Assembly (NCBI RefSeq): GCF_000235505.1
Contig: NZ_JH379028.1
Coordinates: 504,849 to 568,848, forward strand
Source: Hungatella hathewayi WAL-18680
Lineage (GTDB): Bacteria > Bacillota > Clostridia > Lachnospirales > Lachnospiraceae
DNA: 64,000 bases
Direction: 5' to 3'
How positions within the stretch are numbered: the first letter of the stretch is position 1; each line of letters begins with the position of its first letter. Position numbers and translations under genes: made by a program. The notes beneath the pieces were generated by a model that was not told the DNA's origin, did not search any database, and saw only the letters and a program-made list of their open reading frames with translations. Positions 1 through 64,000 of the stretch are shown piece by piece.

Positions 1-2
1 AG

Positions 3-84
3 CATCGGAGGTTCCTCCGATGTGGATATGGCTGGCCAAGGAGGCTTACAAGCTAGCTTGACGCCGCCTTGGCCAGCCATATCC
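3..84. repeat. Two adjacent hairpin-forming inverted repeats
   Basis: Bases 3-22 form a perfect 9-bp stem (CATCGGAGG) with a 2-base loop. Immediately after, bases 24-45 pair with 63-84 over 22 bp with one mismatch around a 17-base loop. They lie downstream of the minus-strand MATE gene, whose stop is at 111, so they may end its transcript, but no T-run is obvious. They could also be a REP-like intergenic element; other copies would be needed to decide. Confidence 0.6.
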
Positions 85-110
85 CCGCCGTCTTGAACTG
101 TTACGTTCCA

Positions 111-1460
111 TTATAATCTACTTTCCCTCAAAATGGAATCCGCCTTCTTCATTTTATAAAAATAATACGGCACGATGGGGATTAGAGCGGCCATCCAGGC
201 GGCTGGGTCGGACAGACAGACACCTGCGTAGCCGGCGATTCCGCTGATAACCACAACCACTCCCGCCCTGGCCAGCAGCTCGAAGACGCCGCCGAGCATA
301 GGCACCAGGCCGTAGCCAAGGCCCTGAAGTGCATTTCTATATAGAAAAATACTTCCCAGGAAGGGATAACACCAGGACACCATCCGGAAATAGGTGAGGG
401 CCGCTTCCATCACCTGGGTCTCCGCTGGGTCCACAAATATCATGATGAGATATTTTCCGAAAAAATGGATGGCAAACATCATCAGCGCACTCCAGATAAG
501 AATCAGTATCTGGGTCACTTTGACGCCCTCCTTCACCCGGTCCATCCGGCCGGCCCCACGGTTCTGCCCCACGAAGGTGGCAATGGTGGCGCCAAAGGCC
601 ACAAACACGGTGCAGACAATGTTCTGTATCTTGCCTCCGGCGGAAAATCCGGCGATGTAGACCGAGCCAAACACGTTGATAGCCCCCTGGACAATGATGG
701 TTCCGATAGCCGTGATGGAAAACTGCAGTCCCATGGGAATGCCGATGGCAAGCAACTGGCCCATGCTCCTGGCCGACGGCTCAAAGTCCGGTTTGTGCAG
801 CCTTAAAATATCAAACTTTTTGATAATGTACAGCAGACAGAGCAGTGCGGAAACCGCCTGGGCGATAACGGTGGCATATCCACATCCAACCACGCCCATC
901 CGGAAATACACGATAAACACAATATCCATGATAATATTCAGCACCGCCGATATAATCAAAAAATACAGGGGCGACTTTCCGTCTCCCAGGGCGCGCAGCA
1001 CGGCGGCCAGCGCGTTGTAGGCGGCTGTCACCACCAGTCCGGCGTAGATGACGGCCATGTAGGAGCCGGTCTCGCCGATGATAGTCTCCGGCGTATTCAT
1101 CATCCGGAGAATGGGATAATTCAGGATAGAAAGCCCTATGGTCATTACAACGACAAACGCCACGCAGAGGTAGATGGACTGGGCCAGATAATGGCGCATC
1201 CTGTCATACCGTTTCGCGCCGAACTGCTGGGCGATGATGATGGCGAAGCCGCTGGTGATCCCATTTAACCATCCGATGACCAGGAAGATTAAAGAGGAGG
1301 TACTGCCGATGGCCGCCAATGCATCCACGCCGATGAAACGCCCGGCGATGATGGAGTCTGCCAGATTGTAAAACTGCTGAAATAAGTTGCCTAAGCACGT
1401 GGGTATCATGAACCCGATGATGAGCCTGAGCGGACTCCCTTTTGTCAAATCATTTGTCAT
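111..1460 (-). CDS. MATE family efflux transporter
   Basis: This 449-residue polytopic membrane protein has the length and hydrophobic pattern of the multidrug and toxic compound extrusion family, about 12 membrane helices in two related halves. The N-terminus shows the typical start of Firmicutes MatE proteins (GSPLRLIIGFMIPTCLGNLFQQFYN region, residues 8-32), including the conserved QQFYNLADS segment. Such transporters export drugs or metabolites in exchange for Na+ or H+. The substrate cannot be told from sequence. It is a single gene downstream of the SH3 protein gene on the same strand, with 66 bases between them. Family assignment is firm. Confidence 0.93.
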   Translation of the reverse strand: MTNDLTKGSPLRLIIGFMIPTCLGNLFQQFYNLADSIIAGRFIGVDALAAIGSTSSLIFLVIGWLNGITSGFAIIIAQQFGAKRYDRMRHYLAQSIYLCVAFVVVMTIGLSILNYPILRMMNTPETIIGETGSYMAVIYAGLVVTAAYNALAAVLRALGDGKSPLYFLIISAVLNIIMDIVFIVYFRMGVVGCGYATVIAQAVSALLCLLYIIKKFDILRLHKPDFEPSARSMGQLLAIGIPMGLQFSITAIGTIIVQGAINVFGSVYIAGFSAGGKIQNIVCTVFVAFGATIATFVGQNRGAGRMDRVKEGVKVTQILILIWSALMMFAIHFFGKYLIMIFVDPAETQVMEAALTYFRMVSWCYPFLGSIFLYRNALQGLGYGLVPMLGGVFELLARAGVVVVISGIAGYAGVCLSDPAAWMAALIPIVPYYFYKMKKADSILRESRL

Positions 1461-1526
1461 GTCATTGTACCTGTTACGTTGACTGCCTTTCTGTCTCGAA
1501 TTGGTGCATACTGCCGATTCCCCGGT

Positions 1527-2267
1527 TTAGCCCGGGAACGGCGCGATAGTCTCATCGGAGGAAGCCGCCGTCGTTGGAGCCGCCGCGCTGCTTTCCTGTG
1601 CCGGTTTTGTTGTCTTGGTGGTGTTACTGCTGCTGTTGCCGGTGGTTTTCTTGGCCGCCGTGGTCTCCTTCGCCGTGTCCGGTTTGGTGGTGGACAGGTA
1701 GGATTTTGACACGTAAGCGGAGCCTCCGTTGTAGGAAACGCGAATCCAGCCGTTGCTGGTCTCTCCGGTGGCCTTCACGTCCTGTCCCGGTGTCAGACCG
1801 CCCACTACGGCGGAGTCGGTAGATGCGCTCTCACGGACGCGGACGCTCTTGGTGGCGTACATGGTCTTGCTCTCGATATCTTTTACGGTATAATTGGCTG
1901 CTGCCTTGGTTGTGGACGCCGCTTTGGTGGTCGTGGCCGCCTTCGTGCCGGCCGCCGTGGTCGATGCGGACGCCTGGCCGGAGCCCTGAGGTGTCAGGCT
2001 TTCCGATGTCTCTACCGGAAGCGTTTCCAGGGCGTCGGTTTCGCCACTGCCATTGCCGCTGCCGTTGTCATTGTCTATCTCTATGGTCACCGGCTCCCGG
2101 GCCGCGGTGGTCATTCCCGGTGTGATGGGAACGGTCTGAAACGTCTCCTCGGTGCTGGTCTGTCCCTCCGTCGGGTCCTTTGTGGATGGGGAAATGAAAA
2201 TGCTGCCGATTTTTATCACCACTATCAGCACTATCACTACTCCGCCTAATACCGCCATTTTTTTCAT
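1527..2267 (-). CDS. Membrane-anchored SH3-domain surface protein
   Basis: The 246-residue protein begins with a signal anchor (MKKMAVLGGVVIVLIVVIKI), followed by a long Thr/Ser/Ala-rich low-complexity linker. A bacterial SH3 (SH3_3/SH3b) domain follows at about residues 130-190, with the repeated VRVRESAS...GWIRVSYNG...AYVSKSYL pattern. A second Thr/Ala-rich tail follows. Bacterial SH3 domains usually bind peptidoglycan, so the protein probably sits on the outer face of the membrane in the cell wall. The ATG at 2267 is preceded by GGAGG at 8 bases, better than an upstream in-frame ATG. No catalytic domain is visible. Confidence 0.8.
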   Translation of the reverse strand: MKKMAVLGGVVIVLIVVIKIGSIFISPSTKDPTEGQTSTEETFQTVPITPGMTTAAREPVTIEIDNDNGSGNGSGETDALETLPVETSESLTPQGSGQASASTTAAGTKAATTTKAASTTKAAANYTVKDIESKTMYATKSVRVRESASTDSAVVGGLTPGQDVKATGETSNGWIRVSYNGGSAYVSKSYLSTTKPDTAKETTAAKKTTGNSSSNTTKTTKPAQESSAAAPTTAASSDETIAPFPG

Positions 2268-2377
2268 ACGTGTCTCCTCCATTGTCGTGTATCGTATCTG
2301 TTTATTTGTGTGATGTTATCGATTGTAATGTCGATTTTCTTCGTTTCTGTTTCGATTTTCTGCATGTCTTGCAGTCT

Positions 2378-2962
2378 CTATGTAGACTGGACGTGGCTTT
2401 TTTCTTCCTGCCAGCGCTTGTCGGTCTCTTCGTCCAGCTGTCGTCTCATCTGCTGGAGAAACGGGTCGTCCTTAAAATAGGCAGCGCCGTATTCCAGATT
2501 GAAATCATAGTCAAAGCCCGGGGGATTCTTCCCCTGGTTGTGCTGGATGATGGTCTCCGCCTTGTCAAGTGCTTTCACCAGGTGGGCCTCCGGCGAGGAA
2601 TTGTCATTGTACTCCTGCCACAGCGCCATCATCGCATCCCGCTGCCCTTCCGGTAGCAGCCCAAACACCTGCCGCACCGCGTCAAGCTCCATCTGATACT
2701 TCTCACCCGCATCCGGCAGTGATGCCGCCGAAATATCTCCGTCATATATCTCACCCATATCATGAATCAGGCACATCATCAAAACCTTCCGCCCATCCAA
2801 TCCCGGATACTCCGTCAAAACCACCCCCGCCAGCAAAGCCAGCCTCCAGCTATGCTCCGCCGTACTCTCCCCCCGCCCGCTGGAACTCCAGGCGGTGCGG
2901 AGAATAGACTTCAACTTCTCCGCCTCTTGGATGAAGGAGATGTAACTAGCAATATTCTCCAT
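2378..2962 (-). CDS. HD-domain hydrolase, YfbR/HDDC2-like
   Basis: This 194-residue protein is a stand-alone HD phosphohydrolase. The metal ligands are visible as H37 in STAEHSWR, the HD pair in CLIHDMGE at about residues 67-74, and a distal Asp near 130 in KALDKAE. The family includes 5'-deoxynucleotidases such as YfbR, which dephosphorylate deoxynucleoside monophosphates in the cytoplasm. The length matches that family. The precise substrate is inferred only from family similarity. It is probably transcribed alone: 110 bases separate it from the SH3 gene and about 100 from the regulator gene upstream. Confidence 0.85.
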   Translation of the reverse strand: MENIASYISFIQEAEKLKSILRTAWSSSGRGESTAEHSWRLALLAGVVLTEYPGLDGRKVLMMCLIHDMGEIYDGDISAASLPDAGEKYQMELDAVRQVFGLLPEGQRDAMMALWQEYNDNSSPEAHLVKALDKAETIIQHNQGKNPPGFDYDFNLEYGAAYFKDDPFLQQMRRQLDEETDKRWQEEKSHVQST

Positions 2963-3061
2963 TTACTGTACCTCGAATGATTATTTGTTGGTTTGTTTCT
3001 TTTTCCATTTTATCATAGGATGGGAGAAAATTCTATTTAAGAATGTTTAAATATATATTTA

Positions 3062-3514
3062 CTAAATTTTTGCAAAAAACCGGTTATTCCGCATCCGGCA
3101 GCTGTCCTCCGAGTAGGGCACCCGTTTCCGGGGGAACAAATCGTTCATCTTCTGGGCCACCTTGATCCATGGAAGGCCGTCCAGATAATAGAGGCGGAAC
3201 ATGGTTCGCAGATCGGACTTGTCAATGCTCTCGATATCCTCCTCCACCTGGCACATCAGCCCCAGCAGCTCCCTTTCCTTGGTCTTTAACCGGTCTTTTA
3301 ACAGCTCCAGCATTTTCTTCTTGGAGTAAAATTCCGGCACCGGATAGCCGGTAATCCGGATGTTTCCGTAGGTGCCGTCCTTTCTGCTTCCCTTCACCGT
3401 GTCGGCCACCTGGTGTGGGGCGCTCAGAAATTTCTCCAGCTTGACGATTCGTTTTCTGATATCCTTTATCTCTTCCTTCACTTCGCTGTACTGAATAAAT
3501 GCATTTCTGTCCAT
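3062..3514 (-). CDS. Phage-type sigma-like HTH protein
   Basis: The 150-residue protein has a coiled-coil N-terminal half (residues about 5-35 and 70-95, rich in Lys/Glu/Leu). Its C-terminal section YYLDGLPWIKVAQKMN...SEDSCRMRN resembles a sigma-70 region 4 helix-turn-helix. Similar proteins (ArpU/DUF1492-like) are late-gene or structural-gene activators in Gram-positive phages. No phage genes adjoin it here, so it is probably a domesticated or remnant regulator. The ATG at 3514 has GGAGGAGG six bases upstream. It is divergent from the XRE gene at 3752 and shares an operator-rich promoter region with it. Confidence 0.7.
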   Translation of the reverse strand: MDRNAFIQYSEVKEEIKDIRKRIVKLEKFLSAPHQVADTVKGSRKDGTYGNIRITGYPVPEFYSKKKMLELLKDRLKTKERELLGLMCQVEEDIESIDKSDLRTMFRLYYLDGLPWIKVAQKMNDLFPRKRVPYSEDSCRMRNNRFFAKI

Positions 3515-3610
3515 CGTCATCCTCCTCCATATTTTTCATTGACACACTTACCCGGCAATGATATACTGTTCTTATCGAACATTTGTTTGGTTTTTGTATT
3601 TCACTAAATT

Positions 3611-3727
3611 TTACCGTTAACGGTAAGCTGTGTATCTAAAATACTATACTTAACGGTAAATGTCAACCGATTTTTTACCGTTAAGTATTAATTTTAGTTT
3701 GACTTTTTTATTCTTTCCCGGTAAACT
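3611..3727. promoter_or_regulatory. Divergent promoters with TTACCGTTAA operators
   Basis: A perfect palindrome TTACCGTTAACGGTAA lies at 3611-3626. A 15-bp perfect inverted repeat (ATACTTAACGGTAAA at 3646-3660, its complement at 3674-3688) lies 13 bp apart. The minus-strand promoter is TTGACA (3666-3661), 17 bp, TATTTT (3643-3638), so one operator arm fills its spacer and the palindrome lies just downstream. The plus-strand promoter is TTGACT (3699-3704), 17 bp, TAAACT (3722-3727), with an arm just upstream. The XRE protein encoded at 3752 is the likely repressor. Confidence 0.8.
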
Positions 3728-3751
3728 GTTATCATAAGGAGGTTTACTCAG

Positions 3752-4069
3752 ATGGGGTTAGAAAAGATAGCGGAATATAAGAAAAAACTGGGCATTACCA
3801 CGGAAGAGCTTTCCAGAAGGTCCGGCGTCCCACTGGGGACTCTCAACAAGATTTTAAGCGGGGCCACAAAGGACCCGAAGCTGGAGACGCTCAAGGCCAT
3901 TGCCAGGGTGCTGGGGCTGTCTCTGGACGATTTTGACGATGGCGGGGAGGCGGAAAGCAAGCCCACCTACAACGATGTCATCACGATTTACACCCGCAGC
4001 AAGAACAACCTTTCCCAGGAGGAAAAGATGAGACTCGCCCGCATTATTTTGTCGGATGACGAGGAATAG
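3752..4069 (+). CDS. XRE-family HTH transcriptional regulator
   Basis: The 105-residue protein carries a Cro/C1-type helix-turn-helix at about residues 5-60: LGITTEELSRRSGVPLGTLNKILSG is the typical helix-turn-helix sequence. A 40-residue acidic tail may serve in dimerisation. It is likely a repressor of itself and of the divergent gene at 3514, since the shared intergenic region holds three copies of a TTACCGTTAA-type half site overlapping both promoters. AAGGAGG lies at normal distance before the ATG. The next gene, encoding a PH-domain protein, follows 58 bases later on the same strand. Confidence 0.9.
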   Translation: MGLEKIAEYKKKLGITTEELSRRSGVPLGTLNKILSGATKDPKLETLKAIARVLGLSLDDFDDGGEAESKPTYNDVITIYTRSKNNLSQEEKMRLARIILSDDEE

Positions 4070-4127
4070 AAGACGGAAGTGACAGCGGCAGATATCCGGT
4101 GCATGGATATGGAAGGAGAACAGGGAT

Positions 4128-4556
4128 ATGAAGAAAGAAAATATGATTTGGTATGACAGAAAACGCTTGTGGTGCGGTCTTCCGTGGACCTTCACCAAGT
4201 ATGGCATGGATGAGGGCCGTCTCTTTGTGGAGACCGGATTTCTCAACACTAAGGAAGAGGAAGTGCGGCTGTACCGCATCCTGAATATCAGCCTGAGCAA
4301 AAACCTGGTTCAGCGCATCTTCGGGCTGGGCACTATCCATGTTGACAGCACGGATTTGGATTTGAAATGTTTGAAAATCACCAACATCAAGCACAGCGAT
4401 CACGTGAAGGAACTGCTCTCCGGCAAGGTGGAGGAGGAGCGCATGCGCAACCGGGTCAGCGCGAGGGAGTATATGCACAGCAGTGAGGATGAGGATATCG
4501 CCGATGTGGATGACGACCACCAGGACTATGATGAAGATGACGGAGATGAGCATTAA
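4128..4556 (+). CDS. Bacterial PH-domain protein (YdbS/YdbT-like)
   Basis: The 142-residue protein resembles the bacterial pleckstrin-homology domain (bPH2/DUF304). A beta-rich core spans residues about 12-90 (LPWTFTKYGMDEGRLFVETG, then LYRILNISLSKNLVQRIFGLGTIHV). The family motif YRI.DI....L.qR..G.GTI is well kept. There is no membrane helix, unlike longer YdbT relatives. The C-terminal 40 residues are extremely acidic (Asp/Glu/His-rich) and probably disordered. It likely forms an operon with the upstream XRE regulator. Its function is unknown. Confidence 0.75.
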   Translation: MKKENMIWYDRKRLWCGLPWTFTKYGMDEGRLFVETGFLNTKEEEVRLYRILNISLSKNLVQRIFGLGTIHVDSTDLDLKCLKITNIKHSDHVKELLSGKVEEERMRNRVSAREYMHSSEDEDIADVDDDHQDYDEDDGDEH

Positions 4557-4638
4557 AGATTATTTCTCTATGCTGAAATGCGCTATCCGTTCTTTGGAGT
4601 CATAATGCCTTGTCAATCAGTCGTTCCGCTGCATTATG

Positions 4639-4716
4639 CGATAGCACGGCATCGCCACACTGTACGATAGCCTGGCATCGTCGCACTGTACGACAGTCCG
4701 GCATTGCCACATTTTT
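4639..4716. repeat. Three tandem copies of a 26-bp repeat
   Basis: Copies at 4639-4664, 4665-4690 and 4691-4716 share the pattern CGAtAGcncGGCATcGcCaCAcTgTa, with the third the most diverged. They lie in the 3' space between the plus-strand PH-domain gene and the minus-strand AraC-HD gene, just before a strong hairpin. There are no unique spacers, so this is not a CRISPR. It could be a minisatellite. Confidence 0.7.
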
Positions 4717-4726
4717 TGACAAATGA

Positions 4727-4773
4727 AATCCCAGGCACTTTCCGTCATACCACCGACGGACTGCCTGGGGATT
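4727..4773. terminator. Bidirectional terminator hairpin
   Basis: AATCCCAGGCA at 4727 onward pairs with TGCCTGGGGATT ending at 4773, extended by an inner GTC...GAC stem. On the plus strand it is followed by a short T-rich stretch. It sits between convergent genes ending at 4556 and 4777 and likely stops transcription from both sides. Confidence 0.7.
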
Positions 4774-4776
4774 GTT

Positions 4777-5703
4777 TTATATCCCAAGATATTTTAATGA
4801 CAAATCATGTAATTCTGCTGCCAGCTTCTCATTTCCAATCGCCCTGGCAATCGGCAGATACCATTCCACGGTTTCCCTGGCTTTTTTCTCCCACGCCTCC
4901 CGGCTCATGGCTTCCAGCGTCCTCATGTTGTGCAGGCGGCCGGCCAGTTTCACAAGCACGGCCTCCCACTCCGTCATATCCACCTGCCCTGGCGCAAACA
5001 ACTTTACCGCCTCTAAAATCTTCACAATCCGTGGAGAAAATTCCCGTTCCAGCTCCCCCGGGGTAATCTCCGTTTTCACCAGCACCTCACTCAACAGCCC
5101 GGACACCACCGTGTCCTCATCTCCCTCCATCTCCGTCAGCAGAATGGCCACATTGATGGGGTGCGTCACATACTCAACCCCCGAATACCGTTTCTGCCCC
5201 TCATGGGCCCGGCAGGCGAACTCATACGCCTTCTCTATCCGCCCTCTCTCATAATCCAGTCCCTGCTCCCCGATGGAAGCCCACAGCCTGTCGTACAGTT
5301 CCTCCTTCGATTCATGGCTCCCAGTCTCTTCCAAAAATACATGACTCATGGCATTCCCTCCTTGAATTTCCGTCATCTGCATACGGAATCCTCTCAACAG
5401 GGCGGGTGGAAAACCGAATTCCCCAGTAAATGCTTTCGTGAACCCGCTGTGGGACTGATACCCCCAGTCCAATGCCGCGTCCAGCACCTTCCTGCCGCCA
5501 AGAATATCCTCCGACGCCCGAATCAGCCGCCGTTTTCTCACATATTCCATCACCGGCACTCCCGCTTCCTCCCGAAACATTCGGGAAAAATGAAATACGG
5601 AATACCCGGCGTGGCCCGCTATCTCCTCCACCGTCAATTCCTCCGCCAAATGCCTGTCGATGTAGAGCATGCTCTCCAGCACAACCGATTCCCTTTCCAT
5701 CAT
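4777..5703 (-). CDS. AraC regulator fused to degenerate SpoT-type HD domain
   Basis: The 308-residue protein has two parts. Residues about 5-110 are an AraC-family double helix-turn-helix (LTVEEIAGHAGYSVFHFSRM, then DAALDWGYQSHSGFTKAF). Residues about 145-308 follow the HD hydrolase domain of RelA/SpoT proteins: HEGQKRYSG at 167, a VTHP motif at 179-182, and KLAGRLHNMRTL at 252-263. Two active-site elements of SpoT are lost. The HDxxED motif reads SEVLVK (205-210) and the Asp of KLADRLHNMR is Gly255. The domain is therefore probably not a (p)ppGpp hydrolase but might still bind a nucleotide. ATG at 5703 was preferred to an upstream GTG. It is followed by a convergent terminator. Confidence 0.8.
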   Translation of the reverse strand: MMERESVVLESMLYIDRHLAEELTVEEIAGHAGYSVFHFSRMFREEAGVPVMEYVRKRRLIRASEDILGGRKVLDAALDWGYQSHSGFTKAFTGEFGFPPALLRGFRMQMTEIQGGNAMSHVFLEETGSHESKEELYDRLWASIGEQGLDYERGRIEKAYEFACRAHEGQKRYSGVEYVTHPINVAILLTEMEGDEDTVVSGLLSEVLVKTEITPGELEREFSPRIVKILEAVKLFAPGQVDMTEWEAVLVKLAGRLHNMRTLEAMSREAWEKKARETVEWYLPIARAIGNEKLAAELHDLSLKYLGI

Positions 5704-5784
5704 CTCCACCCCCTGTTTCTAAGTTTCCTCCACGTGGTAATCCCATTATAAAATGCCGTCAGTCATATTTCTTTTCCTATTCTG

Positions 5785-7746
5785 CTATTTTAATGCTTCC
5801 TCCACTGGAACCTCCAGCCCCGCCTGATATCCCTTGCCAAGCTGGTGTCTCGCCTTCCGGTTCTCCACGGTGTCAAAAATGATGGAGAAATCATAGTCCT
5901 CCGGGTACAGTTCACTGGCGGCCACCTTCAGTTTCAACCGTTTGTGGCTGATAAGCTTCTTCTCCTTCTGAATCTGCACCAGCACATCCCCGTTCCGGTC
6001 CGCCGGTTTCACCACGATGCCAATCACCTGCTCCGGCGACACCGTCACGCTGTCGCCCCTGGTAAATGTTTCCCCGTGGACTGCCTCCCGCTTCACCGCA
6101 ACCTGCTTCTCTATATGAGGGGTCTTCTGCTTCCAGGCATTCTTTCGCCCCTTTCCGGCATCCCCGGTATCCACAGCATTTCCGGTATCCAGTTCCAATT
6201 CCCGAATCAGCCCGTCCGCCTGCTCCCGGTAGGCTTCCCTGGCCGCCATCAGCAGCACCTCGTCCGGCACGCCCAGCCGTTTGGCGATGTACAGGGCACA
6301 GCTGTCCCCCGACTTTCCTATCTCCAGCCGGTACTGAGGCCTTAAACTCTCCCTATCAAAGGCCATTCTGGCATTAACAATCTCCGAATGTCGCTCCCCG
6401 TACTCCTTCACCTCCGGGTAGTGGGTGGTCACCAGAAAAAGACAGCCGCTCTTACGGAGTTCCTCCAGAACCGCAATGGCGATTCCCATTCCCTCCGCCG
6501 GGTCCGTGCCGGAACCCAGTTCGTCCAGCAGCACCAGACTCTCCTCGTTGACCGTCCCAAGAATCTCATTGACCTGGCGGATATGGGCCGAAAATGTGGA
6601 CAGGTTGTCGGAGATATTCTGCCCGTCCCCGATGTCGCACAGCACCTGGCTGTTCATGGCGATATCCGCCTTCTCGCAGGGCACGTGGAGACCGGAGCAG
6701 GCCATCAGACTCAACAAGCCCACCGTCTTCATGGCCACCGTCTTGCCCCCGGTGTTTGGCCCGGTGATAACAATTCCCCGGATGCCGCGGCCAATCTCAA
6801 AGTCCAGCGGCACACATTCCTCCTCCCGGAGCATGGGATGTCTGGCCTGTTTCATCCGGATATACCGCTCCGTGTTCAGCTTCGGCTCTATGGCTCCCAT
6901 TCTGGCGCTGAGTTTGGCCTTTGCAAAGATAAAGTCCAGCAGAACCACCACCCGGATGTCTTCCAGAATCTCCGCCTCATGCTCCGCAATCCTATCCATC
7001 AGCGTGTAGAGGATTCTCCGCTCCTCCGTGTCCTCCTCAATCCGGCAAAGCTCCAGGTTCTCCCGCAGCTTCGCCACCGCCTGAGGCTCGATAAACAGGG
7101 TGGAGCCGGTGGAGGATTTGTCCACCAGCATTCCCGGTACCTTGGATTTGTACTCCTTTTTCACCGGAATGCAGACTCTCCCGCTGCGGTTCACCACGAA
7201 GGAGTCCGCCACATAGGCCTTGCCGGCCCGCAGCGCGCTCTCCGCCTTCTCCTTGATTTTGCCCTCCAGCGTCTGAATCTCCCGCCGGATATCCCGCAGT
7301 CCGTTGGAGGCGTAATCGTCGATTCTGCCGCCACGGACCGAGCGGGCAATCTCCTCCTGAAGCTCCCGGACCTCCGCCAGATTATCCCCGTAAAAGGCAA
7401 GACCAATCTCACTATCCTTCCCCTTCTCCAGATACACCTGCATCCGCCGCACGGCCACCAGGAAAAATCCAATCTGCTCCATATGCTCCGGCAGTAAAAG
7501 TTCTCCCTTCACCGCCTTTTCCACATACTCCTCCACGTGCTCCATGGCCGGAAATGGAGGCGCCCCCAGCGCGTCCAGCAGCTGCCTGGCCTGGGTGGTG
7601 TCCCTCATGTGTTTCCTCAGCTTCGCCTCCGACAAAAATGGCGCCAGTTCCCCCGCCATCTCCCGCCCCTTCGGCGTCACCGCATATTCCCTCAATTCCT
7701 CAACAATGTTACCATATCCTAATAATTCAAATGTTGTTCGATTCAA
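5785..7746 (-). CDS. MutS2-like ATPase lacking the Smr domain
   Basis: At 653 residues it matches MutS2 through the core and clamp domains and the ABC-type ATPase: Walker A GPNTGGKTVAMKT near residue 330, then LLDELGSGTDPAEG (Walker B) near 410 and the STFSAH signature between them. MutS2 acts on branched DNA or collided ribosomes rather than in classic mismatch repair. Usual MutS2 proteins have about 780 residues and end in an Smr nuclease domain. Here the protein stops after the KOW-like stretch (FTRGDSVTV...), so Smr is absent. The best start is TTG at 7746, with an AGAGGA ribosome binding site eight bases upstream and homology to MutS2 N-termini. Confidence 0.85.
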   Translation of the reverse strand: MNRTTFELLGYGNIVEELREYAVTPKGREMAGELAPFLSEAKLRKHMRDTTQARQLLDALGAPPFPAMEHVEEYVEKAVKGELLLPEHMEQIGFFLVAVRRMQVYLEKGKDSEIGLAFYGDNLAEVRELQEEIARSVRGGRIDDYASNGLRDIRREIQTLEGKIKEKAESALRAGKAYVADSFVVNRSGRVCIPVKKEYKSKVPGMLVDKSSTGSTLFIEPQAVAKLRENLELCRIEEDTEERRILYTLMDRIAEHEAEILEDIRVVVLLDFIFAKAKLSARMGAIEPKLNTERYIRMKQARHPMLREEECVPLDFEIGRGIRGIVITGPNTGGKTVAMKTVGLLSLMACSGLHVPCEKADIAMNSQVLCDIGDGQNISDNLSTFSAHIRQVNEILGTVNEESLVLLDELGSGTDPAEGMGIAIAVLEELRKSGCLFLVTTHYPEVKEYGERHSEIVNARMAFDRESLRPQYRLEIGKSGDSCALYIAKRLGVPDEVLLMAAREAYREQADGLIRELELDTGNAVDTGDAGKGRKNAWKQKTPHIEKQVAVKREAVHGETFTRGDSVTVSPEQVIGIVVKPADRNGDVLVQIQKEKKLISHKRLKLKVAASELYPEDYDFSIIFDTVENRKARHQLGKGYQAGLEVPVEEALK

Positions 7747-8140
7747 TGTTTCTTCCTCTTTCCTATCTGTCAAATTTTGTCAACCTGCTATGCTCCGTCG
7801 ACTTCTCTATCGCTCTTTGCCAATCTACACATAAAAAAGAGAATAAAAAAACCTATGAGCATCCACAATAACATGCCACATAGGTCCTACTCCGGGAATA
7901 TGAGAAAGAGATTTTCTGTGCTGTGCAATTCTATCATGGATTTATGGCATGCCAAAAACAGCCTGAAACACCAGACGCTTTCCGCATACGACTCATAAAT
8001 TTATTTACTCTCCATCATAGAAACACTTAACAAAAAATTCTCCCCTTTCTGTTTTATACTAATCCATAGTATACACAGCCAGCGGCCGCCTGTCAACCGA
8101 AATCTCTCCGATTCCGCTCCGGCGGCCTGCTGTCTGCATG
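7747..8140. other. Non-coding interval
   Basis: This roughly 390-base gap between the MutS2-like gene and the BlaR1-like gene holds the MutS2 promoter region and a 7-bp inverted repeat (ACCTATG...CATAGGT near 7852-7888). Short frames in it have no recognisable product or ribosome binding site. I see no RNA gene or mobile element. Confidence 0.5.
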
Positions 8141-9457
8141 TTACTGAATCGTTCCGACAATCGTGATATCTCCACTGTCAAAAAATCCGGTGCAGTTGTA
8201 AGCCCAGGTTCCTTTTGACAGGCTGACCGTTCTGGTCTCATCACTGCCGCCGATTGTAATCCGCTGTTCCTCGTAGGACGGGGAGAACAAAAACAAATCC
8301 ACACTACCCTTCACATTGGACTTGATTTCCAGCGTCAGCACCTGTCCATCCTCCGCCTCAAAACTGGAGGAATGGATAATGTTTGTCTGTCCCGGATTAT
8401 TCGTTAAATTTATAACTACTCCATCTGGCACCCCATCCTCCGCTGTCGCCGCGTAAGCCCCGGTAAAGGCCGCCGCACACAGCAGCATTACCGTCAACAG
8501 CAGTGTACCTGCCGTCCTTAATCCTGATTTCTTTTTCGCACTCATAATGGCACCAATCCTTTCTTTTAACATTTCCTTATTCTCGTTTAATGTGACAGAC
8601 GCAAGCGTCTCCCCATAAGTTCCGGCTTGATTCATGGCATGGAGCAATGTCCTTCCATACTCCTGCGGGCCGCCATCCTCCAGCGTTTTGATAACCGCTT
8701 CATCACAGGAAAATTCGCAGGCCCTGTTGATCTCCCGGCTCATCACGTACACCAGCGGGTTAAACCAGTGCAGACAAACCGTCACCTGAACCAGCCATTT
8801 GTAAAACATATCACGCCGCCGGCAGTGGGTCAGTTCGTGCAGGACCGTGTAGCGAAAGTCATGTTCCGAGATGTCAGTGCCCGGAAGCACGATGCAGGGG
8901 CGGAAAAAACCGATTAAAAGCGGGGAGGAGATCAGGGGATTGACGCCAAGTTCCACCGGCATTTTCACCCCTGCCTCACCGGCCAGAACCGAGAAATGGT
9001 CCAGCAGTTCTACATCGTCCACCAGCTTCCACCCGGCTTTTACATAGTGTACGAAGCTCTGGTAGACGGTGATTTTCCGCACCAGAAGGAGCAGGGCGGC
9101 CACCAGCCAGACCAGCCAGAGATGATTGGCCAGCAGCGTCACGATATCCTGGATTGGCTGGCTGTCAAAAGCCTGACTCTGCGGTCTGCTGTTCCCATCC
9201 TGCTCCTGAATCGGCCACTGCTGTGGCTGGGGCTCCGTCTGGGAAGACGTGGAATCAACGGTCTGCAGCACATGTCCCACCAGATTCATTTCCGGGGCAA
9301 AGGGAAGCAGCAGCCGGGCAATGACCAGCAGCCAGATATAATACTGCCACTGCCTGCTTATCCGGTCTTTCCAGAAATGTCTGCCCAGGAACAGAATCAG
9401 AATCATCAGGGAGCCGGAAAGGGACAGGGACAGAAATACCTTGAACACATCATTCAT
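8141..9457 (-). CDS. M56-family BlaR1-like membrane metallopeptidase
   Basis: The 438-residue protein has several N-terminal membrane helices (residues about 5-60 and 110-130). The peptidase M56 active site follows in LHELTHCRRRD at about 208-218, and conserved CEFSCDEAVI at about 245. Another helix lies near 320-340. A C-terminal extracellular beta-rich domain takes the place where BlaR1 has its beta-lactam sensor. That sensor is absent, so the signal sensed is not a penicillin by this evidence. It probably cleaves or triggers loss of the BlaI-type repressor encoded just upstream, whose coding end overlaps its start by 8 bases. The pair forms one operon. Confidence 0.88.
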   Translation of the reverse strand: MNDVFKVFLSLSLSGSLMILILFLGRHFWKDRISRQWQYYIWLLVIARLLLPFAPEMNLVGHVLQTVDSTSSQTEPQPQQWPIQEQDGNSRPQSQAFDSQPIQDIVTLLANHLWLVWLVAALLLLVRKITVYQSFVHYVKAGWKLVDDVELLDHFSVLAGEAGVKMPVELGVNPLISSPLLIGFFRPCIVLPGTDISEHDFRYTVLHELTHCRRRDMFYKWLVQVTVCLHWFNPLVYVMSREINRACEFSCDEAVIKTLEDGGPQEYGRTLLHAMNQAGTYGETLASVTLNENKEMLKERIGAIMSAKKKSGLRTAGTLLLTVMLLCAAAFTGAYAATAEDGVPDGVVINLTNNPGQTNIIHSSSFEAEDGQVLTLEIKSNVKGSVDLFLFSPSYEEQRITIGGSDETRTVSLSKGTWAYNCTGFFDSGDITIVGTIQ

Positions 9458-9833
9458 CCGCCCGGTTCCCTCCCTCCAGCATGGCTTTTAATTCCCTGTA
9501 TTCCTCGTCAGTCAGCAAATCACTCTGAATCAGGGTGGAAACAAGACCTTTGGCATTTCCCTCATAGACCTTGTTCAACAGATTTCTCGTCTGCGCCGTC
9601 TGGTATTCTGACTCCGATACAAGAGCGGTGTACTCGTTTCTGCGCCCTGTTTTCTTTGCCTTTAGGTACCCCTTGTCCATCAGGCGGGACAGCAGCATGA
9701 TGACCGTATTTTTCTGCCAGGTTTTGCCTTTTACCGCCAGTTCCTCCATGATGCTGGCAAAGAGAGCCGGTCCGCCGTTTGCCCATATGATTTTCATAAT
9801 TTCCAGTTCCGCATCCGATATCTGCTGCTCCAT
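9450..9833 (-). CDS. BlaI/MecI/CopY-family repressor
   Basis: The 127-residue winged-helix protein matches BlaI-type repressors: ISDAELEIMKIIWANGGPALFASIM at the N-terminus, KNTVIMLLSRLMDKGYLK as recognition region, and a C-terminal dimerisation segment. ATG at 9833 follows AAGGAG by about 10 bases; an upstream in-frame start at 9863 lies inside the operator region and is unlikely. It should repress its own operon, including the M56 peptidase. Two identical-architecture palindromes overlap the promoter. Confidence 0.92.
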   Translation of the reverse strand: MEQQISDAELEIMKIIWANGGPALFASIMEELAVKGKTWQKNTVIMLLSRLMDKGYLKAKKTGRRNEYTALVSESEYQTAQTRNLLNKVYEGNAKGLVSTLIQSDLLTDEEYRELKAMLEGGNRADE

Positions 9834-9856
9834 TGTTGTTTCACTCCTTGGTTTGT

Positions 9857-9916
9857 ATAACATAGTGTTATTCTAGCTTCTGATAATAGAATAACATCTT
9901 GTTATACTATTGTCAA
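9857..9916 (-). promoter_or_regulatory. BlaI-type promoter with two ATAACA-N3-TGTTAT operators
   Basis: The promoter reads TTGACA (9916-9911), 17 bp, TATTCT (9893-9888) on the minus strand. Palindrome ATAACATCTTGTTAT at 9891-9905 covers the spacer and -10 edge, and ATAACATAGTGTTAT at 9857-9871 lies downstream near the start site. Centre-to-centre distance is 34 bp. Such paired dyads are usual for BlaI-family repressors. Confidence 0.85.
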
Positions 9917-9971
9917 TCCCTGGATTTCGTTACAAAAAATAACCGGCCGATATGATTCATCGGCCGGCCAT

Positions 9972-10850
9972 CTACCGGATGGGGATATAGATATCCATCT
10001 CGGAATCCGGATTGTCAAATCCTAAAAAACGTTCATCGTACCCCTCGAAATCTTCCCGGTCATCCAGCAGCTCTTTCGTGTTGAAGACCCAGGTTCCCCA
10101 GATGTAATCAAAGGTTTTCTTAAGACTTCCAAGGCTGCCTTTGTGGGTGAACACCGCGTAGCGTCCCCCTTTCAGGGTCTTTGCCACGAACGGCTCCGGC
10201 AGGTCCTCAAAGGAATCCACCTCAATCCCGGCCACCTCGGAAAACAGAATATCATCGTTCATGGTGAGAAGGGAGTTGTCCTCCCGGCACGCCTCGCAGA
10301 TGCCAAGACCCAGGCCGCCGGCTTTGGGGTGGGGAATCTCATTTCGCACCGCCATGAATTCCTGCCACAGCTTGGGAATCACATTGTCCCGCAGGGTAGT
10401 CCGGCCCCGCAGGCCCGCTGCTTTGATGTCGGGCAGCTCCACCAGCTTAGGATGGACGGTGATGCTGGCGGCCCGGTGCCTGATCAGCTCTTCGCCCAGC
10501 TTCTCCTTGTTGCTGATGATTAAATCCAGACGGTTTTTCCGGTACACGCTGGGACTCATCCGGTACACCGCCTTGAAGGCACGGCTGAACGCCTCGCTGG
10601 ATTCAAAACCGTACTCCATGGCAATGTCAATGATCCGCTGTTCGGAATAGATGAGCCGCTTGGCCGCCTCCGCCAGACGGCGGCCCTTTAAGTAGCTGCC
10701 AATATTCTCCCCGAGAACCGCCTGGAACTGTCTGGTGAGATGGTAGTAGGAGTAGCCCGTGGCATGGGCCACCTCCTCCACCGTGATGTTCTCGCCAAGA
10801 TGCTCCTCAATATATACGATGGCCCGCTGTAATGTATCCAGGTAGTTCAT
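9972..10850 (-). CDS. AraC regulator with GyrI-like effector domain
   Basis: The 292-residue protein has an N-terminal AraC double helix-turn-helix (ITVEEVAHATGYSYYHLTRQ near residues 21-40, IDIAMEYGFESSEAFSRAFK near 70-90). A C-terminal GyrI-like small-molecule-binding domain spans about 125-290 (the family feature YAVFTHKGSLGSLKKTFDYI is near 225-245). This architecture is seen in SoxS/Rob-like regulators of drug efflux and stress responses. ATG at 10850 was chosen because the upstream extension is Gln-rich translated spacer with no domain match. It lies downstream of the C45 hydrolase gene with about 100 bases between them. Confidence 0.88.
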   Translation of the reverse strand: MNYLDTLQRAIVYIEEHLGENITVEEVAHATGYSYYHLTRQFQAVLGENIGSYLKGRRLAEAAKRLIYSEQRIIDIAMEYGFESSEAFSRAFKAVYRMSPSVYRKNRLDLIISNKEKLGEELIRHRAASITVHPKLVELPDIKAAGLRGRTTLRDNVIPKLWQEFMAVRNEIPHPKAGGLGLGICEACREDNSLLTMNDDILFSEVAGIEVDSFEDLPEPFVAKTLKGGRYAVFTHKGSLGSLKKTFDYIWGTWVFNTKELLDDREDFEGYDERFLGFDNPDSEMDIYIPIR

Positions 10851-10950
10851 ATGACAACTGTTCCTTTCTATTTGTTGCTGCTGTTCTGTTTGCTGCTGCC
10901 CTGTTTCCCTTACTCTACTGTGTATTCCTGCTCTACTGCCCGTTCCTCTT

Positions 10951-12066
10951 CTACTCGATCGGCAAAAACTCCCCAAACTCCCTCTGAAACGGCACATTGT
11001 GAACCTCGATTTCCGTCATGGAAGTCTGAAGCGGCTCCTCAATTCCATACACCTTCCAGCCATTGGCGGCCTCCCCGCCCCAGCACAGCTCAATCGTCCC
11101 GGCCGCCGGGCTGATGACCATGCTCTTGGTTGTCCCGAAAAATGCTTCATAAAAATGACAGCACATCCCCTCCGGGTACATGGACAGCAGCATCTCCTTC
11201 AACTGCTCTCTGCCCACCTTATCGCTGTGATCCATCTTCTCCCGAATCCAGTGATACCGCTGAAGGGAGTGGCGCATGGCCACCGGCTCACAGGCGATTA
11301 ATTCCGGTATCACCTGATGGTTGGTGGCGCACAAATACTGCTCCCCGCCATCCTCCGGTATCCGTTTCACCGCCATGCGGCCGTCCAGTGTCTCCACCAG
11401 CGCAATCCGCCCGCTCTTGTCCACCAGCATTAAATTCAAGTTAAATGCAATCGGCATCTCCTTCACATAGGCAAGGGCTTCCTCCACGTCCCGGCAGTTC
11501 TCAAGCAGCGCCCGGATAACCGCCCAGTACTGTAATCCATTCACCTTCGTCCGGCGCATCCCCTGCTCCGCTCCCACCGGCATACCGCAGGAACTCATGG
11601 TGACCGCCAGCCCGCACTCATTGAATCCGTCCTCTCTTCCAAACAGAAACACGCTGGTCCCCATATGCCGGTATTTCCCAGGAACACTGGTCCTCACAAG
11701 GGTAAAATCCTCAAACATAGGATTGAATTCATAATTTCTCGCCAGCAACGGTTCCCCGCTCTCCGTCATGGACGGCAGCACCGCAATCTGGCTGCAGTTA
11801 GGGCGAAGGTTCGTCGTCGCATAGAAGGCAAGCTGGCTGGCCGGCACCTGAAGAACCTCCGCGAACCCTGAAAGCTCCTCATTGAACCCCGGACACCACC
11901 GCTCAAACAGAGCCATGGCCTCCTTCGCCTTCTCCTCCCCGCTCCCCGGATAGACCGCCGTGTGCAGCGCCCGCAGCTGCGGAACTCCCGCAACGATCTC
12001 CCCCAGTTTTCTCCCAATCTCATAATTGCTCCCCGCAAGTTCCATGGTTTTTGTCATACATTTCAT
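10951..12066 (-). CDS. C45-family autoproteolytic acyltransferase/hydrolase
   Basis: The 371-residue protein matches the Ntn-hydrolase family C45 (acyl-CoA:6-aminopenicillanic acid acyltransferase-like). The predicted self-cleavage nucleophile is Cys91 in RPNCSQIAVLP, followed by LLARNYEF, typical of this family. Members cleave or form amide bonds on small acylated amines or peptides; the natural substrate is unknown here. ATG at 12066 has GAGGAG 9 bases upstream, better than one 21 bases earlier. It follows a terminator that separates it from the OPT-PqqD operon. An AraC-type regulator gene lies downstream. Confidence 0.82.
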   Translation of the reverse strand: MKCMTKTMELAGSNYEIGRKLGEIVAGVPQLRALHTAVYPGSGEEKAKEAMALFERWCPGFNEELSGFAEVLQVPASQLAFYATTNLRPNCSQIAVLPSMTESGEPLLARNYEFNPMFEDFTLVRTSVPGKYRHMGTSVFLFGREDGFNECGLAVTMSSCGMPVGAEQGMRRTKVNGLQYWAVIRALLENCRDVEEALAYVKEMPIAFNLNLMLVDKSGRIALVETLDGRMAVKRIPEDGGEQYLCATNHQVIPELIACEPVAMRHSLQRYHWIREKMDHSDKVGREQLKEMLLSMYPEGMCCHFYEAFFGTTKSMVISPAAGTIELCWGGEAANGWKVYGIEEPLQTSMTEIEVHNVPFQREFGEFLPIE

Positions 12067-12186
12067 GTTTCTTCTCTCCTCACTCATTTTGATACTGCTA
12101 TTGTAGGAGAAAATGAAATAAAATTCATGATAGTTTCTGCGATTTTCACCGCACCCTAACTGGAATTATATCATATTTTACGGGAA

Positions 12187-12228
12187 AATGCCGCAGGCAT
12201 CTGCACATTCGCAGGTGCCCGCGGCATT
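12187..12228 (-). terminator. Terminator of the OPT-PqqD operon
   Basis: AATGCCGC at the left pairs with GCGGCATT at the right, extended by GCA/TGC and CTGC/GCAG inner pairs, then TTTT on the minus strand. It lies seven bases past the stop of the PqqD-like gene. Confidence 0.7.
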
Positions 12229-12234
12229 CCATAG

Positions 12235-12591
12235 TTACTGCTTCCACTTCACAAAATGATAGCTGTCCAGTATCTGCATGTATTTGGCCAGCCGCTCGTA
12301 GAGCGGCGAAGCCTCGTCACCGAACTGCGCCTCCACCAGCTTGCCCAAATCCAGGAGACTTCTCTCCCCATCCATCAGCGGCCACACATAGCTGCCCATC
12401 TGGTCCAGATGGATATGGCTCACCTTTGGTTTGTGAAACAGCTTCTGGGCAATCCGGTTGAACGCGCCGGTATTTTCAATATCCAGGGTCACAATCCCCG
12501 CCTCATCGGTGGACCAGGAGATTCCCTCCGGCCTCATGGGGATTTTGTCCAGGTAATTTTCACTGCCCATTTTCTTATTCTTTCCCATCAT
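12235..12591 (-). CDS. Stand-alone PqqD-like protein
   Basis: The 118-residue protein has the PqqD fold pattern: a beta-rich start (GIVTLDIENTGAFNRIAQ), then HLDQMGSYVWPLMDGERSL at about 63-81, and helical LVEAQFG...LDSYHFV. PqqD proteins bind precursor peptides and deliver them to radical SAM enzymes in peptide-modification pathways. No radical SAM or precursor gene adjoins it. Instead its start abuts the stop of an OPT-family transporter gene by only 3 bases, implying translational coupling. Its role with the transporter is unknown. Confidence 0.75.
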   Translation of the reverse strand: MMGKNKKMGSENYLDKIPMRPEGISWSTDEAGIVTLDIENTGAFNRIAQKLFHKPKVSHIHLDQMGSYVWPLMDGERSLLDLGKLVEAQFGDEASPLYERLAKYMQILDSYHFVKWKQ

Positions 12592-12594
12592 CAC

Positions 12595-14505
12595 CTATAC
12601 CGTTTTCCGTTTCTTCCACAGAGAGAACTTGAGAAGCGTCAGTATCACCAGACCAAACACCACCAGACTTCCGATGTTGGAAAACGCCGCCGGCAGATTC
12701 AGCATCCCGGATAAATCGATGGCTTTGTCAAGTCCGAACACCGCCAGCAGGGCCAGCAGGATTCCCACCAGACCTTCCCCGGCAATCATGCCGGAGCAGT
12801 AGAGCAGGCCGTCGCTGACAATCGTCTCTTTCTCCTTCTCTTCCCGCTTCATCCGGTCAAAGGCCAGACGCACCAGGCCGCCGGCCATGATGCAGGCATT
12901 TAACTGGACCGGCAGATACACGCCGATGGCGAAGGGAAGCACCGGAATCCCGACCACTTCCACCGCCACGGCCAGGAACACGCCCATGAACACCAGGGCC
13001 CACGGAAGGTTGTTCTCCATCACGCCCTCGATAATCATCTTCATCAGCATGGCCTGCGGCGCGCCCAGCTCCTCGGAGCCAAAGCCCCAGGCCGCATTCA
13101 ACAGATACAGCACGCCTCCGATGGCAAATGCCGCCGAAATGACGCCGATAAACTCACCAATCTGCTGCTTCTTCGGCGTTGCCCCCAGCAGGTAGCCAGT
13201 CTTCAAATCCTGGGACGTATCCCCGGCAATGGCCGCCACGATACAGATGATGGAGCCGATGGCAATCGCCCCCTGCATGCCGTGAATTCCGCTATCGCCC
13301 GTCATTTTCAAAATGATGGTGGCAATCAGCAATGTGGCAATGGCCATACCGGACACCGGGTTGTTGCTGCTTCCCACCAGTCCCACCATTCTGGAGGACA
13401 CGGTGGCAAAGAAAAATCCGAAGATGACCACGATGATGGCCCCCATCAGCGTCACCGGAATCACCGGCACCAGCCAGATTAACAGGGTGAGAACCGCGAT
13501 GCCGATGATAATCAGCTTCATATTCAAATCCTGGCTGGTCCGGCTGCCACCCTCGCTCCTGGCTCCCGTCAGGCCCTTCATGGCGTCCCGAAAGGTGCGG
13601 ATAATCAGAGGCAGGGATTTCACCAGGCTGATAATGCCGCCGGCCGCCAGCGCGCCGGCGCCGATGTAACGGATGTAGCTGCCCCAAATAGCGCCGGCGC
13701 CGCCCTCCGCGAATATCTGCCCAATGGGCTCCGTCCCCGGATACAGGGTCAAATCCGCACCAAACAGCACAATGGCCGGAATCAATACCAGCCAGCTCAC
13801 GATACCGCCGGCAAACATGTAGGAGGAAATCCTCGGCCCACAGATATAACCCACACTCATAACCGCCGGGTAAATCTGGGTTCCTATCTCCCCCGCATAC
13901 CCTTTCACACGGAAAGAAACCTCACTTGGCACCAGCTTCAGTCCATCGATGATAAATTTAAAGATAGCCGCAATCCCCATACCGGCAAATACGGTGGACG
14001 CGTTGGCGCCGCCCTCCTCACCGGCCAGCAGCACCTCCGCGCAGGCCGTTCCCTCCGGATAGGGAAGAATGCCGTGCTCTCTCACGATAAGCGCGTTGCG
14101 CAGCGGCACCATAAACAGCACGCCCAGAATTCCGCCGATAAACGCAATCAGCGTGATTTCCAGAATGCCTGGCGTCTCCATCTTGCCCTCGCCTGCCCAC
14201 AGAAACAGCGCTGGCAGCGTAAAAATCGCCCCCGCCGCCAGGGATTCCCCCGCAGAGCCGATGGTCTGAACCAGGTTGCTCTCCAGAATGGATTTCTTGC
14301 GCATAATGCGGCGAATCACGCCCATGGCAATCACGGCCGCCGGAATGGAGGCGGAGATGGTCATGCCCACACGCAGACCCAGATAGGCATTGGCCGCCCC
14401 AAATACCACGGCCAGAATGATCCCCATCACAATCGATGTCACGGTAATCTCCGGCGTCACTTTGTCGGCCGGTATATACGGTTTAAACTCTTTTTGCTCG
14501 TTCAT
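12595..14505 (-). CDS. OPT-family oligopeptide transporter
   Basis: The 636-residue integral membrane protein matches the OPT/YSL transporter family, about 14-16 helices. Recognisable elements are the N-terminal TVTSIVMGIILAVVFGAANA segment (residues about 18-37), the GTACAEVLLAGE region near 150, and the DTSQDLKTGYLLGATPKKQQ motif in the second half (about 425-445). OPT proteins import peptides or metal-chelate complexes using the proton gradient. ATG at 14505 gives the normal family N-terminus; a longer frame upstream is untranslated by this view. It forms an operon with the PqqD-like gene immediately downstream. Confidence 0.93.
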   Translation of the reverse strand: MNEQKEFKPYIPADKVTPEITVTSIVMGIILAVVFGAANAYLGLRVGMTISASIPAAVIAMGVIRRIMRKKSILESNLVQTIGSAGESLAAGAIFTLPALFLWAGEGKMETPGILEITLIAFIGGILGVLFMVPLRNALIVREHGILPYPEGTACAEVLLAGEEGGANASTVFAGMGIAAIFKFIIDGLKLVPSEVSFRVKGYAGEIGTQIYPAVMSVGYICGPRISSYMFAGGIVSWLVLIPAIVLFGADLTLYPGTEPIGQIFAEGGAGAIWGSYIRYIGAGALAAGGIISLVKSLPLIIRTFRDAMKGLTGARSEGGSRTSQDLNMKLIIIGIAVLTLLIWLVPVIPVTLMGAIIVVIFGFFFATVSSRMVGLVGSSNNPVSGMAIATLLIATIILKMTGDSGIHGMQGAIAIGSIICIVAAIAGDTSQDLKTGYLLGATPKKQQIGEFIGVISAAFAIGGVLYLLNAAWGFGSEELGAPQAMLMKMIIEGVMENNLPWALVFMGVFLAVAVEVVGIPVLPFAIGVYLPVQLNACIMAGGLVRLAFDRMKREEKEKETIVSDGLLYCSGMIAGEGLVGILLALLAVFGLDKAIDLSGMLNLPAAFSNIGSLVVFGLVILTLLKFSLWKKRKTV

Positions 14506-14602
14506 TATGTCTTTACTCCTTCTTCTCTTGATGTCAGCTTTATTAGTATAGTCAATTTGTCTGAATTGTGCAACCCAATTAGATAATTTGCCAGAAGGTA
14601 GC

Positions 14603-14635
14603 AAAAAAGCAGGCGCCCATAAAATTAGCGCCTGC
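14603..14635 (-). terminator. Rho-independent terminator
   Basis: GCAGGCGC pairs with GCGCCTGC around an 11-base loop, followed on the minus strand by TTTTTT. It lies about 60 bases after the DUF2461 gene. Confidence 0.88.
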
Positions 14636-14694
14636 CTTTGATCATGCTCTTGATTGTTCCTGATTGCCAATCGCTATGCGGTTTCATAACCCTT

Positions 14695-15378
14695 TTACGG
14701 TCTCGCCGGCATGGTAAAATGCGCCAGCGCCCGGTTCAGATAATCATTAAACGGCTTCATAGCCAGAAACCGCTCCGTTGCATACCGGATAAACTCATCC
14801 TTATCCTCCAGAAGCCCATCCTCAAAATGGTCCTCAATAAACCAGCTCTTAAATTTCAAAAACTCCGCCTGTGGACTCTCCTTGTCGTAGCCCGCCGGAA
14901 CCTTTTTGAGGGCCGTGCCCTGGACCTGGAACTTCTGCCGGAAGGATTCTTCCTGAATAATCTCCTCCCACTCCTCCCCGTGAGTCGACAAATAGTCCCT
15001 CACCATGGCGGTGGCATCCTTAAACATGTCCGCAAAAAGTCCGCCTCCCAAAAACGAGCGGTTCCCCGGCTGGATATACAGAAAATATCCCACCGGAATC
15101 GGCAATTTTCCCGCCGATGAGATGTGGCACCGGAAGGACGGGTTATAAGGCGATTTGTCGTGGCTGAACCGGGTATCCCGCACCAGCTTAAACGTCAAAT
15201 CCTTTGGTACGTTATACAAAATACTCCCGTCCACCTTCCCAATCTCCGCAATCAGGCCCCCGATGATTTCCTCAAATTCCCGGTTGGCCTCAGTAAGTTC
15301 CGCCTTGTGGGCGTGATACCACTCCCTGTCATTGTTCTGCTCAAGCGCAGATAAGTACGTTAATATTTGACTGCTCAT
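14695..15378 (-). CDS. DUF2461 family protein
   Basis: The 227-residue protein matches DUF2461 (TIGR02453-like) throughout: a start with FLSALEQNNDREWYHAHKAE-like sequence at residues about 8-28, RDTRFSHDKSPYNPSFR near 68-84, and IQPGNRSFLGGGLF near 103-116. These are cytoplasmic proteins of unknown function found widely in bacteria. The start at 15378 lies 13 bases from the sigma factor stop, so the two are probably co-transcribed. The operon ends at the terminator near 14603. Confidence 0.88.
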   Translation of the reverse strand: MSSQILTYLSALEQNNDREWYHAHKAELTEANREFEEIIGGLIAEIGKVDGSILYNVPKDLTFKLVRDTRFSHDKSPYNPSFRCHISSAGKLPIPVGYFLYIQPGNRSFLGGGLFADMFKDATAMVRDYLSTHGEEWEEIIQEESFRQKFQVQGTALKKVPAGYDKESPQAEFLKFKSWFIEDHFEDGLLEDKDEFIRYATERFLAMKPFNDYLNRALAHFTMPARP

Positions 15379-15391
15379 ACGACTCTTCCTC

Positions 15392-16234
15392 CTAAAGGCT
15401 CTGAATGGCCTGGAATTGGGACGACTGGATGAGGGCGGATATCCGCTCCTTCACCGCCGCGGGCGACTGATAGTCCGGCAGCTCCTCAAACAGCAGGGAC
15501 AGCTCGTCTAACTTCTCCATCTCGTTTTTAAATTCCGACATGGTTCCCTTGTCTACTGGTTTCAACTGTAAAAAGTCCGGTCTCTCCGGATTGATGCGGT
15601 GCTGGGCAATGGCGTAGCCCACCCGTTTTTTGCAGGAGCAGCAGCCACTTCCGCTCAACCCGCAGTACTCCGCCAGAAAATCTCCCACCTTCCGGCGGAT
15701 TCTGGACAGCCGCTGGCGGTAATTCTCCGCCGTCATATCCAGGATTTCTCCCGCAATTTTGCTGTCCACCTTGAACATGGTCCCCAGCACAAAGATGCAG
15801 CGGCTCTCGGCGTCCAGACACTGGAGCATCACATTGGTGCAGGACATCTTCAGTTCCTCCGCCATGGTCTCCCTGGTCATCTCGTCCACCAGCTGCTCCG
15901 TCTCGTCAACGGCGGCGTACTTGATATCATTTCCATAGAACTCAAAATCCAGGGGCTGTCTGGCAAACATGGATTTCTTATAATTGATTAAATAGTTGGT
16001 GGCAATGCGGTACACCCAGGTCTGAAAACTGCTCTCCTTCCGAAAGGTAGAGAGACTGGTCATGATGCGCACCAGAATATCCTGGGCAGCGTCCTCCGCG
16101 TCGGGGACAGTCCCAAGCATCCGCAGGGACAGGTTGAATACCATGTCCTGGACGCTGGCCAGCAGCTGCTCCAGCCCTTCCGCATTTCCATCCAGGGCCA
16201 AATCTATGAGGCGGTTTGTTTCCTGTTGATTCAT
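15392..16234 (-). CDS. ECF-like RNA polymerase sigma factor with Cys-containing tail
   Basis: The 280-residue protein has sigma region 2 at about residues 20-85 (LRMLGTVPDAEDAAQDILVR, then SFQTWVYRIATNYLINYKKS) and a region 4 helix-turn-helix near 150-180 (EILDMTAENYRQRLSRIRRK). About 90 residues follow beyond region 4. They include CCSCKKRVGYAIAQHRINPE, a Cys-rich possible metal site, and a helical tail. This tail is longer than in minimal ECF factors. No anti-sigma gene is adjacent, so the tail may regulate activity. ATG at 16234 was chosen for the GGAGG 8 bases upstream. Confidence 0.82.
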   Translation of the reverse strand: MNQQETNRLIDLALDGNAEGLEQLLASVQDMVFNLSLRMLGTVPDAEDAAQDILVRIMTSLSTFRKESSFQTWVYRIATNYLINYKKSMFARQPLDFEFYGNDIKYAAVDETEQLVDEMTRETMAEELKMSCTNVMLQCLDAESRCIFVLGTMFKVDSKIAGEILDMTAENYRQRLSRIRRKVGDFLAEYCGLSGSGCCSCKKRVGYAIAQHRINPERPDFLQLKPVDKGTMSEFKNEMEKLDELSLLFEELPDYQSPAAVKERISALIQSSQFQAIQSL

Positions 16235-16343
16235 AAATAGTTCCTCCATCCGTATTTTTCCATGTGATTTTCCTCCTTTTTCCTATTAGACAACAAAAAA
16301 GGTCGGTTGTGACAATATTTTACCATCTTTTTCTGCCCAACAC

Positions 16344-16387
16344 AAAAAATTCCGGAAAAACCGTCAAAGCAGCACGGTTTTCCCGGA
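16344..16387 (-). terminator. Rho-independent terminator
   Basis: A CCGG(G)AAAACCGT / ACGGTTTTTCCGG stem with an 8-base loop is followed by AATTTTTT on the minus strand, just after the Na/Pi cotransporter gene. Confidence 0.88.
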
Positions 16388-16407
16388 TTCTTCCTGTCAT
16401 AAATCAA

Positions 16408-18048
16408 TTAAACGCCGGACGGACAGCCCTTCATCTCCTGGCCGATATTCAGGATATGGTCCCCGATACGCTCGAAATCGGTGAGCATTTCCGAGTAAAT
16501 GACGCAGGCCTCCTCGTTGCATTTGCCCTCCCGCAGACGGCCAATCTGGCTCTTCCGGAACATGGCGGTCATGTCGTCAATTCTCTGCTCCAGCTCCTCA
16601 ATCTGACGGAACAATTCCTCCGGCTCGTCCTGGATGCAGGACATGGTATTCATGGCCTCCAGGCTGACCCGGTGCATCTGCTCCACCTCCCCGCTGGCCG
16701 ACTTGGACAGGGTGATGTGAAGTTTGTCCATCAGCTTGGCGTAACCGGCCAGGTTCATGGCGTGGTCGCTGATCCGCTCCAGGTTGCCCGTCACCTTAAA
16801 CAGCGCGCTGATCAACTCCGAGTCCCTGTCGTTGGTCTCGTTGACGATCATCCGGGAAATGCCTTTGGTGATTTCCTGGTTCAGATAGTCCACGTACTCC
16901 TCCCGCTCCTCCACAAGGGCCGCCAGTTCCGGCTTGCGCTCCAGGATGGAACGGAAACTCATATCCACATTTTCCCTCGCCATATCCGCCATGCGGACCA
17001 ATTCATTCCGCACGCTGTTGATGGCAATGGCGGAGGCGCCGATGGACAGCTCCCCGTGATAATCCGCCTGTTTCATAAACTCCAGGGTATACACGCCGCT
17101 GGTCTCGCCGGGACGCTCCGGCAGCAGACGCTCCGCCAGCCGTGCCAGCTTTGTGCCAAAGGGCAGCAGCAGTATGGTGGTGGCAATATTAAACAGGGTA
17201 TGCATGTTGGCAATCTGGGCCGGCGGATTCCCCGGCGTCAGGCCCTCCACAAAGGAAGTCAGCGGGAAGGCAATGCAGATGATGGTAAACAGCACGGTGC
17301 CGAACACATTGAATATCAGGTGGATGACCGTGGCCCGCTTCGCGTTGCGGCTGGTGCCAACGGCGGCCAGCACGGCCGTGATACAGGTACCGATATTCTG
17401 TCCGAACAGCACGAATACCGCGTTGTCCAGGCCAATCACCCCGCTGACTGCCAGCGCCTGCAAAATGCCGACGGAGGCGGAGGATGACTGGATTACCGCC
17501 GTGAAGACGGCTCCCGCCAGAATGCCCAGCAGCGGGTTGGAGAATTTCGTCATCAAATCCACAAACGCGGCGGAGTTTCGCAGCGGCACCATGGCGTCGC
17601 TCATCATGCCCATGCCGATGAAGAGAATGCCAAGCCCGGCCACAATCTGTCCGTAGTGCTGCACCTTCAGCTTCTTAATAAAGACCACCATCAGCACGCC
17701 GATAAATGCCAGCAGCGGCGCGATGGCTCCCACGTCCAGCGCAATCAGCTGTCCGGTGATGGTCGTACCCACGTTGGCGCCCATGATAATCCAGACCGCC
17801 TGGCGCAGCGTCATCATTCCCGAATTGACAAACCCCACCACCATGACCGTGGTGGCGGAGGACGACTGAATCACCGCCGTGATGCCGGCGCCCACAATGA
17901 CGCCCAAAAACCGGTTGGCCGTCAGCTTCTCCAGAATCTGTTTCATCCGGTTGCCCGCCGCGGCCTCCAGACCTCCACTCATCATCTGCATCCCATACAG
18001 GAAGAGCCCCAGCCCTCCCAGGAGACTAAATACCCCTATTATACTCAT
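16408..18048 (-). CDS. Na/Pi cotransporter with PhoU domain
   Basis: The 546-residue protein has an N-terminal membrane part (residues 1-310) with two NptA repeats, each carrying the QSSSA motif (GAGITAVIQSSSATTVMVVG near 60, GAVFTAVIQSSSASVGILQA near 185). A C-terminal PhoU-like helical domain spans about 340-540 (LERISDHAMNLAGYA, FERIGDHILNIGQEM). It takes up phosphate with sodium, and the PhoU part may regulate uptake. ATG at 18048 begins the usual MSIIGVFSLLGGLGLFLYGM start. It is flanked by terminators and transcribed alone. Confidence 0.94.
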   Translation of the reverse strand: MSIIGVFSLLGGLGLFLYGMQMMSGGLEAAAGNRMKQILEKLTANRFLGVIVGAGITAVIQSSSATTVMVVGFVNSGMMTLRQAVWIIMGANVGTTITGQLIALDVGAIAPLLAFIGVLMVVFIKKLKVQHYGQIVAGLGILFIGMGMMSDAMVPLRNSAAFVDLMTKFSNPLLGILAGAVFTAVIQSSSASVGILQALAVSGVIGLDNAVFVLFGQNIGTCITAVLAAVGTSRNAKRATVIHLIFNVFGTVLFTIICIAFPLTSFVEGLTPGNPPAQIANMHTLFNIATTILLLPFGTKLARLAERLLPERPGETSGVYTLEFMKQADYHGELSIGASAIAINSVRNELVRMADMARENVDMSFRSILERKPELAALVEEREEYVDYLNQEITKGISRMIVNETNDRDSELISALFKVTGNLERISDHAMNLAGYAKLMDKLHITLSKSASGEVEQMHRVSLEAMNTMSCIQDEPEELFRQIEELEQRIDDMTAMFRKSQIGRLREGKCNEEACVIYSEMLTDFERIGDHILNIGQEMKGCPSGV

Positions 18049-18260
18049 AAATGTTCTCCCGTTCTCCCTTTTTCTTTTTTTAATGATTGTTAAATTTAGA
18101 TTAGCAGTATGTAAAATCCTGCTCCACAAAGATTATAGCCAGAAACAGGGAAAACACTCAATAGGGGGCGATGATATTTAACGTATATTTAACCTGGATT
18201 TTACATAACGAGGAAAAATGCTGGGAAAACAGTGTTTTATTGACAAATATTTAACAATGC

Positions 18261-18303
18261 AAAAAGGAATCACAGGCCACGATGACACCTGCAATTCCTT
18301 TTT
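18261..18303. terminator. Terminator after thrS
   Basis: AAAAAGGAAT pairs with ATTCCTTTTT, with inner CAGG/CCTG pairing. It follows the thrS stop by 28 bases and is symmetric, so it could work on both strands. Confidence 0.8.
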
Positions 18304-18330
18304 ATATTCACTGCCGGTTACCGGCCGTCA

Positions 18331-20265
18331 CTATTTTGTCTCTTCTACCGCCTTCTCCTCCCGGCGCTCTCTCGTATCAATCTCCTGTCTGACCGCGCTG
18401 ATGAAGGCGTCAATCTCCTTCTGCCCTTCGTCGCCCTCGTAGCGGCTTCTCACCGACACCAGACCGCTCTCCTCCTCCTTCTGGCCCACCACCAGCATGT
18501 AGGGAACACGCTCGTTTCTGGCCTCCCGAATTTTGTAGCCGATTTTCTCCGCCCGGTCGTCCATCTCACAGCGGATACCGGCAGCTTTCAGCCGGCTCAT
18601 CACCTGATGGCCGTAGTCTAAATATTTGTCGGAGATGGGAAGCACCTTCACCTGCACCGGCGCCAGCCAGGTAGGGAATTTTCCTGCAAAATGCTCCGTC
18701 AGAATTCCGATAAACCGCTCGATGGAGCCGAAGCAGACACGGTGAATCATGATGGGCCGGTGCATTTCCCCGTCAGCTCCGTTGTACTCGGCCTCGAACC
18801 GCTGTGGCAGCTGGAAATCCAGCTGGATGGTACCGCACTGCCAGGTTCTGCCGATGGCGTCCACCAGATGAAAGTCGATCTTCGGTCCGTAGAAGGCGCC
18901 ATCCCCCTCGTTGACGATGTAGTCCAGCCCCATATCCTCCAGGGCGTCACGCAGGCCGTTTGTGGCCATCTCCCAGTCCTCGTCGCTTCCCATGGAATCC
19001 TCCGGTCTGGTGGACAGCTCGATGAAATATTTAAATCCGAACAGGCGGTAAACCTCGTCAATCAGGCGGACCACCCCCTTGATTTCATCCCGAATCTGCT
19101 CCGGTGTCATGAAAATGTGGGCGTCATCCTGATTGAAGCATCTGACACGCATCAGGCCGTGGAGGGCGCCGGATTTCTCATGGCGGTGCACCAGGCCCAC
19201 CTCGGCGAGACGGAGGGGCAGTTCCCGGTAAGAGTGGGGCTGGGACTTGTAGACCAGCATGCCGCCCGGACAGTTCATTGGCTTGATGGCGAAGTCCTCC
19301 CCGTCAATGACCGTGGTGTACATATTCTCTTTGTAGTGGTCCCAGTGGCCGGAGGTCTCCCAAAGCTGGCGGTTCAGCATGACGGGGGTGGAGATTTCCA
19401 CATAGCCCTCCCGCTCATGGATTTCCCGCCAGTACTGCATCAGGGTGTTTTTTAAGACCATTCCCTTTGGCAGGAAGAAGGGGAAACCGGGGCCTTCGTC
19501 GGTGAACATGAATAAGCCAAGCTCCTTGCCCAGCTTTCTGTGGTCACGCTTTTTCGCCTCCTCCAGCATGGTGACATACTCTTCCAAATCCGCATTTTTG
19601 GTGTAGGCAGTGCCGTAGATTCTGGTGAGCATCTTGTTCTTCTCATCGCCACGCCAGTAGGCGCCGGCATTTTTCATCAGTTTGATGGCTTTCACCGGTT
19701 TGGTGGACATCAGGTGGGGTCCGGCACAGAGGTCCGTGAATCCCCCCTGGCGGTAGAGACTGATGACGGCGTCCTCCGGAAGGTCCTGAATCAGCTCCAC
19801 CTTGTAGGGCTCGTTTTTCTCCCGGAAGAACCGGATGGCATCTTCCCTTGGAAGTTCAAAGCGCTCCAGCGGCAAATCCTCCTTCACAATCTTCTTCATC
19901 TCGGCTTCGATGGCCGGGAAATCCTCGGTGGTGATAGGGGTCTCGATATCCAAATCATAGTAGAAGCCATCGTCGATGGACGGGCCGATGGCCAGCTTCG
20001 CCTCAGGGTACAGACGCTTGATGGCCTGGGCCATAATGTGGGAAGCGGTGTGGCGGAAGGCGTCACGCCCTCCCTTGTCCTCAAAGGTGAGAATGTTCAG
20101 CGCGCAGTCCCTGTCAATGACGGTCCGCAAATCCACCCGCTCGCCGTCCACCTCCCCGGCGCATGCCACTCTCGCCAGACCCTCGCTCACGTCTTTTGCG
20201 ATGTCTAACACCGATTTTGCCTCGGCGTACTCCTTCACAGAGCCGTCTTTTAATGTGATTTTCAT
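18331..20265 (-). CDS. thrS: Threonyl-tRNA synthetase
   Basis: The 644-residue protein has all domains of class II ThrRS: TGS at residues 1-62 (MKITLKDGSVKEYAEAKS), the editing domain with HTASHIMAQAIK (near 74-85), the catalytic core with motif 2 (VRCFNQDDAHIF) and the C-terminal anticodon-binding domain (about 545-640). It charges tRNA-Thr and clears mischarged serine. Length is normal for bacteria. The gene is controlled by a T-box leader whose specifier is an ACC threonine codon. ATG at 20265 gives the canonical TGS start. Confidence 0.98.
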   Translation of the reverse strand: MKITLKDGSVKEYAEAKSVLDIAKDVSEGLARVACAGEVDGERVDLRTVIDRDCALNILTFEDKGGRDAFRHTASHIMAQAIKRLYPEAKLAIGPSIDDGFYYDLDIETPITTEDFPAIEAEMKKIVKEDLPLERFELPREDAIRFFREKNEPYKVELIQDLPEDAVISLYRQGGFTDLCAGPHLMSTKPVKAIKLMKNAGAYWRGDEKNKMLTRIYGTAYTKNADLEEYVTMLEEAKKRDHRKLGKELGLFMFTDEGPGFPFFLPKGMVLKNTLMQYWREIHEREGYVEISTPVMLNRQLWETSGHWDHYKENMYTTVIDGEDFAIKPMNCPGGMLVYKSQPHSYRELPLRLAEVGLVHRHEKSGALHGLMRVRCFNQDDAHIFMTPEQIRDEIKGVVRLIDEVYRLFGFKYFIELSTRPEDSMGSDEDWEMATNGLRDALEDMGLDYIVNEGDGAFYGPKIDFHLVDAIGRTWQCGTIQLDFQLPQRFEAEYNGADGEMHRPIMIHRVCFGSIERFIGILTEHFAGKFPTWLAPVQVKVLPISDKYLDYGHQVMSRLKAAGIRCEMDDRAEKIGYKIREARNERVPYMLVVGQKEEESGLVSVRSRYEGDEGQKEIDAFISAVRQEIDTRERREEKAVEETK

Positions 20266-20352
20266 GTTTTTGTTCTCCTTTCCTGGCCGCAGGTTGTCCC
20301 TGCATCCGCCATGCATCATGTAAATCAATCCTGATTGATAATTCTGCAATAG

Positions 20353-20613
20353 AAAACGCCCCCTGCGCTTTCTATCAACGCAAGGGGCGAATAGTTCATT
20401 CGCGGTTCCACCCTTATTATCCCATGGGCCGGACGGCCGTCATGGAACATCTCATCTGTGATGATAACGGAATCACCGGACCTGATTGGGGCCACTCTGA
20501 GCTGGTTTTCCTCACACGGTCCGCTGGGATACTCTCAGCCTGGCAGATATCTGCCCCGCATCCCTCTCTGGAAGCCTTCCATATGGTACTTTTCTCATCT
20601 ACGTGCTGCATAA
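20353..20613 (-). promoter_or_regulatory. T-box riboswitch leader of thrS
   Basis: The conserved T-box AGGGTGGAACCGCG lies at 20401-20414 in the minus sense. It is followed by a terminator (CGCCCCTTGCG pairing with CGCAGGGGGCG, then TTTTCT, 20353-20391). Upstream are stem I features AGAGAGGG and GCTGAGAG, then GGACCGTGTGAGG, in which ACC at 20518-20520 is the likely threonine specifier. Uncharged tRNA-Thr would pair with both sites and permit thrS transcription. Confidence 0.92.
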
Positions 20614-20642
20614 ATTATAGTGCAAAGTTGGAACGGTGTCAA
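20614..20642 (-). promoter_or_regulatory. Consensus sigma-A promoter of thrS
   Basis: TTGACA (20642-20637), a 17-bp spacer and TATAAT (20619-20614) in the minus sense make a perfect consensus promoter directly upstream of the T-box leader. Confidence 0.9.
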
Positions 20643-20690
20643 GGTTTGCAAAACTTTCCAAAAAACGTTTTCTCCGCCCCGTTTCTCTGG

Positions 20691-20696
20691 TATAAT
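20691..20696 (+). promoter_or_regulatory. Probable -10 box of the LRR gene
   Basis: A perfect TATAAT lies 67 bases before the ATG of the leucine-rich-repeat gene. The corresponding -35 region is poor (TTTTCT), so this is a tentative promoter. Confidence 0.5.
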
Positions 20697-20762
20697 AGAG
20701 GTTATGCAGCATTACTTTGTTACAAAATTATCAAAATATGAAACTTCGAAGGGGACAAACGT

Positions 20763-22709
20763 ATGAAAATGACAGAATTAAAATGTACCGCCTGCAACGG
20801 TACTTTAAAGTTCGACGAAAACAACCCGAATATTGCCGTCTGTGAATACTGCCACACCAAATATGTCATCGAGGACGCCGGCAGCGACCACGCACGGCTG
20901 GGAACACCGCCGCCAAACTGGTACGCGCCTCAGAATTCCGGCTCGTCATCCTCCGGGACTTCCGGTTCCTCCGGCGGAAAGAAAGCCACCGGCTGGGAGC
21001 CTTACGGCTGGAAACGGGGAACTGCCCTGGTATGCATCGGGCTGGTACTGGTCTTTGCCATCAACGCCAAGGGACTGATCCGGCGCTGGAACATGGACCA
21101 TCCCAAGAAATCTGACATTATGATGGACTCACAGGCCGTGGAGGTGATGGGGGAAGAGGAAGAGGATTTCTCCTCCATACCGGACACCCCGTTTACGGGA
21201 GCATTTGCCATGATGGCGGAGGCGGCCTGCGGAAAGCCGGCGGACGAAATCACGCCCCAGGAGCTGGAGAAATTCCAGTGGCTGGCAACGAAATATACGG
21301 ATATGGGCAGTGTGCTGGCGGTAGGATACAGCTATGATGATCCCTACACCTCCGACACGGCCTCCCTCACCTGGGTGCCTCTTTCCAGGGACGCGGCTAA
21401 GCTTGACACCTCCCAGCTGGCCCGGTTCACCGGACTGAAAAAGCTGGATTTGAGCGGCAGCATTTCCTCCGGGGATTTGAGCGGTCTTCCGATACAGGGA
21501 ATCAGCTGTTACAGCGACTCTCCGGCGGAACTGGCAGAGCGTCTCGGCGATGCGGCGGCCCAGTTAAAGGAAGTCAATATCACGGCCAGTCTGGAATCCT
21601 TAGACGGCATCACCGCCTTTACCGGGGCGGAGAAAATGTCCATCTACGGCGGACATCTGACGGACATCACCATGCTGGCAAACTTGAAGAACGTGACCTC
21701 CCTGACCCTGGATTACTGCGACGACGTGACGGATTTCTCCGTGCTGTCGGTAATGCCTTGGCTGAAGGAGCTTTCTATTGAGTCGGAAGGCCTGCGGGAT
21801 ATCGGATTTGTGTCCAAGATGCCGGAATTGACCTCCCTGACCCTGGAGGACACCAGCATTCTGCATGTGAACGGGCTGGAGGGCAACACCACCCTGACTT
21901 CCCTCTCCATTGACCGGTGCGGGGAAATGAAGGACTGCGGCGCCATCAGCGGACTGACCGGGCTGCAGAAACTGTTCCTGGATATCCCCTACGGCTGTGC
22001 GGAGCCGGATTTAAACGGGCTGACGGGACTGACCGAGCTGACGGTTTCCGGGTTCGACAATATTGGCTTCCTGCGGAATATGCCCCAGCTGACGACACTG
22101 ACGCTGGACGGATGCCAGATTAGTGACACCGGAGCGTTTGCAGGGCTGACCGGATTAAAGGAATTAAACTGCTCCCATGTGTACGGGGATTTGGCAAACT
22201 GGAATTTCGTGGGCGGGATTCCGGGGCTGGAGATTCTGGATTTGAGCGGGGTTTCCACCTATGAGGATGTCTCCTCCCTGTTCCTGATTCCAACCCTTCA
22301 GGAGCTGTACTTAAACGGGATGGAGTGCGAGCTGAACTTCTCGAAGCTGGCCGTCAACGAGTCCCTGACCACCCTGGAAATGGATGGGATGAAATTTTAC
22401 ACCAACGTGAAGATTTCCGGCGGCGGCGGGATTTATTCCATCGACTATGACAAGGTGTCCCTGGATGAGCACACGGATTTCCTGACGAATTACCCGAATT
22501 TAAAGAACCTGAGTCTGGCGGACAACACCCTGACCAATGTGGATTTCGCATCCTCCCTGGGAGCGCTGGAGACCCTCAACATCAGCGGAAATTATGTGAC
22601 GGATTTAAAGCCGCTTGAGACATTAAAGGCGCTGAAAATGGTGGACAGTACCGGTAACCCCATTGAGAATTACCGGGTGCTGGGAGATGATGTGCTGATT
22701 TTGAAATAA
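20763..22709 (+). CDS. Zinc-ribbon, leucine-rich-repeat membrane protein
   Basis: The 648-residue protein starts with a zinc ribbon (two CxxC pairs, CTAC near 7-10 and CEYC near 28-31), a Gly/Ser-rich linker, and one membrane helix at about 83-102. The remaining 500 residues are mainly leucine-rich repeats of about 22 residues (LTSLTLDYCDDVTDFSVLSV and similar). An N-in topology would place the ribbon in the cytoplasm and the repeats outside. LRRs bind proteins or glycans; the partner is unknown. The start has a GGGG-type ribosome site. The next gene begins 40 bases later on the same strand and is probably co-transcribed. Confidence 0.75.
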   Translation: MKMTELKCTACNGTLKFDENNPNIAVCEYCHTKYVIEDAGSDHARLGTPPPNWYAPQNSGSSSSGTSGSSGGKKATGWEPYGWKRGTALVCIGLVLVFAINAKGLIRRWNMDHPKKSDIMMDSQAVEVMGEEEEDFSSIPDTPFTGAFAMMAEAACGKPADEITPQELEKFQWLATKYTDMGSVLAVGYSYDDPYTSDTASLTWVPLSRDAAKLDTSQLARFTGLKKLDLSGSISSGDLSGLPIQGISCYSDSPAELAERLGDAAAQLKEVNITASLESLDGITAFTGAEKMSIYGGHLTDITMLANLKNVTSLTLDYCDDVTDFSVLSVMPWLKELSIESEGLRDIGFVSKMPELTSLTLEDTSILHVNGLEGNTTLTSLSIDRCGEMKDCGAISGLTGLQKLFLDIPYGCAEPDLNGLTGLTELTVSGFDNIGFLRNMPQLTTLTLDGCQISDTGAFAGLTGLKELNCSHVYGDLANWNFVGGIPGLEILDLSGVSTYEDVSSLFLIPTLQELYLNGMECELNFSKLAVNESLTTLEMDGMKFYTNVKISGGGGIYSIDYDKVSLDEHTDFLTNYPNLKNLSLADNTLTNVDFASSLGALETLNISGNYVTDLKPLETLKALKMVDSTGNPIENYRVLGDDVLILK

Positions 22710-22749
22710 TATCATATAAAATAATAAATATTCTGGAGGAACTCTCATT

Positions 22750-23490
22750 ATGGTAGTAACAGCGGATGATAAGATAAAAAGCAGTTTGATGCGGGATGGA
22801 AGCCATCTGAAATACACAAGAAGCTATGCTGGCGCAGGCGCGGGTCTGATGGCCGGAGGCTTCATGCTGGGCGTGATGGGCGCTCTGATTGGAGCCATGT
22901 TATTTTTCATGGATATGATGTTTCAGGGAATTGTGGTGGTTGCAATTTCCTGCGTAATCGGCGCCATTATGGTCGTCCCAGGCGTCCTCATGAAGGCCAA
23001 ACGGCTCAATGCCTATATGGATTATTACGTGGAACGAAGCGGTTATTCCAGGGAAATGCTGGAGGAATTTGACCGGGAGTTCGCCAACGGCACCGTGATG
23101 CTGTTCAGCCCGGGCCGGACCCTCAGCACGGAGAACAAGCGTGACGCCGCCGTTCTCACGGACCACTGGTTCAAACTGCCCTACATGCTGCCGTTAAAAT
23201 ACTCCGGTCTGCACCGGGTGGAGGACATGGCCGCCGTTTTCTATGAGGCAAAGCCCTACATCAACGGCCAGAAATATGACCCGCTTCTGTTCACTGTCAA
23301 CAGCTCCGGGGAGGGATATTACTGCAAGAGTCCCAACAAGGAGTTCGCCGAGTCTTTGGTAAGTGAGATTGCCAAGAGGAATCCTGGGGTGATTACGGTG
23401 AGAAAGATTACGGTGGACGGAAAGAATTATGACTGCGTGACCCAGCCGGCAGAGGTTGCCGCACTGTTCCGGGCGGCGCGGGAAGGATAA
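22750..23490 (+). CDS. Hypothetical membrane protein
   Basis: I do not recognise a named family. The 246-residue protein has two closely spaced hydrophobic helices at about residues 26-50 and 58-80, rich in Gly, Met and Ala. A soluble C-terminal domain of about 160 residues follows, with mixed alpha/beta pattern (TVMLFSPGRTLSTENK, ALTDHWFKLPYMLPL-like segment). There are no evident catalytic motifs. GGAGG lies before the ATG. It follows the LRR gene closely and is closed by a terminator at 23516, so the two likely form one operon. Confidence 0.65.
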   Translation: MVVTADDKIKSSLMRDGSHLKYTRSYAGAGAGLMAGGFMLGVMGALIGAMLFFMDMMFQGIVVVAISCVIGAIMVVPGVLMKAKRLNAYMDYYVERSGYSREMLEEFDREFANGTVMLFSPGRTLSTENKRDAAVLTDHWFKLPYMLPLKYSGLHRVEDMAAVFYEAKPYINGQKYDPLLFTVNSSGEGYYCKSPNKEFAESLVSEIAKRNPGVITVRKITVDGKNYDCVTQPAEVAALFRAAREG

Positions 23491-23515
23491 ATGATACATA
23501 TACGCGACGTTAATA

Positions 23516-23551
23516 GAAGGGCTCCCGCCAGTGATATGGCGGAGGCCCTTC
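23516..23551. terminator. Convergent terminator hairpin
   Basis: GAAGGGC-TC-CCGCCA pairs with TGGCGG-AG-GCCCTTC around a 6-base loop. The plus-strand side continues TTCCTGTTTCTTTT. It lies between the plus-strand hypothetical gene and the last gene of the minus-strand catabolic operon. Confidence 0.82.
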
Positions 23552-23576
23552 TTCCTGTTTCTTTTATCTCGTGTTT

Positions 23577-24566
23577 TCAAGCCAGCTGGTAAATCCCCAA
23601 AAATCCGATTCCCACAAAATATAGCAAAATTCCCGTCCACAACAGACGTTTCGTCTTCCCGCTGATTCCGGCGAACTCCTTATAATATATCCCCCAGAAA
23701 ATCGTCCACACGTTGGCGGACTTGCCAAACAGGAAGGACAGCGTCGCACTGATGGCCGGCATGGAATAGATGGATATCAGATTGCCGCCATAGTGGCAGA
23801 CGGCGGCAATGGCGCTCAAGAGAATCGGCTTCTTCCCCGTGCCGATACACAGGACCTTTTTCCACTCCCGCTTTACCGTAAACTTGATGCCCAGCAGAAT
23901 TCCCACACTGAGAAAGGACCCGGTAACCATGTAAGCGCAGGTCAGCACCGGCGCAAACCCTCTGGCCGTTCCGGCCGCCGTCCCCACGCTCCATCCGTTG
24001 GTGAAGATGGCGGTCAGCAGCATCAGAACCAGCACCCGGCCTGTCACCACACTTTTTCTCTTCTTAGCGTGATACAGTTCCTGGTCCCGCTTCTCGGCGG
24101 CCAGGTTGCAGATAAGGCCGGCCACCAGCAGGACCACGGCAGTGAGGACTATCAGCAGGAGGCCGTATTTCCCATCGGGAAGTCCCTCCTCACTGATGGA
24201 GGTCAGTAACCCCAGCACAATGCCCACACCGCCGCTGATGGTGGTGGACAACAGCAGTCCCACCTCGCCGATAATCGTCAGGGAGAAATAAAGTCCCAGG
24301 GACATCAGCCCGCCTCCATAGAGAATCCGCAGCACCGTGGCCCTGTTTTCCAGGGTCGTCTCAAGAATCCCCATCTCCAGGAGATAGGGCGATACGATGA
24401 GGGTCACGCCCCAGATAAAAATAAAAGAAAAACCGTACATCAAAAAGATAATCCCCGATATGGGATACCCGTCCAGATGCTTCGTAATCTGCATCCAGCT
24501 TCCCCACATGGCCGCCGCCATCAGTGTGAGGACGATTGAAACTTCCACCGAAAAATACGTTCCCAT
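23577..24566 (-). CDS. DMT-superfamily sugar permease-like protein 1
   Basis: This 329-residue protein has about ten membrane helices. The N-terminal AAAMWGSWMQITKHLDGYPI and C-terminal CHYGGNLISIYSMPAISATL segments suit the RhaT/ureide-permease side of the drug/metabolite transporter superfamily. It is a paralogue of the first gene of the same operon (35192-36196): both carry the KHL-GYP and HYGGNL motifs. It is the last gene of the 12-gene operon. The substrate is unknown; context suggests a sugar or nucleoside breakdown product. The ATG has AGGAGG upstream. Confidence 0.75.
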   Translation of the reverse strand: MGTYFSVEVSIVLTLMAAAMWGSWMQITKHLDGYPISGIIFLMYGFSFIFIWGVTLIVSPYLLEMGILETTLENRATVLRILYGGGLMSLGLYFSLTIIGEVGLLLSTTISGGVGIVLGLLTSISEEGLPDGKYGLLLIVLTAVVLLVAGLICNLAAEKRDQELYHAKKRKSVVTGRVLVLMLLTAIFTNGWSVGTAAGTARGFAPVLTCAYMVTGSFLSVGILLGIKFTVKREWKKVLCIGTGKKPILLSAIAAVCHYGGNLISIYSMPAISATLSFLFGKSANVWTIFWGIYYKEFAGISGKTKRLLWTGILLYFVGIGFLGIYQLA

Positions 24567-24603
24567 ATAGCCCGGACCTCCTGTCTTTGGTACGTATCAG
24601 ACT

Positions 24604-25032
24604 CTAGCCGCAAAGGATGGCCAGCTCCACCTCTTCGCCGCCCCGATAATCAACAGCAAAGATTCCCTGGTCAGGGGCCAGTAACGGCATTCCTTCATGG
24701 ATTATGACGTCCAGACTGCCGCCGGTCACCGCCGCTTTCGTCCTGGCGGCGGCGGACAACGCGGCCTTTATGACTTCCGCAGCCCCATCGTCCACCTCAC
24801 CCGCCATCCATCCCCGCCGGTTCACCCTGGCCGGAACCATACGATCCAAATCCTCCATAATATCCTGCCGGATATCCGCCTTCTCCCGGTTGGTCATAAC
24901 CACGGCCGCCTTATCGTCCAAAGCCGTGACAACGCAGACTCCTTCCCGTATCCCGGAGCGCACAATAGCCGCCATCACCGTATCCGTAATCTCCCCCATT
25001 CCGGGCCTGCATAACAGAACCTTCTCTCTCAT
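24604..25032 (-). CDS. YjbQ-family protein, divergent
   Basis: The 142-residue protein has the fold pattern of the YjbQ/UPF0047 family. Two signature elements are missing: the HTTAG segment reads ALDDKAAVV (about residues 38-46), and the C-terminal DGPR reads YRGGEEVE. The DLDRMVP segment is retained. Some YjbQ proteins show weak thiamin-phosphate synthase activity, but the true role is unsettled. Loss of the canonical His makes catalysis by the known site doubtful. It lies 12 bases from the SIS gene upstream and 37 from the permease gene downstream. Confidence 0.78.
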   Translation of the reverse strand: MREKVLLCRPGMGEITDTVMAAIVRSGIREGVCVVTALDDKAAVVMTNREKADIRQDIMEDLDRMVPARVNRRGWMAGEVDDGAAEVIKAALSAAARTKAAVTGGSLDVIIHEGMPLLAPDQGIFAVDYRGGEEVELAILCG

Positions 25033-25044
25033 TCTCCCAGCCTC

Positions 25045-26205
25045 CTAACCAGCCCAAATCTCGCTGTCCTTAATCGTGCAGCCCACCTTCGACTGTCTCT
25101 GCCTGGAATCCGCACCTCTGAAATACGGCTCCTCCCGGTACGCCGCCACATAGGCCGCCAGCAGCGTCCCCGGCAGGTAATCCAAAAGCGGAGCCAGGAA
25201 CTCATATCCCGCTGGCGCCTTCGGAACCGTGCAGACCTCCGCCCGCCCTTTGACGCCGTACTCCTCCTTCGACTCATCCGTCACCAGCAGCACCGGCCTT
25301 CCAACCCCTTCCGCCTGGGAAATGGTCTCCAGTACGCGGGATTGGTTCGGCTCCCCGCCATGGGCCGTGACGATCACCCCCAGAAGCTCCGGGTCATGCT
25401 TAAAATAATTCACATGGCACCAGTCCTCCGTGTCCGTGGTGGACGCCATCATTCCAGCCGCCTCCACATATTTGGCACCCACAAAATAGGAAGTGGCAAA
25501 CGAGGTGCTGTCCCCCACCGTCTCCACCGCCCGGTGCTCCTTCCATCTGCCGGCCAGCGCAAACATCTGCCCGTCGATCTCCTCCAGCCGCTCTCCATAT
25601 TCTTTTGCCAGCTCCCGCACCTTCTCCATCAGCTCCGCCATAGCGCCCTCCGGGCAGGTCCCTTTGGCCTCCCCCATGGCCGCCGCCAGCCCGAACAGCC
25701 CCAGCACCGACGCATAGTAGTTGCGAAGCCCCGGCCCCGGTTCCGGAAAATCCGGTGTGTTGACAATCAGCGAATACTCCGCCTCCCTGGCGCAGGGGGA
25801 ATCTGCGTGGTTGGTCACAATCACCGTGTGACATCCCTTCCGCCTGGCATTGCGGAGCGCTTCCACCAGCCTGGTGGGACCGCCGGACGCGCTGACTCCC
25901 ACCAGCAGCGTCCCCGCCGCCTGCTGCTCCTCTATCTCCGTATATCTGGCCGCCTCAATACACCGCACCGCGGTAAACTGGGAGGCAAAGGCCCCGGCAT
26001 ACCGTTTGAACGCCGGAATGCTGGCAATCCCCGCCAGATAGGAATCCCCGCAGCCGGTCACAATCACCCGGCGGATGCCCTTCAGAACCTCCGCCGGCAC
26101 CGACTCCGCCACCCCCTTTACCACTCCGGCCACCTGCTCCTGGCACATAACCGGGATGTTGAAACACTGCCTGCGCAGCTGGTTATCGTACTTTAATCTC
26201 TCCAT
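25045..26205 (-). CDS. SIS-domain sugar-phosphate protein
   Basis: The 386-residue protein has two SIS (sugar isomerase) domains as in GlmS-type isomerase and AgaS-like deaminases. The first has VTGCGDSYLAGIASIPAF near residues 50-67 and GVSASGGPTRLVEAL near 102-116. The second has ETVGDSTSFATSYFVGAKYV near 222-240 and HVNYFKHDPELLGVIV. It likely binds a phosphorylated sugar and catalyses isomerisation or deglycation. There is no amidotransferase part. It is a paralogue of the frameshifted SIS gene two genes upstream in the operon. It is intact. Confidence 0.85.
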   Translation of the reverse strand: MERLKYDNQLRRQCFNIPVMCQEQVAGVVKGVAESVPAEVLKGIRRVIVTGCGDSYLAGIASIPAFKRYAGAFASQFTAVRCIEAARYTEIEEQQAAGTLLVGVSASGGPTRLVEALRNARRKGCHTVIVTNHADSPCAREAEYSLIVNTPDFPEPGPGLRNYYASVLGLFGLAAAMGEAKGTCPEGAMAELMEKVRELAKEYGERLEEIDGQMFALAGRWKEHRAVETVGDSTSFATSYFVGAKYVEAAGMMASTTDTEDWCHVNYFKHDPELLGVIVTAHGGEPNQSRVLETISQAEGVGRPVLLVTDESKEEYGVKGRAEVCTVPKAPAGYEFLAPLLDYLPGTLLAAYVAAYREEPYFRGADSRQRQSKVGCTIKDSEIWAG

Positions 26206-26229
26206 CTTCTCATCCCTCTCTCTATCCGT

Positions 26230-27033
26230 TTACCCGTGAATCACGCCCACATAAAACGTTCTGGGCCTGGGACCGTCATACTCCGCAAACACCACCGCCT
26301 GACCTTCCCCCAGCGCCAGTTCCCCATCCTCAATCACCAGCGACAGCTGGCTGTCCGTGATGGCCGTCTTCACATGGCCCCCGGCGTCCGCCGCCGTCTC
26401 CCGGTGCTTGAAATCTGCCCTGGTAGGCACTAACTGCTCGATATCCTCCATGATATCCCGCCTAGCCCCTTCCTCCTTCGAACAGAGCAGCAGCCCCGCC
26501 GTGGAGTGAAGCTGGGCGATATGGCAGATGCCATTGCGCACCCGGCTTTTGGCGACGCTCCGCCTCACCTCGTCCGTGATGTCGTGCATCCCCATATAGC
26601 AGGTCTTCACCTGATAGCTGTCAAGCTCCAGCCCCGCCTCCACCACCTGGATGTGGCAGGTTCTCTGCCGCGGCCCGTCAAATTCCAGCAGCACCAGCCC
26701 CTGGGAGGAGCCAAGCACCGGCTTCCCCTCGTGAACCAGCAGCATGGCGCTTCTGCCCACCACAGCCCCTTTTACATTTCCCGACACGTCAAAGGGGGAT
26801 GTCTGGCTGTGATAATCCACCCGGGCCGGAAGATTCCTTCCTATCTCATCCATCAAATCATCCAGCCCTCTCTTGTCCCAGAAGGAGGTAATGCCAAGTC
26901 CCGTCGACGCCCCCTCCAGGGAAACGACGCAGTAGCCCTCCCGGACGCCGCTCTCCGCAACCGCCCCGCGGACCTCCTCCGTGATGGAAGGATAACCGCC
27001 AAATGCCGTGTCCACTGTCTTTCTAACGTACAT
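26230..27033 (-). CDS. Tandem double YjbQ-domain protein
   Basis: The 267-residue protein has two YjbQ/UPF0047 domains fused head to tail (about 1-130 and 131-267); usual members have one domain of about 135 residues. Domain 2 keeps the canonical LHSTAGLL segment, the GGHVKTA motif and EYDGPRPRTFYV. Domain 1 has GASTGLGI and SGNVKGAVVG in those places, so the key His residues are lost, though EFDGPRQR remains. One active and one inactive half is therefore likely. With the single YjbQ gene in the operon, three YjbQ domains are made. Confidence 0.85.
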   Translation of the reverse strand: MYVRKTVDTAFGGYPSITEEVRGAVAESGVREGYCVVSLEGASTGLGITSFWDKRGLDDLMDEIGRNLPARVDYHSQTSPFDVSGNVKGAVVGRSAMLLVHEGKPVLGSSQGLVLLEFDGPRQRTCHIQVVEAGLELDSYQVKTCYMGMHDITDEVRRSVAKSRVRNGICHIAQLHSTAGLLLCSKEEGARRDIMEDIEQLVPTRADFKHRETAADAGGHVKTAITDSQLSLVIEDGELALGEGQAVVFAEYDGPRPRTFYVGVIHG

Positions 27034-27048
27034 ATGCCAGCCCCCTCC

Positions 27049-28253
27049 TTACAGATGAATTTCGATCTGACTGCTCTTCATGGTCATGATATCCGGATTC
27101 ATAAACCGGCCGCCGCCATTGTACTCGTGAAGGGTAGTGTCAAACTCGTTAAAGAATTTCCGCCCCGCCAGGGTACTGCAGTATCCGGCCAGCAGAGACA
27201 CCGGCGCGTAGTCCATCAGCGGCATCAGCCAGCGATACCCCTCCGGTGTATCCGGTATCACGCACACATGGGCCTCCTCCGGAAAATCTTCCCTCTCCCC
27301 GTTAGTGACCACCAGAAGCGGACGCCCAATCCCGCAGGCCGCTCTGGCCGTCTCCCGCTCCCTTCCATAGCCCGGAGCATGCTTATCCGCAAACAGCACG
27401 GTTCCCACCGTCTCCGGGTTCTTCACGTGGTAATCAATGTGGCACCAGTCCTCCGAGTCGTCGTGGTTCGCCGTCACTCCGGTCACCTCCACAAATTTCT
27501 CCAGGCAGAACAACGCCGAGTAAAGCTCCGGTCCATCCCCGATAAAATCAAACCGCTCAAAATCCTTCCAGGTCTTGGCCAGTTCAAACATCTGCTCATC
27601 AATACTCTCCATCACTTCACGGTAACTGTGCACATAGCCACGAATCGCTTTCTGGAATTCCAGCTCCGCCCCGGGCGGCAGAATCCCTCTGACCCGCCCC
27701 ATCCGGCAGGCCAGGGCCGCAAGACCCACAATCCCCGCAAAATAGGAGCGGAGTCCCGGGAAATCCTCCGGCATTTTCGGCGTGTTTAAGAAGAACACCC
27801 GCTTCGCCTCCTTCGCCGACAGACTCTCCCGGTTGTTGGTCAGAAGCATGGTAAACGCCCCCCATCTCGTTGGCCTTTTTTCAGAATCTCCCTGATTCTG
27901 GCGGTGCCGCCCCCCGCGCTGATGGCAATCACCAGCGGGCTGTCCGGCTCCCCGCTTCCCACGTCCTCCAGCTTCATAAACCGCGCAAACTCCATGGGCT
28001 CCACCGCCTCGCAGTGAAACACCCCCGTGTAAGCAAGCAGCACGCCAGCCATGGCACCGGCCGCCGCAATGGAGTCCCCGCACCCGGTAATATAGATTTT
28101 CCTCACATTAAATATCTCCGCCATGGACATAAGCGGATGTAGAACCTCCTCCGAAAAACAGATGTCCAGCTGGGCGTCCACCAAATCCACCAGGCTGAGA
28201 ACCTGATTCCCCAGCGGATTGGCATAATCCTTTTTATTGATTCCAGTATCCAT
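27049..28253 (-). pseudogene. SIS-domain protein with frameshift
   Basis: The gene reads as a second double-SIS protein of about 400 residues. The first domain (ITGCGDSIAAAGAMAGV, AISAGGGTARIREILKK) lies at 28253-27876. The second (FTMLLTNN onward, FIGDGPELYSALFCLEKFVE) lies in another frame down to 27049. The frame breaks between 27858 and 27881, where a 6-base C run and a 6-base T run occur. Removing one base from each run restores KKANEMGAFTMLLTNN, matching the paralogue's length exactly; adding one base also rejoins the frames. It is either a real inactivation or a homopolymer sequencing error. The ATG at 28253 overlaps the kinase gene end. Confidence 0.8.
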
Positions 28254-29223
28254 GTCCGTACCCCTCCTTTGCCAGTTTCCCGGCATATTCCTTTCGATAC
28301 CTGTCATACAGCTCCCTGGCCTGGGCCCAGGAGCGCTCCCGCTCCCCCAGCATATCCGGTATCACCCCAAACTGGCTGATATTCCGGGCCGACGCCACAT
28401 TGGCCATAATTCCCACCATCAGCGGGTCATACCCCTCCCCGTAAGCGTAGAGGGCCGCCCCGGTGGACGTGTTGCCGCAGCCGGTGGGGTCCACAATCTC
28501 ATCCGACGGCGCCGGAGGAAGATAGTAGGCTTCCCTGGGCGTAACCGAATACAGCCCCCTCTCTCCCACCCGGAACAGCGTCATGTCCACCGGCAGCTTT
28601 TGGAGCTTCCCAATACATTCCTCCTCCGTCTCCACGCCGAACAGATTTCTGGCCTCCTGGATATTGATGGAGAAAATGTCCACGTCCCTCAGCGCATTCA
28701 TCACCTCGTCCATATAGCTTAGGTAAGCGCTCGGCCCCTCAATCTCCCACATCAGCTTGAACCCATCCCTGGCCTTTATCTCATGCATATCCCTCCAGAA
28801 GACCCGGTCCACGTTCTGGGCAATGTATACGCCTTTCACGCCGCCGCCCTTCGTCCACACCTCAATCTCCTGGGGCGACGTTTTCATATAACCAAAGTCC
28901 TGAATCCAGTCACTGCGAAACCGCTTCACTCCCTGGTCGGCCTTGTAGGTTCCATCCTCCTGAAACACGATAAAGGAGTGGTTGCAGTGCTCCACCTTCA
29001 CCTTGATGCCGTCGCCAATCACCTGGTTCCTCTCCATCCACTCATCAAACAGTCTGTGGTAATCCTCCCCCACATTGCTGCACTGCATCACGCTGTCTGT
29101 CCACAATTTCACCCCGGAATATGCAAAGGTAGCCGGTCCCCCGATATGGTCGCCATCCGATTGGCGGCCATCGGGAAAGCGGACCGTGTCAATCATCACA
29201 TTTCCCGCAATCACATAGTCCAT
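28234..29223 (-). CDS. PfkB-fold carbohydrate kinase-like protein
   Basis: The 329-residue protein has the ribokinase/PfkB fold: IAGNVMIDTVRF at the start, GGPATFAYSGVKLWT near 28-42, and FSINIQEARNLFG near 184-196. The C-terminal PfkB signature, normally DTTGAGD, reads DPTGCGN at 245-251. The final Asp, the catalytic base of this superfamily, is Asn251. The protein may be a weak or inactive kinase or a binding protein. If active it would phosphorylate the sugar brought in by the ABC importer encoded directly upstream. Its 3' end overlaps the SIS pseudogene start by 20 bases. Confidence 0.85.
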   Translation of the reverse strand: MDYVIAGNVMIDTVRFPDGRQSDGDHIGGPATFAYSGVKLWTDSVMQCSNVGEDYHRLFDEWMERNQVIGDGIKVKVEHCNHSFIVFQEDGTYKADQGVKRFRSDWIQDFGYMKTSPQEIEVWTKGGGVKGVYIAQNVDRVFWRDMHEIKARDGFKLMWEIEGPSAYLSYMDEVMNALRDVDIFSINIQEARNLFGVETEEECIGKLQKLPVDMTLFRVGERGLYSVTPREAYYLPPAPSDEIVDPTGCGNTSTGAALYAYGEGYDPLMVGIMANVASARNISQFGVIPDMLGERERSWAQARELYDRYRKEYAGKLAKEGYGHGYWNQ

Positions 29224-29278
29224 ACTAACCTCCTGATACACTCTTTTTCCGTACATGATAAATCTGATATGGTAAATA

Positions 29279-30247
29279 TCACGGCTCCCCGGCCGCCATC
29301 TCCTCCTGGGCCTTCAACGCCGCCAGTCTCCTCTTATGCTGCCGCTTCACGTCCATCCTCTGCCGCATGGCCGACAGCACAAACAGCAGGATAACCGTAA
29401 TCAGATACGGCATGGCCGCCAAAAACTGGGCGTCTGTGATATACAGCTTGGAGTAATTGGTCACCGCGTCCGCCAGACCGAACACCACGGAAATGAGGGC
29501 CGCTCCCACCGGTGACGCGTTGGCAATCGTGGCCGCCGCCATCCCGATAAAGCCCTTGCCGCCCGTCATTTCCCGGATAAACATGTTCTGATATCCCATG
29601 GACAAAAACATGCCGCCAAAGCTGGCAATCAGACCGGCAATCAGAAACGAAATCGTATAAATCTTACGCGGGCTGATTCCAACCGACTCCGCCGCCTGGG
29701 GATTCTGCCCCACCGAGCGGATGCGCAGTCCCAGCTTCGTCCGGAAAATCAAAAACCATACCGCAAAAATCATGATCCATCCGAGATACGTAAACCCGTT
29801 ATGTCCCGAAAGCACCGCTCCCAAAAACGGGATATCCTTGATAATTGGGATCTGAATCTGGGGCATCTGAAGGGAGGCATAGTAGGCCGCCGTGTTGGCC
29901 TTGGAGCCGGTGGCCGCCCACATGACATAGATGGTGCCACCCATCAGCGCCGTATTCATGGCGATGGACATCAGATACAAATCCACCTTCATCACAAAGG
30001 TTGCAAAACACAAAAACAGCGTAATCAGCATGGAACTCAAGGCCCCAGCCAGAATCCCAAGCCACAGATTCTGACAGACCGCGCTGACAATCACGCCGGT
30101 CAGCGCGCTGGTCAGCATCATACTCTCCGCCGCCATGTTGAGAAGCCCGCCCTGCTGCGAGACCACCGCACAGAGAGCCACATACATTAACGGCGTGGAA
30201 ATCCGGAGCGCCGAGAACAGAAAAGATTCAATCATTTCCAATGTCAT
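29279..30247 (-). CDS. BMP-type ABC transporter permease 2
   Basis: The 322-residue protein has eight to ten membrane helices and matches the BPD_transp_2 permease family (as in YufQ/NupQ). The GLLNMAAESMMLTSA motif at about 33-47 is diagnostic. The segment GKGFIGMAAATIANASPVGA near 236-255 is the usual coupling-loop region. It pairs with the permease encoded at 30244-31347, overlapping it by 4 bases. Together with the ATPase and lipoprotein it forms a nucleoside- or sugar-type importer. Confidence 0.92.
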   Translation of the reverse strand: MTLEMIESFLFSALRISTPLMYVALCAVVSQQGGLLNMAAESMMLTSALTGVIVSAVCQNLWLGILAGALSSMLITLFLCFATFVMKVDLYLMSIAMNTALMGGTIYVMWAATGSKANTAAYYASLQMPQIQIPIIKDIPFLGAVLSGHNGFTYLGWIMIFAVWFLIFRTKLGLRIRSVGQNPQAAESVGISPRKIYTISFLIAGLIASFGGMFLSMGYQNMFIREMTGGKGFIGMAAATIANASPVGAALISVVFGLADAVTNYSKLYITDAQFLAAMPYLITVILLFVLSAMRQRMDVKRQHKRRLAALKAQEEMAAGEP

Positions 30248-31347
30248 GCCGCACTTCCTCCTTTCTTCGCTTCCTCTTCCTCGTAGGACAGTTTAAAGAT
30301 AACCTTCTCCTTGGACTTCTGCAAAAAGCTCTGAGCCGCGATAAACAGAATCAGAATCGCCTGCATCATGTTGACGAACTCCACCGGAATGTTGGAGGAC
30401 AGATTCAGGATAACCGCCGAGGTCCTGACATAGGCCAGCACAAACGCCGCCAGCGGGATAAACACCGGTTTCTTCCTGGCGATAACCGCCACAATCAGGG
30501 CGTCCATGCCGATGTTGGTCAGCACATTGTACTGATACCGTGTATACATGCCAAAGGCGTCCACACAGGCCGCCGCCCCGGCAAACACTCCGCCGATAAG
30601 CTGGGCCAGATACAGCGTTTTCTTCGTGTTAATCCCCGAATACTTGGCAAACATGCCGTTGGCGCCGCAGATACGGATTTTGGCTCCAATCCGCATTTTC
30701 CCAAACATCAGGCAGGCAATCACCCAACCGATGATGCTGATGAAAATGCCGGCGTGAAGGTTGGTCTTCGGTATCAGCTGGAAGAACCTGGCGTTGTCCG
30801 GATAGAGGGGGCTGCACAGAAAGCTCTGGGAGCGGTCCGCCAAAAACAGCTTCAGTATCCACATGGACAAAAACAGCAGCAGGTAATTCATAATGATGGA
30901 CGTCACCATCTCGCTGGTGTCATATTTCTCACGCCCGTAGGCCGGAATCAGGGCCAGTACGCCGCCCACCACGCAGCAGACGATGAGAAGAACCGCTATC
31001 CCGATGATCCAGGGAAGACCGTCAAACATCCCGGAGCGGAACAGCACCAGACAGGCCACAATCGGCGCGAAGTTGATAATGCCTTCCCCGATTAAACTGA
31101 ACCGCCCACAGCTGTAAATAAAGCACATGCCGCATCCCGACAGCACGTAGGGGATAAATTTCCCCATTAGCTGTCCGAACCGGCGGCTGTTAGTAAACGG
31201 TCCCACCACAAAGTTTTTGATAATATCCGCCGGCGACGTGTCCGACGTGATGACAATCAGCGCCAGCGTTACCACATAGGCAATCACCAGTCCCAGCACT
31301 ACCCGCAGCAATTCATAGATAAACTCCACTCTCTGAACCTTTTTCAA
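30244..31347 (-). CDS. BMP-type ABC transporter permease 1
   Basis: The 367-residue permease has about nine helices and belongs to the same BPD_transp_2 family (YufP/NupP-like). Features are SCGRFSLIGEGIINFAPIVA near 81-100 and GGVFAGAAACVDAFGMYTRYQ-like sequence near 255. The start codon is TTG, overlapping the TGA stop of the ATPase gene (TTGA), with AAGGGGTGAG upstream. This is a tight translational coupling. It forms a heterodimeric channel with the next gene product. Confidence 0.9.
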   Translation of the reverse strand: MKKVQRVEFIYELLRVVLGLVIAYVVTLALIVITSDTSPADIIKNFVVGPFTNSRRFGQLMGKFIPYVLSGCGMCFIYSCGRFSLIGEGIINFAPIVACLVLFRSGMFDGLPWIIGIAVLLIVCCVVGGVLALIPAYGREKYDTSEMVTSIIMNYLLLFLSMWILKLFLADRSQSFLCSPLYPDNARFFQLIPKTNLHAGIFISIIGWVIACLMFGKMRIGAKIRICGANGMFAKYSGINTKKTLYLAQLIGGVFAGAAACVDAFGMYTRYQYNVLTNIGMDALIVAVIARKKPVFIPLAAFVLAYVRTSAVILNLSSNIPVEFVNMMQAILILFIAAQSFLQKSKEKVIFKLSYEEEEAKKGGSAA

Positions 31348-32894
31348 TACAGCTCACCCCTTTCCTCCGAGGTCATTTTCTTGATGCCTAGCATGTATTC
31401 CCCCAATATCTCGTCCGTCACCTTGGACACGTCCGTAAACTGGGCGCCAAACTCCCCGCCCCGCATCACAAGCAGGCGGTCGGACAGATTCAACACCTCA
31501 TTCAAATCCGAGGAAATCAAAAGCACCGCAAACTTCTTCTCCCTGGTGTACCGGTGAAGCAGCTTGTGAATCAGCGCGGCCGTCCCCACGTCAATGCCTC
31601 TGGTGGGCTGGTTCGCGATAATTAAATTGGCCCCGCTGGTAAATTCCCTCGCCACTATCACCTTCTGGATATTGCCGCCGGACAGCATCCGCACCGGGCT
31701 GGCCTCCGAGTCGCAGGCAATCTCAAACTCCTCGATACACCCCTTCACATACTCGGACACCACCTTCTTATTCACAAACAGTCCCTTCACAAAGCTCTGG
31801 TTGTCCAGATAAATCGAGGCCAGGTTGTCATAGACCGACAAATCCGGCGCGCACCCGTAGGTCATCCGGTCCTCGGAAATGTGGGCCAGTCCCAAATCCC
31901 GGATTTTCCGGATATTCAGCCCCTTCGTGGTGGAGCCGTTGATCTCCACCTCCCCCTCCGCAATGGGGAGAAGTCCCGTGATCATCTCCGACAGTTCCGT
32001 CTGCCCGTTGCCCTCCACACCGGCAATCCCGACGATTTCCCCGGCCCGGATGCCGAAGGACACATCCTTCACCAGACATTTTCCCACATCATCCACGTAG
32101 GAGAGATTCCGCACCTTCAGCACCGTCTCCCCGCAGTCGGCTTCATTTCTCTCCACCTCACTGACCACGTCACGGCCCACAATCAGCTTGGACAGCTTCA
32201 CTTCATCCATGTCCGCCCTGGCGATGGTTCCGCTGACCCTGCCGTGGCGGAGAACCGTGGCCGAGTCGCACAACTCCATAATCTCCTCCAGCTTGTGGGA
32301 AATGAAGATGATTCCGTAGTCGTGCTCCCGCAGTATCTTCAACTGCCGGAACAAATCCCTGGTCTCCTGGGGCGTCAGCACCGCCGTGGGTTCATCCAGA
32401 ATCAGCACCTCCACGCCACGAATCAGCGCCTTCAAAAGCTCCACCTTTTGTTTTAACCCCACGCTCAAATCACGCACCAGGGCGTTGGGATCCACGGCCA
32501 GCTGGTATTTCTCCGACACCTCTTTCGTCATCTGAATGGCCTGTTTCCGGTCAAATATCTGGCCGTGTCCAGGCTCGATTCCAAGCACAATATTTTCCGC
32601 CACCGTTAAGTTTGGCACCAGCATGAAATGCTGGTGAACCATGCCAACTCCCTTGGCGATTGCGTCCAGCGGGTTGGCAATGTGGCATTCCTCCCCGCGG
32701 ATAAAGATTTTTCCTTCCTGGCAGTTTTCAAGGCCGAACAGGATTTTCATCAGCGTCGTCTTGCCGGCTCCATTTTCCCCAATCAGCGCGTGAATCTCCC
32801 CCGCGTTGACTGAGAAAGAAATGTCCTTGTTGGCCATAAATCCGTTGCCGTATATCTTGGTGATTCCTTCCATTCTTAAAAGTTCTTTTGCCAT
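31344..32894 (-). CDS. ABC transporter ATPase, two nucleotide-binding domains
   Basis: The 516-residue protein has two ATPase domains in tandem, as in YufO/RbsA-type sugar and nucleoside importers. The first Walker A is IGENGAGKTTLMKI near 36-49, with EVLILDEPTAVLTPQE near 160-175. The second domain has a shortened GVEGNGQTELSEMI and the signature LSGGNIQKVIVARE near 405-418. It powers the two permeases encoded downstream. ATG at 32894 was chosen over an upstream GTG because of the AAAGGTGG ribosome site. It lies downstream of a hairpin that separates it from the binding-protein gene. Confidence 0.94.
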   Translation of the reverse strand: MAKELLRMEGITKIYGNGFMANKDISFSVNAGEIHALIGENGAGKTTLMKILFGLENCQEGKIFIRGEECHIANPLDAIAKGVGMVHQHFMLVPNLTVAENIVLGIEPGHGQIFDRKQAIQMTKEVSEKYQLAVDPNALVRDLSVGLKQKVELLKALIRGVEVLILDEPTAVLTPQETRDLFRQLKILREHDYGIIFISHKLEEIMELCDSATVLRHGRVSGTIARADMDEVKLSKLIVGRDVVSEVERNEADCGETVLKVRNLSYVDDVGKCLVKDVSFGIRAGEIVGIAGVEGNGQTELSEMITGLLPIAEGEVEINGSTTKGLNIRKIRDLGLAHISEDRMTYGCAPDLSVYDNLASIYLDNQSFVKGLFVNKKVVSEYVKGCIEEFEIACDSEASPVRMLSGGNIQKVIVAREFTSGANLIIANQPTRGIDVGTAALIHKLLHRYTREKKFAVLLISSDLNEVLNLSDRLLVMRGGEFGAQFTDVSKVTDEILGEYMLGIKKMTSEERGELY

Positions 32895-32910
32895 AGCACC
32901 ATCCACCTTT

Positions 32911-32945
32911 AAAAACAGGCCGCCACACACATCGGCGTGGCGGCC
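32911..32945 (-). terminator. Intra-operon hairpin after the binding-protein gene
   Basis: GGCCGCCAC pairs with GTGGCGGCC around a 10-base loop, followed on the minus strand by TGTTTTTAAAG. It sits between the lipoprotein stop (32976) and the ATPase start (32894). Such partial terminators, or 3' stabilisers, commonly raise binding protein over membrane components. Confidence 0.75.
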
Positions 32946-32975
32946 CGTGTCTTCAGAAACCGTTACTTATGATGA

Positions 32976-34190
32976 CTAGTTAATCCGCGCGTCAGGATTA
33001 TCCCTGAATTCCTTGAACTGATCATAATCATCAAAATCAAAATAGCTTGGAACCTTAATCTCACCGCTCTTAATCTTGTTCTCCACCTCTGTCAGCTGTT
33101 TCTGGACATCCTCCGGAGTCAGCTTGTGGTAGTTCTCATTGTAGGCAAGTCCCACGCCGCCGTCGGCCAGTGAGAATCTGTGGTTGCTCATCTCGCAGTT
33201 TTCTCCCGCCATCTGGTCAAATGCCGACACGATGGATTCCCGGATTTTCTTCTCCATGGAGGTCACCAAGTTCTCATAACCTTCCACGTCGGTGTTGCTG
33301 CTCTGGGAGAAGACGGAGTACTGGTCATAGTCAACACCCACCAGATATCTGCCGTTCTCTGTCCCTCCGGCTTCCGCACATGCCTTGGCCGCGCCCAGGC
33401 AGTAGGTTCCGGCAATGTTGTATACAATATCACAGTTGGCTCCGTAGAGAACCGAGGCGGTCTCATAGTCGCCCTGCACCGTGGAATCGGACAGATAGGC
33501 TACGGAATACTTGGTATTGCCGCCCATGTTGTCGTTAAAGTACTTCACGCCTGCCAGCCAGCCGGTCAGGAAATCGTTTAAGATTGGGGCGTCCTGGGAA
33601 GCCACGGCGCCAATCTGTCCCGTCTTGCTCATGAGACACTGGTACACCGCTGTCAGGAAGGAGCCCTCATCCTGGCGGAAGCTGATGCCGTAGCATCCCG
33701 GATAATTGCTCAAATCCAGGGTCGGGTTGGTATCATAGATGATAAACTTGGTGTCAAACTCATTGGCCTGGGCCAGAAGGTCATCCAGGATGTACCAGCT
33801 GGCGGTGATGCAGTAGTCGTAATCGCCGGTTTCCAGAGCGTCCAGAAGGCTGGTGGTTCTGACAGACGCGTCGTTGCTGCCCTCTACCAGCGTTAAGTCC
33901 AGTCCGTACTTCTCGGCAATGTCCTGGGATGCGAAATAGCCAAGGTCGTTGATTCCATAGTCACCGATGTTCTGGATGGCGAAGAATAACAGCTTTCCGC
34001 CTTCCTTGACACCGGCGGCCTCGGCCGCTTCCGTCACTGCGTCGGTTGCTTTGTCGCCCTGCGCCTCTGTCTTGGGCGCTTCGGTGCCGGCTGCCTCCGT
34101 TGCCTTGGTTCCGCCGCCACCGCATCCGGTCATAGATACCGCCATAGCCGCCGTCAAAAGTAATGCCGCGATTTTCTTCATGTTTCTCAT
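32976..34190 (-). CDS. BMP-family substrate-binding lipoprotein
   Basis: The 404-residue protein starts with a lipoprotein signal peptide (MRNMKKIAALLLTAAMAVSM then TGC, lipidated Cys near residue 23). An Ala/Thr/Glu-rich linker leads to a basic membrane protein (BMP/PnrA-type) domain (GYFASQDIAEKYGLDLTLVE, GAVASQDAPILNDFLTGWLA, YLVGVDYDQYSVFSQSS). It delivers a ligand, in known relatives often a purine nucleoside or sugar, to the ABC importer encoded downstream. The start has GGAGG 6-7 bases upstream. A four-copy 16-bp repeat lies upstream in the leader. Confidence 0.92.
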   Translation of the reverse strand: MRNMKKIAALLLTAAMAVSMTGCGGGGTKATEAAGTEAPKTEAQGDKATDAVTEAAEAAGVKEGGKLLFFAIQNIGDYGINDLGYFASQDIAEKYGLDLTLVEGSNDASVRTTSLLDALETGDYDYCITASWYILDDLLAQANEFDTKFIIYDTNPTLDLSNYPGCYGISFRQDEGSFLTAVYQCLMSKTGQIGAVASQDAPILNDFLTGWLAGVKYFNDNMGGNTKYSVAYLSDSTVQGDYETASVLYGANCDIVYNIAGTYCLGAAKACAEAGGTENGRYLVGVDYDQYSVFSQSSNTDVEGYENLVTSMEKKIRESIVSAFDQMAGENCEMSNHRFSLADGGVGLAYNENYHKLTPEDVQKQLTEVENKIKSGEIKVPSYFDFDDYDQFKEFRDNPDARIN

Positions 34191-34240
34191 GTTCTTCCTC
34201 CTTTTTGGTTGAATATATGATTCAGGCATGTTGCCATGCT

Positions 34241-34304
34241 GAAGTTCCTGTGGGTTGTAGTTCCTGGGCTTTGTAGTTCCCAGGGACTGCAGTTCCTGGG
34301 GTTA
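34241..34304. repeat. Four tandem copies of a 16-bp repeat
   Basis: Exact 16-base units start at 34241, 34257, 34273 and 34289, sharing the core G(T/A/C)AGTTCC(T/C)(G/A)(G/T)G. They sit 50 bases upstream of the lipoprotein ATG, inside the operon between the BtpA-like gene and the lipoprotein gene. Units 2-4 can also pair locally (CCCAGG with CCTGGG). Possible roles are a regulator-binding array or an mRNA structure. Confidence 0.8.
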
Positions 34305-34332
34305 CATTCCTGTACTGGAATCTCATAAAAGT

Positions 34333-35136
34333 TTATATACTCCGGACTTCCTTCATGTAGGCCGCGACGATGCTCTCATCTATGCCCTCTCCCCAGTTCT
34401 CACCCTCAAAGCATCGACCAACCAGGGCGCCGTCCGCATTTCTCAGACGGCTTCTGGCGCTTGCCACGTCGGTGCCGCCCCCCAGAATGATGGGGAGATC
34501 GGGGTAGGCCCCGCGGATATCCTGCTCCATCCGGTTGTTGATTTCCTCGTCCTTGCTCATGATTTCCACGGCATCGGCCCGCACCATGACGGCTGACGCC
34601 ACACGGCTCAACAGGGCTTCCTTGTCGTAGCCGCCGTGGAAGTGGTAGCCGGCAATCTCCGCCAGCAGGTTCACCGATTCCGCGTCAATCTTCTTCCGGT
34701 ACTCCAGCACCTTCAGCGGGTCCGCATTTATCACGCCGCCGAAGGGGGACGCCGTCTGGCCTACCAGGGCGGTGCATCTGGTGAAGTCCGCCTGCACGGA
34801 TTTGGCCACGGCCAGCGACGGGGTGATGCAGTTCCACATCAGCTGGACGCCGATTTTGAAATCAGGGCCCACGGCCTTTTTTACCTCGCTGGCGATAACG
34901 GACAGACAGGCCGCCCGCACATAGTCACTGTCATCCCCGGTGGGATAGACCTTGTCCACCGTCTGAATCAGACAGCCGGATGCGCCTCCATTTTCCAGGG
35001 CTTTGGCGTCTTTGACGGCTTTTTTGATGGAGGCTTCATAGTCGCCCTCCTGGTAAAACGGGGTTCCTGGCATGGGGCGGAGGTGAATCAGCCCTAAAAT
35101 CAATTTTTCATTGTTTGCATGCGCTTCTCGAAACAT
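34333..35136 (-). CDS. BtpA/SgcQ-family TIM-barrel protein
   Basis: The 267-residue protein matches the BtpA/SgcQ family: LILGLIHLRPMPGTP near residues 12-26, ENGGASGCLIQ near 49-59, and the phosphate-site GGGTDVASARSR near 222-233. The barrel resembles phosphate-binding isomerases and phosphoribosyl-type enzymes. Cyanobacterial BtpA affects photosystem I, and E. coli SgcQ sits in a sugar operon, but the reaction is not established. ATG at 35136 has GAGGGA upstream. It is the second gene of the operon, followed by the 16-bp repeat array. Confidence 0.88.
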   Translation of the reverse strand: MFREAHANNEKLILGLIHLRPMPGTPFYQEGDYEASIKKAVKDAKALENGGASGCLIQTVDKVYPTGDDSDYVRAACLSVIASEVKKAVGPDFKIGVQLMWNCITPSLAVAKSVQADFTRCTALVGQTASPFGGVINADPLKVLEYRKKIDAESVNLLAEIAGYHFHGGYDKEALLSRVASAVMVRADAVEIMSKDEEINNRMEQDIRGAYPDLPIILGGGTDVASARSRLRNADGALVGRCFEGENWGEGIDESIVAAYMKEVRSI

Positions 35137-35191
35137 ATTTTTTATCCCTCTCTTTCTTTGGTTGGTTATGTAGTTAAAATTAAAAATCATG

Positions 35192-36196
35192 TTATGCGTA
35201 CAGGGCGTAGGTCAGGATGACAATGCCCACTGCATAGGCGCCGATTCCCAGGGCCAGATACAGTTTCGATTTCCGGATAGCCCCTTTATATTCCCCGTAA
35301 ACCACTCCCCAGAGGTAGGTCCACAGGCTGCTTGTCTTCAGCAGCAGGTTGGACACCGGAGCGCTCAGGAGGGGCAGGGCGTATATCTGCATCAGGTTCC
35401 CGCCGTAGTGGCAGATTCCCGCTCCCAGCGCCATGAGGATCGGCAGCTTGTTGGGAGGAAGGATGGCCTGTCTCCACTGGTGATTCCTGGTGAGGGAGAC
35501 CGCCGCGTAGCTCAGCGCGGCAAACAGGGAACCGATGGACAGCAGCAGCACACACAGCAGGGCCGGAAATCCGTTGGGATGAAGGTCCGATTTTGTCCCC
35601 AGCATGTAGGCCACCGAGTAACCCAGCATCAGCACATTGCTGAATATCAGCATCCGGTTCTGCTTCTTTAGGGAGCCCAGCTTCTCCGCCGTCACCTCCT
35701 GCTTCTGCTCCTTGATCACCCCTTCCTTGATCACGCTGGAATACTGTAAGATGGCGCTGGCTCCAATCAGCACCACCGCCGACAACAGAACCAGGAACAG
35801 GGAAACATTTTTCGACAGGCCGCCCACCACAAAGGTGAGAACCAGTCCCAGAATCGCCCCCACCGTTCCGGAGATGGCCTGGTTGGCTATCATGCCAAAC
35901 TCCTTCATGTGAATCAGGGAGACAATCAGCCCGTAAGTCATGGCCGCGCCACCCAGACACACCCCGAAGGCCGCCAGCCCCTTGCCGGCTAGCTCCGCCC
36001 CGATTCCCGCCGGCATGTCCCGGACACCCAGCGCCTTGTTGGCTGCCAGAATGGTGAGGAAGCTGGAAATGTACAGCCACATGACAAACCCGGCCAGCGG
36101 GTAATCCCCCAGATGCTTCAGCGCCTGATACCAGAACGCAAACAGGAATGTGGCCGTCAGCGTGAGAAATATAGCAGTTCCAATCGTCAAATTCAC
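35192..36196 (-). CDS. DMT-superfamily sugar permease-like protein 2
   Basis: The 334-residue protein has ten predicted helices and is a paralogue of the permease at the operon's end. Shared motifs include ALKHLGDYPLAGF near the N-terminus and CHYGGNLMQIYALPLLSAPV near 265. The probable start is GTG at 36196: GGAGGGG lies 5 bases before it, whereas the ATG at 36220 has no good site. This places the first helix as in the paralogue. It is the promoter-proximal gene of the operon and faces the DeoR-family regulator gene across 270 bases. Confidence 0.75.
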   Translation of the reverse strand: MNLTIGTAIFLTLTATFLFAFWYQALKHLGDYPLAGFVMWLYISSFLTILAANKALGVRDMPAGIGAELAGKGLAAFGVCLGGAAMTYGLIVSLIHMKEFGMIANQAISGTVGAILGLVLTFVVGGLSKNVSLFLVLLSAVVLIGASAILQYSSVIKEGVIKEQKQEVTAEKLGSLKKQNRMLIFSNVLMLGYSVAYMLGTKSDLHPNGFPALLCVLLLSIGSLFAALSYAAVSLTRNHQWRQAILPPNKLPILMALGAGICHYGGNLMQIYALPLLSAPVSNLLLKTSSLWTYLWGVVYGEYKGAIRKSKLYLALGIGAYAVGIVILTYALYA

Positions 36197-36231
36197 ATTT
36201 ACCCCTCCCAGTTCATCCATCGCCCATGATG

Positions 36232-36428
36232 TTCGCAATGTTTGTAATTTCTTTTCTTTTGTTCGTAACTCCAATATTTTTTGTTTGTTTTGTATGTTTA
36301 TCTTCCTACTTTTTCCATATTTTGTCAATATTTTACAACGATAATCATGAAATCATACATTTCGAACATTTTTATGTTTTTTTGTGAAATAATATCATAC
36401 ATCATGTCATTTTTTAATTTCGTATGAT
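36232..36428. promoter_or_regulatory. Divergent promoter region with spaced repeats
   Basis: ATCATAC occurs at 36352-36358 and 36394-36400, exactly 42 bp (four helical turns) apart, and inverted as GTATGAT at 36422-36428. TTCG(A/C/T)A boxes occur at 36232, 36262, 36361 and 36419. The region is otherwise strongly AT-rich. These are candidate operators for the DeoR-family regulator encoded at 36467 and for control of the 12-gene operon; no binding data are available. Confidence 0.55.
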
Positions 36429-36466
36429 ATACTTATGGTAATCTATGGGAATTAAGGAGGGGTGAT

Positions 36467-37240
36467 ATGGGAAATTTGTCGAGACTGGACCATATTATGA
36501 AGCTCTTGATGCAGCGGAAAAAGATATCTGTGGAGGAACTGGCGTCCATCCTGAACGTGACGCCCACCACCATCCGGCGGGACTTACTGGTCCTTGAGGA
36601 AAAGCACCAGATAACCAGAACCCGCGGCTATGCCCTGTTCAATGACGAATATCATGTTCAGTATAATGGACATTTGCGAACAGAATTGTTCTATGATGAG
36701 AAACAAAGAATCGCCAGCAAGGCGTTGGAGCTGGTTCATTCCCACTCTTCCATCTTTCTGGACTCGGGAACGACGGTGCTGGAATTTGCAAAAGAGCTGA
36801 ATCAGCGCAGTGACTTTGAGGACATCAACATCGTGACAAACGCCATCGACATCGCCCAGGCCCTCTACAACAACAACCAGATATTCATGCCTGGCGGCGT
36901 TCTGCACCATTACAGCAAGGTTTTATTTGGAATCAACACTGCCTCCTACTTCAAGGACATCAATGCCGACATCGCGTTTATGGGGACCAACGGACTTCTC
37001 AACAGCCCCGGCCTGACCGTCTCCATCCCCCACTTCCTGGACATCAAAAAAAACATGATAAACTCCGCCACCAAAGTCGTAGGCATGGCCGATTCCTCAA
37101 AATTTATGTGTAATGGGATTTATACGTACTGTAATTACGAGGATTTGAATGTGCTGATCACGGTGAAGACCGAGGAGAATGAGGGGGCGCTGGAGCGGCT
37201 GGCGGGGAGGTATCCGGGGTTGGAGATTGTGTTGGCGTAA
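36467..37240 (+). CDS. DeoR/GlpR-family transcriptional regulator
   Basis: The 257-residue protein has the DeoR winged helix at residues 5-60 (KISVEELASILNVTPTTIRRD). A C-terminal sugar-phosphate sensor domain follows (IFLDSGTTVLEFAKEL near 96-111, DIAFMGTNGL near 165-174). These regulators repress carbohydrate operons and are released by a phosphorylated sugar intermediate. Divergent placement makes it the likely regulator of the operon at 23577-36196. It has a strong AAGGAGGGG ribosome site and ends at a terminator. Confidence 0.93.
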   Translation: MGNLSRLDHIMKLLMQRKKISVEELASILNVTPTTIRRDLLVLEEKHQITRTRGYALFNDEYHVQYNGHLRTELFYDEKQRIASKALELVHSHSSIFLDSGTTVLEFAKELNQRSDFEDINIVTNAIDIAQALYNNNQIFMPGGVLHHYSKVLFGINTASYFKDINADIAFMGTNGLLNSPGLTVSIPHFLDIKKNMINSATKVVGMADSSKFMCNGIYTYCNYEDLNVLITVKTEENEGALERLAGRYPGLEIVLA

Positions 37241-37244
37241 GTGG

Positions 37245-37278
37245 AAAGAGGGCGGTAATATTTTTTACCTCCCTCTTT
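37245..37278. terminator. Convergent bidirectional terminator
   Basis: AAAGAGGG-C-GGTAA pairs with TTACC-T-CCCTCTTT. T-rich stretches flank it on both strands. It separates the DeoR gene from the convergent metalloprotease-like gene. Confidence 0.8.
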
Positions 37279-37283
37279 CTTCA

Positions 37284-37823
37284 TTACTTCATCATCATCA
37301 CAATCAAATTAGGCAGCACCATAGCCATGGCCGCCGCATAGAGAAAATCCAGCCACATCATGGAGCCGACCGCTCCAAGATAGACCAGGCCAATCACTGG
37401 CGCTGTTATCACTTTGGCAAACAGGTTCACATCCGGATTTTTTAAAATGGACTGAACCATCACCTTCGCATCCCCGGTACTTGGAAAGGCATGCATCAAT
37501 ATGGAGATGCCAAGCCAGCCTAACAGCAGCGACATTACATTTTGATACACCCTAAACTGAAACAACTCAATCGCCGCAGGAAACACGATCAGCATCCCCA
37601 GCACCGTATTAACCAGAAACGGCCCCACCGATATCATAAAGGAAGCCAGGGGACGGTCCACAGGCTCGTGCGATACATAACCGCAGGGATTTTTCATCTG
37701 AAAATAAACCACATCGTATACCGGCACACGAAAGATTCTGCAAAATAACTGATGCGCAAATTCATGTACTATGACACCTGGAAACGTAACTGCCGCTACC
37801 AAAAATCCTGGTATGATAAGCAT
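37284..37823 (-). CDS. Membrane zinc metalloprotease-like protein
   Basis: The 179-residue protein has about four hydrophobic helices. The first contains VIVHEFAHQLFCR near residues 17-29, a HExxH zinc motif as in M50/DUF3267-like proteins. A downstream Asp in STGDAKVM near 114-121 could be the third ligand, as in site-2 protease relatives. It may cleave substrates within the membrane, but no substrate is apparent. ATG at 37823 fits the first helix. It lies 40 bases past the TPR-like gene on the same strand and is probably co-transcribed. Confidence 0.7.
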   Translation of the reverse strand: MLIIPGFLVAAVTFPGVIVHEFAHQLFCRIFRVPVYDVVYFQMKNPCGYVSHEPVDRPLASFMISVGPFLVNTVLGMLIVFPAAIELFQFRVYQNVMSLLLGWLGISILMHAFPSTGDAKVMVQSILKNPDVNLFAKVITAPVIGLVYLGAVGSMMWLDFLYAAAMAMVLPNLIVMMMK

Positions 37824-37863
37824 AATTCTACTCCTCCTTGTTTTCACAATCATTTCTTACCTG

Positions 37864-38961
37864 TCATCTGCCGACATAGTAATCATACAAACTGACATCG
37901 CCGTTTAAGTAAGTGGAAAAATCATCATCAAACTCTATCCCTTCGCCCTCAAACTGCGACAGTAAACTGTCCGCTTCTTCCTTCAGCCCACACTCCATCA
38001 ATGCAATGACCAGAGTCTCCCTCACGAACATTTCATCAGGATTCAATTCAAACGCCTTGCGCACATCTGAAAGCCCGCTTTCCTTATCGCCTTCCAGCAT
38101 TTTTAGGATTCCCATGGCACGCAGGGCCGCGGTATTATTCCTATCATTTTCCAAAACGGAAATGTAACACTCCCTGGCCCCTTCAAGGTCACCGATGCTC
38201 CTCCGGTATGTCCCCAGTTCCACCTCCGGAAATCCCAGCAGCGGGTCTGCTTTCACACTGGCTTCCAGATATTCCATACGATCTTTCTCATCCACCGCCA
38301 GCGAAGCCAGATAATAATAGAGCAGTCCCTTATCCAAATCCTCGCGTTCCGTCATATCCAGCAATTTTTCTCTCATCGCTTCAATGACTGCGTCCAGGTC
38401 CTCCTCTTTGACTTCCTGTCCCATTTCTTCACCGGCAGAGGCATACAACTGCTCTACCTGATCCTCCGTGTCATAATACCGGTTCAGCTTATCCGTATAC
38501 CTCATCAACCTGGCATAAGTACTGTCATTTATTTCCTTCCCTACCAGATAGTTGTTCAATGCATAGGTCGCCACATCGTAGTATCCATGCTCCATGGCAA
38601 TGTCCGTCATCGACACCGCAGCTGGAATGGAAGACGGATAGGATTCAAGCACCGTCTGAAGATTTAAAATAGCTGGATAAACATCTCCGCCATCCGCCTG
38701 CTCCTCCGCTTGAGAATACATCTGATACATCCGAATAATCCCCGGCGTCCTCGCCATCGCCACAATCACAAGAACCAGTACCAACACTGCCGCCAGAATC
38801 ATTTTCTTCGGGAACGGATATTTTATCAGCTCCTCCCGGCATTCGGAACACAAAATGGAATTCTTGTTCTCACTGTAATCAATCTCTCTCAAACCACATT
38901 TCCTACAAGGCTCCCCCGGAAAATGCCACTGGTCAGTCTCCATATTTTCTCTTTCGTCCAT
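37864..38961 (-). CDS. Zinc-ribbon, membrane, TPR-like protein
   Basis: The 365-residue protein starts with a zinc ribbon (CRKC near 19-22 and CSEC near 38-41). One membrane helix follows at about 54-70 (MILAAVLVLVLVIVAMA). A helical region with TPR-type repeats then occupies most of the protein (REDLDKGLLYYYLASLAVDE, ARECYISVLENDRNNTAALR, DVRKAFELNPDEMFVRETLV). TPRs generally hold protein complexes. The role is unknown. Together with the neighbouring Sel1 and membrane proteins it may form a surface or secretion-linked assembly. Confidence 0.72.
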   Translation of the reverse strand: MDERENMETDQWHFPGEPCRKCGLREIDYSENKNSILCSECREELIKYPFPKKMILAAVLVLVLVIVAMARTPGIIRMYQMYSQAEEQADGGDVYPAILNLQTVLESYPSSIPAAVSMTDIAMEHGYYDVATYALNNYLVGKEINDSTYARLMRYTDKLNRYYDTEDQVEQLYASAGEEMGQEVKEEDLDAVIEAMREKLLDMTEREDLDKGLLYYYLASLAVDEKDRMEYLEASVKADPLLGFPEVELGTYRRSIGDLEGARECYISVLENDRNNTAALRAMGILKMLEGDKESGLSDVRKAFELNPDEMFVRETLVIALMECGLKEEADSLLSQFEGEGIEFDDDFSTYLNGDVSLYDYYVGR

Positions 38962-39086
38962 AAACTTTTTCTCCCTCTTACTATTCAGTGGATACGTATA
39001 AACAGTTCATCCTCAACAATCCGAAGCGCCCGGAAGAATTGCCGGCACTCCAGATTATTGAGGATGAAAAATATTTCTTATAACAA

Positions 39087-39623
39087 TCAATTAATTTTAC
39101 GATAAAAGAACAGGAATTTCTTAAAATTCGCCCTGCGCTCTGCTCCTTCCGGGTGTCCCCAGGAATTCAGCATATCATAATAGTAGCAGGCCACACGGTA
39201 ATTGCGCACGACGCCCAGGGAATTTTCCAGCGCGTCTCCCAGGTCCCAGAACAGCTGGCAGAGGTCTTCCTCCTGAAAATTGGAATAACCTGCCTGGGGC
39301 TGGCTGCTGCCGGAATTCGGATAATTGTAATTCAGCGCGTCATCCAGCATGGTATATCCTTTTCCCTCGCTCTTCGTCACGCCGATTCCGTATAACAGGC
39401 AGTGTCCCATATACATTTTGGCAATCTCGCTTTCCTGCTCCGCCGCTTTCTCAAACAGCGCGTAGGCGGCATCGCCATCCACTTCCACACCTTTTCCAAA
39501 TAACAGACATTTCCCATACTCTGTCTGAGCCGCGGCATTTCCCTGCTCTGCCAGCTCCTTCATTTCTGCAATCTCCTCTTCGCTGCGCTCCACATGCCAG
39601 CTCATCAGTCCTGCATTTTCCAT
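39087..39623 (-). CDS. Sel1-like repeat protein
   Basis: The 178-residue protein carries Sel1-type repeats: EQGNAAAQTEYGKCLLFGKG near 24-43 and AAEQESEIAKMYMGHCLLYG near 58-77. The third, less clear, part covers LCQLFWDLGDALENS and VRNYRVACYYYDMLNSWGHP. Sel1 repeats mediate protein-protein contacts. The ATG at 39623 follows GGAGATAAGAAA, a better start than the long upstream frame that overlaps the next gene. Its partner is unknown. Confidence 0.72.
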   Translation of the reverse strand: MENAGLMSWHVERSEEEIAEMKELAEQGNAAAQTEYGKCLLFGKGVEVDGDAAYALFEKAAEQESEIAKMYMGHCLLYGIGVTKSEGKGYTMLDDALNYNYPNSGSSQPQAGYSNFQEEDLCQLFWDLGDALENSLGVVRNYRVACYYYDMLNSWGHPEGAERRANFKKFLFFYRKIN

Positions 39624-39651
39624 TTTCTTATCTCCTTTTTGACTTTTTCTT

Positions 39652-41100
39652 TTATATGTACTGTTCGGAACGGTAATGTTTTGGAAGGTTTCCAGACGCA
39701 CTGCCACTTGCTCCAAACGGACATGCCATATACGTTTTGTCCCTTAAAAATTGGCGGACTTCTTTTACCTCACTTTTTCCAGCCATATAAATCTCCGCGT
39801 GGGACGCCGAACTCTGTTGAAAAAATGTATCGAAAAAATCTCCCAGAAGAAATGCTCCCGCATATTCCTCCCAGGAGTGATAAAAACGCTCCGCTATTCT
39901 CCCTGTCTCCATCAGCCTGGCAAGCTCCTCTTCGCCGGTCAGATACCCCGCAGCCGCTCCGTGTACCGCAAATACGGCCGCTTCCGCCAGCTCCCACGCA
40001 TAAAGGGAGTCCCCCTGCCCTGGGAAACGGATACCATACTTTTCAAACAATGACTGCGCCTTCTCTATCATTTGAAAAAAGACATTCTGCCAGTCATCGT
40101 CCAGCTTCTGCTGTTTTAAAAATTCCCGTTTTTCTTCCATATCGGAAATCAAAAATATCGGTAACAGCGCATCATATTTTGCCGTTTTTTCTCCCAGATA
40201 ACAGTGTTCAATATTCGAGATAAGCTGTTCCCTGCTCCCGATATTCCACTTTTTCTTCAATTCCTTCCGCATTTTTGCCTGCTTTTTCTCTGAAACCGTG
40301 CTGGAGCCCAATTCTTTATCGTATTCAAAATTGACCATCCGCAGCGGAGCCGCAAAAGCAAGGGCCCTCATCTCTTCCTTCTCCGCCAGTTTCTGGCCAT
40401 CAGCCCCTCCGGCCACTTCCTCTTCTGCCGAGTCATTGGCAGGATATTCCCACGTTGCCGCCACAAACCCTTCCGGCAGTCCATCCACCGGAACTTCCGG
40501 AAGTTTCCGCTGCAGGAAACGCACCGCCTGCTCCAGATTCTCCTTTGAGGAAAAAGAAATCTCCAGCTTATTCACATCCCTGTCCGTCACCGTAAGTCTG
40601 TTCCGGTTCCAGCCCTCTTCCACCAACATCCGCTGTACCCGATTGAGCCGCATGGCCTCCTCACCCAGCATCCACTGTAACCCGATTCTAAGCTCCGTCC
40701 CAAATGCCTGCGACTCCCGCTCCATATCCGCGTCTATCAGTTCCAGCAATTCCGGCAGTTTCTCATAAGCCGCCGCCTGCCTCCTGACAGACCTTCCAAG
40801 CCTGGTCCTCCCTGGCGTCAGATGCAGCAGATAATAAATCAGCGCAATCAATCCATATGCGGCGGCCACGCCAAACATTCCCAGCAGAATGCCCTTCACA
40901 AGTATCTCATTGCCCTGGTCTTCCATTTTGTAAATCCAGTCTGCGAACACTTTTTTGAGACCAAAACTCTTCCCCCTGGTCCCCGCCCCGTTCAGGTAAA
41001 CACCGACACTACAGTACGCGCAGATTGCAAAGATAATAAAAGATTCTATAATATGTATCACCGCATGTGAAATCTGACTTTTTAACTTCCTGGACGCCAT
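39652..41100 (-). CDS. Hypothetical two-helix membrane protein
   Basis: I do not recognise a family. The 482-residue protein has hydrophobic helices at about residues 12-30 and 66-88, followed by a long soluble helical region rich in Glu and Lys (LLELIDADMERESQAFG onward). There are few conserved motif-like features. It precedes the Sel1 gene on the same strand with a 28-base gap, suggesting a four-gene operon down to the metalloprotease-like gene. The AT-rich defence island begins beyond its start. Confidence 0.6.
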   Translation of the reverse strand: MASRKLKSQISHAVIHIIESFIIFAICAYCSVGVYLNGAGTRGKSFGLKKVFADWIYKMEDQGNEILVKGILLGMFGVAAAYGLIALIYYLLHLTPGRTRLGRSVRRQAAAYEKLPELLELIDADMERESQAFGTELRIGLQWMLGEEAMRLNRVQRMLVEEGWNRNRLTVTDRDVNKLEISFSSKENLEQAVRFLQRKLPEVPVDGLPEGFVAATWEYPANDSAEEEVAGGADGQKLAEKEEMRALAFAAPLRMVNFEYDKELGSSTVSEKKQAKMRKELKKKWNIGSREQLISNIEHCYLGEKTAKYDALLPIFLISDMEEKREFLKQQKLDDDWQNVFFQMIEKAQSLFEKYGIRFPGQGDSLYAWELAEAAVFAVHGAAAGYLTGEEELARLMETGRIAERFYHSWEEYAGAFLLGDFFDTFFQQSSASHAEIYMAGKSEVKEVRQFLRDKTYMACPFGASGSASGNLPKHYRSEQYI

Positions 41101-41225
41101 GATATCCGTCGTCTGCCTTTCCTGTTACTGTTTTAATCATAATGTCTATATTATAAACTCATAACATGAAAATTGCAAACCCTATTAATACGATTTTGAT
41201 AACACTTTGTCCATTTTCTTCTTTA

Positions 41226-42344
41226 TCACCCATTAGTAATTCCCAGCCAATTCCCAAAACCGGCATTTTTCGCGGATTCATACACAGGCAGTAAAATATG
41301 TTCCAAATTAGAGCAGAATTCGTCCCTGCCTAATCCCGCTCTATAAAGTTTCATCCGCACATCATTGCTGTTTACATGATGCCTCTCGCATTTTTCAAAT
41401 TCAGCGTGGACAGCGTCATATTTCCACATCATCTCATAAGAAAAATATTCCAATTCCCCCAAGGCCGGAAAATATTTCGCCCAGTTCGGCAGAGAGTTCC
41501 CTTTCTGGCTGTTTATGCTCACCGTCGTGGGGTGTAAATTCCAAAACTCGTCGTGGGCAACATAGGACCAAGGTACAAAATGGTCAATGGAAATCTCCTT
41601 CTCGGTCAGTTCCCTGTTAGAATATATTTCGCGCACAGGTCCCAATTTCATAAGCAGTTTCCAATATTTCATGATATCATTCAGCTTTCTGCTCAGCGGA
41701 GGATTCAGTTTCTCGATAATTCCGGGCACATCGGGATTTCTTCTTTGCAGATATATAATCAGATGATACTGTATCCATCCCTTCACAATTTCCTGGTTCT
41801 TGATAAGATAATCACACCACATCGGCTGCATCAATATGGTAGTCTTCATGCCAGCCAAATCGGAAATATAGTACATTAACAGTCTCTCTTTATTGATTTT
41901 CTCAATCTGCTTACTCTCCGAAACATCCCACGCCTTTTTCCCCACCATCTCTTCCATGAAGGCGGACTGGAGCCGGTACGGAACATGATTGGTGATCTTC
42001 CGCTTTAAGGAAGCCACTTTTTTATCACTGCATGAACTTAAAAAGTTTAAGATTGTTTCCTTCTTCTCATTCGTTTTCATTCCACTGATGTCGTGAATAT
42101 AATGCACTAACAATTCCAAATTGTCCGAAGGACCCAGGTTCAACTTATATTCCGTCACCATATACCAGGAATCCGCAATCATTTCATTGACCAATTCGTC
42201 GTATGACAGTACCCGCCGGCCTTCCAGGACCTTGTTCACGATTGCCTGAAACCAGAATAATTTATAGGATTCGCTTTTTTTGTCAAAAATGTGAGATAGG
42301 GCTTCAACCTTTACATCTCCAGATTCAGAGTACGGTAAGTTCAT
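41226..42344 (-). CDS. HNH endonuclease domain protein
   Basis: The 372-residue protein has an HNH nuclease motif in its C-terminal half: SIDHFVPWSYVAHDEFWNL near residues 248-266 supplies the first His and Asp, with the Asn in LHPTTVSINSQKGN near 266-279. The N-terminal 240 residues are helical and not recognised. Such nucleases occur in restriction, homing and other defence genes. It is the first gene of the AT-rich island and stands apart from its neighbours, so its partners are unclear. Confidence 0.75.
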   Translation of the reverse strand: MNLPYSESGDVKVEALSHIFDKKSESYKLFWFQAIVNKVLEGRRVLSYDELVNEMIADSWYMVTEYKLNLGPSDNLELLVHYIHDISGMKTNEKKETILNFLSSCSDKKVASLKRKITNHVPYRLQSAFMEEMVGKKAWDVSESKQIEKINKERLLMYYISDLAGMKTTILMQPMWCDYLIKNQEIVKGWIQYHLIIYLQRRNPDVPGIIEKLNPPLSRKLNDIMKYWKLLMKLGPVREIYSNRELTEKEISIDHFVPWSYVAHDEFWNLHPTTVSINSQKGNSLPNWAKYFPALGELEYFSYEMMWKYDAVHAEFEKCERHHVNSNDVRMKLYRAGLGRDEFCSNLEHILLPVYESAKNAGFGNWLGITNG

Positions 42345-42409
42345 CAGATATCCTCCGGTAATTTGCTGATAATTCTTTATAGAAACAGTGCCACAGATTC
42401 AGATTTATT

Positions 42410-42634
42410 TCATTCCTGTTCCGTGACACTGTCATCTTGTTTTTTTACATATTCGATTAAATCGGACACTTCACAATCCAGCATTTCACACAAGGTATTC
42501 AGGGTATTCAACGTCATTCCCCGGCCCCTCTTAATAGTGTGATATGTCGACTGGGAAAATCCCATTTTTACAAGTCTATATCCGGTTATTCCTTTTTTCT
42601 TCATTGTTTTAAACATTGGGTCAAAGCTAATCAT
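42410..42634 (-). CDS. Small XRE-type HTH regulator A
   Basis: The 74-residue protein is a minimal Cro/C1-type helix-turn-helix: ITGYRLVKMGFSQSTYHTIK followed by LNTLNTLCEMLDCEVSDLIE. It is about 74% identical to the neighbour encoded at 42635-42838, so the pair arose by tandem duplication. Its ATG directly follows the neighbour's TAG stop. It may repress itself or nearby defence genes. Confidence 0.88.
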   Translation of the reverse strand: MISFDPMFKTMKKKGITGYRLVKMGFSQSTYHTIKRGRGMTLNTLNTLCEMLDCEVSDLIEYVKKQDDSVTEQE

Positions 42635-42838
42635 CTATTTATCCTCTTTGACATACTCGATGATATCCGTTACTTCACAATCCAGTATTTCGCATAATGT
42701 GTTCAATGTATTTAATGACATTCCATGTCCACGCCTTATCGAATGATACGTCGATTCAGGAAGTCCCATTTTTACAAGCTTATACCCGGTTATTTCCTTT
42801 TTCTTCATTGTTTCAAACAAAGGCTTACAACTTATCAT
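42635..42838 (-). CDS. Small XRE-type HTH regulator B
   Basis: The 67-residue protein is the tandem paralogue of the preceding regulator, with the same ITGYKLVKMG...STYHSIRRG helix-turn-helix. Recognition-helix changes (QST to EST context, KRGRG to RRGHG) might give different operator preference. It is transcribed first. The 220-base AT-rich upstream interval, shared with a divergent small gene, presumably holds the promoters. Confidence 0.88.
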   Translation of the reverse strand: MISCKPLFETMKKKEITGYKLVKMGLPESTYHSIRRGHGMSLNTLNTLCEILDCEVTDIIEYVKEDK

Positions 42839-43060
42839 CCTTGTCTTCTCCTCTATACTGTATCTACTTGCATCTATTATAACTGGAATATATTGTATTC
42901 AGTAGATGTCATGTTATGCATGTTCTAATATCCACATGTGTTATTTTAAACAGGTGTTAAATTATGTAGATATTTACAGAGAATTATGTTATGATTTGTA
43001 GAGAGTATTTCTTGTTTTATATTTTTCTAAATGAATACGATGTTGAAAGGAACAGCTAAA

Positions 43061-43246
43061 ATGAAAAAATCACTTATACCACTTTTATTATTGCTTAATC
43101 TACTTGCTATTTTCTTACATATGATTTGGAACGAACGACGTTTGGCTTTTCAAATCTTACAAAAAATTCATATGGAAACTGGTAGTGTTTTAAGAGAAAT
43201 GGAATTGAAATGTTCTGATGTATTGAAGAATAAGGAAGAAATTTGA
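43061..43246 (+). CDS. Small single-helix membrane protein
   Basis: The 61-residue protein has an N-terminal hydrophobic helix (KKSLIPLLLLLNLLAIFLHM) and a charged tail. ATG at 43061 has AAAGGAA eight bases upstream; an upstream in-frame ATG at 43031 has none. I do not recognise it. It is divergent from the tandem XRE genes and could be a small toxin or a membrane peptide under their control, which is speculation. Confidence 0.5.
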   Translation: MKKSLIPLLLLLNLLAIFLHMIWNERRLAFQILQKIHMETGSVLREMELKCSDVLKNKEEI

Positions 43247-43322
43247 TGATTATGCAATCAAATACCGCAGGAAGAGATTAATTAAGCATTATTCCCTTAC
43301 TGCGGTAATCACTTTGCTACCT

Positions 43323-43781
43323 TTATGATTGATGCTGGTCAAATAAGATATCATCCTGCAATTTAATATCAAATATGGCCTCTTCTATTACTTTGACACA
43401 TTCATCAGTATGATGTTTAATATCGCTCCCCCAGAATCTAATAACCGTCCATCCCTCAAATAATAATTGTTTATTTACTTCATCATCCCGCTCACGATTT
43501 CTCGAAATCTTGCTAAGCCAGTATGTACTATTATTACTTTTTTCCAATCTGGGTTTCAGTATTTCCCAATCCTTGCCATGAAAAAATTCTCCGTCGCAAA
43601 AAATTGCAATTTTATACTTCGTCAAAACGATATCTGGTTTCCCTGGTAATTTTTCATAATTTTTACGATACCGGTAACCTTTTTCCCAAAGAGCTTTGCG
43701 AAGCAGTACTTCAATTTTAGTATCCCGGTTTCGAATATGCTTCATATTCTTTTTTCGTTGTTCCTTTGTTAAATTATCCAT
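43323..43781 (-). CDS. vsr: Very-short-patch repair endonuclease
   Basis: The 152-residue protein matches Vsr nucleases: MKHIRNRDTKIEVLLRKALW near 13-32, LPGKPDIVL near 45-53 with the catalytic Asp, and GWTVIRFWGSDIK near 110-122. Vsr nicks beside T:G mismatches produced by deamination of 5-methylcytosine. The DGEFFHGKDW segment lacks the usual zinc-binding Cys of DGCFWHGC, so the zinc site seems absent. It is the last gene of the restriction-modification operon, in keeping with protection of the methylated site. Confidence 0.9.
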   Translation of the reverse strand: MDNLTKEQRKKNMKHIRNRDTKIEVLLRKALWEKGYRYRKNYEKLPGKPDIVLTKYKIAIFCDGEFFHGKDWEILKPRLEKSNNSTYWLSKISRNRERDDEVNKQLLFEGWTVIRFWGSDIKHHTDECVKVIEEAIFDIKLQDDILFDQHQS

Positions 43782-43835
43782 AAACCATCAGTCTCCATCA
43801 GATATATTATCTATAAACTGAAACAACGCATATTG

Positions 43836-45392
43836 TCAAATAATATCATTCATCAAAACCTGTCTGTTTACACTAAAAATATCTTTTATCTTTTCGTGAG
43901 AATAAGGCTGTTTATTATGCTGCTCTACCATTTTTATAACATTCGTCACACTCATTGCTGAACCATTAACCCCTGTTGCATCAGCAATCGATTTAATTTG
44001 ACTATCAATATGACTGCCAAATCCACCTGCAATATAAGAAAAGAATGCTAAAGCATTATTGGAAGAGCTGTATTTATTCATATTACCAATATAATTATGT
44101 ACCATACGATTGTAATGGTCATTATTAATTGTATATTTGTGGTAAGCCTTATTGTCAATTATCGCCTGATATCCAGCACAGTCAGATATCAGCAAAACAT
44201 CTGGTGTCAATCCAATCGGACCCACATGTTTTGTTTCAAATCCAAAAACATCCTGAAACAGCTCTGCTGTGGCCTTTTCAAACTCAGTCGCTTCATCACG
44301 CCCTTTAAATGCCATTTCAAAATATTTAGTCATGAAACCACCTATGGAACCATTCGGATATGTTTCAATCAAAATATTTTCTACTGTCTTATCATCAATC
44401 CCCGTCTGCTGAACGATATAATCAACTACTTGAGGCGTTATTTTTGTAATTGGCCTTTTTAGCGATTCAGCTATGTAAGCCTGCATTACTTTTTGCTTAG
44501 CGATTACTCTTGCCGTTATGGTCTGAGTCATGATAAGATTTCGATTATCTTTTTTATGTTTTGGGTCAATTCCATATTTTCGCTGAAAATATTCATGCTG
44601 TTCGGGTCTATCAATAAAATGAGGAATATCACTTAAAATTTTTTGGACTTCTACATATTTTTCATCAAGTATTGCCACTCTCCCGTCATCACGTTTTGCA
44701 AGCTGAGTATATTCCAGCCAATTTACGATTGTATTCGCTAAATCCATCAAATGGCTAAACGGATGGTCAGGATTAACTTCTCCCTTTGATGACTGATATT
44801 TTTCAAAGAAATCCACTTCGAGGCATGCATCTCCAAAATTTCTGTATTGTATAATTCGATTAACTATATAACTATAACATTTATCACTTTCGTTTTCAGC
44901 TTCCGTTACAACAATTTTGGCAATCTCTTCCTCGGTAAGATATTGTATCCTATCATCATTAAGTAATTTTAATAGGAACCGAAATGGCCTGATTTTAAAC
45001 CGCTCTGCCACCTGTACTCCCCGCCCAATTGAAAAAGCTGATGGAAACTGATACTTTAATATCTGATTTGTCAACACTTCTACTGGAGAATCGCCATTCA
45101 TGATTGCCTCTCCAGCTAAAGTCAATTTTATTTTCCCCGTAGCCTCCTGAGTAAAAATCAGCCCAAGGCTGACCAGCCACGCTTTGTATGTTCTCGCTCC
45201 TCCTCCTGTCTGGTCACGTCGTTCTCCTTTTCTTTTCAAACCAGCGGCTTCCAGTGCATTTTCATAGGCGAGATGAGAGTCTCTCTGCCCATCCCATTCT
45301 TGGTTAAGCAATAAATCTGTAAACGCCGCCAATACTTCTGGTATCGAATTAAGTTTCCTTTTCGGCCTTGTTACCCACCAATAATTAAGCAT
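43836..45392 (-). CDS. FokI-like type IIS restriction endonuclease
   Basis: The 518-residue protein ends in a FokI-type cleavage domain. The PD-D/ExK motif is P397-D398 in GLTPDVLL, then D413 and K415 in AIIDNKAY, as in FokI and AlwI relatives. A later stretch (YIAGGFGSHIDSQIKSIAD) parallels FokI. Residues about 1-330 form the DNA-recognition part (winged-helix-like segments). It cuts DNA outside an asymmetric site, and the methyltransferase encoded immediately upstream protects the host. The recognition sequence cannot be read from the protein. Confidence 0.82.
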   Translation of the reverse strand: MLNYWWVTRPKRKLNSIPEVLAAFTDLLLNQEWDGQRDSHLAYENALEAAGLKRKGERRDQTGGGARTYKAWLVSLGLIFTQEATGKIKLTLAGEAIMNGDSPVEVLTNQILKYQFPSAFSIGRGVQVAERFKIRPFRFLLKLLNDDRIQYLTEEEIAKIVVTEAENESDKCYSYIVNRIIQYRNFGDACLEVDFFEKYQSSKGEVNPDHPFSHLMDLANTIVNWLEYTQLAKRDDGRVAILDEKYVEVQKILSDIPHFIDRPEQHEYFQRKYGIDPKHKKDNRNLIMTQTITARVIAKQKVMQAYIAESLKRPITKITPQVVDYIVQQTGIDDKTVENILIETYPNGSIGGFMTKYFEMAFKGRDEATEFEKATAELFQDVFGFETKHVGPIGLTPDVLLISDCAGYQAIIDNKAYHKYTINNDHYNRMVHNYIGNMNKYSSSNNALAFFSYIAGGFGSHIDSQIKSIADATGVNGSAMSVTNVIKMVEQHNKQPYSHEKIKDIFSVNRQVLMNDII

Positions 45393-45407
45393 TAAATCAC
45401 CCCTTTA

Positions 45408-46484
45408 TCAATCACCGCTTCCAATATATGGAGCCATGCTGTCATATGGAATACCTGCAAAAGTTTTTAAAATTGCTTCAAATATAATTCTGGCACCATC
45501 TGCCGGAACTGCCATACCAATTTGTTTTCTCACAGATTCCTTAGAGCCTTCAAATACAAAATTATCTGGAAATGTCTGCAGCCTTGCTCTCTCTCTGTTT
45601 GTAAGCGCTCTAGGCTCTTCATAATGGTAAATATGTGTTCCACCTCCTCCAGAACCCGTTACTGTATAAGCAGGTTTATCTGGAGAAAGCCGTTTATAAA
45701 TTTGGCTGATTTTAGCACCTTTCACTTTTAACTGCAGTCTTTCAGGTATATCAGCCGTAAAAGCATTTTGACCTGGTTTTATGTATGATAATCTTTCTAC
45801 TACCTGTGGAGACTGTTTTGTTAATTCATTATTAGGAGCATCTGCTGGAATTTCAGGTACTTCAATAGCAGTTCTGCATGAAATATCCTTATCTTTATAC
45901 GGTTCTGTACTAGGAATTTTAAATTCATAGGGTAAATCTTTTCTTATACCCACGATTATCATTCTGTGTCTCGCCTGAGGTACTCCATATTCTTCAAACT
46001 TATAGAGATTTGGATATATTCTATATCCAGCTTTGACTAAATCTTCTTGAATTTTTTTAAACGCCTGTCCCTCGTTGGCGCTTTTTAATCCTCCCACATT
46101 TTCAGCCAAAAACCATAATGGCTGATATCGCTTAAGAACTTTAACCCCATATGTATATAAAGGACCAAATGTACCATCAAACCCTTTTTGTTCTCCAACA
46201 ACCGAAAAATCATTACAAGGAAATCCAAATGCCAGCGCATCAATATCGCCCAGTGGTTCTATATCAAGTTTCCTTACATCTCCGCAGATAACACTCTCCT
46301 CATCGTTTGGACATATATTTCTTCGATATGTTTTACATGTATCTGCATCATAATCATTCGCCCATTTATGAATAATTTTATATTCCGGGTCACTAATACG
46401 CGCTGTCATTGCTCCAAGCGCAAGCCCACCTGGCCCGCAGAACAATTCTCCCAATCGAAACTCTTTCACTTCATTTGCATTCAT
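45408..46484 (-). CDS. dcm: DNA (cytosine-5) methyltransferase
   Basis: The 358-residue protein has the ordered motifs of C5-methyltransferases: motif I LFCGPGGLALG near 14-24, motif IV FGFPCNDFSVVGEQ near 90-103 with catalytic Cys, motif VI AENVGGL near 135, motif VIII QARHRMIIVGI near 174, and IX-X near the C-terminus. A target-recognition region lies between VIII and IX. It methylates the host's restriction sites. The ATG overlaps the controller gene's stop (TGATG). A type IIS site normally needs both strands modified; only one methyltransferase is seen here. Confidence 0.95.
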   Translation of the reverse strand: MNANEVKEFRLGELFCGPGGLALGAMTARISDPEYKIIHKWANDYDADTCKTYRRNICPNDEESVICGDVRKLDIEPLGDIDALAFGFPCNDFSVVGEQKGFDGTFGPLYTYGVKVLKRYQPLWFLAENVGGLKSANEGQAFKKIQEDLVKAGYRIYPNLYKFEEYGVPQARHRMIIVGIRKDLPYEFKIPSTEPYKDKDISCRTAIEVPEIPADAPNNELTKQSPQVVERLSYIKPGQNAFTADIPERLQLKVKGAKISQIYKRLSPDKPAYTVTGSGGGGTHIYHYEEPRALTNRERARLQTFPDNFVFEGSKESVRKQIGMAVPADGARIIFEAILKTFAGIPYDSMAPYIGSGD

Positions 46485-46693
46485 CAAACTTCTTCTCCAT
46501 TCGCCAATATAAATTTTCTCTTAAATTCTACCCCCATAGCATCCGCTACTTCTTCCAATTCAGATATTGTAAAACTGCCTCTCTTCATCTTAGAATTAAA
46601 ACTCTGAGGAGACTTTCCCAGTCTCCTGGCCAGCTCCGCCTCACTAATATTACAGCGCACACATAATACTTTTATCTGCTCCGATATTGTCAT
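46484..46693 (-). CDS. XRE-type controller protein of the restriction system
   Basis: The 69-residue helix-turn-helix protein (ISEAELARRLGKSPQSFNSK) is the size and position of a restriction-modification C protein. It is translationally coupled to the methyltransferase gene downstream. Operator-like repeats (TGACAATATC twice, AATATCAA/TTGATATT inverted) overlap its promoter and start codon, suggesting self-control that delays nuclease production after entry into a new cell. Confidence 0.85.
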   Translation of the reverse strand: MTISEQIKVLCVRCNISEAELARRLGKSPQSFNSKMKRGSFTISELEEVADAMGVEFKRKFILANGEEV

Positions 46694-46745
46694 AACAGCC
46701 CTCCCTTAATATCAATATTATAAACGAATTTGTTGATATTGTCAA
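46683..46745 (-). promoter_or_regulatory. Consensus promoter and controller operators
   Basis: TTGACA (46745-46740), 17 bp, TATAAT (46722-46717) is a perfect promoter in the minus sense. GATATTGTCA occurs at 46683-46692, over the controller start codon, and at 46735-46744, over the -35. An AATATCAA (46708-46715) / TTGATATT (46733-46740) dyad flanks the -10. These are probable binding sites of the encoded controller. Confidence 0.8.
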
Positions 46746-46754
46746 AATATTTTA

Positions 46755-47978
46755 TTAGCTTGCTTCTCTATCTCTTTCAATATATTTCATGAAATTAAAG
46801 ACAAGGGAAGACTTATCATCGGCTGGCATTACACGCGTAATATATGTCCAAAAACTGTATAAAAAAACATTAATACATTCCCTTTCATACTCATTCTCAC
46901 AGCATTCTTGAAACTTCTTGCAAATATCAAATTCTATTTCACCATTTAAATCATAATCAAATAAAGCTGTAATCCATAATGGAATATATTGTACCCAATT
47001 CTTATTTTTAGATTGGTAATTCGAAGTTAACTCCAGCATATTTTTAGATACCAAACTTATAACATTTGTTTTATAAAATTTATCTTTCATATAAATCGCT
47101 CTGTTAAAAGCTGCAATATCTAATATTGAATGTATGAAATGATGATACTTTGATACTTCAATCATTTCAATGTTGCCAACAAATTCTATTTTTTTAGCGC
47201 AACTTACACAAAATCCCCAGTCGTCATAGAAATATCTTATAGCCAAGCTTTCTAAGTAAGATTCATCTAACTTTTTTAAAACAATTATATTTATAACAAA
47301 CACAAACATCATTAAAGTTATATATATTGTATATTCGATATTAGTTCGACTTAAGATGAAGAGTAGTAGGATATTAGCAACAAAAAAAAATTTCATTTTT
47401 TTACTAGCATTTTTATACCAATTAAACTTATATCTTCCGTGAAGATTCGCATATTCAATGTTAAATATATCAGGAATTTTTTTATAATATTTCAAAAATT
47501 GGTCGTAAAACTTTTCACTATTTTTTATTAATTCAAATACATCTAAATCATCTAATTTAATTTTAGATATTCTCCAAATCAAATCCTTTCTCATTCCTAT
47601 TCGTACCTCAGTATTTTTATGCTCTTTATATAAATTTAATAAATTTATTATAGAATAAAAACTTATAGTAATAAATAATGCCAATAGAAAGGCAACACTC
47701 ATATAATTATTTTCAACAATTAACTGTAATTTTGTATCTAATAATTGAGTTCCTACAATCAATATCAGCCATACAAAACAAGCTATCCAAACCGACTTTA
47801 ACTTGTTTCCTTTTAAAGAAATCTTTGAGTTAATCAGAGGCCATACACCTACTAAAATTTTTAAAAAAACAAACATTGAATTCATTAAATAAAGAAACAT
47901 TCCAAAAGATACCATCCCTATTACTATGGATAGTGTTAAACTATATACAGAAAAAGGATTCCCCCATCTTTTTATCAT
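46755..47978 (-). CDS. Hypothetical polytopic membrane protein
   Basis: The 407-residue, very AT-rich gene is not recognised. The protein has two to four N-terminal hydrophobic helices (residues about 10-45 and 60-105) and a further pair near 185-225. Soluble parts carry FCVSCAKKIEFVGN and a Glu/Cys-rich C-terminal segment. ATG at 47978 replaces an upstream TTG; neither has a good ribosome site. Placed between two restriction systems, it could be a membrane effector or an unrelated passenger. I cannot assign a role. Confidence 0.55.
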   Translation of the reverse strand: MIKRWGNPFSVYSLTLSIVIGMVSFGMFLYLMNSMFVFLKILVGVWPLINSKISLKGNKLKSVWIACFVWLILIVGTQLLDTKLQLIVENNYMSVAFLLALFITISFYSIINLLNLYKEHKNTEVRIGMRKDLIWRISKIKLDDLDVFELIKNSEKFYDQFLKYYKKIPDIFNIEYANLHGRYKFNWYKNASKKMKFFFVANILLLFILSRTNIEYTIYITLMMFVFVINIIVLKKLDESYLESLAIRYFYDDWGFCVSCAKKIEFVGNIEMIEVSKYHHFIHSILDIAAFNRAIYMKDKFYKTNVISLVSKNMLELTSNYQSKNKNWVQYIPLWITALFDYDLNGEIEFDICKKFQECCENEYERECINVFLYSFWTYITRVMPADDKSSLVFNFMKYIERDREAS

Positions 47979-48145
47979 TAGTAACAATCGAATGTTGCCG
48001 TAATTTCAGAAATCATTTTTAATATAACATCTCGCACATGGGATTGACAATAATAATAAGCAACATGTAAAACCACCCCATATTGATAACATAAAATCCA
48101 TTTTAATTTCTCCTTTTATTTTGTTATTTTAAAAATATATAATGA

Positions 48146-48174
48146 AAAAGAGCTTGAAAAAGTTCCAAGCTCTT
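48146..48174 (-). terminator. Rho-independent terminator
   Basis: AAGAGCTTG pairs with CAAGCTCTT, followed by TTTCATT on the minus strand. It ends the LlaJI/McrB-like operon after the small gene at 48199. Confidence 0.75.
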
Positions 48175-48198
48175 AATATTTTCTAATATTTCAACACA

Positions 48199-48582
48199 CT
48201 AAATTATTGTAAACTGAACATCAACAGATGATAAGAATTCTACCCGGACTTTATTTCCAGCCTCAGCATTACAGCTTTCATACCATGGTGTAAATGCTTT
48301 ACAAGCTCCTGCACCTATTCCTTCAAATTGCTTTGCATATTGAATCCCATCCTCAAAAGGACCATTTCCTGCTGCCTTAATTGGAAATGAGTCAAATCCA
48401 TTTGTAAAATGTGCCATATATGTAGTTCCTCTAACAAGTCCAAATCTCCTAGCTGCATCAGACGGAATCTTTACATATGATTCTCCAGAAATCATTGCCC
48501 TATTTGTTGGATTTCTATGTTCGCCCCAATTAATGTGCGCCTCACCAATTTCCACAACATACATATCTCCTGCCTTTGGCAT
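48199..48582 (-). CDS. Small protein resembling B3-like DNA-binding domain
   Basis: The 127-residue protein contains HINWGEHRNPTNRAMISGES at about 17-36 and YVKIPSDAARRFGLVRGTTY at about 37-56. These resemble the pseudo-barrel domain that follows the nuclease in NgoFVII/PLD-type restriction enzymes (pattern GLNWGQR...AYIPIP...). Here the domain stands alone, without a nuclease. Downstream of the LlaJI-like gene on the same strand and before a terminator, it could supply DNA recognition. The match is from motif memory only. Confidence 0.45.
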   Translation of the reverse strand: MPKAGDMYVVEIGEAHINWGEHRNPTNRAMISGESYVKIPSDAARRFGLVRGTTYMAHFTNGFDSFPIKAAGNGPFEDGIQYAKQFEGIGAGACKAFTPWYESCNAEAGNKVRVEFLSSVDVQFTII

Positions 48583-48674
48583 ACCATCAACTCCATTCTT
48601 TTTAATATAATTTCATTTTATCATATTTTAACGCCGATAGCTATTGTCCAAATATATAATTACTGATACTGCAG

Positions 48675-50660
48675 TTATAAATAGATATCTCTTATCAACT
48701 CCATAATTATTTTACACAGCTTGTCCATACTATTTCCTTCCACCATGCATCTAATTTCTGCTTTTCCTTCAAAACTTTTCTTTAATACGTCTTTCACGCG
48801 CTCAATATCAAAGATATCTACATCATCCAACAGTTTTACCTGTTTTTCTATATCAATTGCTGCGTCGGCAATCTGACTGCATTTACTATAAGAATTCCCC
48901 TGCTCTTCTGCCACCATACTTCCATAGTTTCCTTCATATGGAGCAAAGCCATAGTATGTTTCTGCTGCAACTGGACAAATTGCATCATAAATGAGTTTTG
49001 CACCTATTTCTTTTTTCAATTGATTAGGATAAATAATTTTCCCCTTATCTGCACCCATCTTTAATTTTTTTTCTGCTTCATAACTACTATTTCTTATTCG
49101 TCGCGAATATGCCATCATTCTTCCTGCAAAGTTTTGTTCTGCCAGAGATTTCTGTGCAGCCTGAGGGATATAATCCACTATATTAGTTATCTGTTTACCC
49201 GATAAATAATAATCATACATTTCCTCTGCACATAATTTTACAACAGCTATATTTTGAAGTGTCTTCCCGCCAATGGTGTGGAGCATTTTCAATTCTACAT
49301 AGCCATAATTTTTATCTGCTTCTTCTTGAGGACATAAAAACATATTCTGAACATAATGAAATCCCTGTTTCGTAATAAAATCCTCGTATGCCAATTGATA
49401 CAGATACTGCTTCGTTACATCTCCAACCCCTGGCTGTCCCGTCACTTTCCAGCCTGATTTCTGTTCTTTAAAATCAATTCGATAATACTTTGCATCATAG
49501 ATGCCAAAACAATAATCCCCATGATCATTACATGGATAGCTGCAAATCAAATCTGGTTTCAACGTGTCAATCTTATCATCATATACAGCAGGGGTATTCT
49601 TGTACCAAACTGGACTGTCTATGATATTGATTAACTTCTTTTTCTTAAACTTATTTGATTTATATACATCCACCAAAGGCATCGGTAAATAATGCTTCTT
49701 TTCAATATTTTCCAATGTTTCATATAAAATACTTCCAAAATTATCAGCACAAACTTCTTCCCAAATAAGATTAAAGCTATTGGTTCCATAAAGGCTGAGA
49801 CTAACATCATTTTCGTTTGTCTTATGATTCGCTATATAAGTATATAACGTTTTTAACAAATTCTGCTTTCTTGTTACATACTGAACCTTAATTTCATTTT
49901 GAAGTCTGTATAATATATAATCTTTATCTCCAAAATCCTCTACCACTGTGTCTGTAAGTTCAGCATCTGAAATATCAAACAAATCAAATATGCCCATCCG
50001 CTTCAATTCCCGTGAACAAGTCGACAATATACATTCATGCAGCCTTCTAAAATAATCCATGTCATTGTCCATACGATTATGTGTCTGCAATTCCACATAA
50101 TAAGGACGGTCATTCTGTATCAAAGCATATGTTTCATTGATGGTCTTATCCCAAAGAATTTCTCCGTCTCCGTTTGTTTCAATGATTTCATGTTGGTTGG
50201 TATACAAGCCATATGTAAAATATTCTTCCAATAAATGTAGTGAAACCGCCAGGTGATTAAATATTCTGTTATCATCTTCACCATTAAACAAATAAATCAA
50301 CTGCTCTTTGGAATTGTATTTTTCTATAACCCTTAGTACTTTTTTCAACTGCAGTATAGGTTCTTTTGTTGATGAAATATATTTCGGATAACATTTAAAA
50401 ACATGACTTTCTAATACAACTACGCCCACAAAATCGAAAACGTACTCAATATCAGCTGCATTTTCTACTACACCAGTTAATACAATATCTTGATTAGACA
50501 GTTCTTCATATTCTGGCTTTAACTTATTTACCGCTTTAACAATCCCATATTTCTTGAGAATACCCACAAGGCGTTTTGTTTCCTCTAAATCAGACTCTAA
50601 TTCTTTTGAAATCGCGTAAAGTGTGTAATGCTTCAGCTCTTGAAAAAATCCTTTGCCCAC
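48675..50660 (-). CDS. LlaJI-family restriction endonuclease (McrC-like partner)
   Basis: The 661-residue protein resembles the LlaJI family: FKCYPKYISS near 88-97, GDGEILWDKTINETYALI near 174-191, RPYYVELQTHNRMDNDMDYF near 196-215. The probable nuclease core is DLICSYPCNDHGDYCFGIYDAKYYRI, with D/E-x-K-type residues in YDAKY near 385-415. The start is GTG with AGAGAGG 8 bases before it. In LlaJI and McrBC systems this subunit cleaves while an AAA+ partner translocates DNA. That partner is encoded immediately upstream with 22 bases between. Confidence 0.8.
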   Translation of the reverse strand: MGKGFFQELKHYTLYAISKELESDLEETKRLVGILKKYGIVKAVNKLKPEYEELSNQDIVLTGVVENAADIEYVFDFVGVVVLESHVFKCYPKYISSTKEPILQLKKVLRVIEKYNSKEQLIYLFNGEDDNRIFNHLAVSLHLLEEYFTYGLYTNQHEIIETNGDGEILWDKTINETYALIQNDRPYYVELQTHNRMDNDMDYFRRLHECILSTCSRELKRMGIFDLFDISDAELTDTVVEDFGDKDYILYRLQNEIKVQYVTRKQNLLKTLYTYIANHKTNENDVSLSLYGTNSFNLIWEEVCADNFGSILYETLENIEKKHYLPMPLVDVYKSNKFKKKKLINIIDSPVWYKNTPAVYDDKIDTLKPDLICSYPCNDHGDYCFGIYDAKYYRIDFKEQKSGWKVTGQPGVGDVTKQYLYQLAYEDFITKQGFHYVQNMFLCPQEEADKNYGYVELKMLHTIGGKTLQNIAVVKLCAEEMYDYYLSGKQITNIVDYIPQAAQKSLAEQNFAGRMMAYSRRIRNSSYEAEKKLKMGADKGKIIYPNQLKKEIGAKLIYDAICPVAAETYYGFAPYEGNYGSMVAEEQGNSYSKCSQIADAAIDIEKQVKLLDDVDIFDIERVKDVLKKSFEGKAEIRCMVEGNSMDKLCKIIMELIRDIYL

Positions 50661-50682
50661 GTGGTTCGCCTCTCTTTACTTC

Positions 50683-52653
50683 TTAATCAATATTCTTTAT
50701 GTCACTTACTTCCAAGTCCAAATCAAAGATTCCTATTCCATCTTTTTCAAATGACTTGCATATTTCTGAATATATCCTCTTGCCATTCTGTTTGAAATGT
50801 CCTTTAAAGATTTTTTCCGGACTCATTTTCACTACATCTTCAAATAAGTACATGATTACTTTGCTTTCAAATGCTTTTACAAATGAATCTTCTTTTTCCA
50901 TATTATCAACAGCATTTACCAGCAAATTCTTTGAAAGGAAAAATGGCCCCAGCAGCTTATCTTCATTCACTTTACATTCATCCGTAAGAATTTCATTTAT
51001 TCCTTTACGGAGAACATTCCATTTGATATAACGTCTGCCCTCTCCTAAGCCAATAGGTATTACATAGTCTTTGCCATTTGAATATTTCAACTTTTCTTCT
51101 GAATCATTGATTCCAATATATTCAAAATCCCACCTGCGCTTAAATGCCGTATCCATAGGAAATACCCCCTGGTCAGCGCTGTTCATAGTTGCCCATATAA
51201 ACATATTATCAGGCAGCCTAAGTATTGGATAGTTATCTGGTGTCCCGCCAAGTTCCTCTGCTAAATATTTTCGTATATCCTCAGAAGACTGTGTCTCATA
51301 TTCACTGACGCCATTGGTATTGCGGTCTAAAAGTTGAAAAATGTCTCCAAAAACTGCTGCTACCCTGGCTCTGTTAATTTCCTCTACAAGTAACAAATGC
51401 GGCTGTGGCTCCCCGGTTCTGCCACTTCGCAGGGCTTCAACATAAACTCTCATAAATGGGCCTGGAACAAATTTATAACTGATAGCACCCTCTATATCAG
51501 ATACTGGTTTATATGTCCCAACAAATTGCGAATATGTATAATCTGGATGAAACGTTACTCTTTCAACGCTTCCGGAGGATGCCTCCAATAATTTTTCTGA
51601 ATCTTCTTTCAATTTAAAACTTTTTCCGGTACCTGGAGCCCCGAACACAATTCGGTTTCGCTCATACTTTGATTTAAAACTTGTATTATAAATGATAGGA
51701 ATATACTCATTTTCTTGAACTGCTTCGGTCTCAGTTTTATATGAATCATATGCATCTTTCATTGTTTCACCATACGCTGCTACTGATGGAATCAATATTC
51801 TAACAGCTCCCAGTACTCTATCCATAAACTCTTTTGGAAATATATTACCAAGTTCATCCTTCAGTTCTGGCTGTTTATCTATGACTGCCCTGATAACTGC
51901 CGCCGCTTTTGCATCATCTAAACTGCTAATCGCCTGGGAAGGGTCTCTCGATAATTCCGGTCCAATATAAGTTGCATCAAATGTATCTCTGTAATATAAA
52001 AATTCTTCTCGTCTATATGCCCGTTTAAATGTACAATCCATACAGATATCAAATTTGAAATACTTTTTATTTCCGTTGTAACCAAAATCGTATGGCGGTT
52101 TTATAATATGGGCGATGCCATAAAAACCTGGTTCCCAATCTACTTCTTTTTTACCGCGGTCTCCACCTAATGTTACAAAAACAATTCTATCATTTTGCAG
52201 CTCTTCTTGTAGTCTATTCACCCCATCAATCGTTATTTCTTTGTCACCATTTATCATTGCATGCACAATATCTGGTATTCCACATTTCATTGTAATGTAA
52301 GATATATTATCTTTAGAGTATAGGTTAATTATTTCATCTACTGCTTTTTCAATGACATCTACATCGTAGTCCCCATACATATCATAGATTTCTTTATACT
52401 CTTTTCCTCTTTTAGAGAGAGTATTTTCACCCTTCCAGCCCGCTCGATTATTAGCAGGAAAATATAAATCAAAGGTATCTTTTACAAACCTATAGGTACT
52501 TACTTTTTTATTAAATCGTTTCTGTAAAACTTCCCAATATTCTATTCTTTTTTTATATCGTTTATCTGTCTTTGGAAGCATCGCGAAAAACATGCAGACC
52601 AATGCTTGATGCTGATCCTGATTCAAGCTCATTATATCAATGCTGTCACTCAT
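50683..52653 (-). CDS. McrB-like AAA+ NTPase with EVE-like reader domain
   Basis: The 656-residue protein has a C-terminal McrB-type AAA+ motor. Walker A is GAPGTGKS at 338-345, Walker B LLLVEEINRARVAAVFGDIF, then the McrB hallmark ATMNSADQG and FKRRWDF. Residues about 155-260 (FVTLGGDRGKKEVDW, GIAHIIKPPYDFGY, DPSQAISSLDDAKA) look like an EVE/PUA-type modified-base reader. McrBC systems restrict DNA with modified cytosines. The motor drives DNA translocation, and the LlaJI-like protein encoded next provides cleavage. Confidence 0.85.
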   Translation of the reverse strand: MSDSIDIMSLNQDQHQALVCMFFAMLPKTDKRYKKRIEYWEVLQKRFNKKVSTYRFVKDTFDLYFPANNRAGWKGENTLSKRGKEYKEIYDMYGDYDVDVIEKAVDEIINLYSKDNISYITMKCGIPDIVHAMINGDKEITIDGVNRLQEELQNDRIVFVTLGGDRGKKEVDWEPGFYGIAHIIKPPYDFGYNGNKKYFKFDICMDCTFKRAYRREEFLYYRDTFDATYIGPELSRDPSQAISSLDDAKAAAVIRAVIDKQPELKDELGNIFPKEFMDRVLGAVRILIPSVAAYGETMKDAYDSYKTETEAVQENEYIPIIYNTSFKSKYERNRIVFGAPGTGKSFKLKEDSEKLLEASSGSVERVTFHPDYTYSQFVGTYKPVSDIEGAISYKFVPGPFMRVYVEALRSGRTGEPQPHLLLVEEINRARVAAVFGDIFQLLDRNTNGVSEYETQSSEDIRKYLAEELGGTPDNYPILRLPDNMFIWATMNSADQGVFPMDTAFKRRWDFEYIGINDSEEKLKYSNGKDYVIPIGLGEGRRYIKWNVLRKGINEILTDECKVNEDKLLGPFFLSKNLLVNAVDNMEKEDSFVKAFESKVIMYLFEDVVKMSPEKIFKGHFKQNGKRIYSEICKSFEKDGIGIFDLDLEVSDIKNID

Positions 52654-52684
52654 ATCACTTCACCTCATTTTCTTTAGCCTTAAT

Positions 52685-52915
52685 TTATTCCTCAAAAAAT
52701 TGTTCAAAATCCACTTCAAACAACATCTTCAACGCCTTCAAGTCACTAGCCTTTATATTCCGTCTTCCCGCCTCAATATTAGCCAGCGTACTCCGCGACA
52801 TCTGGCTTCCCATCAATTGTAGTTGTCCTACGACTTCCTCCTGTGTCATATCTTTCGACATGCGCACGGTCTGTATATTTCTGCCAATCGGGATATCCCT
52901 TAAAATCCATTGCAT
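52685..52915 (-). CDS. XRE-family HTH regulator
   Basis: The 76-residue protein is an XRE-type helix-turn-helix: MTQEEVVGQLQLMGSQMSRS then TLANIEAGRRNIKASDLKAL and an acidic tail. It lies upstream of the McrB-like gene on the same strand with 31 bases between, so probably controls the restriction operon. A perfect inverted repeat overlaps its start codon. Confidence 0.9.
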   Translation of the reverse strand: MQWILRDIPIGRNIQTVRMSKDMTQEEVVGQLQLMGSQMSRSTLANIEAGRRNIKASDLKALKMLFEVDFEQFFEE

Positions 52916-52970
52916 AACTATACCTCCAATTTTGTGACCAATTAGTAACTTTATATTGAGTATAGTTATG
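52913..52970. promoter_or_regulatory. Inverted repeat over the XRE start codon
   Basis: CATAACTATAC at 52913-52923 is a perfect 11-bp complement of GTATAGTTATG at 52960-52970. The first arm contains the XRE ATG and the bases just after its GGAGG. It can be a repressor-binding pair, or an mRNA hairpin hiding the start codon if transcription begins upstream of 52970. Confidence 0.7.
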
Positions 52971-53022
52971 ATTTATGATAAGCTTGTCACTATATAGAAA
53001 CAATCGCATAAGGAGGATTATT

Positions 53023-53310
53023 ATGAAACGAGTTTTAGACCAGCTGTATCATGGGGAATTATATCCATATGCTGAATTTAAGACAACCATTGAAGAATAT
53101 AGAACAAATCGTGATAAAGCATTTCATTCTTATTCTGCTTTTCTTGAGAAATTACCTGAGGAATTGAAAAGTGAATTCATACAAATGATTGATGAAAATC
53201 TGTCATTACTCCCATATGAAATGGAGCAGACCTTTATTGACGGTTTCAGTATTGCCATACGAATGATGGCAGAAGTATATTCGGCCCCCACAAATCAGGA
53301 TGATGAATAA
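53023..53310 (+). CDS. DUF6809-like small protein
   Basis: The 95-residue helical protein starts with RVLDQLYHGELYPYAEF and ends with FIDGFSIAIRMMAEVYS, a pattern of small Firmicutes proteins placed in DUF6809. Function is unknown. AAGGAGG sits seven bases before the ATG. A terminator follows. A broken relative lies 120 bases further on, on the opposite strand. Confidence 0.72.
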   Translation: MKRVLDQLYHGELYPYAEFKTTIEEYRTNRDKAFHSYSAFLEKLPEELKSEFIQMIDENLSLLPYEMEQTFIDGFSIAIRMMAEVYSAPTNQDDE

Positions 53311-53323
53311 AGGTTATAAAACA

Positions 53324-53348
53324 GGGAGCCTGCTTTTCATAGGCTCCC
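53324..53348 (+). terminator. Hairpin after the DUF6809-like gene
   Basis: GGGAGCCT (53324-53331) pairs with AGGCTCCC (53341-53348) around a 9-base loop. It lacks a long T-run, so efficiency is uncertain. Confidence 0.6.
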
Positions 53349-53429
53349 CATCACACGATACTTATTCTGTTTCCACTAATCTTCCAGCTAATTACTGTTA
53401 CTAAACTAATATATCCTAGGCGAAACTCT

Positions 53430-53683
53430 TTATTCCATCAACAATTGCTCCCGCCCCTGCATCATTTCTGCCATTAACTGTGCACCAAGATGAAATGCAT
53501 ACGTAAATCGCTCTAAATTAATCATTTCTTTATTTTTGTATCGGCATCAAAATAGGCTTCCAACAAATCTTTTTGCTCTTCTGTCATACTGGCATTCAAC
53601 ATTTCCAGATTTTCATTTTTAATGCGTGCTATTTTTACAAATGGAGAATTTTCATCATGAACTCTCTCCCAACCAAAAATCAT
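53430..53683 (-). pseudogene. Broken DUF6809-like gene
   Basis: Translation of the minus strand from 53683 gives VHDENSPFVKIARIKN and MTEEQKDLLEAYFDADTKI, then a stop. The next frame continues as LERFTYAFHLGAQLMAEMMQ to a stop at 53430. Joined, they make the middle and end of a DUF6809-like protein, matching the FIDGFSIAIRMMAE end of the intact gene nearby. The expected N-terminus is missing and a one-base shift occurs near 53530. It is probably a decayed copy. Confidence 0.6.
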
Positions 53684-53695
53684 TATAATTTATTT

Positions 53696-54055
53696 CTATA
53701 TTTCCGTATACTTCAAATTCTTCCCCCTAATTTTCTCAACCGGATATTTCCTATCATTTTTTCCAAGCTTGTCCGTCAAAGCATTACAAAGATCAATCTG
53801 ATTCATCTGTGCAAAACGTAAAAGGAAGAAAAATACATCTGCTAGTTCCTCCGTCACATGCTCGCGTTTCTCTGGGTTCTCCATGATTTCTCTCATATCA
53901 TCTTCTGATTTAAACCGGAAAATATCCAACAGCTCATTGGCTTCCGTTGAAAGTCCTATTGCGAGGTCCTTTGGATTGTGAAATTTATCCCAATCACGTT
54001 CCTCACAAAATAGCTGCACCAGTTCCGTTAATTCCGCTAACGTCTTATCTGTCAT
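53696..54055 (-). CDS. MazG-like nucleotide pyrophosphohydrolase
   Basis: The 119-residue protein is an all-alpha NTP pyrophosphohydrolase. The metal-binding residues are visible in LSTEANELLDIFRFKSE near 30-46 (ExxE pair) and EELADVFFFLLRFAQ near 69-83 (ExxxD). These enzymes hydrolyse NTPs to NMP and PPi, and MazG-like members occur in phages and stress or defence loci. The gene starts 21 bases after the stop of the DUF2075 gene and is clearly co-transcribed. Confidence 0.88.
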   Translation of the reverse strand: MTDKTLAELTELVQLFCEERDWDKFHNPKDLAIGLSTEANELLDIFRFKSEDDMREIMENPEKREHVTEELADVFFFLLRFAQMNQIDLCNALTDKLGKNDRKYPVEKIRGKNLKYTEI

Positions 54056-54076
54056 ATCTTTTTTTATTCTCCTCTT

Positions 54077-55816
54077 TTAGCCGCGCGCATTTTTTAATGC
54101 TTCCCTCAATGTTTCATCACAGGCATAAATGTATATCCCCTGAACGCCCCGCGTCATCAATACATTTACTTCATTACCGATCAATTCCTTGCCAAACTTC
54201 TTTCTGGTGCCATCGCTCAATAATCTGGAAGTAATCGCATCTTTATTCTTGCTGCACTCCGGGTCGAATACAATTTTCCCTTTTTTATATTTCACGGAAG
54301 GCCCTAAAATCACCCCGGCGTAGCATAAATCAAATCCCTGTATGGTATAGGTGGACCCGACTTCATCTATTGTTTGTGGCTGTTCAGCCCAGGATAATGT
54401 CTTGATCTCTTCCTTTTCCGTTTTCGACAGCTTCGTTTGCAGATTCCAGGGTTTCTTCCAGTTTCCAATGCTGACTTCCCAGACCTCTTTCGTCCCATCC
54501 TCCGGTTCCGAATCTCCATTATATTCCCAGTCATATGTCGCTATGATTCTGGACAATTTCGTTTTTGATATTCTGGCTTTTGCTTTTATCATAGCTTCCA
54601 GTTCTTCCGGCGTATCACATATTTTTATTTCATAGTTATCATCCTTGGGAATTTTTTCAAGTTTCCCCGCCTTTGTAAACTGATTCAGCCATTTTACCGT
54701 TTCTTCACTTCCGGTAATCCTTAACTGTTTTTCTAATTTAAAATAATTTTTCTTCCTCTTTGCCTCTCCTTCCAGCATACGAATATCCTGGCTTTCCCAA
54801 TATTGCTCAGCTCTTAATATTTGCCGTTTGTCAAACACCGCTACTACAACCTTGGCACGCTGTCTGATATCAGATAATTGATTTTTCCCTGGGTAATACC
54901 GGCTGCCCCGTGTTAAAAGCAGATGGGCTTCGTCTATCAATACGACATCCACAGGCTCCTCCACCTCATGTTTCTTTATAAAGTGAGGCGCTCTGTTTAC
55001 CACCTCTTTTCCATTTCCTAAATTTAATTTTTTCGCAATCTGCTCATAGACAGTCACCTGTTCCTTATGGTTATCCACTAAATAACAGGAGATATCTTCC
55101 GCATTATTACCATTTTCAAGAAAATTCAATTCATAGAACAGACTGCTGATCAATACGGTCTTACCGGTTCCGGCCTCTCCCGCTATAAAAATCAACTGAC
55201 CGGTTTCTTTTCGTTTCAGAGCATTCTGAACCCTTTTTATCACCATCTCTTTTACATATTGCTGTTCCTTCGTCAAATCATGAAAAGGTGATGCCTTAAA
55301 CATTGCGGAATCCAGAACATGATGGCTTTCTAAAAAAAGCATCGGATTCCACTTCATCAGCTCACTCCATATTTTTCTAAAAATGATGTCCATTTCATCA
55401 GAAGTATAATATTTATACTGCGGATTTTTTCTTTTATTGTGAACTTTATGCACGGTTGACAGACCCACCATAAAATCCATAAATCGATTCTCCAAATCCA
55501 TGGTAAGTGATTTGTTGAAATGATCGTGCCCGATAATAAACAACTCCGCATGTTTTCCATTCAATTGCTTATGCCAGTCGTCTCCCTTCGAAGCTAACCC
55601 AAGATGCTGTCTGCTTCTCTTTACAACATCATTCGCTTCGCCTATGTACACCTCATATTTGTCGTCTTTCCTCTTCCAATGATGAATATAGACAGTTGGA
55701 TAATCCAGCAATAATTCGCTTTTCCGTTCATCACCATCCAAACTGCCTCTCAGATTGTTAATCTCCTTTTGATTATCTTTTATTTTATGAACTACAGGTT
55801 CATTGATCTGTTTCAT
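54077..55816 (-). CDS. GIY-YIG nuclease fused to DUF2075 helicase-like ATPase
   Basis: The 579-residue protein has an N-terminal GIY-YIG nuclease: TVYIH at 41-45, VYIGEAND at 56-63, R67, and E109 in DLENRF. A DUF2075/Schlafen-like ATPase follows, with Walker A GEAGTGKT at 213-220, Walker B VVLIDEAHLL at 291-300, and a QTIDEVGSTYTIQGFDLCYA motif near 490-509. The two domains could cleave nucleic acid in an ATP-dependent manner. The catalytic residues of both are present. It forms a two-gene operon with the MazG-like gene at the right edge of the island. Confidence 0.88.
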   Translation of the reverse strand: MKQINEPVVHKIKDNQKEINNLRGSLDGDERKSELLLDYPTVYIHHWKRKDDKYEVYIGEANDVVKRSRQHLGLASKGDDWHKQLNGKHAELFIIGHDHFNKSLTMDLENRFMDFMVGLSTVHKVHNKRKNPQYKYYTSDEMDIIFRKIWSELMKWNPMLFLESHHVLDSAMFKASPFHDLTKEQQYVKEMVIKRVQNALKRKETGQLIFIAGEAGTGKTVLISSLFYELNFLENGNNAEDISCYLVDNHKEQVTVYEQIAKKLNLGNGKEVVNRAPHFIKKHEVEEPVDVVLIDEAHLLLTRGSRYYPGKNQLSDIRQRAKVVVAVFDKRQILRAEQYWESQDIRMLEGEAKRKKNYFKLEKQLRITGSEETVKWLNQFTKAGKLEKIPKDDNYEIKICDTPEELEAMIKAKARISKTKLSRIIATYDWEYNGDSEPEDGTKEVWEVSIGNWKKPWNLQTKLSKTEKEEIKTLSWAEQPQTIDEVGSTYTIQGFDLCYAGVILGPSVKYKKGKIVFDPECSKNKDAITSRLLSDGTRKKFGKELIGNEVNVLMTRGVQGIYIYACDETLREALKNARG

Positions 55817-55912
55817 TTTCTTTTGTACCTCCCATCAGGATTATCTGACAAATCATCTTGATTTATTATATCCTTTTTCCCCCTCCAAGTAAATTGGAGT
55901 TTCTAAATCATC

Positions 55913-56254
55913 TCACTCCCATCCCTTCCACACATCCGGCCGATACCCCACCGTGGCCTTCTTTCCGTTCCGGACAATCGGGGTTTTCAAGACATGCTGG
56001 TTCTCCAGCACCTTCTCATCTTTATCTTCGGCAGCAAGATATTGAATCAGTGATAGCGCATCTTGATCCTTACATTTTTCATCCAGCATAACCTCCAGGC
56101 CGCCAACCGCCTGTTTCACACTGGCGAACTCCCCCTTGCTCATGCCCTTTTCCTTCAAATCAATCAGCTGGTATTTGATATTCCGCTCTTTAAAATAACG
56201 CTCCGCCTTTTTCGTGTCAAAACATTTCTTTTTGCCAAAAATCTGTATATTCAT
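55913..56254 (-). CDS. ArsC/Spx-family thioredoxin-fold protein
   Basis: The 113-residue protein has the ArsC fold: IQIFGKKKCFDTKKAERYFK at the start with a single Cys in the CxxxK-like position, then IKYQLIDLKEKGMSKGEF and a C-terminal LKTPIVRNGKKATVGYRPD. The Arg/Pro region suits arsenate reductase or Spx-like proteins. Lack of a CxxC pair argues against a Spx redox switch. ATG at 56254 follows GGAGG by 8 bases. Codon and base composition return to the chromosomal background here, right of the defence island. Confidence 0.82.
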   Translation of the reverse strand: MNIQIFGKKKCFDTKKAERYFKERNIKYQLIDLKEKGMSKGEFASVKQAVGGLEVMLDEKCKDQDALSLIQYLAAEDKDEKVLENQHVLKTPIVRNGKKATVGYRPDVWKGWE

Positions 56255-56436
56255 CCATGAAACCTCCCTGTTTCCTTCTATATTTGTATTCATAATTTCT
56301 GATAATTTTATCACATTCACAGGACAATCTCCAGTTTGAAATAAATTTCTCCTCTTGACATATCCCCGCCAATATGCAACAATTGTTACACAACATATGT
56401 AATCCAACAACATTTCAATCTGGAGGTAACCCATAC

Positions 56437-57024
56437 ATGCCACCAAAAGCCAAGATAACGAAAGAAATGATTCTCCAAACCGTCCTTAAAATCACACAGA
56501 CCACAGGTTTCGATACGGTCAATGCAAGAAGCATCGCAAACCACCTGCAATGCTCCACCCGCCCAATTTTCACCTGTTACCAAAACATGGAGGAATTGAA
56601 AATTGACTTTCTCTCATTCGCCTACGAATACTATGAGCAATTCGTCACGAATTATGGCCATTCGGAAGACGTCAGTCCCTATCTCCTCCTCCCACTCTCC
56701 TACATCGCATTCGCCCAGGAGGAAACTCATCTGTTCAAACTGTTATTCATCCACGACATGGATTTGAACATGACTGAGGCGGGAGACTTCTACCGCGAGA
56801 TAGACAATGAAAAACGCGCCAAAGCGTTTTCAGAAACCATCGACATCGAATTGGAACGCGCCAAGGTCATCTTTTTAGACTTATTCCTCTACACCCACGG
56901 CATTGCCGTCCTGGCCGCGACGAAAAAATTTACTTTAAACAGGGCTGGTGCAGAAGCCATGGTGCAGAATACCTTGACAGCTTTTATCAAACAGGAAAAA
57001 CCAGACTGGGATCTATCACTTTAA
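56437..57024 (+). CDS. TetR-family transcriptional regulator
   Basis: The 195-residue protein has an N-terminal TetR-type helix-turn-helix (KITKEMILQTVLKITQTTGF, ARSIANHLQCSTRPIFTCYQ). The helical ligand and dimerisation domain follows. ATG at 56437 has TGGAGG upstream. It precedes the methyltransferase gene by 63 bases on the same strand, and may regulate it. The ligand is unknown. Confidence 0.88.
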   Translation: MPPKAKITKEMILQTVLKITQTTGFDTVNARSIANHLQCSTRPIFTCYQNMEELKIDFLSFAYEYYEQFVTNYGHSEDVSPYLLLPLSYIAFAQEETHLFKLLFIHDMDLNMTEAGDFYREIDNEKRAKAFSETIDIELERAKVIFLDLFLYTHGIAVLAATKKFTLNRAGAEAMVQNTLTAFIKQEKPDWDLSL

Positions 57025-57087
57025 CCATTCCAGTCCACAGACAAATGCCACCGCAGACACACACTGCCAACAGAAAGGAAATATCAC

Positions 57088-57879
57088 ATGAAACCCAGCT
57101 CATATTTAACCGACTTCTACAATCACTACGATGAAGACAGCCGACTGCTGCGAAAGCATGGAAGCGTAGAATTCCTTACCACCATGCGCTATATCGAAAA
57201 ATACATCACCCCCGGCGACCGAATTCTCGAAATCGGCGCCGGTACCGGCCGCTATTCCCACGCGCTGGCCCGCCAGGGCTATCACGTAGACGCCGTGGAA
57301 CTGGTGGAACACAATATTGAGATTTTTCAACAGCATACCCAGGCCGGCGAGTCCGTCACAATCACCCAGGACAATGCCATGGATTTATCCACCTTCCCTG
57401 ACAGCCACTACGACATCACGCTGCTCCTCGGCCCACTCTACCACCTTTACACCCAGGAGGAAAAACGGCAGGCTCTGGGAGAAGCCATCCGTGTAACCAA
57501 ACCGGGTGGAGTTATCTTTGCCGCCTATGTGATATCCGACGGCTGTCTCCTCGACGAAGGTTTTAAACGCGGCAATATCAACGTGGCAGAATATATAGAA
57601 AACGGCCTGCTTGACCCTCAGACCTTTGCCGCCACCTCCCAGCCCAAAGATTTATTTGAACTCGTCCGCAAGGAAGACATTGATGATTTAATGTCCGTAT
57701 TCCCCGTGACACGGCTGCATTACATCGCGTCGGATGGCTGTGCTTTATTTATGCGGGAAGCCGTGGATGCCATGGACGACCATACTTTTAACTTATACTT
57801 AACCTACCACTTCGCCACCTGTGAGCGGGAAGATATGCTAGGCATTACCAGCCATTCCCTGGACATTTTCAGAAAATAA
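57088..57879 (+). CDS. Class I SAM-dependent methyltransferase
   Basis: The 263-residue protein has the Rossmann methyltransferase motifs: motif I RILEIGAGTGRYSHALARQG near 44-63, VDAVELVEHNIEIF near 66-79, and the motif IV-like HYDITLLLGPLYHLY near 107-121 followed by ALGEAIRVTKPGGVIFAAYV. The substrate is unknown; similar enzymes often act on small molecules. AAAGGAA lies before the ATG. It lies downstream of the TetR gene and ends at a bidirectional terminator. Confidence 0.9.
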   Translation: MKPSSYLTDFYNHYDEDSRLLRKHGSVEFLTTMRYIEKYITPGDRILEIGAGTGRYSHALARQGYHVDAVELVEHNIEIFQQHTQAGESVTITQDNAMDLSTFPDSHYDITLLLGPLYHLYTQEEKRQALGEAIRVTKPGGVIFAAYVISDGCLLDEGFKRGNINVAEYIENGLLDPQTFAATSQPKDLFELVRKEDIDDLMSVFPVTRLHYIASDGCALFMREAVDAMDDHTFNLYLTYHFATCEREDMLGITSHSLDIFRK

Positions 57880-57908
57880 CCATAAATTTCCGCACACACG
57901 CACAAAAA

Positions 57909-57961
57909 AAGACGGCCCCAGCCCCATGATATCACTTCCATCACAGGCCCAGGGCCGTCTC
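57909..57961. terminator. Convergent bidirectional terminator
   Basis: AGACGGCCC pairs with GGGCCGTCT around a long, partly structured loop, with A/T-runs outside both arms. It separates the methyltransferase gene from the convergent GtrA-like gene. Confidence 0.82.
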
Positions 57962-57963
57962 TC

Positions 57964-58548
57964 TCATTTTTTAAAAATCCACTTCATCAGCGGGAAGAAC
58001 ACCCAGAAGGATATGGCGCAGTTGATCAGCATCGTAATCACGTCCGCCACGGTCGTTCCGGCGCCCTCTCCCAGTTTTCCCATCAACCAGCCATAAATCG
58101 GCGCCTTGTATAATCCCTGCAGGGCCGCCGCACCGACGGTAATGACGATGTAGGCCAGCACGTACCATCCCGCCGCCTTCCACACACTGCCCTCCGCCTT
58201 GAATGTCACCTTCCGCTGGGTTATGAAATTAATCACCTGCGCAATAGCCATCGTTATCTCCACTGCCAGGAAATACGCCAGGCCCCCTCCGCCGCCGGAG
58301 GCAATCGCCCCGGCAGCATAATCAAATACATAGTAGGGAGTCCCGTTCAGATTCGTTCCCACCGAAAGCCACTGGAAATTCGTGTTCACCATATCCGTAA
58401 ATCCAAACATCCATTTTAACACCGGCATCAGGATCATCTGGAGAACCGTCACGCCGTTGCAGACCACGAAGAACACCAGGAATTGCGCGATGGCGTGATG
58501 CTTCTGCTCAAACGCCTTCCACGATCTCACGATTTTATTACTGCTCAT
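57964..58548 (-). CDS. GtrA-like membrane protein
   Basis: The 194-residue protein has four hydrophobic helices and the pattern of the GtrA/DPMS family, including FLVFFVVCNGVTVLQMILMP near 22-41 and VINFITQRKVTFKAEG near 110-125, the latter the conserved GtrA loop. These proteins assist transfer of lipid-linked sugars across the membrane. Overlapping the GH3 gene by 11 bases, it is the last gene of a glycan-related operon. Confidence 0.86.
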   Translation of the reverse strand: MSSNKIVRSWKAFEQKHHAIAQFLVFFVVCNGVTVLQMILMPVLKWMFGFTDMVNTNFQWLSVGTNLNGTPYYVFDYAAGAIASGGGGGLAYFLAVEITMAIAQVINFITQRKVTFKAEGSVWKAAGWYVLAYIVITVGAAALQGLYKAPIYGWLMGKLGEGAGTTVADVITMLINCAISFWVFFPLMKWIFKK

Positions 58549-61500
58549 GGACTGTCTCTACCTTTACCGTCTCGTTCTCTTCTTTTTTCTTCTTTATAAA
58601 CTGCATCACCGCGTACACCTCCAGCAATGCCAGCAGAATTCCCACTGCCACATCAACCGTGATAAAGGCTTTCACCCAGCCAGGTGTCTGGAAGTTCCGC
58701 TCATCGATGGCGTTGGAATTTGCCGCGCTGTACAGAATATTGTGTGCCGCGTTTCTCATAGCGGTCACTGTCGCCGGACTGTCCGTATTGCTCACATAGG
58801 CTTTCGGGTCGCCCTGGGAAGAGAGCATCTTGTCGCCGCCGACACGGATGGCGGAATCCGCCAGCATATAACCATCCTTATTCCCGCTGAACCAGTCGCT
58901 GACCGTCACTCCCTCAAATCCCCACTCATCACGCAGAACCGTCTGCAACAGGTCGGAGTTCGCCCCCGCCCACACATTGCCGATATAATTGAAGGAAGTC
59001 ATGGCCGCCGTGGTCTGGCCCATCTTTGTGGACATCTCAAATGGTTTTAAATAAATTTCACGCATGGCCTGCTCATTGGTCCAGGTGCAGAGCATCTTGG
59101 TCCGGTTTATCTCACTGTCATTCAATGCAAAATGCTTCATGTACGTCTGCACGCCATATTTTCTGGCCCCAATGATTTCAGACGCGCCCATATATCCTGA
59201 AAGAACGCCGTCCTCCGAGTAATACTCAAAGTTTCTCCCTGAAAATGGAGTCCGGTGAATGTTCATGGCCGGTCCATACCATCCAACCACGTTCATGTCC
59301 TGGCACTGCCGTCCCATCATCTCACCGCGCTTTTCCGCCAGCTCCTGGCTCCAGGTGGCCGCAATCATGGTCGCCGCCGGGAAAGCAGTTCCTGACTGGC
59401 CCGTATAGTTGTTCTTGATTGCCGCCGGCCCGTCACACTCCACAAACGCCGGAAGTCCGATGGAGTCCGCTTTGGCAATGGCATATCCGCCAGTGGCAAT
59501 CAGCGCGTTCATCTCGCTGACCGTCAACTGGTCAAGCAGCTTGTTCCATGTTTCATCCTCGTAGGGCACGCCTGTCATTTCCCGGAAGTTCAGGCCGTTT
59601 TTCGCCCCAGTCACCGGCATGACCGCATTTGCGTCATCCGTAAGGGACGCGTCATAGGTGGCCTGGCAGTAGAAGCCTTCCTTCACCTCGTCACTCATGC
59701 TGAAATTCGTCGGCGCCGCCATCGCCTCCTTATAATTGGCGAAATGGTTGGCACGGCTTAAGTATGTCACATCTCCCAGCGCATAATCAAACCGGTTTTC
59801 CGCCACAATCTTATCGCTGGAACGGCCTCCGTCATGCTCCTCATTGTAAATGATATCCTTCTCAACCGTCACGCTTCTGGAATCCAGCACGGTGTGGGAA
59901 TCGGAGCGGGCCGTGATATCATAAGTCCCTGCCTCCAGCACATACGCGCCGCCCTTGGCCTTGATTCCACTGTAATCATAGGACGCCATATCCTCCTTCG
60001 CAAAGCTGACGCTGACCGTCTCCGACGCCCCCGGCTCTATCATTCCGGTCTTGGCGTACTGAATCAGGTTCACCTCCGCCTTCTCAATGCCTCCGTTGGT
60101 GTAGGGAGGCGTCATATAGACCTCCACCGCGTCTTTGCCCGCCGTACTGCCGGTGTTCTTCACCTCCACCGTCACGGTAATTTGGTTTCCGTCGTCCTTC
60201 AAGTCCGTGATGGACTGCTCAAAGCTGGTGTAAGAAAGCCCGTATCCGAATGGGAACTGCACCACCTTGTCATAGTCAATCGCCCCTTCTGCCGCCGCTG
60301 TCTCATAATACTTATATCCCACGTAAATGCTTTCCGCATAGTTGGTAAACGTTGCGTTCAGCCATCCATCCGGTGACGCGTTTACCATGTCGTGGGTGTT
60401 GTCATACTGTAAATCCGCCACATAGTTGATGGCCGGAATGGCGTGCAAATCATAGACAAAGGTATCCACCAGTCTGCCGGACGGATTCACCGTGCCGTTT
60501 AAAATTCTTCCCAAAGCGTTAAATCCGGTCTGCCCAGGGCCAGCGCACCAGACGGCGCCCTTGATGGAATCGTACTGCTCCAGCCAGCCAAGCTCCATGG
60601 CGTTTGAGGAGTTCACGACCACAATCACGTTGTCAAACTCACTGGTCACCCGCTCCACCATGGCCTGCTCCCGGTTGCTCAGTTCCAGAAGGGATTTCTC
60701 CGGGGCCACATCATCCGGGTTGGTGGTGTAGCGGACTCCGCTTGCTCCCGCCCAGCCGCCGGTCTCCTTGTATGTATCTTCATCGGTAATGCTGGTGGGA
60801 AGGTCCGTGTTCTCACCGCCGGTTCTGGCAATGACAATCACCGCCGTGTCCGAATACTCTTTCGCCTGTTCAAAAATGCCGGCATTATCATACTCCTCCA
60901 TTGTAGGCTCCGGTATGGTCCAGTCCTGGCCGCCCATGCCGACCTGGGGTCTGTCGCCGCGGTATCCCGTGTAGAAATCCGAGAGGGCCTCGTTTGGCTC
61001 AAATCCTGCATTTTTCAAGCCCTGAAGCAGGGTCACACAGGTGGTCACATCCACAGAACCGGAGCCGGTGCCGCCGTAGACCGGGTTGGTGGAGGACCAG
61101 CCAAACACATTCAGCTTCGTGGTGTCAGCCAGCGGAAGCGCGCCTCCCTCATTTTTCAAAAGCACCATTCCCTCTTCCGCGATTTCCTCCACCAGTTTCT
61201 CGGACGCCGAAATCGTATCCTCGGTAAGGAAATACTGCTCTCCTAAAGCATTGTTAATCAGCGCGTATTCCGGTCCCATGCAGACCATATTTACCACAAC
61301 CGTAACTGACAAAACCGACACGACAAGCGCCTGCCAGCGGATGATGGACTTCAACGGTTTTTTCATCTTAAATACTGCGATGCTCACAATAATGGCCGCC
61401 GCAAGGATGATTCCCAGCACAGTCAAATACGTTGATAAGGTGCTAAGTGTAGCCAGAATATCCCCGGTGGTCAACACGACCGACCGGCTTGCAAGATAGC

Positions 61501-61591
61501 TCATCAGAGCCTTATATGCCAGACCGATAACCGCCAGTATCACCACGCAGATGATGAGCGGCTTCAGCCATTTCCTGTCTTTCTTTTCCAT
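58538..61591 (-). CDS. Membrane-bound GH3 glycosidase with reversed domain order
   Basis: At 1017 residues it has N-terminal helices near 12-30, 54-75 and 85-105 and a C-terminal helix near 977-1000. The alpha/beta sandwich domain normally at the C-terminus of GH3 comes first (VEEIAEEGMVLLKNEGGALP near 134-153), then an Fn3-like part. The TIM-barrel domain follows at about 670-930 with the nucleophile in VTVSDWFS (D899). This reversed order is known in a few ruminal beta-glucosidases. It probably hydrolyses beta-linked oligosaccharides at the cell surface. Its start overlaps the GH43 stop (TAATG). Confidence 0.9.
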   Translation of the reverse strand: MEKKDRKWLKPLIICVVILAVIGLAYKALMSYLASRSVVLTTGDILATLSTLSTYLTVLGIILAAAIIVSIAVFKMKKPLKSIIRWQALVVSVLSVTVVVNMVCMGPEYALINNALGEQYFLTEDTISASEKLVEEIAEEGMVLLKNEGGALPLADTTKLNVFGWSSTNPVYGGTGSGSVDVTTCVTLLQGLKNAGFEPNEALSDFYTGYRGDRPQVGMGGQDWTIPEPTMEEYDNAGIFEQAKEYSDTAVIVIARTGGENTDLPTSITDEDTYKETGGWAGASGVRYTTNPDDVAPEKSLLELSNREQAMVERVTSEFDNVIVVVNSSNAMELGWLEQYDSIKGAVWCAGPGQTGFNALGRILNGTVNPSGRLVDTFVYDLHAIPAINYVADLQYDNTHDMVNASPDGWLNATFTNYAESIYVGYKYYETAAAEGAIDYDKVVQFPFGYGLSYTSFEQSITDLKDDGNQITVTVEVKNTGSTAGKDAVEVYMTPPYTNGGIEKAEVNLIQYAKTGMIEPGASETVSVSFAKEDMASYDYSGIKAKGGAYVLEAGTYDITARSDSHTVLDSRSVTVEKDIIYNEEHDGGRSSDKIVAENRFDYALGDVTYLSRANHFANYKEAMAAPTNFSMSDEVKEGFYCQATYDASLTDDANAVMPVTGAKNGLNFREMTGVPYEDETWNKLLDQLTVSEMNALIATGGYAIAKADSIGLPAFVECDGPAAIKNNYTGQSGTAFPAATMIAATWSQELAEKRGEMMGRQCQDMNVVGWYGPAMNIHRTPFSGRNFEYYSEDGVLSGYMGASEIIGARKYGVQTYMKHFALNDSEINRTKMLCTWTNEQAMREIYLKPFEMSTKMGQTTAAMTSFNYIGNVWAGANSDLLQTVLRDEWGFEGVTVSDWFSGNKDGYMLADSAIRVGGDKMLSSQGDPKAYVSNTDSPATVTAMRNAAHNILYSAANSNAIDERNFQTPGWVKAFITVDVAVGILLALLEVYAVMQFIKKKKEENETVKVETVHEQ

Positions 61592-63051
61592 TACCCATTC
61601 TCCTCCGTTTCTAATGTAAACGCGATAAAATCAATGGTTCCCTCCCCCACATATTTAAAATAGAGGGGAAATACTCCGTTCTTAACTCTCACATTTCCTG
61701 AACATACTTTTCGCTGGCCTGCCAGCAACTGGACCGGAATCTCCGCCAATATATCCGTGAATTCCTTGTCCCGTGCCGCCAGCATGTTCCCGGATGCCGT
61801 GCCCTTCACCTCCAGATGAATGGATTTGACATCCTCCATTGCAAAATACTTAAAGCCCGCCACCGCGCCGCTGCCCATATTGGCAATGTACTGAACGGCG
61901 GTGGTGCTGCCATCCTTCTCACTCTGGGTGAAATACGGGTGATGGGCATACCGTTTCTTTGAATGCTTCACATCGTACCGCCCGGTTCCCTTATCACACC
62001 ACAGATTGCAGGCAATCCTGGCCTCGTAGCGTCCTTTCCCCCGGAGGGGGGCGCCATTCAGCCCACAGCTGGTCATTTCCGCCTGTTGGAAACTTCCGTC
62101 CGCATTCCGCCGAAGCGGTTCCGCACAGGTCTGCCGGCTGTATGACGTTCTGCATGTGTGTCTGTGGTAAAAGATATAGTACTGGCCATTCAGACACAGC
62201 ATTCCGCCGTGGTTATTTCCGGCATAGTTAGCGGCATGGCTCTCATCGGTAATGCCGTTCACCCCCACGTCACAGTTGCTTACCAGCACTCCGCCGTAGG
62301 TGAATCCGCCGTCCGGCCTGTCGCTGACGGCATAGCACAGCTCGTGGTTGCATTTGGAGGAGTAGACAAAATAGTATTTCCCCTCGTACTTCCGGATGGA
62401 GCTGGCCTCAAAAAATTCATGTCCCGGAAATGCTCCCGGCCCTTTCTTTGGAAACAGCAGCTTCGCCGGTGTCTTGATGGTCACCATGTCGCTCTCCAGT
62501 TCCAGCACATAGCCGCCCTCGAACTTCAGCTGCTTTCCGCCGGTGACAATTCCAGGAACCGGCTTGTAGAAACCGGAATAAAGATACACTCTCCCGTCGT
62601 CATCCACCAGGACTCCCGGATCAAACGGGAAACTGTCCCCTGATTTTCTGCCCCAGATGACGCCGTCCCTGTACTTCACATGGCCCAGGAACCGGTACTC
62701 TCCCGCCGGGGTATCGCACACCGCTACTCCCATCACCCCCATAAAATCAAACGCGTAATAGAGATAGTAACGGCCGTCCGCCCCTCTCGCCACATCCGGT
62801 GCAAACAAAATGTGCAGGCCTAGTTTATTTTTCGGGTCCTGGTTTTTGTGGTAAATAACGCCCTCATATCTCCAGTTACCTAAATCGTCCACCGGCGCCG
62901 ACCAGCACACGTAATCATTTAAACAGAACATCCCCGCCTGAAAACGGTCGTGGGAGCCGTACACGTAAACGCGGCCGTCAAACACATGGGGCTCGCCGTC
63001 CGGAATATACTCATACCCTGGCAAATAGGGGTTAAACGCCTGCTTTTTCAC
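61591..63051 (-). CDS. GH43-family glycosidase
   Basis: The 486-residue protein has the five-bladed GH43 core. The catalytic acids appear in YIPDGEPHVFDGRVYVYGSH near 14-33, SFPFDPGVLVDDDGRVYLY near 150-168 and HEFFEASSIRKYEGKYYFVY near 210-229. A C-terminal beta-sandwich (about 340-486) resembles a carbohydrate-binding module. There is no signal peptide, so it acts inside the cell, on arabino- or xylo-oligosaccharides by family. The start is GTG at 63051, with GGGAGG 8 bases upstream. It is the first gene of the GH43-GH3-GtrA operon. Confidence 0.9.
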   Translation of the reverse strand: MKKQAFNPYLPGYEYIPDGEPHVFDGRVYVYGSHDRFQAGMFCLNDYVCWSAPVDDLGNWRYEGVIYHKNQDPKNKLGLHILFAPDVARGADGRYYLYYAFDFMGVMGVAVCDTPAGEYRFLGHVKYRDGVIWGRKSGDSFPFDPGVLVDDDGRVYLYSGFYKPVPGIVTGGKQLKFEGGYVLELESDMVTIKTPAKLLFPKKGPGAFPGHEFFEASSIRKYEGKYYFVYSSKCNHELCYAVSDRPDGGFTYGGVLVSNCDVGVNGITDESHAANYAGNNHGGMLCLNGQYYIFYHRHTCRTSYSRQTCAEPLRRNADGSFQQAEMTSCGLNGAPLRGKGRYEARIACNLWCDKGTGRYDVKHSKKRYAHHPYFTQSEKDGSTTAVQYIANMGSGAVAGFKYFAMEDVKSIHLEVKGTASGNMLAARDKEFTDILAEIPVQLLAGQRKVCSGNVRVKNGVFPLYFKYVGEGTIDFIAFTLETEENG

Positions 63052-63168
63052 ACTCTGCACCTCCCTTCATTTTTCTGATAGCCATAATCTATCACAAACC
63101 ATCTGTTTTTTATCATTTTTGTCATAACCTGTTTTTTTCCAGTCAAATTCTGCACTGGAATAGTTCAA

Positions 63169-63228
63169 AAAACCTCTGTATCGGAGGGGGTTTGGGGAAC
63201 TGCTGTTCCGCATCCGTACAGAGGTTTT
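63169..63228 (-). terminator. Terminator after the sensor kinase gene
   Basis: AAAACCTCTGTA pairs with TACAGAGGTTTT around a longer, partly structured loop, with a run of A/T at the distal end. It lies 13 bases past the kinase stop and before the GH43 promoter region. Confidence 0.78.
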
Positions 63229-63240
63229 ATTGATAAATCT

Positions 63241-64000
63241 TTATTGTTTTCCCGCCATGGGAATCAGTATCCGCAGGGTGAACCACTGGTCTTCCGCGTG
63301 TATCGTTATGGTTCCTCCATATTTTTCCGTAATCTTCTTGATGCTTTTCAGCCCAAAGCCGTGATACTCCTGATTCTTTTTCGTGGTGACTGGGAAGGAA
63401 TCCTTCATATTTATCTTTGATTCAAAGTAATTCTCAAACCGGATCATCAGAAACCCATTCTGCGCAAACACGGCCGTCTTGATAATCCGTTTCCCGGCGT
63501 CCTCGATTTTCTCCACGCTCTCAATTGCGTTGTCTAAAGCATTTCCAAATATGGTACAGATGTCCATGGTATCCATAAAATCAATGAGGGAGCCGTCCGC
63601 CACGCAGGTGAAATTGATGTTGTGCTGCACGCAGTACATGTTTTTCCCCGTCAGGATGGTATCCAGCACCGAATTGCCGGTCTTATTCTGGGCCTCGTAC
63701 ATGTGGATGCCGGACTCCATTTCCTCCAGATAGGTATTCCGCTTCTCCTCGTCCTGCTCCGCGCGAATCACCGCTATCTGGTGCTTCAAATCGTGATATT
63801 TCTGGTTGACCAGCTCAATGCTTTCCTTGGACTGCTGGTACTGTTCGTACTGCCGGAGCAAAATGGTGTTGGTGGCCGCCAGTTCCTTCTCCAGCTGGAT
63901 TTCCCGCAGACGGTCCTGCTGGGCGATAAGCAGAATGAGTCCTGCAAAATCCACCAGGGTCCGAATGTAAAACACCTCGTTTCCACCGGTGCCGCTGAAG
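63241..64000 (-). CDS. GHKL sensor histidine kinase (5' end outside window)
   Basis: The open frame continues past the window edge, so the start is not visible; a GTG at 63975 is only an internal possibility. The visible 253 residues have a coiled-coil, a dimerisation stretch with phospho-acceptor His in KYHDLKHQIAVIR, an N-box ICTIFGNALDNAIESVEKIE and a G-box GFGLKSIKKITEKYGGTI, as in AgrC/VirS-type kinases. Membrane-sensor helices presumably lie upstream. Its response-regulator partner may be outside the window, and it might control the adjacent glycosidase operon. Confidence 0.85.
   Translation of the reverse strand, partial: FSGTGGNEVFYIRTLVDFAGLILLIAQQDRLREIQLEKELAATNTILLRQYEQYQQSKESIELVNQKYHDLKHQIAVIRAEQDEEKRNTYLEEMESGIHMYEAQNKTGNSVLDTILTGKNMYCVQHNINFTCVADGSLIDFMDTMDICTIFGNALDNAIESVEKIEDAGKRIIKTAVFAQNGFLMIRFENYFESKINMKDSFPVTTKKNQEYHGFGLKSIKKITEKYGGTITIHAEDQWFTLRILIPMAGKQ

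Follow-up and report, generated by a model that had tools for sequence, protein, structure and literature searches.

An AraC-type transcription factor joined to a degenerate Rel/SpoT hydrolase domain: a candidate non-catalytic sensor of (p)ppGpp or a similar nucleotide

What does a transcription factor do with the domain of an alarmone hydrolase? This question is raised by a gene located in a window of 64,000 nucleotides from Hungatella hathewayi WAL-18680, which a preliminary description had read as an AraC regulator joined to a SpoT-type HD domain (Table 1). Pfam, phmmer and fold comparison agree on this architecture. The N-terminal half of the encoded protein matched HTH_18 (5e-17; 62 bits against a cut-off of 33.6) and HTH_AraC (1e-10), the C-terminal half HD_4 (PF13328, 5e-21; 75.6 bits against a cut-off of 27.2), in each case above the Pfam cut-off. 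Among solved structures, phmmer found the closest relatives of the second half in N-terminal regions of Rel (6s2t, E 2e-29). The AlphaFold model (mean pLDDT 85.7, pTM 0.77) was compared with known folds: residues 3–112 matched the AraC DNA-binding domain 3oio (Z 16.0, 1.9 Å, 109 aligned), and the second half matched Rel and SpoT with Z of 20–24, with residues 128–308 superimposing on SpoT 7qpr_A (Z 24.5, 2.4 Å, 180 aligned) and residues 135–308 on Rel with bound AMP and ppGpp (6s2u; Z 23.2, 1.7 Å, 172 aligned). Sequence and fold both assign the C-terminal half to the Rel/SpoT HD domains. An alternative GTG start codon two codons upstream of the ATG would extend the protein to 310 residues.

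Table 1. Features of the fusion gene and its product, in window positions.
Feature	Position	Strand	Evidence	Details
AraC-HD fusion gene	4777..5703	(-)	ORF, Pfam, structure-sequence search, AlphaFold model, fold comparison	308 aa + stop; ATG at 5703, end of stop codon at 4777
AraC/XylS-type DNA-binding domain	5383..5703	(-)	HTH_18 at residues 29-103; fold match 3-112	about residues 1-107
Internal Shine-Dalgarno AAGGAGG in linker	5357..5363	(-)		7 nt ahead of internal ATG
Internal in-frame start codon ATG	5347..5349	(-)	invariant in 18 aligned rows	Met119
Predicted HD-only isoform	4777..5349	(-)	inferred from conserved internal ribosome-binding site	190 aa + stop
SpoT/Rel-type pseudo-hydrolase domain	4780..5310	(-)	HD_4, fold, tree	about residues 132-308
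SEVLVK where HDxxED is expected	5074..5091	(-)		residues 205-210
KLAGRLHNMRT	4918..4950	(-)		residues 252-262; RLHNMRT retained, Gly for metal-ligand Asp

The protein departs from each of the established classes that share one of its halves. It ends at residue 308, directly after the HD domain, and showed no Pfam match to the synthetase, TGS or later domains of a long RSH protein. With SEVLVK and KLAG it lacks the intact HDxxED and the metal-site Asp of a (p)ppGpp hydrolase. As in the Rob/SoxS/MarA branch, the AraC DNA-binding domain is N-terminal, and the NCBIfam matches to this branch fall below their cut-offs. Rob carries an additional C-terminal effector domain; unlike Rob, the fusion has HD_4 at its C-terminus instead of a GyrI-like domain, for which no match was obtained up to E 1.

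Homologues of the fusion were collected by whole protein or profile, which gave 39 members including the window's own (38 others), all from one bacterial family. Three are incomplete (L016 with a stop, L027 at a contig end, L028 out of frame), and all counts refer to the readable members. Residues are numbered as in A. baumannii SpoT, checked against the printed alignment of chain 7qpr. In SpoT, E82 and D83 are each required (PMC9974481). This pair was incomplete or absent in all 37 readable fusions, D83 being present in none and E82 in six (ungapped count), while each residue was found in 88 of 91 Rel and small-hydrolase domains used for comparison. These 91 rows had partly been gathered with patterns containing RLHNMRT and YxTH, and their conservation at these motifs is inflated for that reason. 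Contact residues for the nucleotide were retained in the fusions: the guanine-stacking R45 in 39/39, Y51, and with it the presumed metal ligand H54, in 38/38, R144, which contacts the 3'-pyrophosphate, and N147 each in 37/37, and T150 in 36/36. The window protein contains HEGQ, HP, SEVLVK and KLAGRLHNMRTL just as the preliminary description had stated, and homologues with an intact HDxxED, which it had named as evidence that would count against it, did not occur among the 37 readable members. Its central claim, that a transcription factor here carries an alarmone-hydrolase domain which has degenerated, is strongly supported.

The fusions have thus lost the residues that cut and have retained much of the nucleotide grip. 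Judged by sequence, they differ in this respect from the pseudo-HD domain of E. coli K-12 RelA, which shares the Rel/SpoT HD fold and the loss of catalytic residues, reads FPLADA and KLAERIAHLREV at the corresponding motifs and lacks both N147 and T150, two residues that are retained in the fusions. The RelA pseudo-HD domain also sits in a long RSH protein with synthetase and ribosome-binding domains. It is inactive in hydrolysis and acts as a regulatory switch (PMC8012599), a precedent for reading the HD half of the fusion as a protein-interaction module that has lost nucleotide binding and, for example, binds Rel or dimerises; a free HD isoform, as predicted below, would fit such pairing. 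We nevertheless consider this reading quite unlikely, as an interaction module needs none of R45, Y51, R144, N147 and T150, which are kept across homologues with about 38–51% identity to the window protein, and as the E. coli domain did not retain N147 and T150.

How widely the fusion occurs was assessed in genome samples of increasing breadth. At least 21 of 397 genomes sampled at family level carry it, the own genome included (at least 20 further fusions), and in one genus it was found in 18 of 25 genomes, 14 of these being new members. The order-level sample yielded nine fusions in 392 genomes, the own included, all within the same family and four of them additional members (E <= 1e-60). 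Across the phylum, only the window's own genome out of 398 carried a fusion at E <= 1e-60, a threshold at which a strongly divergent fusion would escape the phylum and order searches. None of the 12 plasmid records or the 15 phage records matching the query reached 80% query coverage, and among the matches listed for viral contigs (26 loci) all start at query residue 135 or later. One scan of genome contigs yielded no relative; in another, ordinary Rel proteins dominated the best 80 of 598 matches. One short frame among the latter, L078 (335 aa), proved on checking to be a Rel with a break.

A tree was calculated from 19 representatives of the 39 fusions together with 33 sequences taken from the comparison set of 91. 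The 19 HD domains formed one clade (support 100/100), which grouped with two Rel proteins of their own family (support 96/91), and the named Rel proteins near the clade come from Lachnospiraceae. A single clade beside the family's own Rel suggests that the fusion probably arose once, out of a local rel gene. The genome of the window also carries a long Rel (L004/L006), and it encodes a protein resembling small alarmone hydrolases (L007, contig C1:457965-458198, 190-aa frame) with HDxxED. In the tree, L007 lies far from the fusion HD domains.

The preliminary description had asked whether loss of the metal site is conserved among such fusions, and here the survey gave a different picture. Of the 37 readable fusions, 20 keep the complete set of presumed metal ligands (H54, H78, D79 and D143), and what is constantly lost is the intact E82–D83 pair. 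The other 17, among them the window protein, lack at least one ligand; they mostly have C-D at H78–D79 and E at D143, and the window protein has S-E and G at these positions, which removes three of the four. Lys occupies position 83 in 17/17 metal-lost members versus 2/20 metal-intact ones, and this Lys83 may take over part of the role of the metal. We take D66 of human MESH1 to be the same position as SpoT 83. MESH1 D66K is an inactive mutant that was crystallised with NADPH (PMC9894426). With H54, H78, D79 and D143 in place, the 20 metal-intact members might hydrolyse something else, so that at least this subgroup would still be an enzyme with an altered substrate or mechanism; we regard this as improbable, given that SpoT needs E82 and D83 each (PMC9974481) and that the window protein is without most of its presumed metal ligands.

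Some changes in the pocket bear on the identity of the ligand. Between H78 and K140 the fusions lack about 20 residues relative to Rel (median length 44–46 versus 64), and this removes most of a loop whose residues 110–117 share in phosphate coordination in SpoT (PMC9974481). K140 is replaced by Ala in 19 members (19 of the 20 metal-intact ones), and K158 is mostly non-basic, with Thr in 19/20 metal-intact members and Lys in 5/19 others. Judging from these replacements, the shortened loop and the changes at K140 and K158 could weaken binding of (p)ppGpp. RLHNMRT may be retained for folding alone. Both the loop and the two variable lysines would suit a pocket that senses another ligand instead of (p)ppGpp, e.g. 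NADPH, PAPS, an adenosine alarmone or GTP/GDP. The MESH1 branch of the fold accepts NADPH (PMC9894426) and has yielded a structure with PAPS (according to the title of 9chy), and an orphan bacterial small alarmone hydrolase takes alarmones and NADPH whatever the base (PMC9765508). The fusions, however, descend according to the tree from Rel and not from small alarmone hydrolases, and they retain R45 and T150, so a different ligand seems to us unlikely.

Purifying selection on the HD half equals that on the HTH half: the median dN/dS was 0.114 (45 pairs) and 0.110 (44 pairs), respectively, as obtained from 51 pairs picked by identity, which are non-independent and largely from one genus. As the value for the HD half is about 0.11, the pseudo-hydrolase is evidently a working part, and a reading of the gene as a pseudogene was rejected on the basis of dN/dS. 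The linker showed a dN/dS of 0.44 together with a lower synonymous distance (median dS 0.29 versus 0.51 and 0.68 elsewhere).

Within the linker we found an internal Shine-Dalgarno sequence followed by an in-frame start codon. This internal translation start is new here and was absent from the preliminary description, and we found no report of a similar one in the open-access literature. It lies where the model is disordered (residues 114–122, pLDDT < 50). GGAGG or AGGAG precedes an in-frame linker start in 19 of 21 representatives (one per 70% identity), compared with 8/273 other internal in-frame starts of the same genes and 102/4005 internal starts of 292 other genes. Computed pairing energies of -8 kcal/mol or better were obtained for 36/38 linker sites versus 5.6% of 430 other starts, and the linker site ranks first within its own gene in 32/38. 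The first Gly codon at the motif is GGA in 20/21 representatives, and the motif is preserved although the residues it encodes differ (GGN, GGS, KGD, KGE, EGE, GRE, AGE). Synonymous shuffling with the protein held fixed supports the motif only moderately once the encoded residues are taken as given: p < 0.05 was reached singly in 6/38 genes, and Fisher's combination over the 21 representatives gave p = 0.0009. Exceptions are L149 without a start codon and L150 and L152 with TTG, and some spacings between Shine-Dalgarno and start are long (11 nt). L149, L150 and L152, which have no good internal ATG, are the three metal-intact members without an arginine cluster nearby.

Linker Shine-Dalgarno and start together predict a separate, sensor-only protein of 190 residues. 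Such a product would resemble small alarmone hydrolases and MESH1 in size and fold; unlike these active, HDxxED-bearing enzymes, the fusion HD domain lacks HDxxED and derives from long Rel. If the HD half were instead a decaying relic of gene fusion, the internal Shine-Dalgarno would be the remnant of an old rel start. Single members are indeed broken in the HD half (L016 by an in-frame TAA, L028 by loss of frame after about residue 172), both in draft assemblies. Constraint across the whole HD half, the reduced synonymous distance in the linker and a motif that outlasts changes in its encoded residues make such decay extremely unlikely.

Gene neighbourhood was rejected as a guide to function for the family as a whole, as in 21 loci no family besides the fusion itself occurred in more than five. 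Directly upstream of the fusion gene on the same strand, the window encodes a 662-aa protein with MutS domain V (5785-7773, minus strand), which is absent beside the fusion gene at other loci. At a distance of 1.8 kb from the fusion gene the window encodes another HD protein (2378-2962, minus strand), which is of the HD_3/YfbR-like type and unrelated. For 19 members of the metal-intact clade (17 from one genus, two from another) flanking sequences were available, and in 16 of them the fusion gene adjoins or lies near argC-argJ-argB-argD, often with argG (loci L142, L163-L165, L169, L171-L179, L137 and L140), mostly on the strand of the cluster and at its argD end; the three without it are L167, L168 and L170. 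Proximity to arginine biosynthesis would suit a starvation signal, yet it may be inherited synteny.

Our preferred reading, which we consider plausible though evenly balanced, is that the fusion is a transcription factor using a Rel-derived hydrolase domain as a non-catalytic sensor of (p)ppGpp or a similar nucleotide. The retained nucleotide-contact residues and the purifying selection lend indirect support to such direct sensing. In the scheme that we infer, with its ligand, allosteric step, targets, short isoform and the role of that isoform, the AraC half would bind DNA, as is typical of its family. The HD half, keeping Arg45, Tyr51, Arg144, Asn147 and Thr150, would keep (p)ppGpp, or a nucleotide close to it, bound and uncut, because the grip residues are kept and the water-activating E82–D83 pair is lost. 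Nucleotide in the pseudo-hydrolase pocket would then alter DNA binding or activation by the AraC half, in the manner of a one-component regulator. In the subgroup of the window protein, where the metal site is gone, Lys83 may substitute for the metal. The internal ribosome-binding site on the same mRNA would yield a free 190-residue sensor domain, which might associate with the full-length regulator or buffer it. An extended version of this proposal, in which the (p)ppGpp sensor comes in two putative designs (one retaining the metal but lacking E-D, the other lacking the metal and having Lys for D83) and each gene gives rise to a full regulator and a free sensor domain tuning it, is put forward tentatively, leaning slightly to the side of doubt.

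In Firmicutes, (p)ppGpp is thought to control transcription mostly indirectly, via GTP, and PurR of Bacillus subtilis was apparently the first DNA-binding transcription factor found to be directly bound and regulated by ppGpp (PMC9304144). Like PurR, the fusion combines an N-terminal DNA-binding domain with an enzyme-type fold at the C-terminus. In PurR these are a winged HTH and a pocket of the phosphoribosyltransferase fold, whereas the fusion joins an AraC HTH to the fold of the alarmone's own hydrolase, and its nucleotide binding is predicted. In the open-access literature we found no report of a transcription factor that uses an RSH-type HD domain as its effector domain, or of an AraC-HD fusion, and neither 'helix-turn-helix' nor 'fusion' occurs in the text of an RSH survey (PMC3153485). 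We regard the fusion as a candidate one-component regulator of the AraC type, whose putative sensor is new and repurposed. For a regulator made from the alarmone's own hydrolase the ligand is obvious and quick to test, and if the proposal is true, a compact, genetically encoded alarmone sensor would be on offer. The family would then represent a clear case of an enzyme turned sensor, its catalytic step deleted in two ways and its grip retained, and would provide, after PurR, a second and evolutionarily independent route for direct control of transcription by (p)ppGpp.
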